This document shows positions 1 to 64,000 of a DNA stretch of 64,000 bases, piece after piece. The notes under the pieces were generated by a model. The model did not search any database. It saw nothing but the letters and a program-made list of their open reading frames with translations, and had not been told where the DNA came from. Numbering within the stretch: the stretch's first letter is position 1; each line of letters opens with the position of its first letter. A program made the position numbers and the translations under genes. The stretch is taken from assembly GCA_030998225.1 (NCBI GenBank), contig JAPYXD010000714.1, positions 5,580,001-5,644,000 on the forward strand, in the 5' to 3' direction. Source of the stretch: Diplolepis rosae (lineage: Eukaryota; Arthropoda; Insecta; Hymenoptera; Diplolepididae).

Positions 1-1344
1 CCGAGAGTCGCTTAAGATACCAAGCCTCCTCGGTTTTGTACATCGTGGCGACCTCTTCAGGACCATCTAGGTCCTGGTCAAGCCGTGACAGGAAGTCCGG
101 TACGAAGTTTAAGGCCCCCTTTCTATCCTGGACTTGAAAGTCGTACTCTAAAAGACTTCTGCCCAACGGGCTAGTCGCCCGGTCGGGTCTTTTAGTGACC
201 TGAGCCATCGAAGGCTACTATGGTACGTCACGACCGTGAAACGGAATCCTTCCAGGTATTCACGGAACTTTTTAACTTTCCACACGACGGCCAAGCATTC
301 CTTCTCAGTCACTACGTAATTACGCTCAGCGGCTGATAGGGATCGGCTGGAGTAAGCGATTACGCGCTCTACGCCTTCGATCGTCTGGGTCAGAACTGCT
401 CCAACTCCAGCGGAGCTTGCGTCCGTTTGTAGAGTGAACGGATGCGAAAAGTCTAGGCGAGCAACTACTGGCGCTGTAGTTAAGGCGGTTTTAATCGCCT
501 GGATTACAGCCTCCTGCTCTACCTGCCAATCAAGGGGTTGCGCTTTCTTCAACAACCGGAAGAGGTGCTCTGCTACGGTCGCAAAGTTGGGTATAAATTG
601 CCGAAACCAACCTGCCAAGCCTAGTAAACTCCGAAGTTTGCGAATATTTCGCGGCGCTAGCAAGTCCAAAATGGGGGTCAGCTTACTGGGATCGGCCTTA
701 ACGCCCTCGTTGTTAATGAGGAACTCAAGGTACCTGATCTCGCTTCGGAAGAATAGGCATTTTTCGGGGTTGACTGAGAGACCAGCACCAGCGAGTCGAT
801 CTAATACCTCTTTTAACCATTTGAGGCGATCCTCGGAGGTTTTGCTCACTACTATGACGTCGTCTAAATAGGCGAACGTATGAGGTTCCAATTCCGGGCC
901 AATGACTTTGTCAATTAAACGCTGGAACGTCGCAGGGGCGTTGGTAAGTCTAAAAGGCATCCGAGTAAATTAGAAAAAACCACGTCCTGGTACCGTGAAC
1001 TCGGTGAGTTCCTTACTCTTCTCATTTAATGGTACCTGATGGAAAGCCTGGTCCAGGTCGATCGTGCTAATATAATAAGCTTTCTGGAGTTTATCCAGAA
1101 TGTTCGTCTTTGGCGGGAGAGGATAAGCGTCCTTCTTAGTGAATCGGTTTATTTCTCTGAAGTCTATGCACAAAAGATAAGTGTTGTTCGACTTCCTTGA
1201 CATAACAACCGGTGAGGACCAAGCACTATTAGACGACTCAACTAATTTTTGTTCAATTGGCTTGTCCATCAGCTTGTTCATCTCGTCCATCACAGCAGGA
1301 GACCGAATATGGTACTTCTGCTTGATGGGCGGATGGTCACCCAA
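1..1344 (-). pseudogene. pol: Gypsy pol: reverse transcriptase and N-terminal RNase H, broken
   Basis: The RT would copy element RNA into DNA. Two open stretches, 1344-973 and 969-148, are in one frame and are separated by a single TAA at 970-972, where the family has a glutamine codon in the GFFQFTRMPFGL-type motif. The first stretch has the SSPVV and DFREIN motifs and the first catalytic aspartate in TIDLDQAFHQ. The second has MPFRLTNAPATFQR and the catalytic YLDD box, so the RT triad is present. RNase H begins at QTDASSAGVGAVL, but the TDH motif reads TYH, which loses a catalytic aspartate. Near base 150 the frame shifts, and bases 1-147 continue the tether, recognisable by a VPDFLSR motif. 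Confidence 0.92.
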
Positions 1345-1964
1345 GTAAATGGTATGTTTGGCAAGGTGGGTAGCACCCAGTTACTTTTTTGAAACCTTTA
1401 GTTCGCGCTTAAGGAAATTCTGTACCACAGCCATTTGTATCTTGGCGAGTTCCTTAATCGCGATGCACCCACCGTCGTCTATCCGCGCCAAGTTGGACAA
1501 TAAGTCTATAGTGGCTGTGCGGTAAACTTTGTCGTCGTAAGCCATACGGATAACGTTGGCGTTGCATCCACAATTAATCTAAATTGTCGAATAGCATCCA
1601 TGCCCGGAACACATTGGTACTTAAAATTCGGTATCGCTTTGTATTCTACACATTTCTAGACGACATCTAGGGTGCTAGGTAGCGCCACTTGCCCTAAAAA
1701 CAACTCTATGCTACCATTCGGGAATAGAATAGCTTTAACTACAGAGGGTTTAATCTCTTGGTTAAATTCTGCAGCTAATTCTATCCCCTGTTTAACCAGA
1801 ATGGATTTAGTTGAACCCGAGTCCACTAGCGCGCCGAGTTCTCTGTTGGTGAACTTTAATTTTACGAAACATCGTGTGCCTTGTTCATAAAATGTTAAGG
1901 CTGCGCAATCGTTTTCCGAGAAATTATCGGAATCGAGATATACGCGTGATTCGCCAGGCGACAT
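1345..1964 (-). pseudogene. Gypsy aspartic protease and protease-RT linker
   Basis: The frame from 1964 to 1656 encodes about 102 residues with a retropepsin core: a short beta strand, then LVDSGSTKS with the DSG catalytic triplet, then a hydrophobic segment. This enzyme would process the Gag-Pol polyprotein. The frame stops at a TAG around 1656-1658 and recognisable residues continue in the same frame beyond it, so the stop is probably a nonsense mutation. The 1345-1655 linker to the RT is interrupted and has no separate domain that I can name. Upstream, a short gap separates it from the gag zinc-knuckle region. Confidence 0.75.
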
Positions 1965-2080
1965 TCGCGCACCCTCCCCGCCAGAATACGATAAGGGCGA
2001 GAAAGATGTAGAAACAGAGTACTCATTAGGGACGCTGGTAGCAAGGTCTGATAAAAATGGGCTACGTTCAGCGCTGACCT

Positions 2081-3504
2081 TTAGCGCTGAGCCCGTTTCG
2101 CGTTTCCCGGAGGCTTTTTGGAAACTTTACAGTCCGGTGTTGGACAATCCGGGGTTCTATATCCCACACGACCGCATTTGTAGCAAAAGATTTGCTGTTC
2201 TTTGATACATTTAATTGTACTATGGTCGTGAGGCGCAGGTGTGCCATGAGAAAGGCAATTCCTGCATATAATCGTCGCCGAAGTAGACGGCGCTTGAGAA
2301 ATCGCGTCTACGTTTATTTTCGCCACGTTTCGTTTAGGCTTGTTCGCTAAGGGAAGTCTTTGCGCGTAGTTGTCCCTAGTTTTTCTATCCGGCCTAGGTC
2401 TTTTTTGCCTAGGTGGGCTATTTGATATTGCGAAAAATCTCGCTGTCCGAGGGGGTGAATATGTCTTTTCGCTGGGAATATATTTCTCCTCGAAATTCAC
2501 GTCCATAGCTGCCAAACTTGCCCTTATGTTCCGCGCTTCTTCTCCCCTATACGAAAATTCCGGTAAAAATGACGTTTCTGGCGCAGGGGGTGGTTTGTAA
2601 TCGCGCATGGTTGCCCATTCAGTTTTTCCAATCCTTGCCAATTTGTGCGAATTCTTCAAAATCGACTATATCTTTGCGTATTATTACGTGCCTGAATTCT
2701 GGTCTCAACCCCCTATGAGCATTATCGAGTTGCTCTTCGACTGAGTATGGACCGTCTAACTTGTCGTATAAACCTAACAGGCAAGTTAGGTAGTCTTCAA
2801 TTTTTTCTGTCGCACCTTGTGTGCACGCGCGGAAATGATCTCTTACACAGCGGTCAAACTTATCGCCGCAAAATCGACTTCTGAAAGCCGTTCTAAATGT
2901 GGACCATGATGACCATTGCGACTTCTTCAGCGGATACCATTGTAAAGCTGTATTAGGGGTTGACATCGCCATGTAGTCGAAACTTTGTTGCGCAACGAAA
3001 GGTATAACGCGACGTGGAACAAAAGGCGGTGATTCCGTCGTTAAATTGTTTGAAATGGTTGTGCTCGAGGTCTGGTGCGTGACAGGTACGAACCTGGTTG
3101 CATTTTTAAAATGCGATGCAACGGGCCCTGGGTAGGCTGCGCTATACGCCTGTGAATGCGCTGCATGTGACGCGCCTGCGCAGGTCGTGATTGTCGCCGT
3201 GGTCGTCACGGTGGAGATAGCCAGGTTGTGGGCGTTAAACGCAGTCGCGCCTAAAATGTTCGAAAAGTCAGACGGTTTTTTAGATACCGTTTGATTATCG
3301 CGTATTTGTGGTTGTGACATGTCCAGTGTGTCATTTGCTTCCCACGGTATATTATTATCGCCTGCTCTCTTTTTAATGTATCGAACTACGCGATCTCTTA
3401 AAATTGGTACCACCCCCGCTGCATTTATGTTAAATGCATTCGCGAGTCTGCGAAGTTCCGTTTATCCCAGTGTGTACACCCACGATTCGGTCGCGTTCGA
3501 ATCC
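2081..3504 (-). pseudogene. gag: Gypsy gag, with in-frame stop and frameshift
   Basis: This would encode the nucleocapsid/capsid polyprotein. A start codon at about 3504 opens a frame that reaches a TAA after 14 codons. The same frame then runs open from about 3459 to 2619, about 280 codons, with a retrotransposon capsid-like segment near WSSWSTFRTAFRSRF. The frame shifts at 2619-2659 and continues to 2081. The C-terminal part has two cysteine clusters resembling zinc knuckles. The second is CYKCGRVGYRTPDC, which has tyrosine where the CCHC histidine should be. An acidic and proline-rich stretch precedes the knuckles. The methionine start is inferred; the upstream leader has no competing open frame. 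Confidence 0.8.
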
Positions 3505-3683
3505 ATTATCGAGCTATTAGAAATTAACAATAAGCAAGTAATTTAATTAAGTTGAAACAATTTTATTAATTAATAATAATTAATAATTTAAACCAATTAA
3601 TCCATAATAAATTCAGGCAATCAAGGTGAAATAAAAGATCAAACGAAAGTTTTAAATAATCTAAGTATTCTCTCGCGCTGTGG

Positions 3684-4292
3684 TGTCAAGTTACAGTTCG
3701 GCCACTAGAGAAAGACCGCAATAGCACGAAAATAACCGAGCGCACTCACGAAGTCTACGCGCACATCGACGGGTCGAGGCAAGAAGACAAGATGGCGAGA
3801 ACTAAAATTCACCGCTCCGTAATAGCGTCGTTTCCCGCGAGGCACAAACGCGGGCGAAGACGTACGGAGTTTTTCGAATCGTCGAGCTAGGTAAGATGGT
3901 GACAACTGCGAGAGACCGTCAGCTACCAGGCTGAGACCACGTCACGCGAGTTGAACCGAGCTGTCACGAGGAGTACCGAAAGCTGTGAAGCGTCGTACAC
4001 TGTGTACGCAAGCTATGTCGAGTGGCTGGTGCGAGAGAATTACTTTTATTCTCTCGAACGTTTCACTCGATTTTTATGTATTTCACAGAAATCCTTATCG
4101 TCCAAGTTTTTGGAATAGTCTCGTAAATAGTTTTACTATTTAATGAGACTATATAGGATATATAACGAGCGTGATTTTAATTGAAACTAATTAAAATCGA
4201 CCGAGCTGTCAATCGAACAGCTGTATAATCGTACTCCCGGAAAAACATAGGCAAACACTTCACTCGCGTACACGATTTTTTGCGACCTAACA
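3684..4292 (-). repeat. Candidate 5' LTR of the Gypsy-type element
   Basis: On the minus strand a block starting TGTTAGGTCGCAAAA at 4292 runs toward the gag leader. It has the usual TG start of an LTR and sits at the right distance upstream of gag. The inner end is not secure: a CA-like end or primer site around 3680-3705 is possible but was not proven. The partner LTR is outside the window, so the two ends cannot be compared. Confidence 0.4.
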
Positions 4293-6440
4293 CCGCCTAC
4301 CCGCACTTTTAGCTAATGTTGTAGCTTCATAGTGCAGAGCACTTTTATTCTTGTATAGCGCTTTAGCGCTTGAAAAAAATACAAGGTATAAAATGATATA
4401 CATATAAAACACTTTTACAAATACATATAAAACATAAAAAACATAGAAACATATAATAAATATTTTTCTGATTTGGAAAATAAAATAATTCAAAATCCTG
4501 CGCGGATAAGCGAGCGCAATAAGCTGAAAATAAAATTCAAAAGGAAAGAAAATTTTTAAACAGCTCAAAATTTGAAATTTGAGTCTCGAGTATTCACCAA
4601 AAATTTTTCAAGCTTTATAAATAAAAGGAAGCTTGTTCACAAAATAAAGATTTTTGTAAATATTTATCCCGATGATCCCAGCTCCTTTTAGCCGTTGGGT
4701 GCCATTTACAACAGATGGCTTCTGCTGAAACGAAGAGAAAAATAAAATATTTATCAAAGCAGACCCGAGGATTCGCGATTACCCTCGGCGTCACCAGCGT
4801 TATTTAGGAGGCTTCTAGGATGAGTGCCTGGCGTATCTCGATGTGATATTCATAAAATTAGAGACCCTGCAAAAAAAAATTAGCATGCAAACGAAAAGCA
4901 AAGCTAAGCAGCGATTCTGGCTAGGGCTGGAATGGATTCGGGAGTTCGGATCAGGTAAGGTTTTAGGTTAGGGAAGGAATCTTAATCTAAATCATAGGAG
5001 CTCTTGCGTAAGCAGAATAGAATAAATCAAGCAGCGTATCAATCAACTAATGCTATAATTTATTGGTTAATGGGCAAGGCCCTGGCTCAATATAAGTTTT
5101 AAAAAAAAGTTACTTAAAATGGAACTTCGTCGCCAATAATGGCACATGGCATATAAGCCTAATACATAGGCTCTGAGAAAGCCTAAGAGCCGTGCGCGCA
5201 GAGAACATAAATTTTATAAAAAATTATGATTGCTGAGCGAATATTATTGGCCCGGAATGTAGTCCTAAAGACTTACTGGGCTTCTGGCCGCTATCTCACG
5301 CCTTGTCTTCTCCAAATTGAAATCCCCAGCGGCGTCCATTAAAAAGGCAGGGTTTATAATAATTTTCCTTTTGATTCTTTACCACTCGGGTTACAACGAC
5401 AGAAATGAGCTGCACGCCAGAGGTGTCGCGCAGTTTTATTACATCAGCTGGAAAGGCTAGCGCCCGCGCAAGAAGCTCAGGTTTTCGTGGGCGACTCGTC
5501 TTGTGAGGACTACGGCGCCAGGCAACCAATGAGCAGAAGCGTCTATCGGTCGGCTTGCCCCATTGGCTTAAGACGTCGAGGGGTGCGTTTAGACTTCGAG
5601 GAAATTGCACTGCGAAACACAGCAGTTACAAATAGACAATGCTAATATACAATATATAATGCAATTTATGCTTGTTCCAACTCGTCATGCCTTTTCTATA
5701 TTAATTATAATAAAAATAGTGCGACGGTGTTGGAAATCATGGGCTGCAGCACGTTGTCGTTTTAGATGCCATGCCTGCCGGGTGAAGCCCTCTGTGGCTT
5801 GCCTGTGAACCCCTTTGACGCGCGATGGTAATACAGCGATCTCTTTGGCGGCGCATTTCAAGCTGGTGTTGATGAAACAAACAATAAAAAAGAAAACGGC
5901 CAGAAAAGTAAATAAAATAAAAGAATTTTTCGAGCTACTCTCAGACTATCCCTGACAATGTCGAGTTTTAATATAAAAAGGTGGATTGGACTCGATCCTG
6001 TCGTTGCCGGTCGAGGTAAAAGAATTTAACGTAATTCACTACGTTACAACCTATTCAAGGAAGTGAACTTGATATATTTCTAATTAGTTTTTTTTTTTAT
6101 AAGACGCTACTTTTTATGAAAACACAAAACTTCATAACATACATGACTTTTTATGAAGTCAAATTAAATTTTTTTATGGAGTCTCGACTTTTCATGAAAT
6201 GCGCTATAAACGGGTCTACCCCAGGTCAAAAGCGCGGGACGCTATAGATTTGTCTATCCCTATGCATGGAGAAGGACGTATGCCCCAGGCAGCGGTGCTG
6301 AAAATGGGTCTGTGAGTGCCTGCGAGGAATGAATGAATTGAATGTGTTGCTTCGAGCGAGTCTGGTCCGTCCGTGCTTTCAGGGACCGGCTAAGCGGAGG
6401 TTGGGCCTCAGCCGACCCCCTCCTCTACGCAAAATGCGCT
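4293..6440. other. No recognisable gene; AT-rich interspersed DNA
   Basis: About 2.1 kb with only short chance open frames. AT-rich tracts around 4370-4600 and 6070-6190 contain homopolymer runs. No domain, terminal repeat or RNA gene was recognised. Confidence 0.6.
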
Positions 6441-6441
6441 A

Positions 6442-6708
6442 GTGAAAAAATTTGTCGATTTAAAGAAGAAAACCATTGGGAAAAAGGACTTTGGTGCTTC
6501 GTTAGGAGCTGAAGGATGGAAGCACGTCCTTCAGCTCCTGAGGAAGCAAAGCGAGAAAATGGAGAAATTGGCCAGGGCTCTCAGCGTCATCCAGCAGGGT
6601 ATGCTGAGAAATAACCCTGGCCACGTAAAGGACAATGTAAACGACCTCACCGATCAAGTCTTTCCAGCAGTGAAGTCGGCTTTTCTTGATGCCTTACCTC
6701 GAAGCTGA
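6442..6708 (+). pseudogene. Small ORF, 88 codons, possibly LINE ORF1-derived
   Basis: A lysine-rich, helical product with an amphipathic segment near LLRKQSEKMEKLARAL that could form a coiled coil. It ends where an R1-type LINE fragment on the opposite strand begins, and the two overlap slightly at 6640-6708. R1-clade ORF1 proteins start with coiled-coil segments, so an ORF1 origin is possible, but this is inference. No zinc knuckle is present. It may also be a chance frame. Confidence 0.3.
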
Positions 6709-7104
6709 TTTTGCTACTTTCCATGCTTCGCGCAGCAGAGGATCACCCTTTGAGCGGGTAAAGCTCCTCCGTGCCGTGAGGCATTTTCGACGCAGGTCAG
6801 ACTGCTAGTCGATCCACCAGTACATCAAGTTCCTGGTACGCCCGTGCCTGCAGCGAGGCATTGAGTGGTCACATGCTGCGACCACTTTCCGGCTTGACGC
6901 CCCCACAGTGTCCTCCAACGACCCAGCAGAATTTGCCCAGCAAAGCTCATCTATGAGCCTGGTTTCCTTAAGATGTCTCCGAAGCTTGTCTTTGCTGAGT
7001 TGTCTTGTGTTCCAGGAGGACCTCCTCCCTCCGCCGCCCCTTCCCGTATTCACTGGTTGACTCCGCTCCTGGATGCTAAAATCAATGCACTGGTGGTCAT
7101 TCAA
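6640..7104 (-). pseudogene. R1-clade LINE ORF2 fragment (endonuclease C-end and EN-RT linker)
   Basis: Read from 7104 downward, the frame starts with the last endonuclease motif (NDHQCIDFSI, the SDH box region). It continues through WNTRQLSKDKLRRHL and a CDHSMPRC cluster to YWWID, then a TAG at about 6805. Beyond the stop the same frame carries LRRKCLTARRSFTR and IKKSRLHCWKDLIGEV, which follow YWW in R1-type ORF2 proteins. This is the region between endonuclease and RT. The match then ends abruptly near 6640. No poly(A) or target duplication was identified. Confidence 0.8.
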
Positions 7105-9220
7105 GGTTATTACCTCGAGGACGCACTCTTCGCCTATCCTTGAGGCAGGACGGGGCGCGGCAATCGTGAGGTCGATAAAATCTCAACTAAATCTCCACTT
7201 GAACAGTGAAGTTTTTCGGATGCCTTACTCAAAGTATTTACCTAGGATTTCACTTCTTTTATGTTTTTTTCTAATTCTAATTTTTTCGACTGGCATTCGG
7301 CCTTACGCGCGTTCACAGAGCTATCTATTCTATCTACTAATGGATCAGTAAAGTCCTCAATCTATCTATTAGTATGCGATTTTAAATCTAGTAGTTTTTT
7401 TGAATTTTACTTTACTTGTTATATCACTTTGGACTGACTATTGGCTACACTTTTGATTTTCACGTCAATTGATTTCAACTTTGATAACGTTGCATCAAAT
7501 TCGGCGATATCTTCTTCGTCCGAATCAATCATTTCCAAGGCACATAACAAATTATAGTAGACAAGAATTAATCAAGTTTATGAATGAATCAGGTATAAAA
7601 TACATTTTACGCTGTTTGCTGTTTTCAACTTGAATATGCCTGTGATAGCTTAAAAATGTTTTCATTGGAATCAAAGTTTTACGATAAGCTATATGACGTA
7701 CCTTCGCACCACTAGGGGAATATGGTGGTCAGGAGACGCAACAAATAGGCGACCACGCGTTGCTCAGTGAAATCTTAGCTCGTAATTAAATTTGAAAAAT
7801 CAAAAGGGTGCCTATCACCTAACAATGTTGAACCGAAACCCTCGCCGCCTACCTCTGCGGAGAGAGATTTCGTGGGGGCGAACCGTTCGAGCAGCCTCCA
7901 CTGGGATGCTAGATTAGGAAATAAGGAGGAAATATAAATTATAAATGACTGTAAATGAAAATTCGCCAGATTTTTCAGTACAAAAAGAGATTCTTACATT
8001 TATTTAACTTTCCAAAAACATACCCCTCCCCCCTCCCTTCATTACAAGTTTATTCTTCCCCAAAAGCACTCACCCATGCACACTACATCCGACCATGCAC
8101 ACCAATTTTATAATTCTTTCTTCTATCTGTAACCTTGAATGACGGAGAGAGAGTCTTATTTTCACTCCAACGTCTTTTGGCTCAACGTATTTATTTACTG
8201 TAATAGCTTGCTTTCGCACAGAGAAATCTTACTTTCCCTTTTGACACCTTCACCGGCAGGATGCTCAACACATAATGGCGTCTCGCCTCACGGCTCAGTT
8301 TATCGTTACACGTTCCACGTTCCATGACTGGGAGGTGCTGCCATCTCCGGTTCTTTCTCGAATCTATTAACTTTGAGGATTTGCCGCCCCGTATGCCTGT
8401 CCTCGTTGTTAATTAAGTAATAACGTTTTATTTGGATTGAGACTTCCTCCTGGCCAGTGGACTGGCAATATGGAAAAGCCTTCTTTCATTTGTTTTTTAC
8501 TACCTGCCTTCAGTCGATTCATATTTTTAGCGGTAGAGTACGAGCAGCAAACGGCCATCCACTCAAATATTTTACTGCTAGTGACACACCTCCACTGCTA
8601 GCACAGCCGTCGCTCTCCGTTTGGAGAACCGCCGTCTGTGCCAACAGTCCACCATTCCCTTGTGACCATTTTACTTTGCACCTTTCTTTCTATTTCTTTA
8701 TCTCTTTTTCTCGCATATAGCAGTTACAATACGTTACATAGTAGACGTGTGAGGTTATCATAATCATATTGAACGTAAATGGAACCTAGATAAGATTACA
8801 AACGTAACATAAAGTAAATTTAAATATGACAGTTTTCCACCCGGAAAGAATTGTTCTTCCTTCTCCAGTGATTCATCTAGATTAAAGCCCTTCCTGCTCG
8901 ACGTGGTGTGGTCCTACTTACTTATTATTACCGTAATCGTTCTGCCTTGAGCGTCTTTGTCTACTTACACGTGCTAGGTAAGAGATTGCGTTTAAGTGGA
9001 CAGGTGCCACGTTATAGCTACTTATAAAAAAAAAACTTTTAGCCCCCGTCGATTTTTGAAATCCAAAAAATTAATTTTTTCTTCGGGAATTGTTTGGTGG
9101 TATCTGGTAGTCCACTTTCAATGTGACAGAGAATAATGGGGTGGTGCACCGTCGCGTTGCATCCACACGTTCATGCGAACATGCAAGTGTACGTCTTCCA
9201 TTAATTAAGGCAGTATGTTT
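7105..9220. other. No recognisable gene
   Basis: About 2.1 kb. Several short open frames (for example 8139-8327 and 8457-8720) show no domain, no splice-supported structure and no repeat partner in the window. I see nothing to annotate. Confidence 0.55.
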
Positions 9221-9227
9221 TGCATGG

Positions 9228-9335
9228 TTCCATATCAAAAAGTGGAGTTGACTTTGACGTAGCTTCAGCGCCTCCACCGATAAAAAAATAGAGTGGTCGA
9301 GCGTGACGGTCTTCTCGAACAGTAACACCGATGCC
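9228..9335 (-). repeat. Dispersed repeat segment shared with 41190-41340
   Basis: About 110 bp centred on AAAAAGTGGAGTTGACTTTG is closely similar to a segment inside the right arm of the mariner-like element at 40219-41421, in the same orientation. That element's left arm lacks it, so this may be an independent short repeat. The surrounding open frame 9071-9433 (minus) spans it and is probably not a real gene. Confidence 0.6.
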
Positions 9336-10350
9336 CTATCAAGAAGTCTAATCGTAGAAAATTCTGACGAAGAAGTTAAAGAAGAAAAACAACCTGCCAG
9401 GTTACTGCCAGTGCTAACTAGGAAAGCTAACAAAAGAAGGAATCAACCCCTATGATGGAAGAAAATCAGGAGGAAAATTAATTGGACCAAGAAAAAATAA
9501 AATAATAAAAATCTGGATCCAAGCATTTCATCTTCAGACGAAGATCCTGCCTCATCGATAGAGGTGGCAGTACGGTAATGTCCAATAGGGGCCTGGTATT
9601 TTTGGCTCTCTCATCCACTCGTCCATAGCTTTAAGGCGTCCCATCGTCTGGGCCACCTCTGCGATTGTTGCTATGTAAATGGGTTTCTCGCAGACAATAA
9701 AGCCCACTGCTACCATCGGCGTGGTCCTCATTGCCCCGGTAATACCTCTGAAAATCAGCGTCTGCAAGGGACTCATAGAGAAGCATCAGTTTAGAATCTC
9801 TGAGTAGAGCCAAGCGATTATTCTTGGCCCTAGACCCCAGGTTCTCCCTAGAGCCCTTCTACGCAGCCAGAAAGTTGTGGTGAACCTTCTACATTGCGCT
9901 TCCAGATGCTCCGCCTAATTTAGTTTCCTATTGAGGATAACTCCTAGGTACTTCACTGATTGGGCTGCTTGGAGTTTCTTTTCGAAAAGGATAGGCCCAG
10001 TTACCCTAGCCGCCTTATACTTCCTCGTGGAGTCAACTAGTTTCATCTTCTCTGGGTTCTCTGATAGCCCTGAGTCATTGCACCAGAGCTAAACGATTCG
10101 GAGCCGACAGAGTGGGTGACAGGACGTCCTCCTGCAGGCAGCCCCTGGATGCCCTTCCTCTTACTTTGATGGCTCCCCATTCCGTTGAGACGCGCATGTA
10201 CTGCAGAATACTGTTAATGCAGTCGACCAGCTGTCTTGGTACGCCACACTTCAGCGCCTTCCTACCTATCAATTCAGGGGGAGTATTGCTAAAGGCACCT
10301 TCTAGATCCTGGAAGAAAGGCGTGTTCCCCGTTGTAAAGTGGCTTACTTG

Positions 10351-10400
10351 TTAACCTTCTTGCTGCGGGGGTGGTCGATATGTCGACCAGTCAAGAGGTA
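10351..10400 (+). repeat. piggyBac left end: TTAA, terminal and subterminal inverted repeats
   Basis: TTAA is followed by CCTTCTTGCTGCG and then, at 10371-10387, GTGGTCGATATGTCGACC, which is itself nearly palindromic. The matching right-end palindrome is at 13125-13146. Confidence 0.85.
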
Positions 10401-13251
10401 CTAAATATTTAATGTTTTTAGGCAAAATTTGACGTTTCGAATACGTAAAAAATAGTTTTAAAATTCCTTGAAACATTTTTGACCTTAAAATTCGGTATTT
10501 CAATGTCAAATTTCATTTCTAGTAGAAGCAAGGATTTCAGAATGTTTCCTACGTAATTTGATTGACTTAATACGAAAAAAATACTGAAAAAAACTACCGA
10601 GGGATCCTTGACCTTGAAAATCTGCAGTCAAAGTCACATTTCATTTTTTGCATAGTGAAAGTTGTACATGACTTTTCAGCGTCATTGATGCGCTAAAAAT
10701 GGGAAAAATAGCGAAAGAAAAACCCTCAAAGCATCTTTGATCTCAGAATGATCTAAGATCAATGAAGTGAACGCGAAATTTTTTTTTTGCTATTTCGGTC
10801 TGGGAGTTAGTACATGTTTGTTGTTGGTGCACTGAGTACGAAACAAATATCATTAAATATTTCAGAATCTCATCCTATCTTCAAAAATACTTGAATGGCA
10901 AAAAATTGATTTATTGTTACTATCTAGAAGAGGATTAGCACTCAATTTTTTTTCTGTAGAGGAATCAATTTTTTATTCATTCACTTCTATAATTGTATAA
11001 TATGTTGCAGATTGCTACTTTACATTCATAACAAAGGTACACGAAAAAATATTTTTTTCAAACTGCCTCGAATGTTTTGACTGATTTTTACCTTTTTTCG
11101 TGCGCTAAATCCAAATCTAGTAACCAATTGGCTCCATCAGGTACAGATTTTTCGCTACATTGGGTTGTCCTTATTCACCGTGTCGAAAATAAGGTTCATT
11201 TCACTGTGGTAATAACCTGCAAATTTTTATTTCAAAATTTAGTAAATGAAAAAAAAATGAAATTGGCCAACACAGTTTACATGTAATATAAAGTCACTCT
11301 TGGGTCAATGAATCTCCTGGTGGGCTCGTTTCTTCTTTCCCTGAATGCTTCTCTTGGTGCGTTGCTTGGCATATTTTCCATCAGGGGTTTCCCGCAGCAG
11401 CAACCAGCAGAAATCAGCCATTATATTGGTGTTCCATCTTCCTGTTATATATATATAATGAATACAAAACCTCCTAAAATATCATGATGGAGTGTTTCTG
11501 GTTAGTTAACCATTATAACCTCTATTTTGGGCCAAGAAAATAAACTGCAGTCGGCTGAAAAGAAATTATCTGAACATTTCTTATATGGGTATGAAATCAA
11601 ATTTTGTAAGAAACCGTGACGTGATGGAACATTTTGGCTATTTTTCCTGGATTCAGCGCCCCAAAATCTATAGGAATCAGTTGAAAAACTAGGGACAGTT
11701 TTTTGGTCGTTTACCTGTATGATTTATTATTTACCAGGATTTCCACAGTATGTATATAATTTTTACTATTGTCATTTTTCTTCACTATTGATCAAACAGT
11801 GTATCATACTTTTGTCTTCAATAAAATAGCCCAAAATAAAGCTTCGAGTAGTGGCGAGTCCGAACCAGAAAATGAAGACATCGGTGGAATCGATTCGGAA
11901 GACTTTTATCATGACGAAACTCAATTGTTTGAGGACGTGCTTTTCTATCCATCAATCAAAAAATATTTTTAATTCAAAATCCTATCAATCTTCCCACATG
12001 AAAATTTGGTCCCCTGCCACAAAAACAGAACTGGGGAATTTTCTTGGCCTTTCGATTCTAATGGGCCATGTCCAGAGAGGCGATCTGCTAAGTTATTGTA
12101 CCACAGATCTTTTGCTACACACTTCAATTTTTGGTCAAATAATGTCTCGCGATAGATATATTCACATCCCGCGATGTTAACAATTTCATGATAATGAATA
12201 AATTGTAAATCATCATTTAGTCAAGCAATATATTCCTGTAAAGAGAAATCGCTTTGGCATCAAGCTCTACATGATTGTAGTCTGCGAGACAAGAGTCATA
12301 TTTGGTTTTGTTGTTTACACTGGTGCAGACACTGATTATCAGAAGTTTGATTTGGGTGTTACCAGCGATATTGTATCTCACTTTTTACAACCTTATTTTT
12401 ATAAGGATCATGTTGTATATATAGAAAATTGGTATACATCTCCCACTTTGGCAGAATTTTCACATGATCGTGATACAGGTATGGTATGTGTGGCACGGTG
12501 AAGGCAATCAGAAAGGGCATGCCAAAGCTTGAAAGCAAGTTAGTCCCAGGCAAGGTACAAGTCGAAGGTGCCACTTGTGCTCTTTGTGTAAGACTATACG
12601 TTGAACGATATACATATGCCCCAGTTGTGATACTTCTCTATGCGCAGCAACATTCTTTGAAGAATACCACACAAAAGAGACATTACCATAAAGTCAATCA
12701 TTCCGACGTGAGAGGCAAGGGGTCAAACAAAAAAAGCACCTCAATGGGATCACCTTTTGCTGAGAGCGAATGTCAGAATATTTCTTGACATCTCCGGAGA
12801 TGCGGCAGTAGCTTTCTGCGTTTGTGGTAGAAATGAAATTCGACCTACACATAGACGTTTTACATAATGAGAGTGCCTGCGAAATTTTAAAAATGTTTTT
12901 ACGTATTGAGCGCATCAAACTACGTACGAAAACCTTCTCAAAACTCGGTTTATACTAGAAATGAAATTCGACCTTTAAATAGAGATTTTAAAGGTCAAGG
13001 GTGTCTGTGGGCATTTTTTAACTATTTTTTTCATATTTAGCGCGTGAAATTACATAGAAATACTCTTTCAAACCTTCATGACAAATGAGACAAATTTTTT
13101 ACATTGCACTTTACGTTGCCTGCAGGGCTGGTCGATATATCGACCAGCAGTCAGGCCGGGGACTGCACGTGAGATATCCAGTGATTTTATGTATAAATTT
13201 TGCATTTTATAAGAGGTTGATTTGTACTGAAAGTTCCTCGCAGCTAAAAGG
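10355..13251 (+). mobile_element. piggyBac-type DNA transposon with TTAA target duplications
   Basis: The 2.9-kb element is bounded by TTAA at 10351-10354 and 13252-13255. Its ends are inverted: CCTTCTTGCTGCG on the left and CCTTTTAGCTGCG read inward from the right. Subterminal copies of a palindrome based on GGTCGATATNTCGACC lie about 20 bp from the left end and about 110 bp from the right end. That asymmetry is typical of piggyBac ends. It carries one degenerate transposase gene and is inserted in an R1-type LINE. Confidence 0.93.
11769..12700 (+). pseudogene. piggyBac transposase, decayed
   Basis: This would cut and paste the element at TTAA sites. Three open stretches in different frames follow the family order. 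11851-12180 has TELGNFLGLSILMG and MSRDRYIHI. After a stop at 12178 and a short garbled part, residues resembling the QYIPVKRNRFGIKLY motif lead into 12271-12501, with VVYTGADTDY and IENWYTSPTLAEF. 12486 onward has a degenerate RKGMPK region. Two positions that are catalytic aspartates in active piggyBac enzymes appear as glutamate here (VVCETR and YIENWYTS). An acidic N-terminal stretch is present at 11850-11940. It is dead by frameshifts and by the loss of the aspartates. Confidence 0.88.
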
Positions 13252-13325
13252 TTAACACCCTATCTCGGATGTATCTCTTAACCAGCCTTTCAAGAATTTT
13301 TAAAATGAAAGATGTGAAAGATTTT

Positions 13326-14425
13326 TCTCTAATCCCTTCACATAGATTTTTGTTATACTCTTTAGAATATTTTCCAGTGTTACATTTAAGAACCTGTAAG
13401 GTACATCTCCCGAATTCCAAGTTATACCATGGAAATTATTTTCTAACCAACGATTTATACTTCTATATCTTAAAGACACGCAGAGGCGCTGGCAAGGTGG
13501 TTGAAAAAGAAAATTGAAAGGTATTACTGATTTGTCGCTCTTAAGTGGAAGAATTTCTAATTCTTTAACTATAAATTGGTTTATATTCAACTACTCGATC
13601 CTGTAACATTAGAGAATATGCAGCAGTTTGAGTGGAAAGATTTTCTGTAGCTTCAAACTCCAAACGAATATCTACTGGTCCAGTTTCAAGGATTCATTTT
13701 GCTTTGAACAGTCAATCACGATCAAAGAGCAAACTCTAGAAAATCACTTTTCGAAAAATATGGGTGAGGTTCTTTACTATGATAATTTGTTTGAAAATTG
13801 ATACATTTCTTCAAGTAAACCGTACTATTTTTTATCAAGATCAAGATTGAGATTGCCATATGGATATCTCTGTTTCAAAATAATTCGACATTAGTTAATT
13901 CACAATGATCAAAAGTGCTAGCATTTCTTCTGTTAACATTTTTTCTATTCCTCTGAAATCCTAAGATAATAAATTTAGGCGATTTGGCCTAGTCAACTTC
14001 TACTGAAAATTGACTCACTCAATAAGACATTCTGCAGCCTTAACATAGCATCACTATACATGGGAAGTAATACACCCACTTTTTATAAAAAGGGCAGTTC
14101 GACAAAACATATAAACCGAACAACTGTTCACATGAGATAAAACAGTGCATCACCTCACATCGAATAATCGGTTTGGCACTTAGTAATGAGTTATTAATGC
14201 TAATTTAAATAATTATTATCATCACCTTGGTTGACAATCAAACATTTATTATTATTATTACTATTCATACATTGCTGATGGTCAATCAACTGTAATCAAG
14301 AAAGTTAAAATTGAATCGCTATCACAGTTATAGATGAAGGATTCCTTAATTGACCATCTGCAATCGATTAATAATCGTAAGTCATAAAACATGTAATGCA
14401 AATTACAGAAAAATGAATACAGATG
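13326..14425. other. No recognisable gene
   Basis: AT-rich sequence. An open frame on each strand at 13269-13590 overlaps LINE sequence only at its edge and shows no domain. Nothing else is supported. Confidence 0.5.
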
Positions 14426-14612
14426 TAGTAGTTTTTTTTTTCTTCTTTTGGTGAGATGTAAAAATGGCGAAATCTTTTATAGATGTTCCACAGGATTCTC
14501 CTCGGACGGGTCTAGGCATACCGGTTAAAACCAAAAAAAACATTCTCTCGAACCAATACACCGCCTGCGGAACCGCCTGTCGTCTTTCAACTTCGCAGGC
14601 AGTTGGTTCCAG
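14426..14612 (-). mobile_element. 5'-truncated R1-type LINE 3' end
   Basis: About 180 bp closely similar to the 3' untranslated end of the LINE at 28640-29609, including the block around GACGGGTCTAGGCATAC. A T-rich tract (14426-14450) marks the poly(A) side. Similarity ends at the GGTTGGTTCC block near 14612. No target duplication was recognised. Confidence 0.8.
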
Positions 14613-15640
14613 CTTAAGCAATAGAGAGAAATGATAGGAAACAAAATGGAAGTCTGTGATCGACGATGACAAGTGCTAACAGAAGGTCATAGTGCGGCCA
14701 CTACCATGTATTTTAGGAGGGTACTTAAAAAGTGAAAATGAGCATCAGCGCCGCCAAGTTTTGATAGCAAAAACTAATATCAATGCAAACGAAACCCATG
14801 TCCCCCCAACCTAATGTATTCTAAAGAGCGGAAAATTTTGAAATATATTGTATGAAATCCATTTCATAAATTTAAATTATTTGAAGTTGAAAATAATTTG
14901 TGAAAGAATAAAAATACAACAAGAATTTTTAAATATGAATCACAATTAACAGTTAAATACTGTACTATTACACGGAGAAAAATAGTTGAAGTAATTTCAC
15001 TCAACTCTGTCGGTTAAACTTGGGACATAAGGACACTTGAACATTCATTAAATCCTAGCTGGGTAAAATTAATTTGATAAATACCTAATTCACCCAAAGG
15101 TAATATCAATAAGCGTTACATAGGAAATAGTAAGGAGTTGAGTAAAACGTTGTCGACGACAGGGCATCACAATGCGTCAGTGGGTTAACATGAAATGTAT
15201 TAGTATTACTCAACCGTAGTTGAGTAAAATGAGCGTCGGGCGTATTATTTTAACTGGCGATGATATGGTTGCTATGGTTACAGCAGTTTAAAAATAACAT
15301 CGGTAGCGACAATAGCGCCATCACTTGTTGCGTCCACTAAGTGTTAGAATATGAGGTGCATTTCTGTAAGTGTGTGTGTGAGAGAGAATGTGTGTGCAGC
15401 GCCATCACACGGATGTATACGTATACTATAGCGAGCAGTCGAGCGGCAATTCATTTGTTCGTCGTCCTCCGCAGAGAGCGGTTGTATATTAAGAGAGAGA
15501 AAGCTGTACTGAAGTTACTGTAGAGTGATTGAATAATGTTTCTAGTTGTTATTATATAATAGAGTGGTTTATTTGAAGAAACCATTATGGCCCATCAAGT
15601 TGCTCGCCATCGCTGTCCAGGGTTACTCTACAATGCGCTG
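14613..15640. other. No recognisable gene
   Basis: AT-rich DNA. A short TG/AG-rich simple stretch lies near 15365-15395. Short frames at 15341-15523 and 15546-15728 have no recognisable product. Confidence 0.5.
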
Positions 15641-15644
15641 CCCC

Positions 15645-15965
15645 ATTAAGCCAGTCGGTCGAGCCTGCTCAACTTTGGACCTCTGTCAGGGCTCGCATTA
15701 TCTCAAAAATTTCGCAACATCCGCGTAAATTCCTGATCAGTAGTAGCAGAGCGACAACCGATGGTATATCTTCTCGACTCCCAAATGTCCCGCTTGCGGT
15801 TTCTTCTTCTTCTTCTTGGTTGTGGCAGCTTGCAATTCTGCAAATAGCCATATCAAAACCGCTTGCGGTTCCGACTGAGCTTCTTTCGAAGTATACCACC
15901 AGCTTCCACGCTTTAAGGTCCAGAATGAACGGATCGAGTATCCCATTTGGCCTATACCGGTACAA
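15645..15965 (-). pseudogene. Gypsy-type integrase zinc-binding domain fragment
   Basis: On the minus strand one frame reads AGHLGVEKIYHRLSLCYY, then after a stop GIYADVAKF. This is the histidine half of the HHCC zinc domain that starts LTR-retrotransposon integrases; the cysteine pair is not seen. A run of lysine codons from a GAA/TTC repeat at 15806-15818 precedes it. It could derive from the same family as the element at 1-4292, whose integrase is outside the window, but this was not testable here. Confidence 0.65.
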
Positions 15966-16445
15966 CCCGGGCTAGTCGCCCCGTCTGAGCGTTAAAGGTT
16001 CTATGAGGAGCGTTTGGTGCAATTACAAGGCTGAAATATCTTCTCCAGTGAAGCTTACCCTGCCATCCGCGTACAGTATCCAGAAAACTTGGCTCCTGGT
16101 TCTAAATAAATGCAAAAATTGTGCGACTAACGGGTTCTACGCATGTTTGAACCAGGTTGTACCCAACACTAAGAAGGGTTCTAAATGGATCAAAAAATTA
16201 TGCGCCAATCAGGTTCTATATAGGTGTCAAGCAGGTTCTAAGAAGGTCTCTACTGGATTTTATCTGGGTTTTATGCGGGTCCTGAATTTGTACTATATAT
16301 ATGGTCTTAAACGGGTGCTAAGCAGGTTATATCCGGCCATGATAAGGATTATGTATCTCCATAATAGGGTTCTATACAGATCAAACATTGTTAAGCTAGG
16401 CCCTTTTAGACACGCAGAGCGCAATTGACGAAATTTGTCGATCTA

Positions 16446-17229
16446 TTAGGTGCGTAACTAAGTTCCCGCCGTTTTTTTTATGAAATTCAACTTTATTGTG
16501 AAAAAATGGTTACAAATGAATCATTCAAAGCATTTCCCATCCTTAGCCAGACCATGTGCCATCAACTGAAATAAATAATAATCGGACGGCTCCATATCTA
16601 GGGAGTACGTCGGGTGGGGTAGGACTTCCCATTTGAGCGTTTACAGGTAGGTTTTATCGGATTTGGCAACGTGAGGCCGAGCGTTGTCATGTTGTAGAGT
16701 CACTTTTTCTTGCTTCTGCTCATATTGTGGCCGCTTTTGCGCAGTGCTCGGCTCAAATACATTAATTGCGTTTGACACTGTTTTCCAGTAATGGTTTCGT
16801 TCGATTTCAACAGCTCATAACGAATAACATCAGCGTCTTCCAAGGTTTTTGTCCTCCCTTCACGCGGACGGTCGTCAACATCCAAATCACCGTCTCTGAA
16901 GCGATGGAACCAATCTTGGCACATTGTTTCACTCAGAGCAGCATCTCTGTAAACCCTTTGGAGCTTTCGCTGCGCTTCAGCCGCCGTTTTCTTCGAATGA
17001 AAGAATAAAATCAACACTTCCCGCAAATGACGTTTATTTGACACAAAATCAGACATTTTCACAGAACCAAAAGTATATGACGCCAAAACAAAATCACCAA
17101 TGTGTCAAAAAGGTTTGTTTACCATATGTTTAAGCTTGGTTCATGACGTTTTGGATATGTCAAAATCGACCAGCACTTACTGCTGGAGCCATCTATTCGC
17201 AAACAGCGGGAATTTAGTTGCGCACCTAA
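16446..17229 (-). mobile_element. Internally deleted mariner with TIRs and TA duplication
   Basis: The ends are TTAGGTGCGTAACTAAGTTC on the left and its inverted counterpart ending GCGCACCTAA on the right. They are flanked by TA at 16444-16445 and 17230-17231. At 784 bp it is shorter than the ~1.3 kb usual for mariners. It belongs to the same family as the element at 43566-44298. Confidence 0.93.
16500..17086 (-). pseudogene. Mariner transposase, catalytic core deleted
   Basis: The frame from 17086 to 16700 starts near the MSDFV start and encodes the N-terminal HTH region (NKRHLREVLI, then DAALSETMCQDWFHRFRDGD). It then jumps directly to residues near the second catalytic aspartate, HDNARPHVAK, in another frame at about 16700-16640. 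The first aspartate region is missing. Further degenerate C-terminal motifs reach about 16500. The product cannot be active. Confidence 0.85.
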
Positions 17230-17352
17230 TATGTCCCGTCTATGACCCGTTCAGACTCTATTAGACGCCCATACTTTCAATTCGAGAGATCCCTGATAGA
17301 ACCAAGGTAGACCCGTTTAGACACCCAGAGCGCACTTTAGAAGAATAATTTC

Positions 17353-18660
17353 TTTATACTACTGCCGGACGAGAATGGGAGAAAGCAAGGGAGTGCTATA
17401 GGAGCTTTCAAAGAGAATGATCTCAAGATCCAACAATAGAAGGCGCGAGTAGCGGTAAATTTGGTGATTTCAGTGTTGTTTGAAATACATACCACGTAAC
17501 TTGAATTGTCTGAATTTGCTTGCCATCTTAAACCAAGAGTTTTTACTTAATCCGTTGAGTGAAGATAGATATAGAGGAGACATCGAGGGCGATTGAATGT
17601 TCCAGCCCTTGCGGGGAAAGACGCCAGGAGTAGGTTAAGTTCCAAAGCCCAACACGGGGATCGAAACTTTCGAAACTCGCAAAAATCTCACGGACAAGCC
17701 GTAAGTTGTAGGAGCAAGGCCCAAACTTGTTTCGGTGAGTCTGCTGCATTCATGATGGGTCAGGTAGTCCTTGTCAATTTAACCCTAGCTTGTCGACAGA
17801 ATTTTAAAACACAGCTTTTCCCATTTTTTCCTTCTACTTTGCTCTTGACTAGTCTTTTCCTAAGATCGCATATATATTTTTAAAAAGCAAAGATATTCGA
17901 AAAGAACCATTTTCTGAAATTAACAATTTTTTTTGAAATTTATTACATTTTTATTGACAAATTGTTTTCACTATTCTTTCATCTTAATTACAATAATGAA
18001 GACATATAGAAAAAGGAAATAAATTGTCAATGATGATATTTTAAAAGTTTAATATTCATACAATATAATTTCCGTTTATACAGTAAGGTTACAAAGTCAA
18101 TATTATTCTCTATAGAAATACAATAATAATTGCTTCTTCGAAGAGATTTACATTGCTCAGAGAAAATAAAATTAAAACAAATTATTTCAAAATTGGTTTG
18201 GACATATAATTTTCAAAAATGTGAATTTTGAAAAAACGAATATTTTCAATAAAATATAAATTGGATAAATGTTCAATCATAGAAGATTCTTACCAATTTT
18301 TATCATCGACTGAAAAACGATGAACTGACACTCCTTTCGTGACACCACATTTGCTTTTGCAATTCTTGAATTTACACGACATAGTTCTTTTTTACACTTT
18401 ATGTATTTGAATGCATTTTTAATTCATTCATTGAGATTTTGATCGTCAATGAAATTTTTTTACTTTTGTACTTGACACAACTGTTTTGCTCAAAGAGTCA
18501 GTAGCTACTGACATTCAGGAAAAAGAGTATTGAAATGAATTTTTATGACTGAAAAAATCAGGTATTTTTCTTTGCCTTCTAACTAAAAGTTATTTTGTAG
18601 ATTTTGACAGTGACATTATCAAAAAGCCTTCTTTACCACTAATTTACAGTTTAATAGTTT
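17353..18660. other. No recognisable gene
   Basis: AT-rich and unannotated. The open frames at 17543-17883 lie on both strands of the same DNA and show no domain. Confidence 0.5.
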
Positions 18661-18670
18661 CTGTAAAGTA

Positions 18671-19430
18671 TCAAATCGGATTCAGGGACCAAATCATCAA
18701 TGTCGAAATCCTTTCGAATTTTGAATTGTAAATCTGCACTGGCTGGTTTTGATCAGGGTGCCACAATATTCGTTGAAAAAGACGCTGTGCAGGCGTTAAG
18801 AGGACCTGATGATACATTTTCTCTATGTCACTGCTTACAACGTAAGGATGCTTCCGAAAACGAACCAAAATTGAAAATAAATCATCTTGCAGAATTAGGC
18901 CAAACATTTGAACGTCGTTGAAAGACATTCCACTCCTTGTTGGTTCCGAGGCATTAAACACTATGCGTACCTTTGTCGAACTGCTATCTTCTTTAACCAC
19001 GAAATGATGTGGCTTGTAATACGAGAAAGGAGATTTTGATTCATCTAATTCATTGGTCATGTGCCCTGAATTTTTATAATGAGTGCTCTTTTAAGTTCTC
19101 TTTTTTATGTTCCAGTTTTCTTTGTAACATTTTTTCCAATTGCAAAAACCGCCGCATAGCTTTCTCCTTGGATTCGCCTAAATTACTAAGATTTTCCTTC
19201 AACAGAATTGTAATGATAAATGTACCTGTTTCATCTCTACTTGTTGTTTTTAAAAAAAACCCTCCACACGATTTTTCTTCGGCAGGCTTTGACCTTTCGT
19301 TTGAACATTCCTCTAATTCCCAAAATTTGACTATTTGATTATCAACGTGCTGAGTTTTGATCAGATTGCAACGAATCATGTTGAATTGAGGATTGAGCGA
19401 AATCTCCGGAATTAGACCCGCCAGAAGCAT
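18671..19430 (-). pseudogene. BEL/Pao protease-RT linker and reverse transcriptase N-part
   Basis: 19430-19074 has the linker motif typical of BEL/Pao, LLKENLSNLGESKEKAMRRF. The next stretch, 19060-18671, has YYKPHHFVVKEDSSSTKVRI, VFNAS, LQDDLFSILVRFR and SSDIEKMYHQV with the first catalytic aspartate, then RILW. The catalytic YVDD box is not present before the match ends near 18671. The two stretches are in different frames. This enzyme would have copied the element's RNA. Confidence 0.88.
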
Positions 19431-19675
19431 CTAGATGCAAGATTATTCACAACACTCAGAGTAACATCAATGGCTATTTTTTGTAAATTGAGTGAATTGC
19501 AAAATTCTTCGGAAGTAAGTCCTGTTTGAGAGCCATTGTCAAAAACCATACGAGCTGACTTAAATTGCTTATTGGAACTTGCTACTAATACTGATGCTGT
19601 GGACAAAACTACATCATCCTTGATGCTAATACAACACGACATGACAGTTTTGGTTTCTTGCGATGGCGAAGCCAC
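19412..19675 (-). pseudogene. BEL/Pao aspartic protease
   Basis: The frame contains VVLSTASVLV, then a retropepsin-like FDNGSQTGLTSEEF. The usual DSGSQ catalytic triplet reads DNGSQ. It sits directly between the gag knuckles and the RT linker, as expected for a Pao polyprotein. It is inactive by frame breaks on both sides. Confidence 0.8.
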
Positions 19676-19705
19676 TAATGTGTTATCTGATTCGACTTTC
19701 TCGAA

Positions 19706-20388
19706 ATGCAGAAGTGTATTATGTTTATTCTGGCACCTCTGACACCTAGGACCCTTGCAATCTTTTACGAAATGCCCCTGCCTAATAAAATGTGTACAAA
19801 GCTTACAACCCTTTACCCTTTCGGCTCTTTGTTGGAGAGAGAGCTCAAGAAACCTAGGACGCTGTTGGATATGGTGTTCGCTTTTACAAATTACGCAATT
19901 TATTTTTCTTTGTATGAATACATTTTTTTGACAGATTGTTGACGTAGATGGGTCTAGATTTCTTTTCCGCTTGAAAACCGTTCATTTCTACTGTCCCCAA
20001 CATGTCAGCTCTAATGAAACGTCCCAATGACTTGTTTGTTGGCCTAATGCAGTTAAGGCTCTCAGATGTTTGTTTAAGTTATCTAAAATTTTCCGAGTTA
20101 AACATGCGCTTTCCCTATGAATACGTTCAATTTCGAACATTGCCTTGATGTGCTTGACTATTAGAAAACCTTTGTTATCGAATCGGTTTGCAGGGTTTCC
20201 CAAGACACGGTATAATTAGTCACGGAAAATTCAAGAGACTTTATTACTTGTTCAGCATTGCCCTCCAATGCTGCCCTTGAATGATGCAATTTTTGGACAT
20301 ATACCATGACTGCTAAGAGGTTATGGCTTGTTTTCATCCACCCCTCCAATTTTATTAGAGTGAGGCAGAAGGAATGAGCTGGTAGCAT
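19706..20388 (-). pseudogene. gag: BEL/Pao gag with zinc knuckles
   Basis: 20388-20161 and 20203-19988 carry helical Pao-type gag sequence (ALEGNAEQVIKSLEFS and LRALTALGQ followed by a WD) in two frames. About 19840-19720 carries the CCHC cluster, read as CKLCTHFIRQGHFVKDC and a following CQRC. It would package element RNA. It is interrupted by at least two frameshifts. Confidence 0.8.
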
Positions 20389-20399
20389 TAATTTTCATT

Positions 20400-22165
20400 T
20401 AGATTTCAGATACAAATCTTGCTTGTTAAAATTGAGCATAAATTCCCTACCTGGACAAATCCCTACACCACACGAAGTTTCGGAAACTAGAACTGGGTCC
20501 AAGCCTAAAATCAAATTGAACTATTCAAAATGTTATTACTTATTTATATTAGTTTGGTTTTCACAGGCGCGATAAGTGAGACAGAAAGAGCATACGGGAT
20601 ATTTTGAATTATACCTGGTGTCCTTATATTCACTTTGCCCTTTACAAAATTTGATTGAAATTAATCCAGATTTTTTTTATTTACGCTTCCCTTATGACTT
20701 ATTGTGTTAAATCTACTTAGTGAAACCTAACAAATATTTCAGAGCGGGTTGTGGTTGTCAATGACTACCAAACCTAATCTCGTTTTTATGTCCTATTACT
20801 TTATTTAAAAAAAACGGCCTTCTAAAAGGAGAATAATTTGGAGTTTTGCAATCATTTAGTTTGAAAAATACAAGTTTCGACACAATTGGCTTATAGCTGG
20901 CTTATAGAATTTATTACTGTGTCTATTAATTAATTCTCTCCGATTTTATCTTGCATTTCAGAGAAATACGCTCAGCATCAGGTTTTCAAATTGTATAATC
21001 TCAAGAAGAATACTTTTCAATTGACCTAATCATTGAATTGATTAATTAATTAAAAACTTAATTAAAAAATAAAGTACCGCTAATCTTTTATATCTCGCTA
21101 GTTGATTGGTTTTTTGCGAGGAATAAGAACGAAGATATCTTAAACCAGCTTTCCGGAGGTAGAAGGCTAAATCTTTTGGAACAAGAAACGGAACGGATAT
21201 ATTTCGTAACTTCTATCCTCGGACTCTAATCGTCATTCGAACCTACCCTGGGTAGATGCTTAGACCAAAGTGAATTTTAGTGTTTTCTTACTACTCTCGT
21301 CACCTCGGTCTCTCTCTGATTTGTTGCACATTTTCCCCAGTTCTCGCAACTTGCCCAGAGAAAGGTTTTCGCAAATGCCTCAATTCACAATGATCACAAG
21401 CGGTAGACCACTAAAAGTGGTTAAACAATGCATTTAAAAAAATATAATTTTTTTGTAAAAGAATTGATATTGGCCATTTCATTAGCCTTGAATTGTGCGT
21501 AGTTAACTGCACATTACAAAAAGATTTTACCTATCATTTTCTCTTTTTCAGTTTCTAAGATAAATGCTCTTTTGCACTTTAGTGCATTTCGAGGTAAGAA
21601 AAACAGAGACAATGCGGGTGGTAGTAGAGGGTGGAAAGTCTGCGTGTGATCATTTTGTAAACGGCCTTATCATGCATTCAGGAAGCAAAGCAAAAACACA
21701 AATATTTTCAGTGTTTTATATGCCACTTTCAATTATATAATTTCGTATCAGGTTTGGTCAATATAATTTATCAATATTAGTTAACGAAATAAGCGATCGT
21801 ACCCATAAGTGAAGTGCCACCAAAAAAGTTCCTGAACGCGCCGAAAGAGAATTTTACAGGAGAGACGATTTAGATACAGACAATGAACGAGAATCACGGC
21901 AAAAAAGGGCGTGAGACTGGTTGTAAGTGGTGAGAGGTGTTTCTAAAGGACCGGCGTTTTAATAGGAAACATGATTTCTGATATACTTCTTCCACATAAT
22001 ATTCGCCAAGGAAATACATAGAATTTTTATTTTTAATTGATTTTTGAGAAAATAGCATCTGTTTGAAAAGAAATTCAAAAGACGTAGGAAATTCAAGACA
22101 GATAGGTGCACCTTTTATCGGCGAAGCCTGCTCTATATAATACTAGCCTTTCTTATTGGTGTCCT
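20400..22165. other. No recognisable gene
   Basis: 1.8 kb of AT-rich DNA. No open frame above 60 codons is supported, and no repeat partner was noticed within the window. Confidence 0.55.
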
Positions 22166-22170
22166 CCCTG

Positions 22171-23152
22171 CTTAAAAAAACTGTTAGAATCGGATGAAAC
22201 CCTGTTAGAATATGGGTTTCTACCTGGTTGTAAACGGAGTTGTACACGGTTTTTGCAAAGAAGTCCTACTCCGAGTTTTATCAGGTCTTAAGAAGGGTTT
22301 TAAATGGTTCTAAATGTATACACAAATTGTGCGACTATCGCATGCTACATGGGATAGAATCAGGTTGTACCTGACTGTAAGAAGGGTTCTAAATGGTTCA
22401 AAAAATTGTGCACTATTTAGGTTCTATATGGGTGTGGCGCAGGTTCTGAGAAGAACTTTGAAGAGTTTTACCTGGGTTTTATGCGGGACCTGAAAATTTT
22501 CCACGTATATGGTCTTAAACGCGTGTTAAGCAGGTTGTATCCTGCCTTAAGAAGGGTTCTGTATGTCCATAACAGAGTTCTATAGGAAACCAAACATTGT
22601 TACGCTTGGCTCTTTTAGACACGCAATGCGCACTTGGCTAAATTTGTCAGTCTATGTCCCCGCTATAACCCGTTCACACCCTGTTAGAAGCCCATACCTG
22701 CGATTCAAGAGATCCCTGACAGAACCACGGTAGACCCGTTTGGACACCCGAAGCGCATTTGGCCAAATTTGTCAATCTATGTTCCAACTAGGGACCGTTT
22801 ACACCCTGGTAGACAACCACGCCTATGATTCCTCAGATACATGATACAACCACGATAGACCCATTCAAACACCCAAAGTGTACTTTGGAAGAGTAATTTT
22901 CATGTAATAATCCGGGACGGTAGCAAGGTGTACCCTGTTAGGTCCCGTTTTCCAACTAAAATAATATAATTTGAGTACCAATTACTCATGTAGAACTCGC
23001 TTACATCCGGATAGCATTCCACAATTTTGTTATAATTTCTCGGAAGAACCCAGGTAGGTCTGGATAAAGTGCCAGATCTTAAGATGGGAACCTACTCGGG
23101 TTATAAATGCCGTTTCACCCGGTTCCAGCTATGGTTCTAACAGTTTTTTAAG
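22171..23152. mobile_element. Dispersed repeat family R, copy B, with terminal inverted repeats
   Basis: This is the most complete copy of the family also seen at 16092 and 42690. It starts CTTAAAAAAACTGTTAGAAT and ends with the inverse, ...ATTCTAACAG-type, at 23132-23152, so it has about 20-bp terminal inverted repeats around a 0.98-kb body. The body consists of loosely repeated units of GGGTTCTAAATGG type and has no coding capacity. It is best read as a non-autonomous DNA transposon. A target duplication could not be fixed because a GA-rich tract abuts the right end. Confidence 0.7.
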
Positions 23153-23206
23153 AGAGAGAGAGGGAGGGAGGGAGAGAGAGGAGGGGGAGGGGGGGGGAGA
23201 GATCGG
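23151..23206 (+). repeat. GA/G-rich microsatellite
   Basis: Purine-only tract of AG, GGGA and poly-G units directly abutting the right end of repeat R copy B. Confidence 0.9.
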
Positions 23207-23469
23207 TGCCTTTATGTTGAGGGTTAATCACACGGCGGTGAGTACGTCCGCGATGACTTTCACGACTCTCGAACTTGCATTTTAAATTACCCCTGTCGAA
23301 TTTTATTAATCTCAAACTATGAGATTTTCGGAGTTAAATTGGAAATACCGTACTGAACTATTGTCGCGAGGCCGGTGATAATTCCGAGGAAAAATTTCAG
23401 TGACGAACCAGACGAAGAATTAACTTCTCGCTCTTGTTGTGGGCCTCTTTTATATTTTTGCATACAAAT

Positions 23470-23556
23470 AGCAGACCCGAGCAATGATGAACAGCATCAG
23501 TGGTCTTGTCAAGGTGCTCAGGTTACGGGCGCTTCAAGTGGCATACAAATTTAATC
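23470..23556 (+). repeat. Short dispersed repeat, inverted copy at 44874-44951
   Basis: About 85 bp, including ACCCGAGCAATGATGA and GCGCTTCAAGTGGCATAC, reappears as its reverse complement at 44874-44951 with a few substitutions. The family is unknown. Confidence 0.75.
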
Positions 23557-23944
23557 AATGATTATTATTACGTTTTTTTTTGGAAAAATTTCGCCGCCTT
23601 AATAAGCTCGTAACACTTTGATGTTTATTTGAAAAATTAATGTTCTGGTACAGAGTTTGGTTTTTTGACAATTTAGTCTTTGCAGCACAAGTGTTACGTC
23701 AGAAACGTAACATTTCTCTTCTTAAAAGATCTCCTCGTTTCATTTATGGATCGGAAGGATCCTCTCTAAAGGATGAGGAATAGTCAGTGAATTGAAAGCG
23801 TGGCTGATGATATAAAATACATTTATTAACAATCAAATTGTGAAATGAGTAAGCACCGTGGAAACGGAAATTGAATTGAATTGTAAGGTACCTGGTAATT
23901 ACCCAAACTTGCTTGGTGATGAAATCAGTCCAGTATAACGAATG

Positions 23945-24205
23945 CCCAAGACGCGAGACCACGAGTGCAGGTCCCGATGCGATTTCTACTGGCCCTCCCC
24001 GTTGTTCATCTCCCGACGCCCATCGAGCTCCCTCGTCCTCATCACAAGTGTGACGAATGACTCGATGAGCGTCCAAATTCGTTCAGACTCGAGCATCAGA
24101 GGGACCATCATATCAGGAGTGAGCTCAGCAGCCACTGCCTGATCGAGAGCCTCCCTTGCCGCGCCCCACTTCGCGCAGACAAAGAGTGCGTGCTCTGCAT
24201 TATTT
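23945..24205 (-). pseudogene. R1-type LINE ORF2 C-terminal fragment
   Basis: About 260 bp aligns with 28980-29235 of the younger LINE at 28640-29609 and covers the last part of ORF2 after the zinc cluster. It begins and ends abruptly, with no poly(A). The frame around it (23744-24076) enters unrelated sequence. Confidence 0.85.
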
Positions 24206-24701
24206 ATCTTAAGAACAAAAAAATTAATTTTCTGTGTACATTTTTAAAAATTTTACTATACAAAATACAACAAAAATGTTTTGAGGTTTTATTACATATA
24301 TAACAAATAGAAAATTTTCTTACTTTCATTTATTAAACAAAATAGCGGCTCTATAGAACACAGATAAGAGGGACGTCTAGCTTTTAAGGCACTTTACGGC
24401 AAGTAACGGGAAGATTTTAATTCCCCACCTGGTCAAGAAAAGATTAATTTTTTTATTTTATACATTATTTTTGATACTGAGGTACACATAATTTTTAAAA
24501 ATTCTGGAAGTTTGAAAATTTCTTTTTATTTTTACGCAAAAAATGTACCGTTTTTTTGACAGAGAAAAAAATAACTGGTCAATCATAATAATCAATTGGA
24601 TTTCACTAAAATATCGTATTAAGAAGCTTTAGTTGAAATTTCAAGTGAATCGAATACAAATTGCTTAAGTGTAGAAATGGTAGTGTCACCCTCCATATTA
24701 G

Positions 24702-24957
24702 TATAATAAAAGATGCTGGTTTACGATCAATGAGGTTCAAATATAAAGAAAAAAATTCTTTATATTGTCAACATTGTTGCGAAGTTTCGTTGTCTATGGG
24801 TTTGTCAACCTCATCAGGCTTTATTAAATTAAAAAAAAAAGCACCAAATATTAAAATTGTCACGCACAAGAAAAATAAACATTAAATTAACTTAACATTC
24901 AGAACATACACAAAATTGTTAAAATTTTACCGTTATAAAAGAAGTTTAACTCATGAT
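24702..24957 (-). repeat. Penelope left arm (inverted pLTR)
   Basis: This is the reverse complement of 26751-27004 with scattered substitutions, starting TATAATAAAAGATGCTGG at the outer edge. The orientation relative to the RT is antisense. Confidence 0.92.
24782..24817 (-). ncRNA. Hammerhead ribozyme core, left arm copy, mutated
   Basis: On the minus strand: CTGATGAG (24817-24810), a stem II arm GTTGAC, a 9-base loop, GACAAC, then GAAAC (24788-24784). Stem II has one A-A mismatch. The cleavage-site triplet reads TTC instead of GTC, so pairing in the short stem III is weakened. It is likely less active than the right-hand copy. Confidence 0.7.
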
Positions 24958-25020
24958 TATTATGATACATTAAATTATACATTATAATTATCATGATACA
25001 TTAAAAATGTAGAATCTTCT

Positions 25021-26637
25021 TTGTTATCCTTAGACATCAATAGTGATCTCAAGAATGAAATAAGAGAAAAAGTAACAAATAATATTATGCACAATCTCAA
25101 TAAAGACACTCATATTTCCATGGAAGACAGAAATTTCGCCAACAAGTTAAAAGTTACTAAAGAATTTTTAAAAAACAATCCTGATATTTTTTTTACTAAT
25201 GCTGACAAAGGTAACCTTACTGTTTGTCTCAAAAAATCAACTTATAATACAAAAATGACTGACCTTCTCTCAAATACTTCCACCTACATTCCAATAACAA
25301 GAAATCCTTTGAAAAAATTACAAAGCAGTACTTCCAACATTTTAAAGAGACTCAATGATAATGAATATTTTAAATATAAATTCCACAATAATCAACTTAC
25401 TGTAACCAACACTGTATTAGCTAAATGCTATGGCTTACCTAAAATCCACAAACAAGATACACCTCTTCGTCCCATAATTTCTTTGATCAATAGTCCCACG
25501 CATTTTTTAGCAAAAATACTATATGATGAATTAAAAGACAGTATCAAAGTCCCAAAATCACATTTAACTGATATTTTAGATCTTAAAAGAAAATTGGAAA
25601 ATCTCGTTGTAGATGATAATCATGTTCTGCTTTCATTGGATGTCAGTTCATTATTCACAAATGTACCCTGTGATTTGGTCCTAAAGAGTTTAGACTGAAG
25701 ATGTCAACTTATTCATAATAACTGTAGAATTCCATTTGATGAAATTATAAATTGTACCAAATTTCTTTTCGAAAATACATATTTTACCTTTAATAATAAT
25801 ATCTATTTATTTATTTATTTATTCATGGATCATTTGGAAAATGATTGCCTACGAATTTTAAAAGACAAACATAATTGCTCTCCTTTATTTTATTACAAAT
25901 TTGTAGATGACACTATTCTGTGTGTACAAAAGAAATTTATTGACTTGGTTTTAAACATTTTTAATTCACAAGATAAGAACTTACAATTCACCTTTGAAGT
26001 TCAACAAAATAATCAAATTAACTTTCTGGACGTGTCATTAATTATAAAAGATAATAAAATTATTTCTAATTGGTTTCAAAAACCTACCTCATCAAATAGA
26101 ACAATTAATTACTTTTCCAATCATCCAATTTGTCAGAAAAAAATATTGTTTATAACTTAGTTGATCGAGCGATATCTTTATCTCGCAAAACGTTTCATAA
26201 CGCCAATTTGAAGATTGTTAAACAAAATCCGTATGAATAAAATTAAATACAGCTCTCCAAATTCTCCAAATAAAAAAAACCGTTCAAACTTATACAGACA
26301 TCAACCAAAGGTATGTTTGCCATACAACGTAACAAACTTCACTAAATTGTCTAATATTTTTAAAAAATACAATATTTCAACTATTCCAGTCGTCAACAAA
26401 ACTTCGAAATCAATAATAAAATTAGGTAAAGACTCCACAAACAAATGGGAACAAACTAATATTGTATACAAATTTAATTGTAAAAATTGCACTGTGACTT
26501 ATATTGGTGAATCTAAGAGAGCATTAAGAGTTCGTATTATTGAACACAAAAATAAATTCATGATAGCTTTCCAGCTGATGTCTGTTTACATTTCAAATTC
26601 TGTGTTTACAATAACTGTTGTCAATATTTTAAGTTAA
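25021..26637 (+). pseudogene. Penelope-like RT and GIY-YIG endonuclease, broken
   Basis: The RT copies element RNA and the GIY-YIG nuclease nicks the target. 25021-25698 has NADKGNLTVCL, CYGLPKIHK, PLRPIISL and LSLDVSSLFTNVP with the first catalytic aspartate. A TGA follows at 25696-25698. The frame then continues to 26160, but the segment that should hold the GxPMGSPxSP motif is replaced by a TTTA repeat at 25800-25825. The catalytic box reads FVDD at about 25900. A TAG at 26158 is followed by a frameshift. 26215-26637 carries the endonuclease: IVYKFNCKNCTVTYIGESKR with its paired cysteines and an RIIEHK motif. The C-terminus appears truncated. Confidence 0.93.
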
Positions 26638-26750
26638 CTGTTTGAATGTAATAATTTAGTAGACAAAGTGTCGTCGACTCCATGACATCACGTCATTTTA
26701 TTAAGTAAATCATGACTTTTATTATAATTTTATTTTCTCGACATTACTCA

Positions 26751-27004
26751 TCATGAGTTAAACTTCTTTTATAACGGTAAAATTTTAACAATTTTGTGTA
26801 TGTTCTGGGTGTTAAGTTAATTTAATGTTTATTTTTCTTGTGTGTGACAATTTTAATATTTGGTGTTTTTTTTTAAATTTAATAAAGCCTGATGAGGTTG
26901 GCAAACCCATAGCCAACGAAACGTCGCAACAATTTTGACAATATAAAGAGTTTTCTTCTTTATATTTGACCCTCATTGATCGTAAACCAGCATCTTTTAT
27001 TATA
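26751..27004 (+). repeat. Penelope right arm (pLTR)
   Basis: About 254 bp, inverted relative to 24702-24957 and in sense orientation with the RT. It includes a hammerhead core and the run-up to the target duplication; its last three bases overlap the duplication. Confidence 0.92.
26889..26925 (+). ncRNA. Hammerhead ribozyme, right arm
   Basis: CTGATGAG at 26889-26896, stem II GTTGGC pairing perfectly with GCCAAC across a 9-base loop, then GAAAC and GTC (26923-26925). Self-cleavage would fall after that GTC. Stem III is the minimal ACGT palindrome. In Penelope-like elements this is known to favour action as a dimer. Stem I would be the short GC pair around CTGATGAG plus an A/T-rich helix. No structure calculation was made. 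Confidence 0.82.
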
Positions 27005-27018
27005 CAAATTGCTTAAGT

Positions 27019-27945
27019 TCTACTGCTTGCAAATTTGAAAAACGTCGTTTTGGGAAAAATGCGTTTAAAGTTTTCAAACTAGGCTTCCTCTATAAAATGT
27101 AAGAAAAAAGGGTTGAGAATTCTTCTCAACCCAAAATAAAAATAGGACATGTCTTTTAGGATCATAATACATCATGTGTGCTGACAAAACCCGATTTTTA
27201 AAAATATTTCAGGTAGATGTAACCTTTGCTTATTGCCATCATTTTTGTATTTTTACTGCATTCTTCCCTTTACTGACAGTTGTAATTATATGCCATTGAG
27301 CACATTTTCTTTCCATCCATTCTAATATTTAATTTCATATATGGATAAGTAAAGCTGATAAGATTTATCAGAATTTATTGGTCCACGGATGTAAAAGTAA
27401 TTGATAGTGGGCACTTAGCATACTTCTAGTCCTGGTAGCCTACGGAAAAGGAGTTTCGGAATCAGTCACGCGCACGCGTTAATATTACTATGTGTTTAAG
27501 TTCGACGTTTTTTCAGTCACCGGACAACTGTGTGCTCGACATTGTCGTGCATTTAACTTACTATACACGTTTATCTTCAATAAAGATATATCAACAAAAT
27601 GAAGAAATTTCGTGAATGACAGAGTAAATTTCATATACAGTAAAATTAACTGAATGATTAGATGTAATAACAATAACAAGCTACCGCATACAAATTTCTG
27701 TCCAATTTCAAAGTATGCAAAATGTTTGAGTTGAGATGAGACACATACTCTTTTATATTCACTGCTTTTGTAATATCTCCACTAATGATTTCATAATTTT
27801 TATTAATCAATTTTGATTCAAACAATTTCATTCGAAAGTATTTTTATATACGTTGCTGATCTGTTGGTTATTCATCATAATCTATTCAGAATGTTTACGC
27901 ACTGTTATAATTAAAATTATCAAAATCATTTATCTTAACCAATAG
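27019..27945. other. Intron or upstream sequence before the calcium-channel exon
   Basis: AT-rich, with no recognisable element. It ends with a TATCTTAACCAATAG acceptor region in front of the exon. Confidence 0.55.
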
Positions 27946-28165
27946 GTGTGTTGAGTTTAAACGGTGACCATTTTTCTGACGGCGAGATGGCAGAATTAAG
28001 TGACCTGGAGGATGAGACTGATAGATTAACCGAAGATAGAATTGATGCAGAAAGTGATGAAAATGTTGATAATCTTCCATATCCAGGTTTTGTTGCTGTT
28101 GCTTTACGATATATTAATCAAAGCACAATGCCTCGTAACTGGTGTCTTAATTTGATTACAAATCC
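27946..28165 (+). CDS. Ca-alpha1T: T-type voltage-gated calcium channel alpha-1, exon before domain I S1
   Basis: The frame runs without a stop and encodes an acidic cytoplasmic segment (SDLEDETDRLTEDRIDAE), then YPGFVAVALRYINQSTMPRN and WCLNLITNP. The last part is the highly conserved lead-in to domain I, segment S1, of T-type (Cav3) channels, which pass low-voltage-activated calcium currents in the plasma membrane. The exon ends in phase 2 with CC at 28164-28165. The acceptor is AG at 27944-27945 (exon from 27946). A second AG at 27954-27955 would remove ten bases and is a possible alternative. This is the only host gene recognised. The N-terminal exons are not in view. Confidence 0.9.
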
Positions 28166-28176
28166 ATATCCTTTTT
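28166..28176 (+). promoter_or_regulatory. U12-type (AT-AC) 5' splice site
   Basis: ATATCCTTTTT starts exactly at the exon edge and matches the AT-AC consensus ATATCCTT of the minor spliceosome. A U2-type GTAAAA lies 12 bases further on (28178), but using it would break the protein at a conserved place and shift the frame. Confidence 0.88.
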
Positions 28177-28639
28177 AGTAAAAAGTATAATGTAGGTACC
28201 TGCTTGAAGTACCTGACTTTTGTGAAAAGTATTGTACTGAACTGGGGAACCAGAATCGTAGCATGTGCTGCGATTTGTGTGCTATCGTATCAAATATCTT
28301 GATCCCTAGTTAAGTACAGTAAAGTTGTTCATTTTTTATCTCTTATTATCTTACTACAAAGTAAACGTTTTCATTCGCTCTCTCTTAGAAATTTTTGTAG
28401 CCATTTCATAGTAATAGCAATATAATTTGATTAAAAAGAACTTCATAGACAAATTCAAATTACAATTGTGATAAATGTAATAAGAATGCACATAAATCAT
28501 TGAAATACTTTAACTTGATTTAATTGAAGCTAATACTCAAATTTATCTTAGATATAAAATCAATTAAAAATTAAATCAAGATTTAGATTCAACATTTTGG
28601 ACTTTCTATGCAATATTCATTAAAGTACTTTGTAGATTT

Positions 28640-29609
28640 TTTTTTTTTTTTTTTTTTTTTTTTGGTGAGGAGGAAAAATGGCAAAATCTTTTATAGACGT
28701 TGTACAGGACTCTCCTAGGACGGGTCTAGGCATACCTGTTAAAACCAGAAAACCCCCTCTCTCGAACCAATACACCACCCGCGGAACCGCCTTTCGGCTT
28801 TAAACTTCACGGGTGGTTGGTTCCATTAAAGTCGCGTACGACTCTTCCGTCATCCGTTCGCTCGGAACTTCCACCCGCGGCCACACGCCCACTAGGATAA
28901 CCGACCAGCCGCGCCACCCAGGGGAGAAACAAACAGATTCCTCCCCCGAACGACGCGGACGGCCAAGTCTACCCGAGACGCAGGACCGCGGGTGCAGGCC
29001 CCGATGCGATTTCTACTGGCCCTCCCCGTTGTTTCGCTCCCGACGCCCATCAAGTTCTCTCGTCTTCATCACAAGTGTGACAAATGACTCGATGAGCGTC
29101 CAGAACCGCTCAGACTGGAGCATGAGTGGGACCATCGTGTCAGGAGTAAGTTCGGAACCCACCGCCTGACCGAGGACCCCCCTAGCCACACCCCATTTTG
29201 CGCAGACGAAGAGAGCGTGCTCTGCGTTATCCACCGGGGAATCGCAGTAGCAACACGTCTCCTCGTCTCTCTTCTTAAAGCGCCTCAGGTACGCGTTAAA
29301 ACAGCCATGGCCCGAAAGCGCTTGTGCCAAGTAAAAGCCGACTTCACCGTGCTTTCTGTTCAGCCAGGTGGCGAGCTCCGGGATCAGGCGGTAGTTCCAT
29401 CTCCCTGTCTGCTCACCATGCCATCTCATCTGCCATTTCTCCACGAGTCTGCGCCTTCCATCCTTGCGGATGGCCTCCTTCGCGCGAGCGATTTCCTGCA
29501 GGTCGGCGCAGGTAAGCTCCTTGCGAAGCTGAAAGGTTTCCTGCCTTTCCTCCGCCAATAAATCTATTGGCGGGACGCTCGCTAGGACCAGCACAGCGCT
29601 CGTCGAGAT
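28640..29609 (-). mobile_element. Young 5'-truncated R1-type LINE with poly(A) and 17-bp target duplication
   Basis: The insertion is bounded by AAGTACTTTGTAGATTT at 28623-28639 and 29610-29626. A run of about 24 T (28640-28663) is its poly(A) tail on the minus strand, followed by a 3' untranslated region and the ORF2 C-terminus. The ends are intact, which shows target-primed reverse transcription and a recent date. Other, older pieces of the same family lie at 14426 and 23945. Confidence 0.95.
29013..29594 (-). pseudogene. R1-type LINE ORF2 C-terminus, open but truncated
   Basis: 193 codons without a stop, truncated at the 5' end so no RT domain remains. It contains LTCADLQEIARAKEAIRKDG, a WNYRLIPELATWLNR motif, and the CCHC-type cluster CCYCDSPVDNAEHALFVC that follows RT in R1-clade ORF2. 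The internal methionine at 29594 is not a real start. Lack of internal stops agrees with a recent insertion. Confidence 0.92.
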
Positions 29610-29626
29610 AAGTACTTTGTAGATTT

Positions 29627-30530
29627 AAACAAATTTTAAGTGATAAACAGATTTAAGCTGCAAACTACAATTTTTTATTCCAAATGTCAATGTATTTGTT
29701 CATTTCTTATCACAAATGAATACACTCTTTATGACTTACTTTTCGGTTAATCTCGATGGCTGGTTTTGTCATATTAAAGATTTTAAGTCATTCTGTAACG
29801 AGAATCATATTTAAAAATGTCTTTTTTTCAATGGATAATTCGATTGGTTTATAATTCTGCAATCCTCGTTGATTATTACATATCTTTTGAAGAATTTGTT
29901 TAATTTTTTAAAATTATTTGAAATTATTTGAAATCTCAACATTGAGGTTAGGCTATTTGTAAACAGATCATAATGCACCAAAAAATACTTATATATATAT
30001 AAACAGAAAACATAATTTCAATAGGCACTTTCATGTAAATCATAAAAAACTAAAATGTTGTACTTTCGCCTGCGTTTACATATGCCTGACGATGCGATGC
30101 AACTACACTCCCTACTGGAAGGACCGCTCATACATAGAGGGAACGCAGCGTGCCCAAATGTATAGTCGCACAAGTCTCCTCTAGTAAAAGCAACAGTTCT
30201 ACTGCTAGGGGAAGCATCTGTACCAATTTTTTTTCGTGTATAAAAAGTGAGTTTGCCTTCGCAAATTTTATAGGTGAAAACCACGAACGCTCACAAACTT
30301 CTATAAGCTCTTTAATATGAGAATCTGCATCGGTAGACTTCCGGCAAGCATTATTTATATGAGACACACACGTATACTACAACACAAACGCATTTAACAG
30401 ATAGCACATGCATACTATTCTTCTACCGAACCTAACATAACCAAACACGAATACACGCGCGAATCACAAATATACAACATAGCATAATAAAGCACAAATC
30501 TCCTTATAGACTAGTGTTATATTCCTATAT
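29627..30530. other. Intron sequence, no recognised element
   Basis: The overlapping minus frames at 30018-30367 show no domain that I recognise. The rest is AT-rich. Confidence 0.5.
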
Positions 30531-30531
30531 A

Positions 30532-31310
30532 CGAGGTGTTTCCGAAAAGTATCCGCCCTGCGTTCATATCTCCGCAAGGTGCTATTCTTCGTCATCCGGA
30601 CCGTGGCATCCTTCGAAGTCGTCCCCATTTGATTGAACCACACGCTCCTAGCGGTGCTTCCACATCTTGAAGCAGTCCTCGAACGCACATTTTGACGCGA
30701 GCCTTCAGCTCGCGCGTCGCATTACTCTTAATTGTCTCGATGTCGTCGAACTGGTTTCCTTTGAGCACCATTTTCAATTTTGAGAACATCCAAAAGTCGC
30801 AGGGAGCTATGTCGAGACTGTACAATCTTGTGTTTCGCCAAAAACTTCTGCACAAGGTTCGATGAGTGCGCTGGTGCGTTATCGTTGTGAAGAAGCCAGT
30901 CACCACTTGACCAGAAACGTGGTCGTTTTCTTCTCACGGCATCACGCAATCTTTCCAGAACTTCAACGCAATATTCTTTGTTGATCGTCTGACCTCTTGA
31001 AGCAAATTCGTAGTGTACAACACCCTCACATTCGCAAAAAATAATCAGCATTGACTTGCCATGGCTCCGACTTTGACGTGCTTTTTTCGGCCGTGGCTCG
31101 TCTGGATGCTTCCACTGTGAAGATTGTTGTTTAGTTTCAGGATCGTAACCATAAACCCATAATTCATCACCAGTAATAACCTTCTTAAGGACATTTTCAT
31201 CATCACTGACCATTTTCAAGAGTAAAGCAAGGGGTGGCTGAGGAAGACAGTACATAGACACGGAGAGTTCTGTCTCAATATTCCTGCTACTGAGATTTAC
31301 TGACACTGGA
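30532..31310 (-). mobile_element. Mariner, 5'-truncated, one TIR left
   Basis: The left end CGAGGTGTTTCCGAAAAGTA, preceded by TA (30530-30531), is a mariner-type terminus. The opposite end is missing: sequence turns unrelated near 31310. Only the 3' two thirds of the transposase gene remains. Confidence 0.85.
30592..31306 (-). pseudogene. Mariner transposase catalytic domain, frameshifted
   Basis: Reading from 31306 down: VITGDELWVYGYDPETKQQS with the first catalytic aspartate, KARQSRSHGKSMLIIFC, GDWLLHNDNAPAHSS with the second, then a frameshift near 30830. In the next frame is YSLDIAPCDFWMFSKLK with the third aspartate, which is the DD34D type. The HTH DNA-binding part is missing. All three catalytic residues are still present but not in one frame. 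Confidence 0.9.
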
Positions 31311-32004
31311 GAGCCTTCGATGCATAAAGTTTTTCATAGGTCATAAGACCACAAAGGTATTTTCTAGAAGTTAATGAGGTCACTCAATGAAGGATAATTA
31401 TTTTTCTAGAAGGCTATGATGTCAGGCAATGGAAAATACGTATTATCTTGAAGATAATGACGTCACGCAATAGGAAAATGGCTCTGTTTCACGCCAAGTC
31501 TCGCAGATTATGACGTAATGTAATCAAAGAATAGTTCTGATCCATTCTGATTCTCGAAGCTTGTATCATAAAGAGTGCTCGATTACAAGAATGTTCTCGA
31601 AGCTAAACAGTATATATAGCTCATGAGTCAAATTCGTTTGAATGACACTTTCTAGAAAGAACTCAATGCAAGTTGAAGAACAGATAGGAGCAGCGTGTAT
31701 GTCTCATGCCGAGTCTGGGAGGTTATAAGATCATGCAATAAAAAATAATGGTTCTGTTTCATGCTAAGTCTCGAAGCTCGAAGACAAGAAGGTTCTCGAA
31801 GGTAAACTGTACGTGGGGTGATAAAAAACTAACAAGAATTTTGTAATAGTGTACACTGTATCTTCTCAATTGATTTGGTTTTTTCCTGTAAATAGACAGT
31901 TCTGTCAGTGACGTACGTGTCAATTGTCAGCCTGCTGTGACGATTAATTTGTGTTTGGCGAGTGGAAAAGCAAGACGTACACTGCTCTACAAAAGTTGTA
32001 GGGC
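31311..32004. repeat. Degenerate repeats with ATGACGTCACGCAATAG-like motifs
   Basis: Between 31370 and 31810 several loosely similar 60-90-bp units recur, each pairing a TGACGTCA-like or GGTCACTCAATG-like word with TCTAGAAGG or TCTCGAAG words. The periodicity is irregular. There is no coding content. Confidence 0.45.
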
Positions 32005-32690
32005 ACTTGTTTTTAATTATTCCCATAAAAGCTTCTAATTTATAAAATACTTACCTTAAAATTCTTTCTTTACAATAAAAAGAAAGGTAACAAAATTCTG
32101 CATTTAATGACCTTAAAACGGAATTTTTTGGTCAATTATTAACAAAGATATTGCCAAAGAAAGAAAAAATTCAAAGCTTTTTTAAATTTTGATTAACTCT
32201 TGTAATAATAAATATTTTCTAACATTTCTTGACTCATTTCAAAATGATATTCACGTAGGATATCAGTAATGTAGCAAGTAAATTGTGATAATTTTATCTT
32301 GAATGCAGACAAAATCTGAACTCACAACGAAAAGGTTGTAAAACTTCGAATTTTCTTAAATTTATTTATGTTTCCTGGGCAACTACCGAATTTCGGCAAC
32401 CAGAGCGTTCAGCATCATCGGTGCTTGTCAAGTCATTGCTTTGCTTGAACCTCTATAACTTGTGAACTAAACGTCAAATTGTCATGAAGTTTTGACACAT
32501 ATCGTTTGAAGATTGGTACTTCCTAGAAATCATACGGATTTGTCAATAGTGGCACTATCTATATGTCATCCTATGCACTGATTAAATGAAGAATTTTGTT
32601 ACCTTTTATGTTATTCTAATGATAGAATTCATTTTTAGATATTTTATAAATTAGAAGCTTTCATGTGAATGTTTAAAAACAAGTTTTAGG
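32005..32690. mobile_element. Foldback/MITE-like element with ~100-bp inverted arms
   Basis: The left arm (about 32005-32105, including AAAAGCTTCTAATTTATAAA) is mirrored at 32585-32690 (TTTATAAATTAGAAGCTTTC). The interior (32106-32584) is non-coding. A target duplication was not resolved. Confidence 0.75.
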
Positions 32691-32916
32691 TTGGAATATG
32701 TGCATATTATCACAGAGGCACTACTTCGAAGGGGACGCAATAAACCTTAATAAATAAATACACACTTTTCGAGAAAATTAAAATTCTCGATACTTTTTTT
32801 CACATCACGTACTTATAGCTCAAAAGTCCAATTAATTTAATCCCAAGTTTCTAGGCAGAACTAGATTCATATTAAAGGACAAATAAAAGCACTTGTAATT
32901 ATAATTTTTTCTTGAA

Positions 32917-33315
32917 ATCTCGTCTTCTCGCTCAGGATGTTCATTCTGATCTATATTTGGCGTATTTTCAGACTTCAAATTCAATGAGGATTATTACTCC
33001 TGGAGTCATAAGGGCGTTAAAATGTTTTGAATGATAAATATTTATTGAGATCTTGTAGATAAGAATTTGATTATGTTCTTTACTTAGAATTTTGTCTCGT
33101 CGCTCAGAATGTTTATTGTGATATATTTGATTGAACATTTAGAGTAACCTGATACCTCAAATCCAATGAGCACAATCACTTCTGGAGTCATAAGGGTATG
33201 AAAGTGTTTTGAAAGACAAGTTTTTCCTAGAATCTTGTAGATAAGATTTTAATGATGTTTTTTTCTTAGGATTACGTCTCGTTGCTTAAGATGTTTATTG
33301 TAATTATTCATGTTT
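32917..33315 (+). repeat. Tandem repeat, period about 175-180 bp, 2.2 copies
   Basis: Blocks beginning near 32919, 33094 and 33275 share a CTCGCTCAGAATGTTTATT-like word. Later they share GGAGTCATAAGGG and ATCTTGTAGATAAGA. Units differ by substitutions and small indels. Confidence 0.8.
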
Positions 33316-34029
33316 TGAGTATTAACATTTGTATTAAAAAATGAATTCTGAAATGTGTAAGAAGCTTGTCAAAATTATGAGTAAAGCTTATAAAATTTTA
33401 AAAGTCGCTTCAAATTCTTCAAAATGTGAACAATGGTTAAAATATGGAAAAAGGAAGATTCAATTGTTGAAGAAATATCTACAAATTGACAAGAACACGC
33501 TTGCTGTATCACTCGAGTGCAGTATCACATCATCACTTGAAGTTTTGACTGCACGCAATAGAAACATAAATAATTTGCAGAACAAAGTGGTTGGAATTAA
33601 TGAAAATTGCTTTTATATGCCTCCGGCGCGTAATCTCGTTTTTACGCCACAGTTGAAAGTAGCGTTAATGTTGTGAATTACGATACAGAGGAATGTAATG
33701 TAAAATTGAACTGCGCAAGATCACAAGATCGAGAAAATCAAAATGGCCGGAAGTATTCGCGAAATGTCAAGTGAGATAGGCGATAATCACGGCAATTTCG
33801 ACCTTTTAAGATTGGATTCGAGTGTACGCATAAAAACTCGTATATGCGCCCAAGTCACATAAAATAGAATATGTGCCAATGCATACAATTCGGGTAATTA
33901 CGAGACTCGCTTAAAATTCTCGCAGGACTGATCGCGCCTCAGCTTTCTCTCGTCTTTGTCTTAGCTTCGCCTCAGCTACGCCTGGACTACGCCTCACCTA
34001 CGCTTTTTCTTCGATCTCCTGAGAGCATC
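33316..34029 (+). other. Unassigned stretch with one 111-codon frame
   Basis: The frame 33341-33676 encodes a lysine- and leucine-rich product with no domain I recognise. It could belong to the Polinton remnant just downstream. A CGCCTCAGCTACGCC-like low-complexity patch follows at about 33930-34010. Confidence 0.35.
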
Positions 34030-35171
34030 GTGTCTCGTCGCGTAATAACCCTCATTATGCGCCTAGGCACATATTATACTATCAAAGATAGAATAAGGAC
34101 AGGTTCAGTCATAAATTTGAAACATAAAGAAATAAAGTATTTTTTGGATGGTTTAAAGTCAATGATTGTTTTACGGTTAAGGAATGTTTTGAAACGAGAT
34201 GGAAATTCAAAAGTATATCTCACATCTGATGAAAAATTTGAAGCGTTGGAACAGGGTAAAATGATTCAAGATGTTGTGCACTTTCAAACAGAAAATAATA
34301 TTATTCTAGAATCAAGAGATTCAACTTACATCAATTCACCAAAATATATTTAGAATTAATAATCTGTTGTGAATCTTATAAATAACGATCCTTATTGTTT
34401 TCTTTCAGGTCATGTGATGCTTGGGGAAAGTGGCAAGTCCATGTGAACAATTTGGTCCAGGTTTTACATGTTTGTGTCCAAAATACATGAATTTTTGTTC
34501 TTGAAATTTGTGAAATGGTAGAGAAGATACAATCAGACGTAGATAGACTAATTTTGGTTTTTAAAATGAAAAAAAATTTCCGATGTATTTTGATAAAATT
34601 GAACTTTTTTTCAATTTTGAAACCAAAAGAAGTCTATCTACGCTCGATTATATGTTCTGTACCATTTACCAAACTTTAAGAAGAAAATTTTTAGCCACGA
34701 ACATGTAGGAACCTTAAATCAATCAAATTTGTCAATAATCCATTTTTTAATGATTCAAAATATATTGATGTTCATAATGAGGATTACTTTGATAATTATA
34801 AAACATTTTGGAATTCAAAAATTGTCAACATAAAAAAAAGTTTCTTTTGTTGTTTATCCCAATATTGAATGTCTATTAGAGCCGATGATTAGCATATACA
34901 CAAATAAAAATATAAATCGTATACTAATGATGTTAAAAAAACAAATGTAGAGCTCAGGTTTATTGATTCTCTCCTTTTCATGCCAAGCAGCCTCGAAGGA
35001 CTGGCATCATATCCAGCAGATAAAGAAAAAACTATTACTAAAAAGTATTGTCAAAACAATGAAGAATTCTATTTACTAACTGATTTGGGTAAATATTTTG
35101 ATTTGTATCTGAGAGCAGACGTTATCCTTTTAGCTGATATTTCTGGAAACTTCAAAAAACGTTGCTTTTGA
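34030..35171 (+). pseudogene. Polinton/Maverick-like DNA polymerase B, fragmentary
   Basis: Motifs appear in the order of protein-primed family B polymerases, spread over three frames. 34030-34353 has an N-terminal part with DVVHFQTENNIILESRDS. About 34860-34920 has IECLLEPM followed by YTNKN, placed like the exonuclease I box. 34945-35171 has LRFIDSLLFMPSSLEGL and then YFDLYLRADVILLADI, the exonuclease III region. The polymerase palm is absent. A foldback element interrupts the gene at 34460-34720. Related viral polymerases share these motifs, so the assignment to Polintons is probable rather than certain. Confidence 0.65.
34460..34720. mobile_element. Small foldback element; related sequence at 43440 and 44664
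   Basis: Two arms of about 110 bp (for example GTAGATAGACTAATTTTGG and its mirror at 34640-34660) face each other around an A/T-rich centre. One arm and the centre recur at 43440-43563 and 44664-44700, where mariner sequence separates them. Confidence 0.75.
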
Positions 35172-35404
35172 CGCAATGTTAAAATTTTGAAAGTGAGAGT
35201 GAAAGCGTTCCTTTTTTTACAGAAAATTTTTTCAAATATATTTTGAAAAATCCATCTGGTCATAAATGGCGTTAATTCTAAATCACAGGTTGATGAGGTC
35301 GATATGGTAGAGTTCAGTTATGGTAGGGAATCGATAGCCAGAACTCTAATTGAACAGAAAAAAATTTTGTCAGAAGAACGCTAATTTCAGAGCATACATG
35401 AAAG

Positions 35405-36405
35405 TAGAGTATAAAAAATGAAGAGTAGCTTTGAAATACATCTTCTTTGAGGAAGTTGTTTTACAAAGTAAAACTCACGACACCCTGATGATGTTCCAAA
35501 GGTCTCGTTGTTTTTAAAATTAATCTTGGTAGTCCAAGTCTTATAAATACATCTTCCTCGGGGAAGTTATATGCATAATTGAAATTTATGATATCATGAT
35601 GATGTTACAAATGTCTCGTCTTTCTTATACTCATTCCTGACAGTCCAGGTATCAAAAATACATCTTCTTCGAGGAAGCTGTTTTACAAACTAAAACTCAT
35701 GACACCCTGATGATGTTCCAAAGGTCTCGTTGTTTTTAAAATTAACCCTGGTAGTCCAAGTCTTATAAATACATCTTCCTCGGGGAAGTTATATGCATAA
35801 TTGAAATTTATGATATCATGATGATGTTACAAATGTCTCGTCTTTCTTATACTCATTCCTGACAGTCCAGGTATTAAAAATACATCTTCTTCGAGGAAGC
35901 TGTTTTACAAACTAAAACTCATGACACCCTGATGATGTTCCAAAGGTCTCGTCGTTTTTAAAATTAATCCTGGTAGTCCAAGTCTTAAAAATATATCTTC
36001 CTCGTGGAAGTTATATGCATAATTGAAATTTATGATACCATGATGATGTTCCAAATGTCTCGTCTTTTTTATAATAATTCCTTGTAGTCCAGGTATTGAA
36101 AATACATCTTCTTGGAAAAAGATGTTTTACAAACTAAAACTCATGAAACCCTGATGATACACCTTTCTCGAGGAAAATGTATTTTCAATACCTGGACTAC
36201 CAGGAATAATTTTAAGAATGACGAGACCTTTGGAACATCATCAGGGTGTCATGAGTTTTAGTTTGTAAAACATCTTTCTCGAAGAAGATGTATTTTCAAT
36301 ACCTGGACTACCAGGAATGATTATAAAAATGACGAGACATTTGGAACATGATCATGCTATCATAAATTTCAATTATTCATATAACTTCCTCGATAAAGAT
36401 GAAAA
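35405..36405. repeat. Dimeric tandem satellite ending in an inverted block
   Basis: Two alternating units of about 115-120 bp repeat three times in direct orientation from about 35422 to 36150. Unit A contains CTGATGATGTTCCAAAGG and unit B contains CATGATGATGTTACAAATG. Both start with an ACATCTTCYTCGNGGAAG word that is itself near-palindromic. From 36150 to 36405 the same A and B units appear in reverse complement, giving a large hairpin. Confidence 0.9.
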
Positions 36406-36409
36406 CGGA

Positions 36410-38640
36410 AAACGTTTTATCAATTTTTAGTGTTTTTATTCGCGATTCGCTGACGCTTAACGTCGTCCCTTGCTTAGCGCTTTCAGCAGTTACTGAGAGA
36501 CCCGATAGATCGTTCGAGGAATGTATAGAGTGATTCACTACCAGCTGACCTTTCATTGTCAGAATATGTTGTTTCAATAGAGTTAGAAAAAATTTGTGAA
36601 TAGCAATTTAAATTTAGCAATTAATTATTGCTTTGAAGCTTAAGCAAATTAATAAGAATTGCTTACAGAAGCCATCTATGAGCAACTTAACATTACCGTA
36701 TAGAGATAAATTTTTAATCAGCTTGCATCAATTACATTTTTGTAGGTATTTTTAAATGAATGTTCAATGAAAATTTTCTATAAAATTACTGCGTAGAACT
36801 AATAGAATAGAAAACGAAATAATGTTTACACAGTTTGAGAAGTGGAAATAGGAGTTCTAGTTCAATTGAAGCAAACTTCTTGTATCGATAAAGCAAATTA
36901 AGTTACTTGATAGAACAATTGACACTTGATGGGAAACCTGATCTAACATCATTTCAGTCAGCATTTTCAATAGATCTTCAGCCCACGCAGGTTCAATATC
37001 TTCATTATCATAAATTTCCTTTAAATTCGACGATATCGGTAACGCAAGGCTAGAATGGCTTGATCAGTCAATTTATGAGTAGCAGCCGTGTGTAATTAAT
37101 TTATATGCTTAATAAACTTATTCTTGCCAAAAACAAAAATTCTTAAAAACCGAACTACGTGCTGTTTAAGTTAATAGAGAAAGTTTTACCTCATTTACAA
37201 TATAATGTTATGGTAAAGAATCGAATTGGTGATCAATGTTTCTAAAATTTCGGATTATGGTCTATTACACCTTTTGTGATTCAATGTACTCGCATCTACA
37301 GTTCCAAAACTAATGGTGTTTCTTCAGAAAACTCGATTGAATCTGTATTGCGAGATGCCTTCAGTGTACAAAAACATTATGAGTTGACGCTGTATTGTAG
37401 ACTTTAACTCTACCAATTATACACGATCACTTTTTAATTAAAATAATAATTTCAGACAATTTTTTGGAGAAGACAGTAATGCGTTGCAATTTGCTACAAT
37501 GCTGTTCTCGGAAAATTTGTTAAAAATATTATTCTATTAATAAAGCGGTCGTATATAATTGCCGAAGATAGACCCGACCACATGGCCGTTATCCACAAAG
37601 TCCGCTGACTTCGCTTCACTGTTCAAAAAGAAATTGGGTTTAGTTGTATGCCCTGACAAGTGGTGCAAAATACAAGCGCTTAAAAGAATCGGCCATACCT
37701 GGAAAATATGATTTGTGTATAGGATGGCTCGTCGATGGCATTACAGCATGAAACAGTGCAGATCGACGGCTACGGCCAATTTGTGCGCAAATAATGACTA
37801 TAGCTCCACGATACCGTAGAAGTTTGCAGTTAGTGTATGACATGTATTATTTTAACTGCAATATAATGAAGAATACGGATTATGCATGCTATTGTTCTTG
37901 CTGTTACGAAGATGCTTTTACTTCTTAGGTGCAACTGGTAAAATCCTAATAAGCACTATTATATTGGCAAACCTCTTTATGATGAAACAGCTAAAGAGTT
38001 AGACAGAATCAGACCGCCTGATAACGTAACGAGAACATTAAGACAACTCAAATAGCTCAATTCTTGTCGGGCATCCAAATTCAGAGCATCCCTTTAGTTC
38101 TGTGGACTGGTGCTACTGAAAACAGATTATGCAATCTATTTCACAATCATTTATTAGTGTTGGTGAAAGCAATTCATATTCTGCTCCGGAATAAAATTGA
38201 TCTTTTAGGAAACGACTTTTCTGATGCATTGTTCCACATTTTTATAACAGATGTAGGAAGTCTTCACGGTCGTAATAAATGTTTCAATAATGCAATTACA
38301 GGGCTACTTGACCGCCTCTGCCGATGCATTTATTAGGAAAGTTGTAGTTGAGGTATTCTTTAACTATATTGGCATGATGAGGACCTCTGTCAGTTTTCTT
38401 CTAGTGTGGTGGGTTCTGGATTATGGGTTCTTGCGTTCGGTTTTCTTCAAGTATACTGGGTTTTTGAGTTGTTGTATTTGGTCTTCTATGACCCCGGAAC
38501 TGCATTAGCTCTAAACCTAAGGGTCACGTGCTATAAGTGCTCTACACTAAGCTTCAACGGCCTTACTTACTGCCTGCTTGGCTTAACGTGTGGCCTCTCG
38601 AAAGCTTCCTATTCGGGGCTGCCTCCCGAAAACTATGCAA
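36410..38640. other. Intron sequence, no recognised element
   Basis: Short frames at 38064-38336 and 38290-38508 have no recognisable domain. Part of this stretch may be Polinton debris, but no motif supports it. Confidence 0.45.
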
Positions 38641-39080
38641 AGCATTATACCAGGGATATGGTCGTCCCGGGCTTATTCTGTTTTGCGGTGCAGAGGTAGC
38701 ACCTTGGTTTTTTCGTGCAGGACCCCACAACGTGCTCCTCCTCGCCGCACCTCCAGCAACTATTGCTTCGGTCTGAGCCCCGGCAGTCTTTCATCGTATG
38801 GACAAAGCCAACGACATTCCTAAAGGCAGAGTCAAACCTTCCTCTGTCCTTTGCGGCACACTTGACTTCAACCAGAAGGTCCTTCTGTCTGGTATACCCA
38901 AATTCCACCCATTGTGACCCCCTAGTTCATGGGGATTTAGGTGGCTCTTGAGATTTTCAAGATCGCCACCGAACTGACCTCCTCCCAGACCTTCATTAAC
39001 ACCGCCTCTGAGCGGCGTGTTTTGGCTTCTCTGACACAGGGACTCGAAGTACTTCGTTGGTGCGTGTTTAATAATAAGCG
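38640..39080 (-). pseudogene. R1-type LINE ORF1 (gag-like) C-terminal zinc-knuckle fragment
   Basis: Minus frame 38908-38645 contains CWRCGEEEHVVGSC and then CYLC, the row of CCHC knuckles at the end of LINE ORF1 proteins, which bind element RNA. The upstream part (39080-38940) is in another frame and retains an arginine-rich ORF1-like stretch. Several + strand frames over the same DNA are shadows. Confidence 0.75.
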
Positions 39081-39769
39081 TCTAAATTCAATAGTTGAAA
39101 ACAGAATCCTATATACATTTTTTGTGAATATTCCAGTGTCAAGACACACTTTGATTTTAAATTTAGTTAATTCTATTATGCCAAATATAATATTTGTAAC
39201 TGGAAACAGGAAAAAATCTGTGAATACAATTCTATAAATCTTCAAAAACATTTTCAGAATAGTGCCCATTATAATGAAGTCGTTAACCTGAATTTGCAAC
39301 AATTTATACTTTTAGAATCAGTCACTCATGAAATCTTTAAGATAACTAATTTCATGAAAATCCAATAATACTCACAGGTTGATGTCTGACATCTCATATC
39401 CCCTAGTTTGATTTTGAGTTCTGAACATCATATTTGAAATATGTGAGTCAAGAAATTAAAAGACTGAATGCCTCACATAATGCAAAGAACTTTCCGACTC
39501 TCGGTCAGATTTTGGTGCTCGCATCGCACTTTACAGTGGATGGATCTTTAGAAACTTTCTTCTTATATGCTGTATGCATCAAGCACAAAATATACACCTC
39601 CGCATTCAATAATTTTTTGCCTTAAAGCTAGTGCAGTGGCTAGGATGTTCTATTCTGTTTTCTACTTTTTAACCATATAAAATAAGCAAGTATTTATAAT
39701 TTTAAAATTAACTTTTTAAAAACAGATTAATGCTTTTTATCGTTGTTTGGAAAATGTGGAATCAAAACA

Positions 39770-39794
39770 GATATTTTCTTTAATTATGAAATAC
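39770..39794 (+). promoter_or_regulatory. U12-type branch point and AC 3' splice site
   Basis: TTTCTTTAATTATGAAATAC ends the intron. TTCTTTAAT is close to the U12 branch consensus TTCCTTAAC and lies about 10 bases before the terminal AC at 39793-39794. There is no AG just before the exon. Confidence 0.85.
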
Positions 39795-39906
39795 ATGGTT
39801 TGAGAGGATAAGCATAATGATAATTCTACTGAATTGTCTCACGCTTGGGATGTATCAACCTTGCGTTGACGATCAATGTGCGACGAATCGCTGCAAAATA
39901 TTACAG
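39795..39906 (+). CDS. Ca-alpha1T: T-type calcium channel alpha-1, exon covering domain I S1
   Basis: The A at 39795 completes the proline codon. Then come WFERIS, a hydrophobic transmembrane stretch ([17 protein letters not shown]) and [14 protein letters not shown], the S1 helix and S1-S2 loop of Cav3 channels. The exon ends at CAG with a standard GTATGT donor at 39907, so the next intron is U2-type. No following exon (S2 onward) was recognised up to 64000. Confidence 0.92.
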
Positions 39907-40215
39907 GTATGTATATTTATGTTTAAATACAGCATTAAAAATTGCCAGAAGCAATCGGCCCTTGTAAGAAAAGCGAAATTGCTATATACGCATAGGATAT
40001 CCAGATGGCACAAAAGTTATCAGAAAGTTGCATTGTAAGGTTGCAGACAAAGTTCTGCAAAGTTTAAATAGTATGATATAAAGAATGTTGATAATAAGGA
40101 CCTCACTTTAATCCATTCCCACATATTGGAAGGTAAGTAAAAAAATATATTAAAAGTCAAATATGCATACTTAGAACCTTGCATGGTACTTATTTAAAGA
40201 ATATAATAAGTATAA
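39907..40215 (+). other. Start of the next calcium-channel intron
   Basis: It begins GTATGTATAT. No element was recognised before the mariner-like insertion. If the gene continues, this intron extends through most or all of the rest of the window. Confidence 0.6.
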
Positions 40216-40218
40216 ATA

Positions 40219-41421
40219 TACAGGATGAGGCACATAAAGTGTTACAGAGCGATAGCACTTAAACTATTGATCATATCCAAAAAAATTTCAGACAAAAGCT
40301 TCAGTGTTCGAGAAGAACAACACAAGGTCATTCTCGTCACGCAAAGTATGAAAAAAGTGGGAAAATCATTTTAATTTCTTTTCATTTCTTACGATACCCA
40401 TGATAATAAACATCGATAGTGTGTTTTTGACAACGGCAGAAAGTAAGCATTTTCTGATGACATATCAATTTTACCTTCTAATTTATTATTAATTATAAAT
40501 ATAATTACCTTCTAATGTGAGTACATCGGAACGTGAAAATGAACGATTTTCAAGAATCTTTCGATATGTTGATGGTGCTAGGGGAATGCCGTAAACATTA
40601 CAGAAACGCACAAGATTTGTATGCGGCTCGTTATCCGGATAAGCAACAAAAATCGCACATGGCTTTTAAGCAATTAGCTGACCGTTTCTGTCCCTTCGGT
40701 ACAGTAAAACAAACACGAGTCAAACGTCGACCAGTTGTTAATAAAAATAGTGCGGCTGCTATCTTAGCTTTTGCTGCACTAAATCCACATGAGAGCAGCA
40801 GGCAAATGGAAAAAAAGGGTGGAATTAGTCAGCAATTTGTATTAAGAATCTTACATCGACACAAGTTCCATCCGTATCGTATGTCATTACATCAGGATTT
40901 GTACGGCAATGATTTCCTAAAACGCGTTAATTTCTGTAATTGGATTCGTAGAAAAATGCGCACAGATGTCTCATTTTTGAATTTTCATTTTCGCGTTTCG
41001 ATGTACTCACATTAGAAGGTAGTGCGTGACTAACTGATAAGTCATCAGAAAATGCTTACTTTCTGCCGATGTTAACAATACCCTATCGATGTGTATCATC
41101 ATGAGTATCGTAAAAAAAGAAAAGAAATGAAAATTATTTTTTAACCATTTTCATACTTTGCATGACTAGAATGACCTTGTGTTATAGGTCGCTGAATTAG
41201 TCTTAAAATCAGTAATCATGTCATCGAAAACAAAATACATGGTTTCATTTCAAAAAGTGGAGTTGACCTTGACGTAGTTTCAGCGCATCCACAGATAAAA
41301 AAATAGGATGGTCGAGTATGATGGCCTTCTAGAACACTGAAACTTTTGTCTGAAACATTTTCGGATATGATCAATAGTTTGAGTGCTATAGCTCTGTAAC
41401 ACTTTATATGCCTCACCCTGT
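40219..41421 (+). mobile_element. Tc1/mariner-like element with very long inverted arms
   Basis: The outer ends are CAGGATGAGGCACATAAAGT on the left and its inverse ending GCCTCACCCTG near 41419, flanked by TA. Mirrored sequence continues inward for more than 300 bp on both sides, to about 40545 and 40975, meeting the transposase-like gene. The right arm holds an extra ~150 bp (41190-41340) absent from the left; the same segment occurs at 9228. Confidence 0.88.
40533..41015 (+). pseudogene. N-terminal HTH half of a mariner-like transposase
   Basis: The frame encodes an HTH-bearing N-terminus: a tyrosine-rich first helix group (CRKHYRNAQDLYAARYPDK), a linker with CPFGTVKQ, then a second HTH ending RILHRHKFHPYRMSLHQDL. 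This layout is common to a class of insect mariner-like proteins. The DDE catalytic domain is missing: after NWIRRKM the frame runs into the inverted arm. It may still bind the ends, but it cannot cut. Confidence 0.82.
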
Positions 41422-41901
41422 ATACTGGTTGTATGAAAACTATGGAACCCTTCGGATAACCTGTTAACTATGTATGTTATCAAAAATTTGCTAGAGAGAT
41501 TATGGTTTAATTTAGTAAAATAGGCGCAGGTATTTCAATTCACTTTAAACTCATTTTTAAGGTCATCGTACGAATAAATTAATTTTTTCAAATGAAAAGA
41601 CCCGCTTTTAATACCGGGAATCGATAGTGCGTAAAATTCTCCACTCTTTTTAGTTAACAATTTACCAATATCTATGTTTCAACTTTTTATTTCTCTGACT
41701 TCTGAACCTTTCTGTTTTTTGATCATTCTATGTTCTATCGACCTCATAGTGGCGTCCGGCTTGGTCCGGTAGTTATTCTCTCTATCATTTGTTGCCAGAC
41801 ATATCGTGTCGTGAACTAGGTAAACTTTTACTAGAATTTTTTGGCAGCCGAATCCAAACCTTCAGCTCTGGTTCTCTATCCTTACACATTCTGAAATAAT
41901 A

Positions 41902-42657
41902 AAGGGTTTCCCAATAAGGGTGATATGTTTTGAAATTGAAAAAAAACACTGAATATTCATTCGGAATTGATCGAAATCTTTTTTATTATATTGGATATTC
42001 TATGCCATTTATGATTTAAACAATATATCGGCCAAATGTCCCCGGGACTTGAGCCAAAAATGCGCCTCATCAGAAAAGATGATTTTTTGATGAAAATTGG
42101 GATCATTTTCAATTGATTCCAGAGCCTAATCCGCGAACTCCCGACGCAAACGATGGTCATTAGGCTTCAGTTCTTGGCCCAGAATCATCTTATAGGGATG
42201 CAGGCGAAGATCCAATCGCAAAATACGCCAGGTAGTCATCCTGGACAGGCCCAATTCCTGAGATCGGCGTGGCACGGACAATTCACGGTTTTCCTCGATA
42301 CTGGCCTGTACGGCGGCTATATTCTGTGTAGAACGTGCGGTACGCATACGATTTTTAGGCTTAGTATCCAATAGAGTAAATTCACTCTCCAACTTATCGA
42401 TTATTCGACGAATTGAGAGCGCGGATGGAGCAGAATGACGACCATATTTTGCACGATATGCTCTTTGAACACCGACAAAACTTCTCGAATTTTGATAAAA
42501 TAATTGGACAATTTCCAAACGTTGTGGAAGCGTGAAACTACTCATGATTAAATGGCAAACCTTACTGATGACAACTGACAGCAGACGTCAAAAATTGCAG
42601 TTCAAATGAGCCCGATAGGGACATTCAAAATCATATCACCACTATTGGGAAACCCTG
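41902..42657 (-). mobile_element. Internally deleted mariner-like element with TIRs and TA duplication
   Basis: The ends are AAGGGTTTCCCAATAAGGGT on the left and, read inward from the right, CAGGGTTTCCCAATAGTGG. They are flanked by TA at 41900-41901 and 42658-42659. At 756 bp it is about half the size of a full-length relative. Confidence 0.92.
41957..42545 (-). pseudogene. Mariner-like transposase, HTH part plus first catalytic aspartate
   Basis: From 42545 the frame starts MSSFTLPQRLEIVQLFYQNS. It continues with an AYRAKYGR helix and a second HTH (SRRSQELGLSRMTTWRILR variants), to REFAD, then a TAG at about 42126 where the family has tryptophan or another codon. Beyond it the same frame has IIFSDEAHFWL with the first catalytic aspartate. 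The rest of the DDE domain has been deleted and only a scrap follows to 41957. It is related in layout to the gene at 40533 but not the same family. Confidence 0.87.
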
Positions 42658-42689
42658 TAGTACATTATGTAACGCGGAGCCAAAGCTGC

Positions 42690-43390
42690 TTTAAAAAACC
42701 GATAAAACCGAGTTAGAACATGGGATTTACCTGGGTGTAAACAGAGTGGTACACGGTTTTTACGAATGGGTCCTGCCCCGAATTTTATCTGCTCCTAAGA
42801 AGGGTTCTAAGGGGTTCTAAATGGATACAAAAATTGTGCGATTATCGGGTTCTACACGGGTTGGAACCAGGTTGTATCTGCCCCTACGAAGGGTTCCAAA
42901 AGTGCACAAAATTGTGTGCCAATCAGCTTTTATATGGGCATCAAGCAGCTTCTAAGAACGACTTTAAAGGGTTATATCTGGGTTTTATGCGGCACCTGCA
43001 ATTTTTCCGTGCATATGGTTTTAAACGGATGTTAAGCAGTTTATATCCGGCCCTAAGAAGGGTTCTGTATGTCCATAATAGGGTTCTAAACGGAACCAAA
43101 CATTGTTACGCTAGGCCCTTTTAGACACGCAGAGCGCAATTCACCAAATTTGACAATCTATGTCCCCGCAATGCCCGTTCAGACCCTGTTAGACGCCCAC
43201 ACTTTCAATTCGAGAGACCAAATGACCAAACCAAAAATTTTGATCAAATTTGTCAATCCATGTCCCCGCTATAACCCGTTTAGATCCTGTTAGACGCTCA
43301 TACCTTCGATTCAAGAGATCGCTGATAGAATAACGGTAGATTCGTTCAGATGCCCAGAGTGCACTTTGACCAAATTTGTCAATCAATTTT
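42690..43390 (+). repeat. Dispersed repeat family R, copy C
   Basis: Aligns with copies A and B, including AAGGGTTCTGTATGTCCATA and TTTTAGACACGCAGAGCGCA. The last block (43140-43390) is partly duplicated: the AATTTGNCAATCTATGTCCCC word appears twice. The left end near 42690 is degenerate relative to copy B. Confidence 0.8.
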
Positions 43391-43565
43391 GCATTACATA
43401 TTTGTTTTTTCGCAATAAGTAAAGATACAAAATATCTGTAATTTGTATTCTTATTTCCAGAAGATACACAGTTGTGGCAAAAGTACATAAAATTTTCTTT
43501 CCAAAATTTGGAAAATACTAGAGAAGATAAAAACGGACGAAGATAGACTACTTTTGGTTTTAATA

Positions 43566-44298
43566 TTAGGTGCGCAACTAAGTTTCTGCTGTTTGTAAAT
43601 AGATGGCTCCAGTAGTAAGTACTGGTCGATTTTGACATATCCAAAACGTCATGATCCAAGCTTAGACATATGGTAAACAACCCGTTTTGACACATTAGTG
43701 ATTTTTTTTGGCGTCATATACTTTGCGTTGTGTGAAAATGTCTGATTTTGTACCAAATGATCCAAAAAGTTTACGGAGATGCTGCTCTAAGTGAAACAAC
43801 GTGCCGTGATTGGTTCCGTCGCTTCAAAGACGGTGATTTCGATGTTGACGACCCTCCGCGTGAAGGTAGGCCAGAAACCTTTGAAGACGCTGATGTTATT
43901 TATTATGAGCTGTTGAAACCGAATGAAACCATCACTGGGGAACGCTCGACCTCACGTTGTCGAACCCGTTAAAACCTACCTATAAACGCTCCTTACCCCC
44001 CCCCCCCCCGTATTCCCCAGATATTGCGTCATCCGATTATTACTTATTTCGGTCGATGGCACATGGTCTTGTTGATCAGCAGTCCGCTCATATGAAGACA
44101 TCGAAAAAGGGCTTAATTCCTGGATAGCCTCAAAAGATGAACACTTTTACTGTAACGGTAATTGAGCTCTACCAGAAAGATGGGCAAAAGTTGTATCTAA
44201 CGACGGTCAATACTTTAAATGATGCATTTGTAACCATTTTTTCCCAATAAAGTTGCTTTTTTATCAAACAAACAGCGGGAACTTAGTCGCACACTTAA
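43566..44298 (+). mobile_element. Internally deleted mariner, same family as 16446-17229
   Basis: The ends are TTAGGTGCGCAACTAAGTTT and the inverse ending GTCGCACACTTAA, with TA at 43564-43565 and 44299-44300. It interrupts a copy of the foldback seen at 34460. A run of C at 43986-44008 lies in the interior. Confidence 0.92.
43736..43972 (+). pseudogene. Mariner transposase remnant
   Basis: After a start at about 43737 (MSDFVP) an internal deletion removes the first HTH helices. The frame resumes as VYGDAALSETTCRDWFRRF and DFDVDDPPREGRPETFEDADV, then ends at 43972. Bits of the C-terminal domain follow out of frame. It is inactive. Confidence 0.85.
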
Positions 44299-44559
44299 TA
44301 TATTGTCATTAGAAAACTCTCAAAAACATTACACTTTTTCCAAGTATAATTTCTTATTCTGATTATTATTATTCCTTACTTTTCTTAGGAAATTTTTCAT
44401 TGATTTTGCTTTTTTAAAATTCAAAAAAGGTTTCACGAAGGAAGAAAAATTTCTTGCAAGGATTGTAGATTGTAGATTGTAGAGCTTCACGCTCTCGAAT
44501 GTTGGACTTTTTGTATTCACCCGTGCAATTTCAAATTCTGAAAACATGGAAAAAAACAC

Positions 44560-44663
44560 GTTAATATCTTAATACTTTGAATGATTCATTTTTAACCATT
44601 TTTTCACAATAAAGTTGCATCCTCTTAAAAAAAAAACAGTGGGAACTTAGTTGCGCATGTGAT
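44560..44663 (+). mobile_element. Solo right end of the same mariner family
   Basis: About 100 bp like 44200-44298 (CAATAAAGTTGC, then GTGGGAACTTAGTTGCGCA). It follows the full element by ~260 bp and is followed by the rest of the foldback target. It is probably a second, mostly deleted insertion or a rearrangement product. Confidence 0.7.
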
Positions 44664-44873
44664 AATAAAAAAAAATTTCCGATATATATCGCTAAAATTT
44701 CATCACCTCTACTTGACGCATGACTACCCGACGATAAATTTAGCGTCTGAACCGCACCGCACTTTGATATAAAATCACAATTCCTCTTCTGATAGAAATA
44801 TAGTTGTTACAAGAGTATCAAGGCGGCGGAATTTTACCAAAAATTCGTAATAATAAATCATTAATTAAATTTG

Positions 44874-44951
44874 TATGCCACTTGAAGCGCCCGTAACCCG
44901 AGCTCCTTGACAAGACCGCTGATGCAGCTCATCATTGCTCGGGTCGAAGAC
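44874..44951 (-). repeat. Inverted copy of the repeat at 23470-23556
   Basis: Contains GTATGCCACTTGAAGCGC and TCATCATTGCTCGGGTC, the reverse complement of the other copy with few differences. Confidence 0.75.
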
Positions 44952-45185
44952 TTTAAAAAATGGTTGGTTCAGGAAGGAAATTCCCAATCTTGCTACATTA
45001 AGCTAAAAAGTTATTAGCTTAAAATTATTATCATATAAATTCGTCGTTAAGGTGTTATTGATTTTGATGTACTTAAACATACAAATGGTATATCAAAGTC
45101 AATACAATTGTATGTTATGAAAAATTGGTACCATATAAATTCATATTAAATTAAATAACTTTTGAATAAAAATATCTCAAAATTA

Positions 45186-45500
45186 ATGTTAGCATTATTA
45201 AAATATATGCATAAAGTACATTATAATTAAAGTTTTAAAGCTGTATCCTTTTTAAGATGGAAGTATTTCGAATTTAATATGCGCTACTGAAAAACAAACT
45301 TCCATCATATGCGATGAAAGTTTAATACAGAAATTTCTACCAGTATTCCAACAAATTTTACCTGAGTAATAATTTACCATATCAATTCGAAATTAAAACT
45401 AAAATTGGAATAAAGTCAGGATCATCATAAATATAAATGTCGAAAACTAGTAGGTAAATATCTGTGGGCACTTATATAATCACGTGTGTTATATTTCTAT
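45186..45500. mobile_element. Left arm of a large foldback element, split by the LTR element
   Basis: About 315 bp reading into CACGTGTGTTATATTTCTAT is mirrored at 62134-62447. Its last four bases, CTAT, are the target duplication of the LTR element. Confidence 0.9.
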
Positions 45501-46923
45501 TGTTACATCCCGTAAAAATTAATAAAAATTTAAAATCTCGCCTACAGCAAGGCAACCCGGCATACAACCAGGCGATTGACGAAGGTAAATCACATCACTG
45601 CGATGATAACTACTTGTCGATAGGATAATTACCTGAGATCGACAAGGCAGTTGAGTTGCATAAAATAGGAAAACTACGATACCGTCGGTAATGTAGAGAA
45701 CCAAGCCAATAAAACATTAATAATTATTTAATAAAAATAAAAATAATATTCATTATTGTTAAGAACAGCCATTAAATGATTGGTAATAATAATCAAACAA
45801 CAGCACATAATAATCAGCGATAACCAATAATGGATAATCAATCAATAATATCAATCACATTATTGGGGATCTGCAAATTAGCTTGAATAATATTTTAGAA
45901 TATAAACACCAAAAATTCATGTGCTTCATAAATACTATAAGAATATAAACCAAGTTGTAAAATAATAGATGAGTCAGTGCAATTATAACCTAGTACAATT
46001 GCACCGACCTGTCAACATATATACATCAAGTAACATAGCTGAAAAGACGAGAGACAGAGATACCGCACCGAGCATCAATGGACTTTGATCCCGATAGTAT
46101 GACCTGCGTGAGAACTAGCCGCGAGTTCACGAGTTTCCGCGACTGTCAGCAAGCATGGTCATCAACATTGCCGCCAGACGCGTGCCGATCAACAAATTAT
46201 CACCGTATGTGCCGATCTACAAATTAGCAACGTACGTGCCGATCTACAAATTAGCAGGCACTCTCCCACTATGGGAATAATCAATAATATATAAACCCCA
46301 GATTCACCTCTGGAGGTTGTCTTTTCGCTAGTAGCTGTTCAGTCTTCAAGATCTTAACGTCGGTAATCACTCCGTCCGCAAGTCATACTGTCGGTGTCAC
46401 GAATTGACCCTTCGATATTCGTAAATCGGTATCTTACACAAGGAATACCTCGGTACTTGGTAAATAAAATCCCTGGTCCTTCAGTGGTGCAAGTCCGGTG
46501 GTCGTGAATTAATAAGTGCCGTTAAATACGTGTATCGTCGTATTAAGTCGAGTTCTGAGAGTTAAATCTACAGAAAACGAACTTAACCAGTGTTTAGCAA
46601 GCAAGTTGGATTGTCTGATACGCTACCTGTACTACTTGACTAGCACTACTTAACTCCAGCGAGGATTGTGCCGTTATCCAGCTATCAACAAGGAGAAATA
46701 TACGACAAAACTCTTTCTCTTGCCTTCTCAAGCAAGGAAAAAGCGTAAGTTATATATATAACCATCTCAAAACTTATTATATTAACTATAACGCCAATTG
46801 TAGTGCGTGAGTTGTATACCTAGGCATGTCAAAACCTAGTTTACCACTCTGATGCAATCAGCAAACTTTCCTCCCTTTTCCTAATTTTCCCAACCTTCCC
46901 TCGCCTTAGCTCGGGACGTAACA
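45501..46923 (+). repeat. 5' LTR
   Basis: Starts TGTTACATCCCG and ends CGGGACGTAACA, which are inverted. From about 45574 it matches 60178 onward almost base for base. It has one extra CGTACGTGCCGATCTAC unit near 46230 and lacks a ~390-bp minisatellite block present in the 3' LTR. Its first ~70 bp have no counterpart before the 3' LTR. Confidence 0.85.
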
Positions 46924-46950
46924 GCTGATTTGGTGGCAGCGGTGGGATCG
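46924..46950 (+). other. Candidate primer-binding site
   Basis: TGGTGGCAGCGGTGGGAT begins eight bases after the LTR end. The TGG start and position are usual for tRNA-primed errantivirus-like elements. I could not name the tRNA. Confidence 0.55.
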
Positions 46951-48940
46951 TCACTATTGTTGTCACAATTAATAATAAGTTCCAAATTTATAATTTGAAG
47001 CGACAAAATTATATGTACAATCATTTCGGAAAATTTAGATTGTTACATAACTATTAAGCTTCACATTTCGAAAATTTTCTAAATTATTAATAAATAAATT
47101 TAAAATTGTTGAATTTCAAATAGTCGGAATTAATTCCCGCTTTTGAAAATTAAAACATTTTTGGAATAATTATTTAAAAAAATAAGTTATTATCTAAGTT
47201 TTAAACAGAACGAAGACTGCACTCGAGAGTATAAGTCCTTCTTAGTTTCGTTGAACGGTCACCAGTGATTCCGATCATCTGGGCAAGGCAAAGTTCGTAG
47301 TGTGTGTCAAGTATTGTTTATAACTTTCATTTTAACTTTAAACAATTGAAAGAATATTTGTGATTGCATAAGATTGTCCAAAGTGTTGTGCTTGAGTCTG
47401 GTTTGTCCAATCATGCATCACTAAAATTCTCAATTGTATTAGATAAATAATTAAATTATCGACATATTGTAGTTTTGTGAATGCAAAAAATTATTCAGGA
47501 ATTTGTGCTTGAGTCATGCTTGTCTAATTTTGCATCGCTTAAACTAATAATTGCCAATAATTTATACCCAACTAAATAATTTCTCTAATTCCTAAAATTA
47601 GTCAAGATTTTGTTTGCCCAATCTTGAATAACTGAAATTATTGAAATCTAATAAAATAAATAAAAACAAAAAAGGCAAACGAAATAAATATAATTTATAT
47701 CACAGTAAAATCAAATCAAAAATTAATCAAACAGTGAACATCTGATCAAATTTACTTAAAAATAACAGTTTGTTTCCAATCACAAATAGTTAACTAAGTT
47801 TCAGATTGAGTTTAATACAAACAAAAAACAGCCTTCAAGAGTATAAGTCCTTTTTTAGGTACGTTGAACGGTCACCAGTGATTTCGATCATTGGGTAAGG
47901 CAAAATTTGAAGTGCTCGTATTGTATTGTTTATAAACTGCAATTTTCAACTTAATTAACTAACAGAATATTTTTGAATGTAAAGATTGTCCAAAAAATTG
48001 TGCTTGAGTCTAGTTTGTCCAATCTTGCATCACTAAAATTCTGTAACAATAAACAATTTTGTTATTTGTTAGCAATAAACAAATTTTATAATTGCCAGAA
48101 TTGTTCACGCATTTTCATTAAATCTAACTTGTCCAATTTCATATCACTGAAAATAACTTTTGTTAATTCTCTTAAACAACTATTAAAATAACAAGTGTAA
48201 AATTCACTCAGGCGAATATTAAATACTTCTGACCTGACCCCCTTTGCATCACTGAAATCATAGCATTCAAGGCTAAGAACGTAGAGTACCTGCATACATC
48301 GCGATCAAAATCGACAGTGCGTTAAAAATACAGTATAAATTCTTTAACAAAAACAAATTGAAATTCAAATCGATAGTTATACAAAATAATAATAACAAAG
48401 TTGGCTACATTACAATGCAACTAACCAAACTCAAATAATAATAAAACATCAAACCAATATTATAATTTCAGTATATTCTGACCTATTAAAAAATAAAATA
48501 GGAGATTTCTTGTACGATCCAACACTAAATATCAATTTAATCCAAAAGGATAAAAATAATCCCCGAAGTCAAAATAGACCATTTAAAAATCTACATACTA
48601 CATAACGCCACTCTTTCAACAGTAGGATCAGTAGAAATCCCAATTTTGCGTAATTCAATTAAATTCAACATAATTAAACACGAAATAGGTACAGGTATCG
48701 CAGGAGTAATTGGAAAATCCTTTATTTCTAAATTGAATCTTCCTATTCCGGATTTAGTCAAATAGACAAAATTGATAAAGGTAAACTTGTAATTCATATT
48801 CAATTTTAGGCCCATAAATTTCCAAAAATAGAGATTTGGATTGAGCATTAAATACAGACGTCGAGATTACATCAAAGATAATAATAGTGCCAATTCAGAG
48901 CACTCATTGATAATTTTCAAACGTTTAAAAAACCATAAAC
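46951..48940 (+). repeat. 2-kb leader with internal direct repeats
   Basis: A block at 47215-47440 recurs at 47825-48045 (shared words GAACGGTCACCAGTGATT and GTGCTTGAGTCTNGTTTGTCC). Parts of it recur again at 47485-47540 and 47600-47640. No long open frame. Confidence 0.85.
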
Positions 48941-49920
48941 ATGCCCAATTACAGATTTCGATCAGACAAGACCGGAGCAACCTATTTTACCGGCGACATC
49001 TCGCGCACCTGAAACGACGCAATGGTAACATCCATGGCAGAATGTTTTGCTATTCAACAAGGCATAATGAATGTGCCGATATTTAATGGTAAAAATATGC
49101 CAGTAAGAGACTTTATTCAGGACGTGATAAACGGAGAAGCCAGCATACCTGCCAACTGTGAAAAACAGTATATCAGAGCGGTTCTCTCCCGACTGAAGGA
49201 AGCAGCAAGAGATAGCACACACGGAAAAAGTTTTTTCTCCATGAAGGACTTGATTGACCACCTCAAACAACGGGTTGCTCCTCACAAGTCATATACATGG
49301 TACACACACGAAATTTCGAACATCAAAATGACCCGTAACGAAAGTGTAAGTGAATACTACGATCGCCTTACATTATTAAAATCTGGTGCGCAAGCCGCAC
49401 TAGAAGATAAATACGATAACGCGGATCTATTGTTAGCCCCTCTCAACGATTGTGCGTTAGAATCTTTTATTCGTGGACTTCCAGATGGACTCTCAGGAGC
49501 AGTAGAAAGCCGAAATCCAAATTCAATAGAAGCAGCTCTAAAATATGCCATAGAATACGAATCAAGACATCAGTTAAACCCTCAATCCCCACATAATAAC
49601 TTTTATGACAGAAATTTTGCTCAACCTGCATACTCAGGAATGCGTGATCGCAGCCCTAGTCCGCATGTCCGATTTGCGGCCTCTCCAGAAAGAAATAGAC
49701 CCAATGTAGATAGGCAAAATTCACCTAGATTAAATAGACGAAACCATTTCCCAACGGAACAAAACTACCCCAGCAGTTTGCCCCACCCCTATCCATACCC
49801 CCACATATCCACCCTATCAACCAGATCCTTATTACCCAAATCACCCTATTAACTATCCAAAACCTAACTACCCCTATAAGAACCCCACCAACCCCCTCGT
49901 ACGCCATCCCCATCTCCATC
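48941..49920 (+). pseudogene. gag: Errantivirus-like gag
   Basis: Encodes the virus-like particle protein. An ATG at 48941 is in frame with the main open region, but a TGA at 49010-49012 intervenes; translation from the ATG at 49022 avoids it. The frame 49022-49852 is capsid-like (helical core around 49150-49560), followed by an arginine/asparagine-rich tail. Near 49790 the frame appears to shift: the neighbouring frame continues a proline/tyrosine-rich tail to about 49920 while the current one stops at 49852. No CCHC knuckle is present, as in many errantiviruses. Confidence 0.85.
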
Positions 49921-50039
49921 AAACACAGAACATTTAAACTCCAGCCTTGCTCGCCGAGAGGACGCGACGACGAGCACAGACCAAAAAAGAGCGTCAAAGC
50001 AGTGTGAGGATATTAATGCAGCAAAGAAAGTCCTGTGCA

Positions 50040-50923
50040 CAAAATTTAGGAGAGAATCACCAGTAGTAGAGATCAGCTCACCCAATTTTAAAGAAAACAA
50101 GGCCCAATTACTAGTCGACACTGGAGCAGACGTAAACATAATTAAGCTAAGCTCACTCGACGAAGACATAATGGTATCACACAATGAAGCAATTGAAATA
50201 GCTGGTATAACCCAGAATAAGATTTCAACCCTTGGAACCGTTCAAATAAAAATTAAAAACTCAATAGTGACCTTTCACGTCACAGAACCAGATTTTCCTA
50301 TCAACACCGACGGGATTCTAGGAAGAGAATACCTCCGACAAGAAAAGGTAGAGATTTCATTTTGGCACAACACAATCGTCACTCATTCCAACCCAACCAA
50401 ACCCGTACCATTTGTAGACGAAGAATCCAAAATAGCCCAGGAAAATATGGAAGGCTACAAAGGGACAGCATTAGGACCTATCCAGATCAAAGCCAGAACT
50501 AAACGAGTAATCCCCGTAGAAGTCACAAATACAGAATTAAAAGAAGGTTATCTACCCTTAATTAAAACTACAGAAGGAGTACTAGTGGGTGAAGCAGCTG
50601 TAACAAACGCAAACGGAATTTGCCACGTATTGGCAATCAACACAGCTGAAAAAGATTTAAGCATTGAAATACCCCCACAAGAATTAATACCCTTCGAATA
50701 TTATAATTTACCAGGAGAAGATTCAGACAAATATTTTTTAGCCGAAAATTTCAAATTTGAAAGAGACAAAATAGAGGAAGTAATTGACAAATTACAGTTA
50801 AATCATCTCAATCGAGAAGAAAAGGAGCACGTCATAGAAATAGTGCGAGAGTTTCCAAAAAGCTTTTATCTGCCTGGGGAACCACTATCCCTACACATCT
50901 GGTACAACATAAAATACATATAA
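50040..50923 (+). pseudogene. pol: Errantivirus-like protease and pol N-terminus
   Basis: The frame has LLVDTGADVN, a retropepsin active site with the DTG triplet, then an ILGREYL motif typical of the protease C-end. A pol connector follows to 50923. It is open from about 50040 and in the same frame as gag. Near 50895 the sequence shifts frame into the RT segment. It would process the polyprotein in the particle. Confidence 0.88.
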
Positions 50924-51690
50924 CAGACGAAATACCGATAAACACCCGCCCTTACCGGTTTTCACCAGCTCAGAAAGAAGAAATAGAACGCGTCATAACT
51001 AAAATGAAAACTGAAGGAGCCATTAAAAATTCAAAATCACCCTACAACTCTCCATTACTAATTATACCTACAAAATTGGACCACACCGGAAAAAGCAAAT
51101 GGAGAATAGTGATCGACTTCCGCCTTCTCAATGAAAAGACGATTGGCGATGCTTACCCTCTGCCAAATATTTCCGAAATTCTGGATCATTTAGGTAGAGC
51201 CCAATATTTTTCAGTATCACATCATTAGCAGCGAAGGTGTAAAACCCGATCCAAAGAAGATAGAGGCTGTACAATGTTTTCCGCAACCCAAGAACCCTAA
51301 AAATATCAAACAGTTCCTAGGGCTAGCAGGATACTACCGGAGATTTATAAAAGACTTTTCCGCAATAGCAAAACCCTTAACGAATCTTTTGAAAAAGGAA
51401 GCAGTATTTAAATGGGGAAAAGAAGAAGAAGAAAGTTTCAAAATATTAAGACAAGCCCTATGTAATATAAATTACATTAAAATTACATTATATAAATTGT
51501 AAATTTTACAATATCCAGATTTCAATAAACCATTTACAGTAACAACAGATGCATCAGGTTTCGCAATTGGCGCTGTATTAAGCCAAGAAGTCCAAAATAT
51601 GGACCTGCCAGTAGCATACCTATCACTCGACAGTCTAAAAAAACAGAATCCAGCACTAAACCTCAAACAAAAACCTCAGTCTCTGGCCTA
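50896..51690 (+). pseudogene. pol: Reverse transcriptase with catalytic palm deleted, and N-terminal RNase H
   Basis: RT starts with the YRFSPAQKEEIE motif, then NSPLLIIP and WRIVIDFRLLNEKT. It ends abruptly at the SVSHH point (51228), where the first catalytic aspartate should follow. The next sequence is the thumb region (PKNPKNIKQFLGLAGYYRRF) in another frame, so the whole YLDD segment is deleted. A 45-bp A/T-rich insertion lies at 51460-51510. RNase H has only its first motif (TVTTDASGFAIGAVLSQ) and then runs into the insert described next. Confidence 0.9.
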
Positions 51691-52830
51691 CTGAACAAGC
51701 CCTCAATTTTCACCAGAAAGGGAGCGAAGCCAAAGGGTGAACTTTCAAACCCATCTACTTCGAAGCAGCTCAACCCCACCCTATCTCGATCTAAATCTAG
51801 CACTTCTACTACAGCAGAAGTCTATAAAGAAGACAGTAGCTCTGATGATACAGAAAAAGACTTGGAACCACCCCCAATTCTCCGAAAAAGAAAAAGTTTA
51901 CTACCCAGTTTAGATCTACCCCCCGCAGCATATCCACCCTCAACCATACCTAAAAGTGCCCCAGCAAATGTACCACAGGCCGAAACTGAATTCCCTTTTG
52001 AGGAACAAGAAGAACCAATTCTTACAATACAACAACAAGAAGGACCTATAAAAATCGTGAGTCCACCTATAAGCGATAGTGAAGATAGTCCTAGTGATGA
52101 TGACAATAAACATACAGAAGAAAGTAAACCTAAGCCATCAAAAGAGAGCCTGGAAAACTCATTTTTATTGTTTGAAAAATCTTTAAAGGCTCGCGAAAAT
52201 TGGCTATACAAAGAAAACACTAAAAAAGATGCCCCTATCCTCGAGATCACAGCCGTTCCGGAAGGAGAAAACAATCAGGAACTCCTAGAAGCCATTGAAG
52301 AACTAGAACCAGAAAGTGAAACTGAATTTGATAACCGAATTAAAACAGCAATTGAAACAGCACAGAAATTGATGAAAGAAACACAAAAAATGGGAAAGGA
52401 GGTGAACCCAGAAACAAAGGAAAATTTGGACCCCGGAATCCCATCTTCTGATGAAGAAGATCAACCTACCCCCAATCCACCTCTGCGGACCCGGAAAAGC
52501 GTAACTTTTGGACCTGAGATACCTGCAACACCCGACATGCTAGCAAACGTTAGTCCTTCAACATTCAAAGAACCTAAAGCGATATCAACCCCATATTCAA
52601 GTAATAAAGAAGACCACCCCAATACAGTAACTTCATCCACTAGATACAAGCCACGCAGAATGGACATGGAAATTCCTCAATTTTCGGAAAAAATCTCTGA
52701 AAACACACATAATGACAAGACTAAAAACACTTCTAAGCTTATCACCAGCATCCCCCAGAATTACCCACCGGTTGTAGCTCAAACGCCCCTACGACAAACT
52801 TCAAAGTTCTTAGCTGCAGAGAAAACTTAA
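51687..52830 (+). CDS. Acidic Ser/Pro-rich insert between RNase H and integrase
   Basis: A long uninterrupted frame; the first ATG at 51862 gives 322 codons, but it is open from 51687. The product is low-complexity: Ser/Thr clusters at the start, PPILRKRKSLLP, an EEQEEP stretch, SDSEDSPSDDD, and Glu/Lys-rich helical parts. No known domain. It replaces the RNase H C-terminus and tether and overlaps the integrase frame by a few bases at 52824-52830. It may be a hugely expanded pol tether or an acquired segment. An antisense frame at 51822-52274 is a shadow. Confidence 0.6.
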
Positions 52831-54278
52831 CATATTTAAGGAATAATTATGTACATTTTCTTTCTGCTGATGTTGAAGTAACTACCCCTGTAGGAAGATT
52901 ACTAATCGACATCGGAGCAATAGACCCACAGGAATTAAAAATTAAACAGCCAAAAATAGGAGAAGTATTGATTACCCCCAGAGGACAATATAATGTATAT
53001 TCACTGATAATAAAAAACCGACATTTCGACGACATAGATAAAACCATTCTCCAAACAGCCCTCCATAATTTAAGAGTGGCCCTATTCAGAGAAAACATCA
53101 CCGAATTTCGTATTTCGCGACAAGGAGACTTGACAGACGACCTGACGAAGGAAGAACTGCTCAAAATGATAATCAACGAGTTTGAAAACAGTAATATAAA
53201 GATAAGTATGTGTTACGGAAATGTAAGTACACCCCCTGAGGAGTCACGTCTAGAAATAATTTCTGAAAACCACAATAGTAAGATCGGAGGCCATAAAGGA
53301 GTTAACAAAACATACCAAAGAATTCGAGAAAGGTACTTTTGGCCAGGAATCAAAGAACAAGTCACTGATTTTGTAAGAAAATGCAAAATTTGGCAAGAAC
53401 AAAAAATTGTAAGAGCCAAAATTCATGAACCCATGTTGATAACAGATACACCCCTGGATACCTTTGATAAAGTTTCTTTAGACACTGTAGGCAAATTACC
53501 AACCACCCCAGACGGCAATAAGCACATATTAACCATGCAGGACAACCTTTCAAAATACTGCATAGCAGTACCAATTCCAGACATCTCAGCAGCAACAATA
53601 GCCCATGCATTAGCAAAAAACCTTATTTCTCAGTATGGAGCACCAAAAGCAATTCTCACCGATAAAGGAAAAGGATTTGTGAACAACCTATTGAGTAATT
53701 TATCAAAAATATTTGGAATAAAACAAATAACCACCTCAGGCTATAGACCACAATCTAATGGTTCACTAGAAAGGAGCCATGCCGTACTAATGGATTATGT
53801 TAGAGCCTATGCAGAAAATTATGACGATTGGGATCAACTGCTACCCTTCGCCATGTTTGCTTATAACACATCTGTCCACAGTGCAACAAAATTCACCCCA
53901 TTCGAATTAGTGTTCGGAAAAATAGCCCGTACCCCTAGTTCATTCCCCAATTACGAAAAATTAGAGACCTATCGTTCATATTTACAAGAATTAATTTGCA
54001 GATTAACAGAAATTAAAAATATGGCAGCTGACAATTTGATAAAGGCAAAACAAAACTCCAAACTAAATTACGACGCTAAAGCAAGATCGTTCTTCGGAAA
54101 AGTAGGAGATAAAGTCTATGTACAAAAGGTAGTAAAAAAACGCGGTAAATTAGACAGCAAATATTATGGACCTTTCGAAATTATTAAACTCTTGGACAAA
54201 CACACAGCGATTTTGAAAGACAAAAACGAAACCCTATTCCAAAAACACGTAGACAAACTCAAAATAGCTTACGAATAA
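52824..54278 (+). CDS. pol: Errantivirus-like integrase
   Basis: An open frame of more than 480 codons; the upstream part (VGRLLIDIGAIDPQEL) is the errantiviral pre-integrase region. The zinc domain has the two histidines (NHNSKIGGHKGVNKTY), but the second cysteine of the pair is tryptophan (CKIWQEQK). The catalytic D,D,E residues are present in SLDTVG, ILTDKGKGF and GSLERSH. A GPF-type C-terminal module (YYGPFEIIKLL) follows. It inserts element DNA. It is intact except for the zinc-domain change, and is now separated from an RT that cannot work. Confidence 0.93.
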   Translation, partial: NLTYLRNNYVHFLSADVEVTTPVGRLLIDIGAIDPQELKIKQPKIGEVLITPRGQYNVYSLIIKNRHFDDIDKTILQTALHNLRVALFRENITEFRISRQGDLTDDLTKEELLKMIINEFENSNIKISMCYGNVSTPPEESRLEIISENHNSKIGGHKGVNKTYQRIRERYFWPGIKEQVTDFVRKCKIWQEQKIVRAKIHEPMLITDTPLDTFDKVSLDTVGKLPTTPDGNKHILTMQDNLSKYCIAVPIPDISAATIAHALAKNLISQYGAPKAILTDKGKGFVNNLLSNLSKIFGIKQITTSGYRPQSNGSLERSHAVLMDYVRAYAENYDDWDQLLPFAMFAYNTSVHSATKFTPFELVFGKIARTPSSFPNYEKLETYRSYLQELICRLTEIKNMAADNLIKAKQNSKLNYDAKARSFFGKVGDKVYVQKVVKKRGKLDSKYYGPFEIIKLLDKHTAILKDKNETLFQKHVDKLKIAYE

Positions 54279-54323
54279 TCACTTAATATTAGAAACTAAT
54301 AGTCTTCTCATTATAGGAAGGAC

Positions 54324-54917
54324 ATGTCTGGTTTCACAACCTTGGACTCACCACTCCCCAGAGGACAAATCTATCCCACATACATACATCCCAAAGGAGA
54401 TGTAGAACACCTCAAGAATCCAAAGGGAGCGTTGGAAGAGCTATCAGCCGAATACGGATTTACCAAACCCTCTTATATCCTAATAAAGTCAGAAGGACCA
54501 GCTCATAATAGGACTTTTTACGCATCATGTACTATAAAAGATTGTAAACGTAATAAGATTTTATCAGAAAGTAGTAATGGCGAAAACAAACTTAAAAATG
54601 CTGAACATGAGGCAGCAAGGAAAATTCTAAAAAACCTAGAGGATAATTATTATTTTAGCGAAGAGCGAAATATTAATAATGAAGTAGAAGATATTTTTGT
54701 TTTGCGTCAAGACAAAGAAAGTAGGATGCTCATTAAACTATATAAGTGGGAACAATTTTGCGAATATTGTTATTTACGAGGACATAAACTAGAAAATTGT
54801 TCAAGAAAAATAAAACGTAATAAAAATTTTAAAGAAAATTACATTGTTACGGAAGAGGACTTTTGGGATCCTGTAGATAACATTAAAAATCCAAATTTAA
54901 TTTATATCACTCAATAA
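54324..54917 (+). CDS. dsRNA-binding domain plus CCHC zinc knuckle protein
   Basis: 197 codons, fully open, starting 45 bp after the integrase stop. Residues ~31-107 form a double-stranded-RNA-binding domain: helix 1 (KGALEELSAEYG), the GPAH loop (58-61), the beta strands with FYASCTI, and the basic C-helix (KLKNAEHEAARKIL). Residues 146-159 form a CCHC knuckle, C-x2-C-x4-H-x4-C (C146, C149, H154, C159), followed by a lysine-rich stretch. Position and openness suggest a selected extra gene expressed from a spliced or downstream RNA. Possible roles, inferred only: shielding element dsRNA from RNA interference, or RNA packaging. Standard errantiviruses, as far as I know, carry nothing here. Confidence 0.85.
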   Translation: MSGFTTLDSPLPRGQIYPTYIHPKGDVEHLKNPKGALEELSAEYGFTKPSYILIKSEGPAHNRTFYASCTIKDCKRNKILSESSNGENKLKNAEHEAARKILKNLEDNYYFSEERNINNEVEDIFVLRQDKESRMLIKLYKWEQFCEYCYLRGHKLENCSRKIKRNKNFKENYIVTEEDFWDPVDNIKNPNLIYITQ

Positions 54918-55202
54918 ATGTCTCACACACTACTCGAACTTTATTAAACACATTGTAATAGGCATAATATCCAATACATATATATGTTATAATAACACCT
55001 ATAGACCCTGTAACCACATGTAGAATATTCAAAATGATCAAAATAAAATGTATTAAAATCATGAAATTTAATTTTGATAAATCAAAAACCCCAAATTCAA
55101 CAGTACAGTAATTTAACAGAGTAAAGGGATAAGATTAAATAAAACCTATCTTGAAAAGTACTTATACATATTTTCTGATACGCAGCGTCATCCAGTAGCA
55201 GA

Positions 55203-57173
55203 ATGGACCAACTAAACCCCACCCGAGGCCGAGAAAAATGGACTTGGATCTTGATCGTCATTATTTTTGCAACCCCAGTCACCCCAACACAATATGAAAT
55301 TCAACCATTGAGAAACAACCCTGGACTATTTTATGCCAAAGTTGAGCCCTTTGCGTATTACCAGTACATATTGGAGGATTGTCGTGTATATGGATCCACA
55401 GCACCTACAAGCACATCTCCAATCTAAAAACATATCAACTGATATAAACAACGTATATTCAACATGTTTGGACCAATCCCTAGAAGAAGACTGCAGAAGT
55501 GAAGTTAGAGTAGACCTGTTGAATGGAAAAGTCAAACAAATCGAAAATAATTATGAAGAATTAAAAAATATGTTAGCAGAAATAAAACAAGATACACCAG
55601 AACCAGAAAACCCACCCCAAGTATGCAGAAACGAAGAGCACCCATATTAGGCTTTATCGGATCAATTATTGGACCAGTGATAGGAGTGATGACTTCCGAC
55701 GACGCAGAAGAATATGATAACGCTATCAACGAACTACATGACAGACAAAATAACCTTAGCAAAATTTTGAGAAAACAGACCCACATTGTCAAATCAGAAA
55801 TCAACAACATTCACCTAGAATTGAATCAAAAATCGCAAGAGATCGCCAACATACAACAACAACTAAACGAGACCATCAAAAACATAGAATCGCATAACCA
55901 ATTCTGAAGTTATATCATATATTTCAGAAAAATAAGACAATGGGCAGACCATATCGAGATAAAACTTAATCACTTAGCCGAAAGTTTAAAACAATTTATA
56001 AAAATAGTAGAAGCAGCACGAGAAAAAAGGTTACATCCACTCCTTCTCACTAAAGAACAACTCCAAGAAATCATTACCGAAATACATTTTAAATTAAGTG
56101 AAAACGAATTTCCAATACCCACTTCACATGTTCGAGCAGAAGAACTATCAAAATTAGGAAAAACAGATGTTAGAATCAGCTCTGGACGACTGCTCATCGC
56201 CGTCGACATACCCTTACTAGATAAGGCAGGGTATCAGCTTTATGAAATTTATGCACATCCAGTGTATCAACAAATATCTCCGAATACAAAAGAATCTATT
56301 TATATAATACCAAAAACTCTGTATATTGCCCTGGCAAATGATGAAAGAAAATTCTTTCTCGTAAGCAATGAATATTATGATAATTGTCAAAAAACCTTTT
56401 ACAACACCATCTGTGAAAACACCCAACCCAAGCACGAAGTTTCCACAACCAACTCATGCGAATGTTTGATGTTAATAAGACCATCAAAAGATACCATTCA
56501 CCTTTGTGACATCAGGATGAAAATAGAAGAAGAAATGTATTGGAACTACATCCCTTCGTTATCTGCCTGGATTTATTCAACAAAAAATCCAGAGCCAATA
56601 AGCATCAACTGCATAAAAGGAAAACTGGAAAAAGGCTACCTCAGCAATTCAGGACTACTCCGATTAGGTACAGGATGTACTGCAAGGACGAAATATACCA
56701 CCCTAACCGGAACTCAGATTAATAAAAGGACAGAAGAATATATTTACAACCCTAATTTTACTTTCAATATAACTGAAATTCTTCCAAAGTTGGACACAAT
56801 TCAACAACTTCCTAAAATAAAACCTTTTACGTGGGAAAAACCTCACATAGGAAATTGGAAAAGGCTCCACACAGACGAATCACTTTCAACCATAGAAGAA
56901 CAATTGACAGAATTCGAAGAACAAAATTTTAATAAACAATTACATAATAAATACTGGACAGGAGGATCTAGTGCAATAATAATCATAATAATAATAATTA
57001 TGATTTATTTTGGAAAAAATTCAATCCTAAAATGTTTAAAAAACCCAAAAAGAACCCCTCAAAAGGAAAAGGCACCAACAGAACTACAATACTTACAACG
57101 AGTAAACATCCCTGAAATTCGAGTACAAACAGAAACTACTAAATTTCCAATTCGAAATATCCGAATTGCCTAA
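55203..57173 (+). pseudogene. env: Errantivirus-like env (fusion glycoprotein), broken
   Basis: Env of this class resembles baculovirus F proteins and gives membrane fusion. The start at 55203 has a hydrophobic signal-peptide-like segment (WTWILIVIIFATPV). The frame shifts near 55390-55427 and again near 55623. At about 55626 a basic KRRAP site, a possible furin-type site, is followed by a glycine-rich fusion-peptide-like stretch and a coiled coil. An in-frame TGA lies at 55905-55907. The rest runs open to 57173 with many cysteines and a transmembrane run of isoleucines at about 56972-57005, then a short basic tail. It cannot be made as one protein. Confidence 0.87.
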
Positions 57174-57211
57174 AATACCACCTCCTGTGCCACCGAGGAC
57201 GCTGACAAATC

Positions 57212-57232
57212 TAAGGAGGGAGGACACGGAAA
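57212..57232 (+). other. Polypurine tract
   Basis: AAGGAGGGAGGACACGGAAAG follows the env stop by about 40 bp and is followed by TTACAC and an A-rich run. In errantiviruses the LTR starts right after it, but here recognisable LTR sequence begins 2.9 kb later. Confidence 0.65.
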
Positions 57233-58236
57233 GTTACACGAAAAAAAAAAAAAAATTTCATCAAAAAAAATAAATAAAAATGAAAGAACTCTACAGTACC
57301 AGTCAGCGACGCCTGTAATTAGACTAACCTGCGAAGCATTTATGCAGTTCAGCAGGATAAACTTACGTCAACGAGATAAGGCGCTCCCGACAAAATGGCT
57401 AGCGCGAGAAAAATAATCATGCGAAGAGAGGAAGCAGTAAGCAGTATGGCACCGAGCATGCAACCTGACACCACAGCATAGAGGAAGAACAACGATCCGC
57501 CTCTCTACGTCAATGGGAGCGACTAGATGACCAGCACGCCTATCATCGTCAGCAACATTCTCACCAGTATGTTTTCCTGATCAAAAGTTCGTTCCATTTT
57601 TATTAAAAGTTAATAATAAAGGCTTGATTAACAGAAATTCATTTCTCTTAATTAAGAATTAATAATAAAGAATTTTATTTAAAAAAAGAGTAAGAGGAAG
57701 AAAATTTAATATTAAAATTAATTAAGGGACAACGAACCTTTGACCAACAAAACACTAGTAATTATAGAAGTATGAATAATATACATGTACGCATATGTAT
57801 AGATTATTGAAAAAGAAAACCCTATAGGGTATACACATAAAATTTTACACACATATGCCTACATAGATATGTGGATAATACTAAAAATATTTAGTCAAAT
57901 TAAAAATAGTCAGCAAACTTAAACACTATTTATGATAGGAAAAGAAAATGGCTTGGAAGGATAAATCAAAGAAAATAAAATGTATTGAATTGATACAATT
58001 ACAAATCCCACGAAATAATTATGAGAACAAAAAAATAAAATTCTATTAAATTGAATCAAATCAATACATTCTACCGACTGATCAGTTTAAATTCCTAATA
58101 TATATTTAAATATTCGAAAAAAGAGAAATAACAGGGTTTTACAAGCCAAAATCTGTAAATACTACACATATAAAATATACATAAAATACGTAAAACATAC
58201 ACACACAAACAAATACAACAAAACCACACGAACACG
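57233..58236. other. Non-coding part of the block between polypurine tract and 3' LTR
   Basis: A run of A at 57240-57255 and an AT-rich stretch to about 58230. No gene on either strand. Confidence 0.55.
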
Positions 58237-58639
58237 TCAGATCCGTGGATGATACGGAGAATGCCGCAGTCCTGGAAACGCCCGATGTCCTCTGATCACT
58301 GGCCGACGGCAGTAAATTACCTCACGCCGCGGTACTGAAAAAGACAAATAATTAATTAAAAATCTAAAATTTGAAAAGAAAAAGGGTAGTACCAAACGAA
58401 AAAAAAGGGAAAGGAGTTTAATTACCTTCGTAGCTAGCCAGTAAGGACCCGCAGGAACATCGAACAGGCTCCAACGTCGATATCCTCACGTATCGTCCAC
58501 AGCGACAGAACCTATCTTCGGTACCCTGGACGCTGAAAACAAACAAAGAATTATAAAGAAATGAACAATGAATCAAAATATATATACACAACCAATAATA
58601 ATAAAAATAATGATAGTAATAAAAGAAATGATATTTACC
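58237..58639 (-). CDS. Antisense spliced gene, last exons (cysteine-rich)
   Basis: Three minus-strand exon pieces join in one frame through two introns with canonical ends. Exon to 58639 is followed by a GTAAAT donor. The next acceptor TTTTCAG lies before 58532; that exon runs 58532-58426 to a GTAATT donor. The last acceptor TTTTCAG precedes 58334, and the final exon ends at a TGA at 58237-58239. The phase is kept at both joins. The exon 58532-58426 encodes a CxC...CSCG pattern (FCRCGRY, then RCSCG) like a small zinc ribbon, and the last exon is arginine-rich. The function is unknown. Confidence 0.6.
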
Positions 58640-58960
58640 CCAGACAAATGTCAGAAGGAAGCGAATGGCAGCAAACTCGGCGATACTGCGCAGGCAAGGG
58701 CGAGATGTCCTCCACCACCAGTCGGTTCAACCCTTCTACTATGTGAAGGGACTCCCGACAAGACTCCGCCAGAGTGTGCAGATCAACATGCACACTTCGC
58801 TCGGCTCCACGGCTTGCTCCACCACTCGACTGTTCTCCTGACATCAGTTCCTGCGTCAGGAACCATAAAAAACGCATCCAAGGCACCAAAGAAGAGGTTA
58901 AGTTGTACACCTGCCTCATAGATCTGACAGGTGGAATTTAAGGCGCACGAATATAAGAAC
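58640..58960 (-). pseudogene. Antisense spliced gene, middle exon
   Basis: The acceptor CTTCTCAG before 58960 opens an exon running to 58639. Its 3' part is open in the frame that continues downstream (HTLAESCRESLHIVEGL, then PSDICLG). Its 5' part is open in another frame (for example EAGVQLNLFFGALDAFF), so a frameshift near 58770-58800 probably broke the gene. No domain recognised. Confidence 0.45.
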
Positions 58961-59099
58961 CTGAGAAGAAAAAAGAATTTTAATTAATTGCACATATGCA
59001 TAGGAAGCAACTAAACAAAATTAGCAATAAAAACAAGGACATTGGAATTCAAAAAATAAATTAAGAGCAACAGCCACACACATGTCAACAGATTCCTAC

Positions 59100-59816
59100 G
59101 AAGAACCCTCGAAGCTGAAAATCGGCAGTCTTCAACAAAATTTGCCGCTTAAGGGCAAGGGATGACACACTCAGCAAAAACCCCGTGCGACAAGCATCCA
59201 ACCTATGGATTACCGTGAAGTCCGAAACAGACACAGACCATCCAAAAAGTTCGGAACAACAAGCCGCGAAGGTTGAGAGAATAGTATCCGCCCTGACACC
59301 CCAAACAGCAACATGGTAAACCCCTAAGCGCTCCTCTATCGACGAAATGCGCAGAGATAAACTATCCGATCTCGAAACGCATCACCCAACACCAGTCGAG
59401 AAATCAAAGAAATTTATATATGCATCTGAAGAACTGCCAGAAGAAGACGCGTCTCCCACGTTAACTAGATATTGCTGAGCCACATCATCCAGCAATGATA
59501 AATCAAAATCAGCAACGGCCTCTTCAGATCCAGGAACGTCCATCATTCGGCCCGAGAAGTAACAAAAAAGGGAAACAACGAAGGCACTCGCGAAGAGACT
59601 TTTGAGAAATAATGGGAATAAACCGAAGCTATTATATAACACACCCCACTTAACGAAACACAAAAAAAAACAAAAGGAAGGAGAAGATCACTCACCTAGA
59701 TCACGAGGTACCCCACGATCCACCAAAAGATTGTAGGGCAAATGAAAGTTGTTTTCAATCCAAAGGGAGTAGGGGATGGTGGCTGACCCGCTCGAAGATG
59801 ATCCTTGGTTCTCCAT
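59100..59816 (-). pseudogene. Antisense spliced gene, first exons
   Basis: An ATG at 59816 starts a 121-bp exon (MENQGSSSSGSATIPYSLW...) that ends at 59696 with a perfect GTGAGT donor. After a pyrimidine-rich stretch, the next exon (about 59570-59100) encodes MMDVPGSEEAVADFDLSLLD, an acidic stretch, a TGA near 59390, then a VWGVRADTILSTF...DFTVIHRLDACRTGF part resembling a small alpha/beta fold. It ends with a possible GTAGGA donor at 59099. I did not find an acceptor that keeps the frame. The family is unrecognised. Confidence 0.45.
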
Positions 59817-59860
59817 GGTTAACTATTAACTGACAGCTAACACATCTTCGACACAAAAGA

Positions 59861-60238
59861 GTGCAGCTGCCCATCTCACAAACTGATGATGATTACAAAA
59901 TCTTACTATGCACAATTGGAACTGAAGAAATTAATAAACAAAATTATGAAGAATATGAGACAAATGCAAGGAATAGCATCACTAACCTGAATCGCTTGGG
60001 ACTTCTGGATGACACAAGACACGATAAACTAGACATAACAAAAATACACTCATTTCACAGAATCCGCAGAAATATAGAAAACGATAACTTGCGAAAAATA
60101 AGATTAAATTCAAACAAGAATAAGGAAAATAAACTGATCGTTATTAACAATAAAATGAGTTACGAGCGTCAATCGACAACAACCAGGCGATTGACGAAGG
60201 TAAATCACATCACTGCGATGATAACTACTTGTCGATAG
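59861..60238 (+). CDS. Unrecognised 125-codon frame entering the 3' LTR
   Basis: A lysine/asparagine-rich product with no domain that I know. It starts 45 bp from the antisense first exon, in divergent orientation, and its last 20 codons are LTR sequence, so it may not be genuine. Confidence 0.3.
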   Translation: MQLPISQTDDDYKILLCTIGTEEINKQNYEEYETNARNSITNLNRLGLLDDTRHDKLDITKIHSFHRIRRNIENDNLRKIRLNSNKNKENKLIVINNKMSYERQSTTTRRLTKVNHITAMITTCR

Positions 60239-61916
60239 GATAATTACCTGAGATCGACAAGGCAGTTGAGTTGCATAAAATAGGAAAACTACGATACCGT
60301 CGGTAATGTAGAGAACCAAGCCAATAAAACATTAATAATTATTTAATAAAAATAAAAATAATATTCATTATTGTTAAGAACAGCCATTAAATGATTGGTA
60401 ATAATAATCAAACAACAGCACATAATAATCAGCGATAACCAATAATGGATAATCAATCAATAATATCAATCACATTATTGGGGATCTGCAAATTAGCTTG
60501 AATAATATTTTAGAATATAAACACCAAAAATTCATGTGCTTCATAAATACTATAAGAATATAAACCAAGTTGTAAAATAATAGATGAGTCAGTGCAATTA
60601 TAACCTAGTACAATTGCACCGACCTGTCAACATATATACATCAAGTAACATAGCTGAAAAGACGAGAGACAGAGATACCGCACCGAGCATCAATGGACTT
60701 TGATCCCGATAGTATGACCTGCGTGAGAACTAGCCGCGAGTTCACGAGTTTCCGCGACTGTCAGCAAGCATGGTCATCGACATTGCCGCCAGACGCGTGC
60801 CGATCAACAAATTATCATTGTACGTCCCGATCTACAAATTAGCAGTCGCTCTCCCACTATGGGAAAAATCAATAATATATAAACCCCAGATTTACCTCTG
60901 GAGGTTGTCTTTTTGCTAGTAGCTGTTCAGTCTTCAAGATCTTAACGTCGGTAATCACTCCGTCCGCAAGTCATACTGTCGGTGTCACGAATTGACCCTT
61001 CGATATTCGTAAATCGGTATCTTACACAAGGAATACCTCGGTACATGGTAAATAAAATCCCTGGTCCTTAAGTGGTGCAAGTCCGGTGGTCGTGAATTAA
61101 TAAGTGCCGTTAAATACGCGTATCGTCGTATTAAGCCGAGTTCTGAGAGTTAAATCTACAGAAAACGAACTTAACCAGTGTTTAGCAAGCAAGTTGGATT
61201 GTCTGATACGCTACCTGTACCACTTGACTAGCACTACTTAACTCCAGCCAGAATTGTGCCGTTATCCAGCTATCAACAAGGAGAAATATACGACAAAACT
61301 CTTTCTCTTGCCTTCTCAAGCAAGGAAAAAGCGTAAGTTATATATATAAGCATCTCAAAACTTATTATGTTAACTATAACGCCAATTGTAGTGCGTGAGT
61401 TGTATACCTAGGCATCTTAAAACCTAGTATATTAGCATAAAACGTACAAGTTACATATATAGGCATCTCAAAACCTGTATTAGTAACTTGTAGACGCACA
61501 CTCTTAAACGCGGAAGTCACATATATAGGCATCTCAAAACCTGTATTATTGACTTATATAGACGCACACTTTTAATGCGTGATTTACATATATAGGCATC
61601 TCAAAACCTGTATTACTAACTCACAAACGCATAAAACCCTTAATATTGCCTTCTCATCCTGAGAAGTAGTAAAGTCATACACATAAGCATCTCAAAACTT
61701 ATTGTATACCTATCTTTTAATTAATAAAGCTTGTACACCGCAATATAATCAAATTTGTTATTATTGTGAACAACTCGAGCCGCATAGGTTTGTCTAGTGA
61801 CCACGATCCCACAAAAATATAAATAATCAGAATTTACCACTCTGATGTAATCAGCAAACGTTCCTCCCTTTTCGTAATTTTCCCAATCTACCCTCGCCTT
61901 AGCTCGGGACGTAACA
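60178..61916 (+). repeat. 3' LTR
   Basis: Matches the 5' LTR from 45574 on, ending GGGACGTAACA at 61916 and followed by the CTAT duplication. It is longer than the 5' copy because of a minisatellite block at 61440-61830. Upstream of 60178 there is no match to the first ~70 bp of the 5' LTR, so its start is undefined. Confidence 0.85.
61330..61720 (+). repeat. LTR minisatellite, about six units of 60-70 bp
   Basis: Units share the core ATATATAGGCATCTCAAAAC followed by CTGTATTA. The 5' LTR keeps only two units; the rest is missing there, with the junction at the same TTTACCACTCTGATG word. Confidence 0.85.
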
Positions 61917-62447
61917 CTATATTCTGGGTTATATCAGATTCTTTTAGATTATTAACGTAAATAATAAAAACTAACGCGTGAATATCTGCACGAATTAATA
62001 TATATATATAGTATAATTTAGAATTTATACAAACCAAAATGTGCGATTATATTAATTCGTACAGATATTCACGCGTTAGTTTTGATTATTTACATTAATA
62101 ATCTAAAAGAATATGATATAACCCAGAATATAGAAATATAACACACGTGATTATATAAGTGCCCACAGATATTTACCTATTAGTTTTCGTCATTTATATT
62201 TATGATGATCCTGACTTTTTACCAATTTTAGTTTTAATTTCGAATTAATATGGCAAATTATTACTCAGGTGAAATTTGTTGGAATACTGTTAGAAATTTC
62301 TGTATTGAACTTTCATCGCATATCATAGAAGCTTGTTTTTCAGTAGCGCATATTAAATTCGAAATACTTCCATCTTAAGAAGAATACAGCTTTTAACTTT
62401 AATTTTAATGTACTTTATGCATATATTTAAATAATGCTAACATTAAC
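61917..62447. mobile_element. Centre and right arm of the large foldback element
   Basis: 61917-62010 and 62045-62133 are inverted copies of each other around an A/T-rich centre (words ACGCGTGAATATCTG and CAGATATTCACGCG). 62134-62447 mirrors the left arm at 45186-45496. Taken without the LTR element, the whole is a palindrome of about 0.85 kb. Confidence 0.9.
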
Positions 62448-62486
62448 ATTAACATTAACATTATTAACATATATATATATATAGCT
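62448..62486 (+). repeat. CATTAA and TA microsatellite
   Basis: Tandem ACATTA units followed by an (AT)n run at the right edge of the foldback. Confidence 0.85.
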
Positions 62487-64000
62487 TAGAACTACAAAAC
62501 AACGCGAACTCTTCAAAATTTTCATTAATACTGTTTCTAAATATATGTAAAATGTAGGAAAATATTATAAATTGGCACAGGATTCAGATGACCGGAAAGT
62601 AAAAGCAAGAAGGAGAACGCAAGTCTTAAAGAAATAAATTCAAGAATCGAAATATTCAAAAATAGTACGCTAGCGCACATAGTCATTTTTCGGCTCTATT
62701 TGGCTACGTTGTGAGAGAAGAATACATTAAAATCAGACTCAAAACGTGGAAAATCCGTCAAACACAAGTATCAATGATGTTTAGTTTTTCCATAGTTTCC
62801 AAATAGTTTTCACCTAGTTTTTCTATACTTTTCCCTATGTCCCCTTCCGAATTTCCTATTTATGTTTTTGTTAACCGCATAAGTACTACGGAGCTTTTAC
62901 TATAAACATTATAAACTATAAATACTATAAAACAAACTTGGATAGCTGCAAGTTACCATAGCCAGTGCAGACGATATTTCTGAAAAGGATCTGAACCATT
63001 GTTTTTTCTAACTATGAAAAATATTTAAGGTGTCAGGATCCAAAATTAATAATCAACGGAATCGATTTAATTATTTTATATCGATATTTGATTTATTGGT
63101 GTCATGAAATATGATCCAAGAATTTCAACTATGTCAGAAATAACCATTTCATCACAAACTTCCCTTGGAAACAGGTAATAACAAGTTGGCTACCAAGTAG
63201 TTAGGCAATCGGCAATTGCAAAATTACCGGTAAGCATGAATTCCTTCCAAAATTCAGGCCACCCAGAAAAATCCCAAAATCATCAAGATGCCCCACCTAA
63301 GCATCATCGATACAATTCTATAAAACGAATCAATTAGAAATCAAAATTCGCAGTTACTCGAGCAACCTGGTACTAACCAGAACTACTCGGACAGTAGAGA
63401 ATATAGTTTTTCTACTTTGCCCGTCCGCGGTTTGGAACAAGTACGTCCTACCACCTGGATAGTTGACTTAGATTCGTAAAAAGGCCTAGCCAGGGCCACA
63501 AATTGGGGATTGTACTTGGGCGGACGTAAATACTTCTAAAATCTTTCCTCCGACGAAAGCCGTTCACGGTGTTGTCGCGCTAAAAAATTATACAAGTAAA
63601 ATTTTTACCACTACGCTTCGCGCTGAAATAATATTTTGAGTGTGTCTGTGGTCGGTTAGCCGCGAGAGTTTACTGTGCGTGTACAGCCTGGCGTTGAAAA
63701 CCTAGCTAGTTAAATACTAACTAGCTAAGGAAATCTACATCTCGTCGGATCTCAAAACGACGAGGAGTTATTTCCTTATAACCAGAAATAGGTTTATTGT
63801 GAGACAGGACTGGCGAAGGACAGGCAATTTAAAAGTACTGCCTCCCTTCTAGTTCAAAGCTATCCATTTCTTTCTCACCTTAATGCTATAAGGTTAAAGC
63901 AAAGAAAAAGGGTGTGTGCGCGAGTAAGTCGCATAAGGACAAGGGTGGTTGCTTTTTGGACCCACGACAATCTCAAATCGAATTTGGCCTGGATCCCCAG
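62487..64000. other. No recognised gene; possible LTR-like stretch near the end
   Basis: No supported open frame. From about 63571 a TGTTGTCGCGC start and a GC-richer, leader-like stretch up to 64000 are reminiscent of an LTR followed by a leader, but no partner repeat or coding sequence is visible. Confidence 0.4.

Follow-up and report, generated by a model that had tools for sequence, protein, structure and literature searches.

An open reading frame of 197 codons at positions 54324..54917 of a 64,000-nucleotide stretch of the Diplolepis rosae genome (assembly GCA_030998225.1, contig JAPYXD010000714.1, positions 5,580,001-5,644,000, forward strand; hereafter the window, in whose coordinates positions are given) is, we are confident, a genuine accessory gene found in a group of Ty3/gypsy (errantivirus-like) elements that carry env in this genome, and with the same high confidence we describe its product, about 195 residues long, as a protein in which a double-stranded RNA-binding domain (dsRBD) of the Loquacious/TARBP2 dsRBD2 type is combined with a conserved middle block, a nucleocapsid-type CCHC zinc knuckle that has a basic stretch, and an acidic tail. 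Descriptions of env-carrying gypsy elements usually list, to our knowledge, no genes beyond gag, pol and env, and we rate as new here an insect-type endogenous retrovirus (ERV) with a new class of accessory gene.

The gene sits between integrase and a Baculo_F-type env, inside a 16.4-kb LTR element with the following features.

45497..45500, no strand: 5' copy of the 4-bp target-site duplication CTAT, from comparison of the flanks with the empty site
45501..46923, + strand: 5' LTR, TGTTACATCCCG ... CGGGACGTAACA, from LTR comparison
46931..46948, + strand: putative primer binding site TGGTGGCAGCGGTGGGAT, from the sequence; we take it to be tRNA-Leu-like
49022..49852, + strand: gag piece without a CCHC knuckle (Retrotrans_gag, E=2.9e-4, under Pfam's cut-off)
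49880..51691, + strand: pol pieces (protease region, reverse transcriptase, RNase H) in shifted frames, from comparison with the frames of other copies
51529..52827, + strand: 433-codon open stretch rich in Pro, Ser and acidic residues, between RNase H and integrase
52968..54278, + strand: integrase ORF with H2C2, rve and GPF motif (Pfam; open frame starts at 52737)
54310..54316, + strand: putative 3' splice site, ...TCTTCTCATTATAG before the cut and GAAGGACATG after it, conserved before the dsRBD ORF
54324..54917, + strand: dsRBD-CCHC accessory gene, 197 codons, ATG to TAA (open frame, homologues, selection)
54420..54638, + strand: dsRNA-binding domain, residues 33-105 (Pfam dsrm; predicted alpha-beta-beta-beta-alpha fold)
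54759..54800, + strand: CX2CX4HX4C zinc knuckle, residues 146-159, then basic stretch (exact pattern)
55203..57173, + strand: env of Baculo_F type, broken in the window copy (Pfam; ATG at 55203)
60179..61916, + strand: 3' LTR, holding an expanded tandem array; homology to the 5' LTR begins at that LTR's base 64
61917..61920, no strand: 3' copy of the target-site duplication CTAT, from comparison of the flanks with the empty site

The LTR pair (termini TGTTAC...GTAACA) is 96.4% identical over 1277 aligned bases. When the two 30-base flanks are joined and reverse-complemented, 59 of 60 bases match 62100-62159 in the opposite arm of a local palindrome, where the empty site can thus be seen. The element was inserted into one arm of this palindrome, whose inverted arms (45183-45500 and 62130-62446) are about 318 bases long and 94% identical; the opening 63 bases of the 5' LTR have no homologous counterpart in the 3' LTR, in which tandem units of about 66 bases lie at 61440-61638. 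Elsewhere in the window, positions 35431-36401 are densely packed with repeats of about 80-520 bases, both direct and inverted, and an Rfam search of the window gave no match at the gathering threshold. In the window copy, the frames of gag and pol are shifted, reverse transcriptase is partly missing (judged by eye against the frames of other copies), and env is broken, with Baculo_F matches of E=3.5e-6 (55623-55904) and 3.1e-21 (56262-57170) when its pieces were searched separately; the part of the open stretch from 51862 to 52827 matched no Pfam family above cut-off. The preliminary description had placed the gene between integrase and env, and this position is borne out by H2C2 and rve immediately upstream, with the ATG 45 bases after the integrase end in the same frame, and by the Baculo_F pieces downstream. 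The errantivirus layout that it proposed was right as a layout, but the integrase reads ...YYGPFEII... and so retains the GPF motif, which PMC2577118 reports as lost in errantiviruses; we therefore call the element errantivirus-like.

The frame is fully open from ATG to TAA, as first described, and its product (reference protein P0001) scores 41.8 bits against Pfam dsrm (cut-off 23, E=1.7e-10) over residues 33-105, in agreement with the dsRBD originally assigned to residues of about 31-107. The expected alpha-beta-beta-beta-alpha fold is predicted for the dsRBD in a structure model of the window protein; from residue 121 on, the ten-residue confidence means are only 29-57, and no fold is thus claimed for this second half. 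Residues 146-159 (CEYCYLRGHKLENC) form the exact CX2CX4HX4C knuckle that had been announced, and all six frames of the 64 kb contain just one further exact match to this pattern. That match, CWRCGEEEHVVGSC at 38717-38758 on the minus strand, is perhaps from another retroelement. Of the two domain profiles expected to match, dsrm did so above its cut-off and Pfam zf-CCHC gave no match to P0001 up to E=1, and the knuckle call therefore rests on the exact pattern and its conservation: among P0001-P0032, 18 sequences extend to this region (P0024 and P0026 stop short of it and are outside the 18) and 14 of them have an intact knuckle, and in the alignment of members the basic stretch IKRNK after it is conserved as well. 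The window copy has private changes (F80L, C128R, C145F) at positions conserved in other members.

Sequence and profile searches of the protein database recovered 37 homologues besides the query, all of them on ENA contigs: 17 in a first search and 31, including those, in a second, with six more from a third in which the 7996 best-sharing candidates were scored. In the 757.7-Mb genome itself, where the best 150 of 1954 first-look candidates were scored, there are at least 150 matches, which comprise a family A (70-100% identity in long rows), a family B (43-51%), and fragments; the proteins of families A and B are about 48% identical to each other. By hand count among these best 150, 37 of the 47 family-A rows with 179 residues or more and 49 of the 72 family-B rows with 176 or more are stop-free, with stops present in the other 10 and 23, respectively. 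We examined 40 loci, consisting of the 20 best rows (family A, window copy included), 19 family-B rows picked as stop-free, and one fused family-A copy. Recurrence in other copies and other elements had been proposed as a check, and the gene does recur, following integrase in 40/40 loci, with env next in 38 (none was found within the stretch examined in L014 and L039), and having a homologue in families D and F (below). A one-copy hitchhiker is ruled out by these many genomic copies in the integrase-gene-env context, and a chance ORF by the homologues and by purifying selection. Starting from integrase, 44 of the first 49 A-type rows listed (82-99% identity; six partial A-type rows lower down were left out) have a dsRBD row within 1.2 kb downstream, and the remaining five may reflect gene loss or a match outside the best 150 listed. 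Deletions in L040 and P0018, with differing break points, fuse integrase in frame to the dsRBD gene. Searches for related loci in IMG/VR and in prokaryote genome contigs gave 228 and 57 pattern stretches, respectively, none of which was confirmed. A sister lineage is represented by two loci, examined out of nine scored rows at 59-61% integrase identity, in which env follows about 230 bases after integrase and no match to the A or B protein is present, so the gene was gained in, or lost from, parts of this element group. A CCHC-like pattern was absent from all 18 family-A and family-B gag regions scanned, 17 of which carry a gag match (partial in L053, L057 and L058); as far as seen, the knuckle of the element sits on the accessory protein and not on Gag.

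The gene is under purifying selection in families A and B. Using NG86 on stop-free copies of equal length (15 of 20 loci in A and 15 of 19 in B, 105 pairs each; the others have stops or other lengths), dN/dS across copies, which had been named as a check, is 0.42 at dS 0.036 in family A and 0.19 at dS 0.195 in family B; with all 20 and all 19 loci, respectively, the values are 0.39 and 0.18, the B loci having been pre-picked as stop-free. Within family B, the ratio is 0.32 for the N-terminal tail, 0.17 for the dsRBD, 0.22 for the middle, 0.10 for the knuckle, the lowest of the five parts, and 0.13 for the C-terminal tail. Between families, the knuckle stands at 0.12, the C-terminal tail is weakly constrained (0.60), and the whole-gene ratio of 0.18 is not firm, since 138 of 225 pairs show saturation at synonymous sites. 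Controls from the same copies gave 0.52 (A) and 0.16 (B) for integrase and 0.29 (A) and 0.16 (B) for an env piece; as the family-B gene (0.18) is close to both controls, selection alone is no marker of a counter-defence gene. In comparisons of A with B, this gene has a mean dN of 0.47, and integrase and the env piece have 0.18 and 0.22, respectively. The preliminary description had stressed a clean gene amid broken neighbours; the frame is indeed open, but in a neutral, substitution-only simulation 48% of copies stayed stop-free at 95% amino-acid identity, so that a clean ORF in this dead copy is weak evidence, whereas at 47% identity, the divergence between A and B, the same simulation left 0/1000 stop-free.

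Sequence and profile searches place the second dsRBD of Loquacious/TARBP2 nearest to the element dsRBD. The best sequence matches are RNAi cofactors, with Staufen and ADAR only far down the list, and in a dsRBD tree (31 rows, 77 columns) the element domains fall among dsRBD2 sequences, with long branches for family D, a tree that does not settle the source of the element domain. Contact residues are variably kept. The GPxH loop reads GPAH in the window protein and is lost in the family-B members aligned and in D and F, and 11 of 12 aligned members have E where the helix-2 KKxxK motif has its third lysine, the other, P0010, having K; bacterial RNase III also has E at this place. Helix 2 of the window protein otherwise retains basic residues, and that of the D and F proteins is further degenerate. 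The charge of the dsRBD is +2.9 in P0001 versus +0.1 to +0.9 in P0009, P0021 and P0046, which lie outside family A. We judge the dsRBD to be, probably, a captured RNAi-cofactor domain on a spliced accessory protein. Host Loqs-like genes were seen in L060, L061 and L062 (C252, C382), with dsRBD1 and dsRBD2 in separate open stretches; one Loqs-like host gene is 65% identical to ant Loqs over residues 1-116.

A genome search with a Loqs query also returned a repeated family whose frames are about 266 codons long, and around these a chuvirus-like glycoprotein, a two-dsRBD gene, a dsRBD-CCHC gene and a Baculo_F-type env follow one another in L063 and L064 (family D) and L068 (family F), the order in family F being known from this one locus and all three loci agreeing overall.

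L063:496-5057, L064:1315-4189 and L068:2-3281, strand not given: four-gene arrays (Pfam, tblastn)

The glycoprotein matches PF24664 with E=2.2e-228 in L063, is partial in L064, and is 79% identical over 417 residues in L068. The two-dsRBD gene has dsrm matches of 8.4e-8 and 3.2e-10 in the D copies and a 35% partial match in L068, and the best PDB match of its second dsRBD is R2D2 (4e-4). For the dsRBD-CCHC gene (192-194 codons), dsrm E-values are 7.9e-4 (L063) and 6.1e-4 (L068), both just under cut-off, and 1.4e-6 in the truncated L064 copy; for env, Baculo_F gave 2e-9 in L063 and 5.8e-5, just under cut-off, in L068, and tblastn a 27% match in L064. Reverse transcriptase and RNase H upstream of L063 are 57-59% identical to those of the window, and integrase was not seen in the L063 copy. 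The 192-codon product aligns with the window protein across both dsRBD and knuckle (hhalign 95.8%, E=6.8e-9, 127 columns, 28%), and by this profile alignment the D/F gene qualifies as a distant homologue of the window gene; when the truncated family-D knuckle protein was searched by sequence against the PDB, the sole match (E=0.12) was unrelated. The gene is kept in element families A, B, D and F of one genome. A genome search with the D gene, in which the best 150 of 1619 candidates were scored, contained, by hand count among these, at least 24 rows at 66-100% (family D) and at least 126 at 51-54% (family F); 117 of the 126 listed family-F rows are stop-free and 20 have an identical score, so that many are probably young copies. 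These mostly stop-free rows with a repeated score suggest a recent burst of family F. Families D and F also appear to combine two envelope-type genes in one gypsy-type element, and beside the family-D copy in L064 (8-1282, minus strand) an open frame resembles, by eye, a Penelope-type reverse transcriptase with a GIY-YIG end.

The acceptor-like sites suggest that this protein, as well as the downstream env, is most likely translated from a spliced mRNA of its own. A 3' splice site-like sequence lies seven bases before the ATG in 20/20 family-A loci, and a stronger polypyrimidine-ACAG version occupies the same place in 17/19 family-B loci, nine of which also have a TACTAAC branch-point-like motif; L031 has no polypyrimidine tract there, and L038 is left uncounted. 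For env, acceptor-like sites were seen by eye in the nine loci inspected, more clearly in six of family B than in three of family A. With loose criteria, sites of this sort stand before 88 of the window's 1010 ATGs, and because of this background a single instance means little and conservation between the diverged families carries the argument.

Our leading mechanism, held with somewhat less than even confidence, is that the element escapes small-RNA silencing through the captured RNAi-cofactor domain. The preliminary description had put forward an element-encoded suppressor of RNAi or small RNAs as plausible; the tie to RNAi comes from the domain's nearest kin, of the Loquacious/TARBP2 type, and from the anatomy of an accessory gene. 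With such a host domain the element would engage the Dicer-2/Loqs/R2D2 machinery at its own RNA, where either the dsRBD and knuckle could cover structured or double-stranded element RNA or the element protein could compete with host cofactors, and element transcripts would then escape small-RNA processing. Suppression is favoured by the kinship with Dicer partners, by fast between-family change under selection, and by the R2D2-like companion gene in D and F; we infer RNA binding, capture from the host, splicing and anti-silencing action alike from sequence. piRNA production is not known to need dsRNA. As PMC13172572 describes env-carrying gypsy elements of insects as piRNA targets, this known control, together with the degenerate contact residues and the weak charge outside family A, disfavours a plain dsRNA sponge.

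Several other functions have to be weighed. The protein could be a trans-acting nucleocapsid that supplies the knuckle Gag lacks, its dsRBD and knuckle selecting, dimerising or chaperoning genomic RNA for packaging and reverse transcription. The 18 A and B gag regions without a CCHC-like pattern fit this, as do the knuckle being the most constrained part in B (0.10, and 0.12 between families), a weak match of the knuckle part to Arc1 (6tap, presumably the Drosophila protein; profile search, E=0.027), and retention of the gene in A, B, D and F; we nevertheless consider it unlikely, if the best of the alternatives, because packaging leaves the Loqs/R2D2 kinship unexplained, the sister lineage (two of nine scored rows examined) is without the gene, and such elements manage without a CCHC in Gag, errantiviral Gags generally having none according to PMC2577118. 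Somewhat less plausible still is a Rev-like regulator: the product of this small gene, spliced and placed between pol and env, would hold or export unspliced structured RNA. Acceptor-like sites before the gene and, by eye, before env, the conserved basic IKRNK stretch after the knuckle, and a position resembling that of the accessory genes of complex retroviruses speak for such a regulator, but simple errantiviruses splice env without a gene of this kind. Interference with another dsRNA-dependent host step instead of RNAi, such as ADAR editing or dsRNA sensing, would suit a fold that dsRBDs of many functions have, and dsRBD proteins act in several pathways; we think it very improbable, given that the top matches are RNAi cofactors and Staufen and ADAR come far down. 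That the gene is a captured host dsRBD fragment hitchhiking without function, as the many decayed copies (stops in 10/47 long A and 23/72 long B rows) might suggest, is already hard to hold against a family-B dN/dS of 0.19 at dS about 0.2 and a length and knuckle kept at about 48% identity, where 0/1000 neutral simulations were stop-free, and we give it almost no credence.

To return to small-RNA suppression, the full scenario would be that an insect-type ERV clade captured a cofactor of the Loquacious/R2D2 kind and joined one dsRBD to a knuckle as a spliced anti-silencing protein, some families adding a tandem-dsRBD gene and a chuvirus-type glycoprotein beside the Baculo_F-type env. As a whole we offer this tentatively, as a possibility rather than a probability; if true, an arms race between ERVs and RNAi is waged with the host's own cofactor. 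A selected gene of Loquacious/R2D2 kin, in four families of one genome, offers a small protein, suited to expression, for asking whether insect ERVs encode a counter-defence of their own against small-RNA silencing. A role in packaging would instead imply a nucleocapsid split from Gag, which would also be unusual.

Among known systems, the element protein resembles Loquacious, TARBP2, PACT and R2D2 in having a dsRBD of the second-dsRBD type, with the tandem layout in the D/F companion gene. Loquacious/TARBP2/R2D2 proteins have two RNA-binding dsRBDs and, in Loqs and TARBP2, a third C-terminal domain; by contrast, P0001 has a single dsRBD by Pfam (the family-D companion has two dsRBD-like units), a CCHC knuckle and no third dsRBD, is encoded by a retroelement, and belongs to a group in which the third KKxxK lysine is nearly always E. 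With errantiviruses such as gypsy and ZAM the element shares LTRs, gag-pol-env order, a Baculo_F env, a Gag without CCHC, and a 4-bp target-site duplication, which is usual for errantiviruses; it differs by its extra gene between integrase and env and by an integrase with GPF. PMC2577118 gives a Gag without CCHC and loss of the integrase GPY/F motif for errantiviruses, and of the defining features the Baculo_F env and CCHC-free Gag are present here and the GPY/F loss is not. The action proposed here would be analogous to that of the dsRNA-binding viral RNAi suppressors Drosophila C virus (DCV) 1A, FHV B2 and birnavirus VP3; these are proteins of RNA viruses and not borne by retroelements, and we know of no knuckle in them. 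DCV 1A binds long dsRNA and inhibits Dicer-2, as stated in PMC4246224.

The preliminary description knew of no comparable errantivirus gene, and we too found no described dsRBD gene in an errantivirus or insect retroelement in the open-access papers searched. Plant Tekay elements likewise carry an extra LTR-element protein, whose maize and sorghum versions resemble a DRBM protein in predicted structure and whose sunflower version matched no known domain by sequence (PMC11728184); the Tekay ORF lies at the 5' side, and in the window protein dsrm is significant by sequence. PMC10084718 describes an Anakin-type capture of a chuvirus glycoprotein in a Pao element and no clear capture by Gypsy; in Hymenoptera, among other orders, it reports Gypsy fragments next to chuvirus-type glycoproteins. 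Compared with Anakin, the glycoprotein of families D and F adjoins a gypsy-type reverse transcriptase/RNase H and a Baculo_F-type env instead of Pao, and this layout, with two glycoprotein-type and two dsRBD genes in a row at three loci, widens the gene content of gypsy-type elements known to us.
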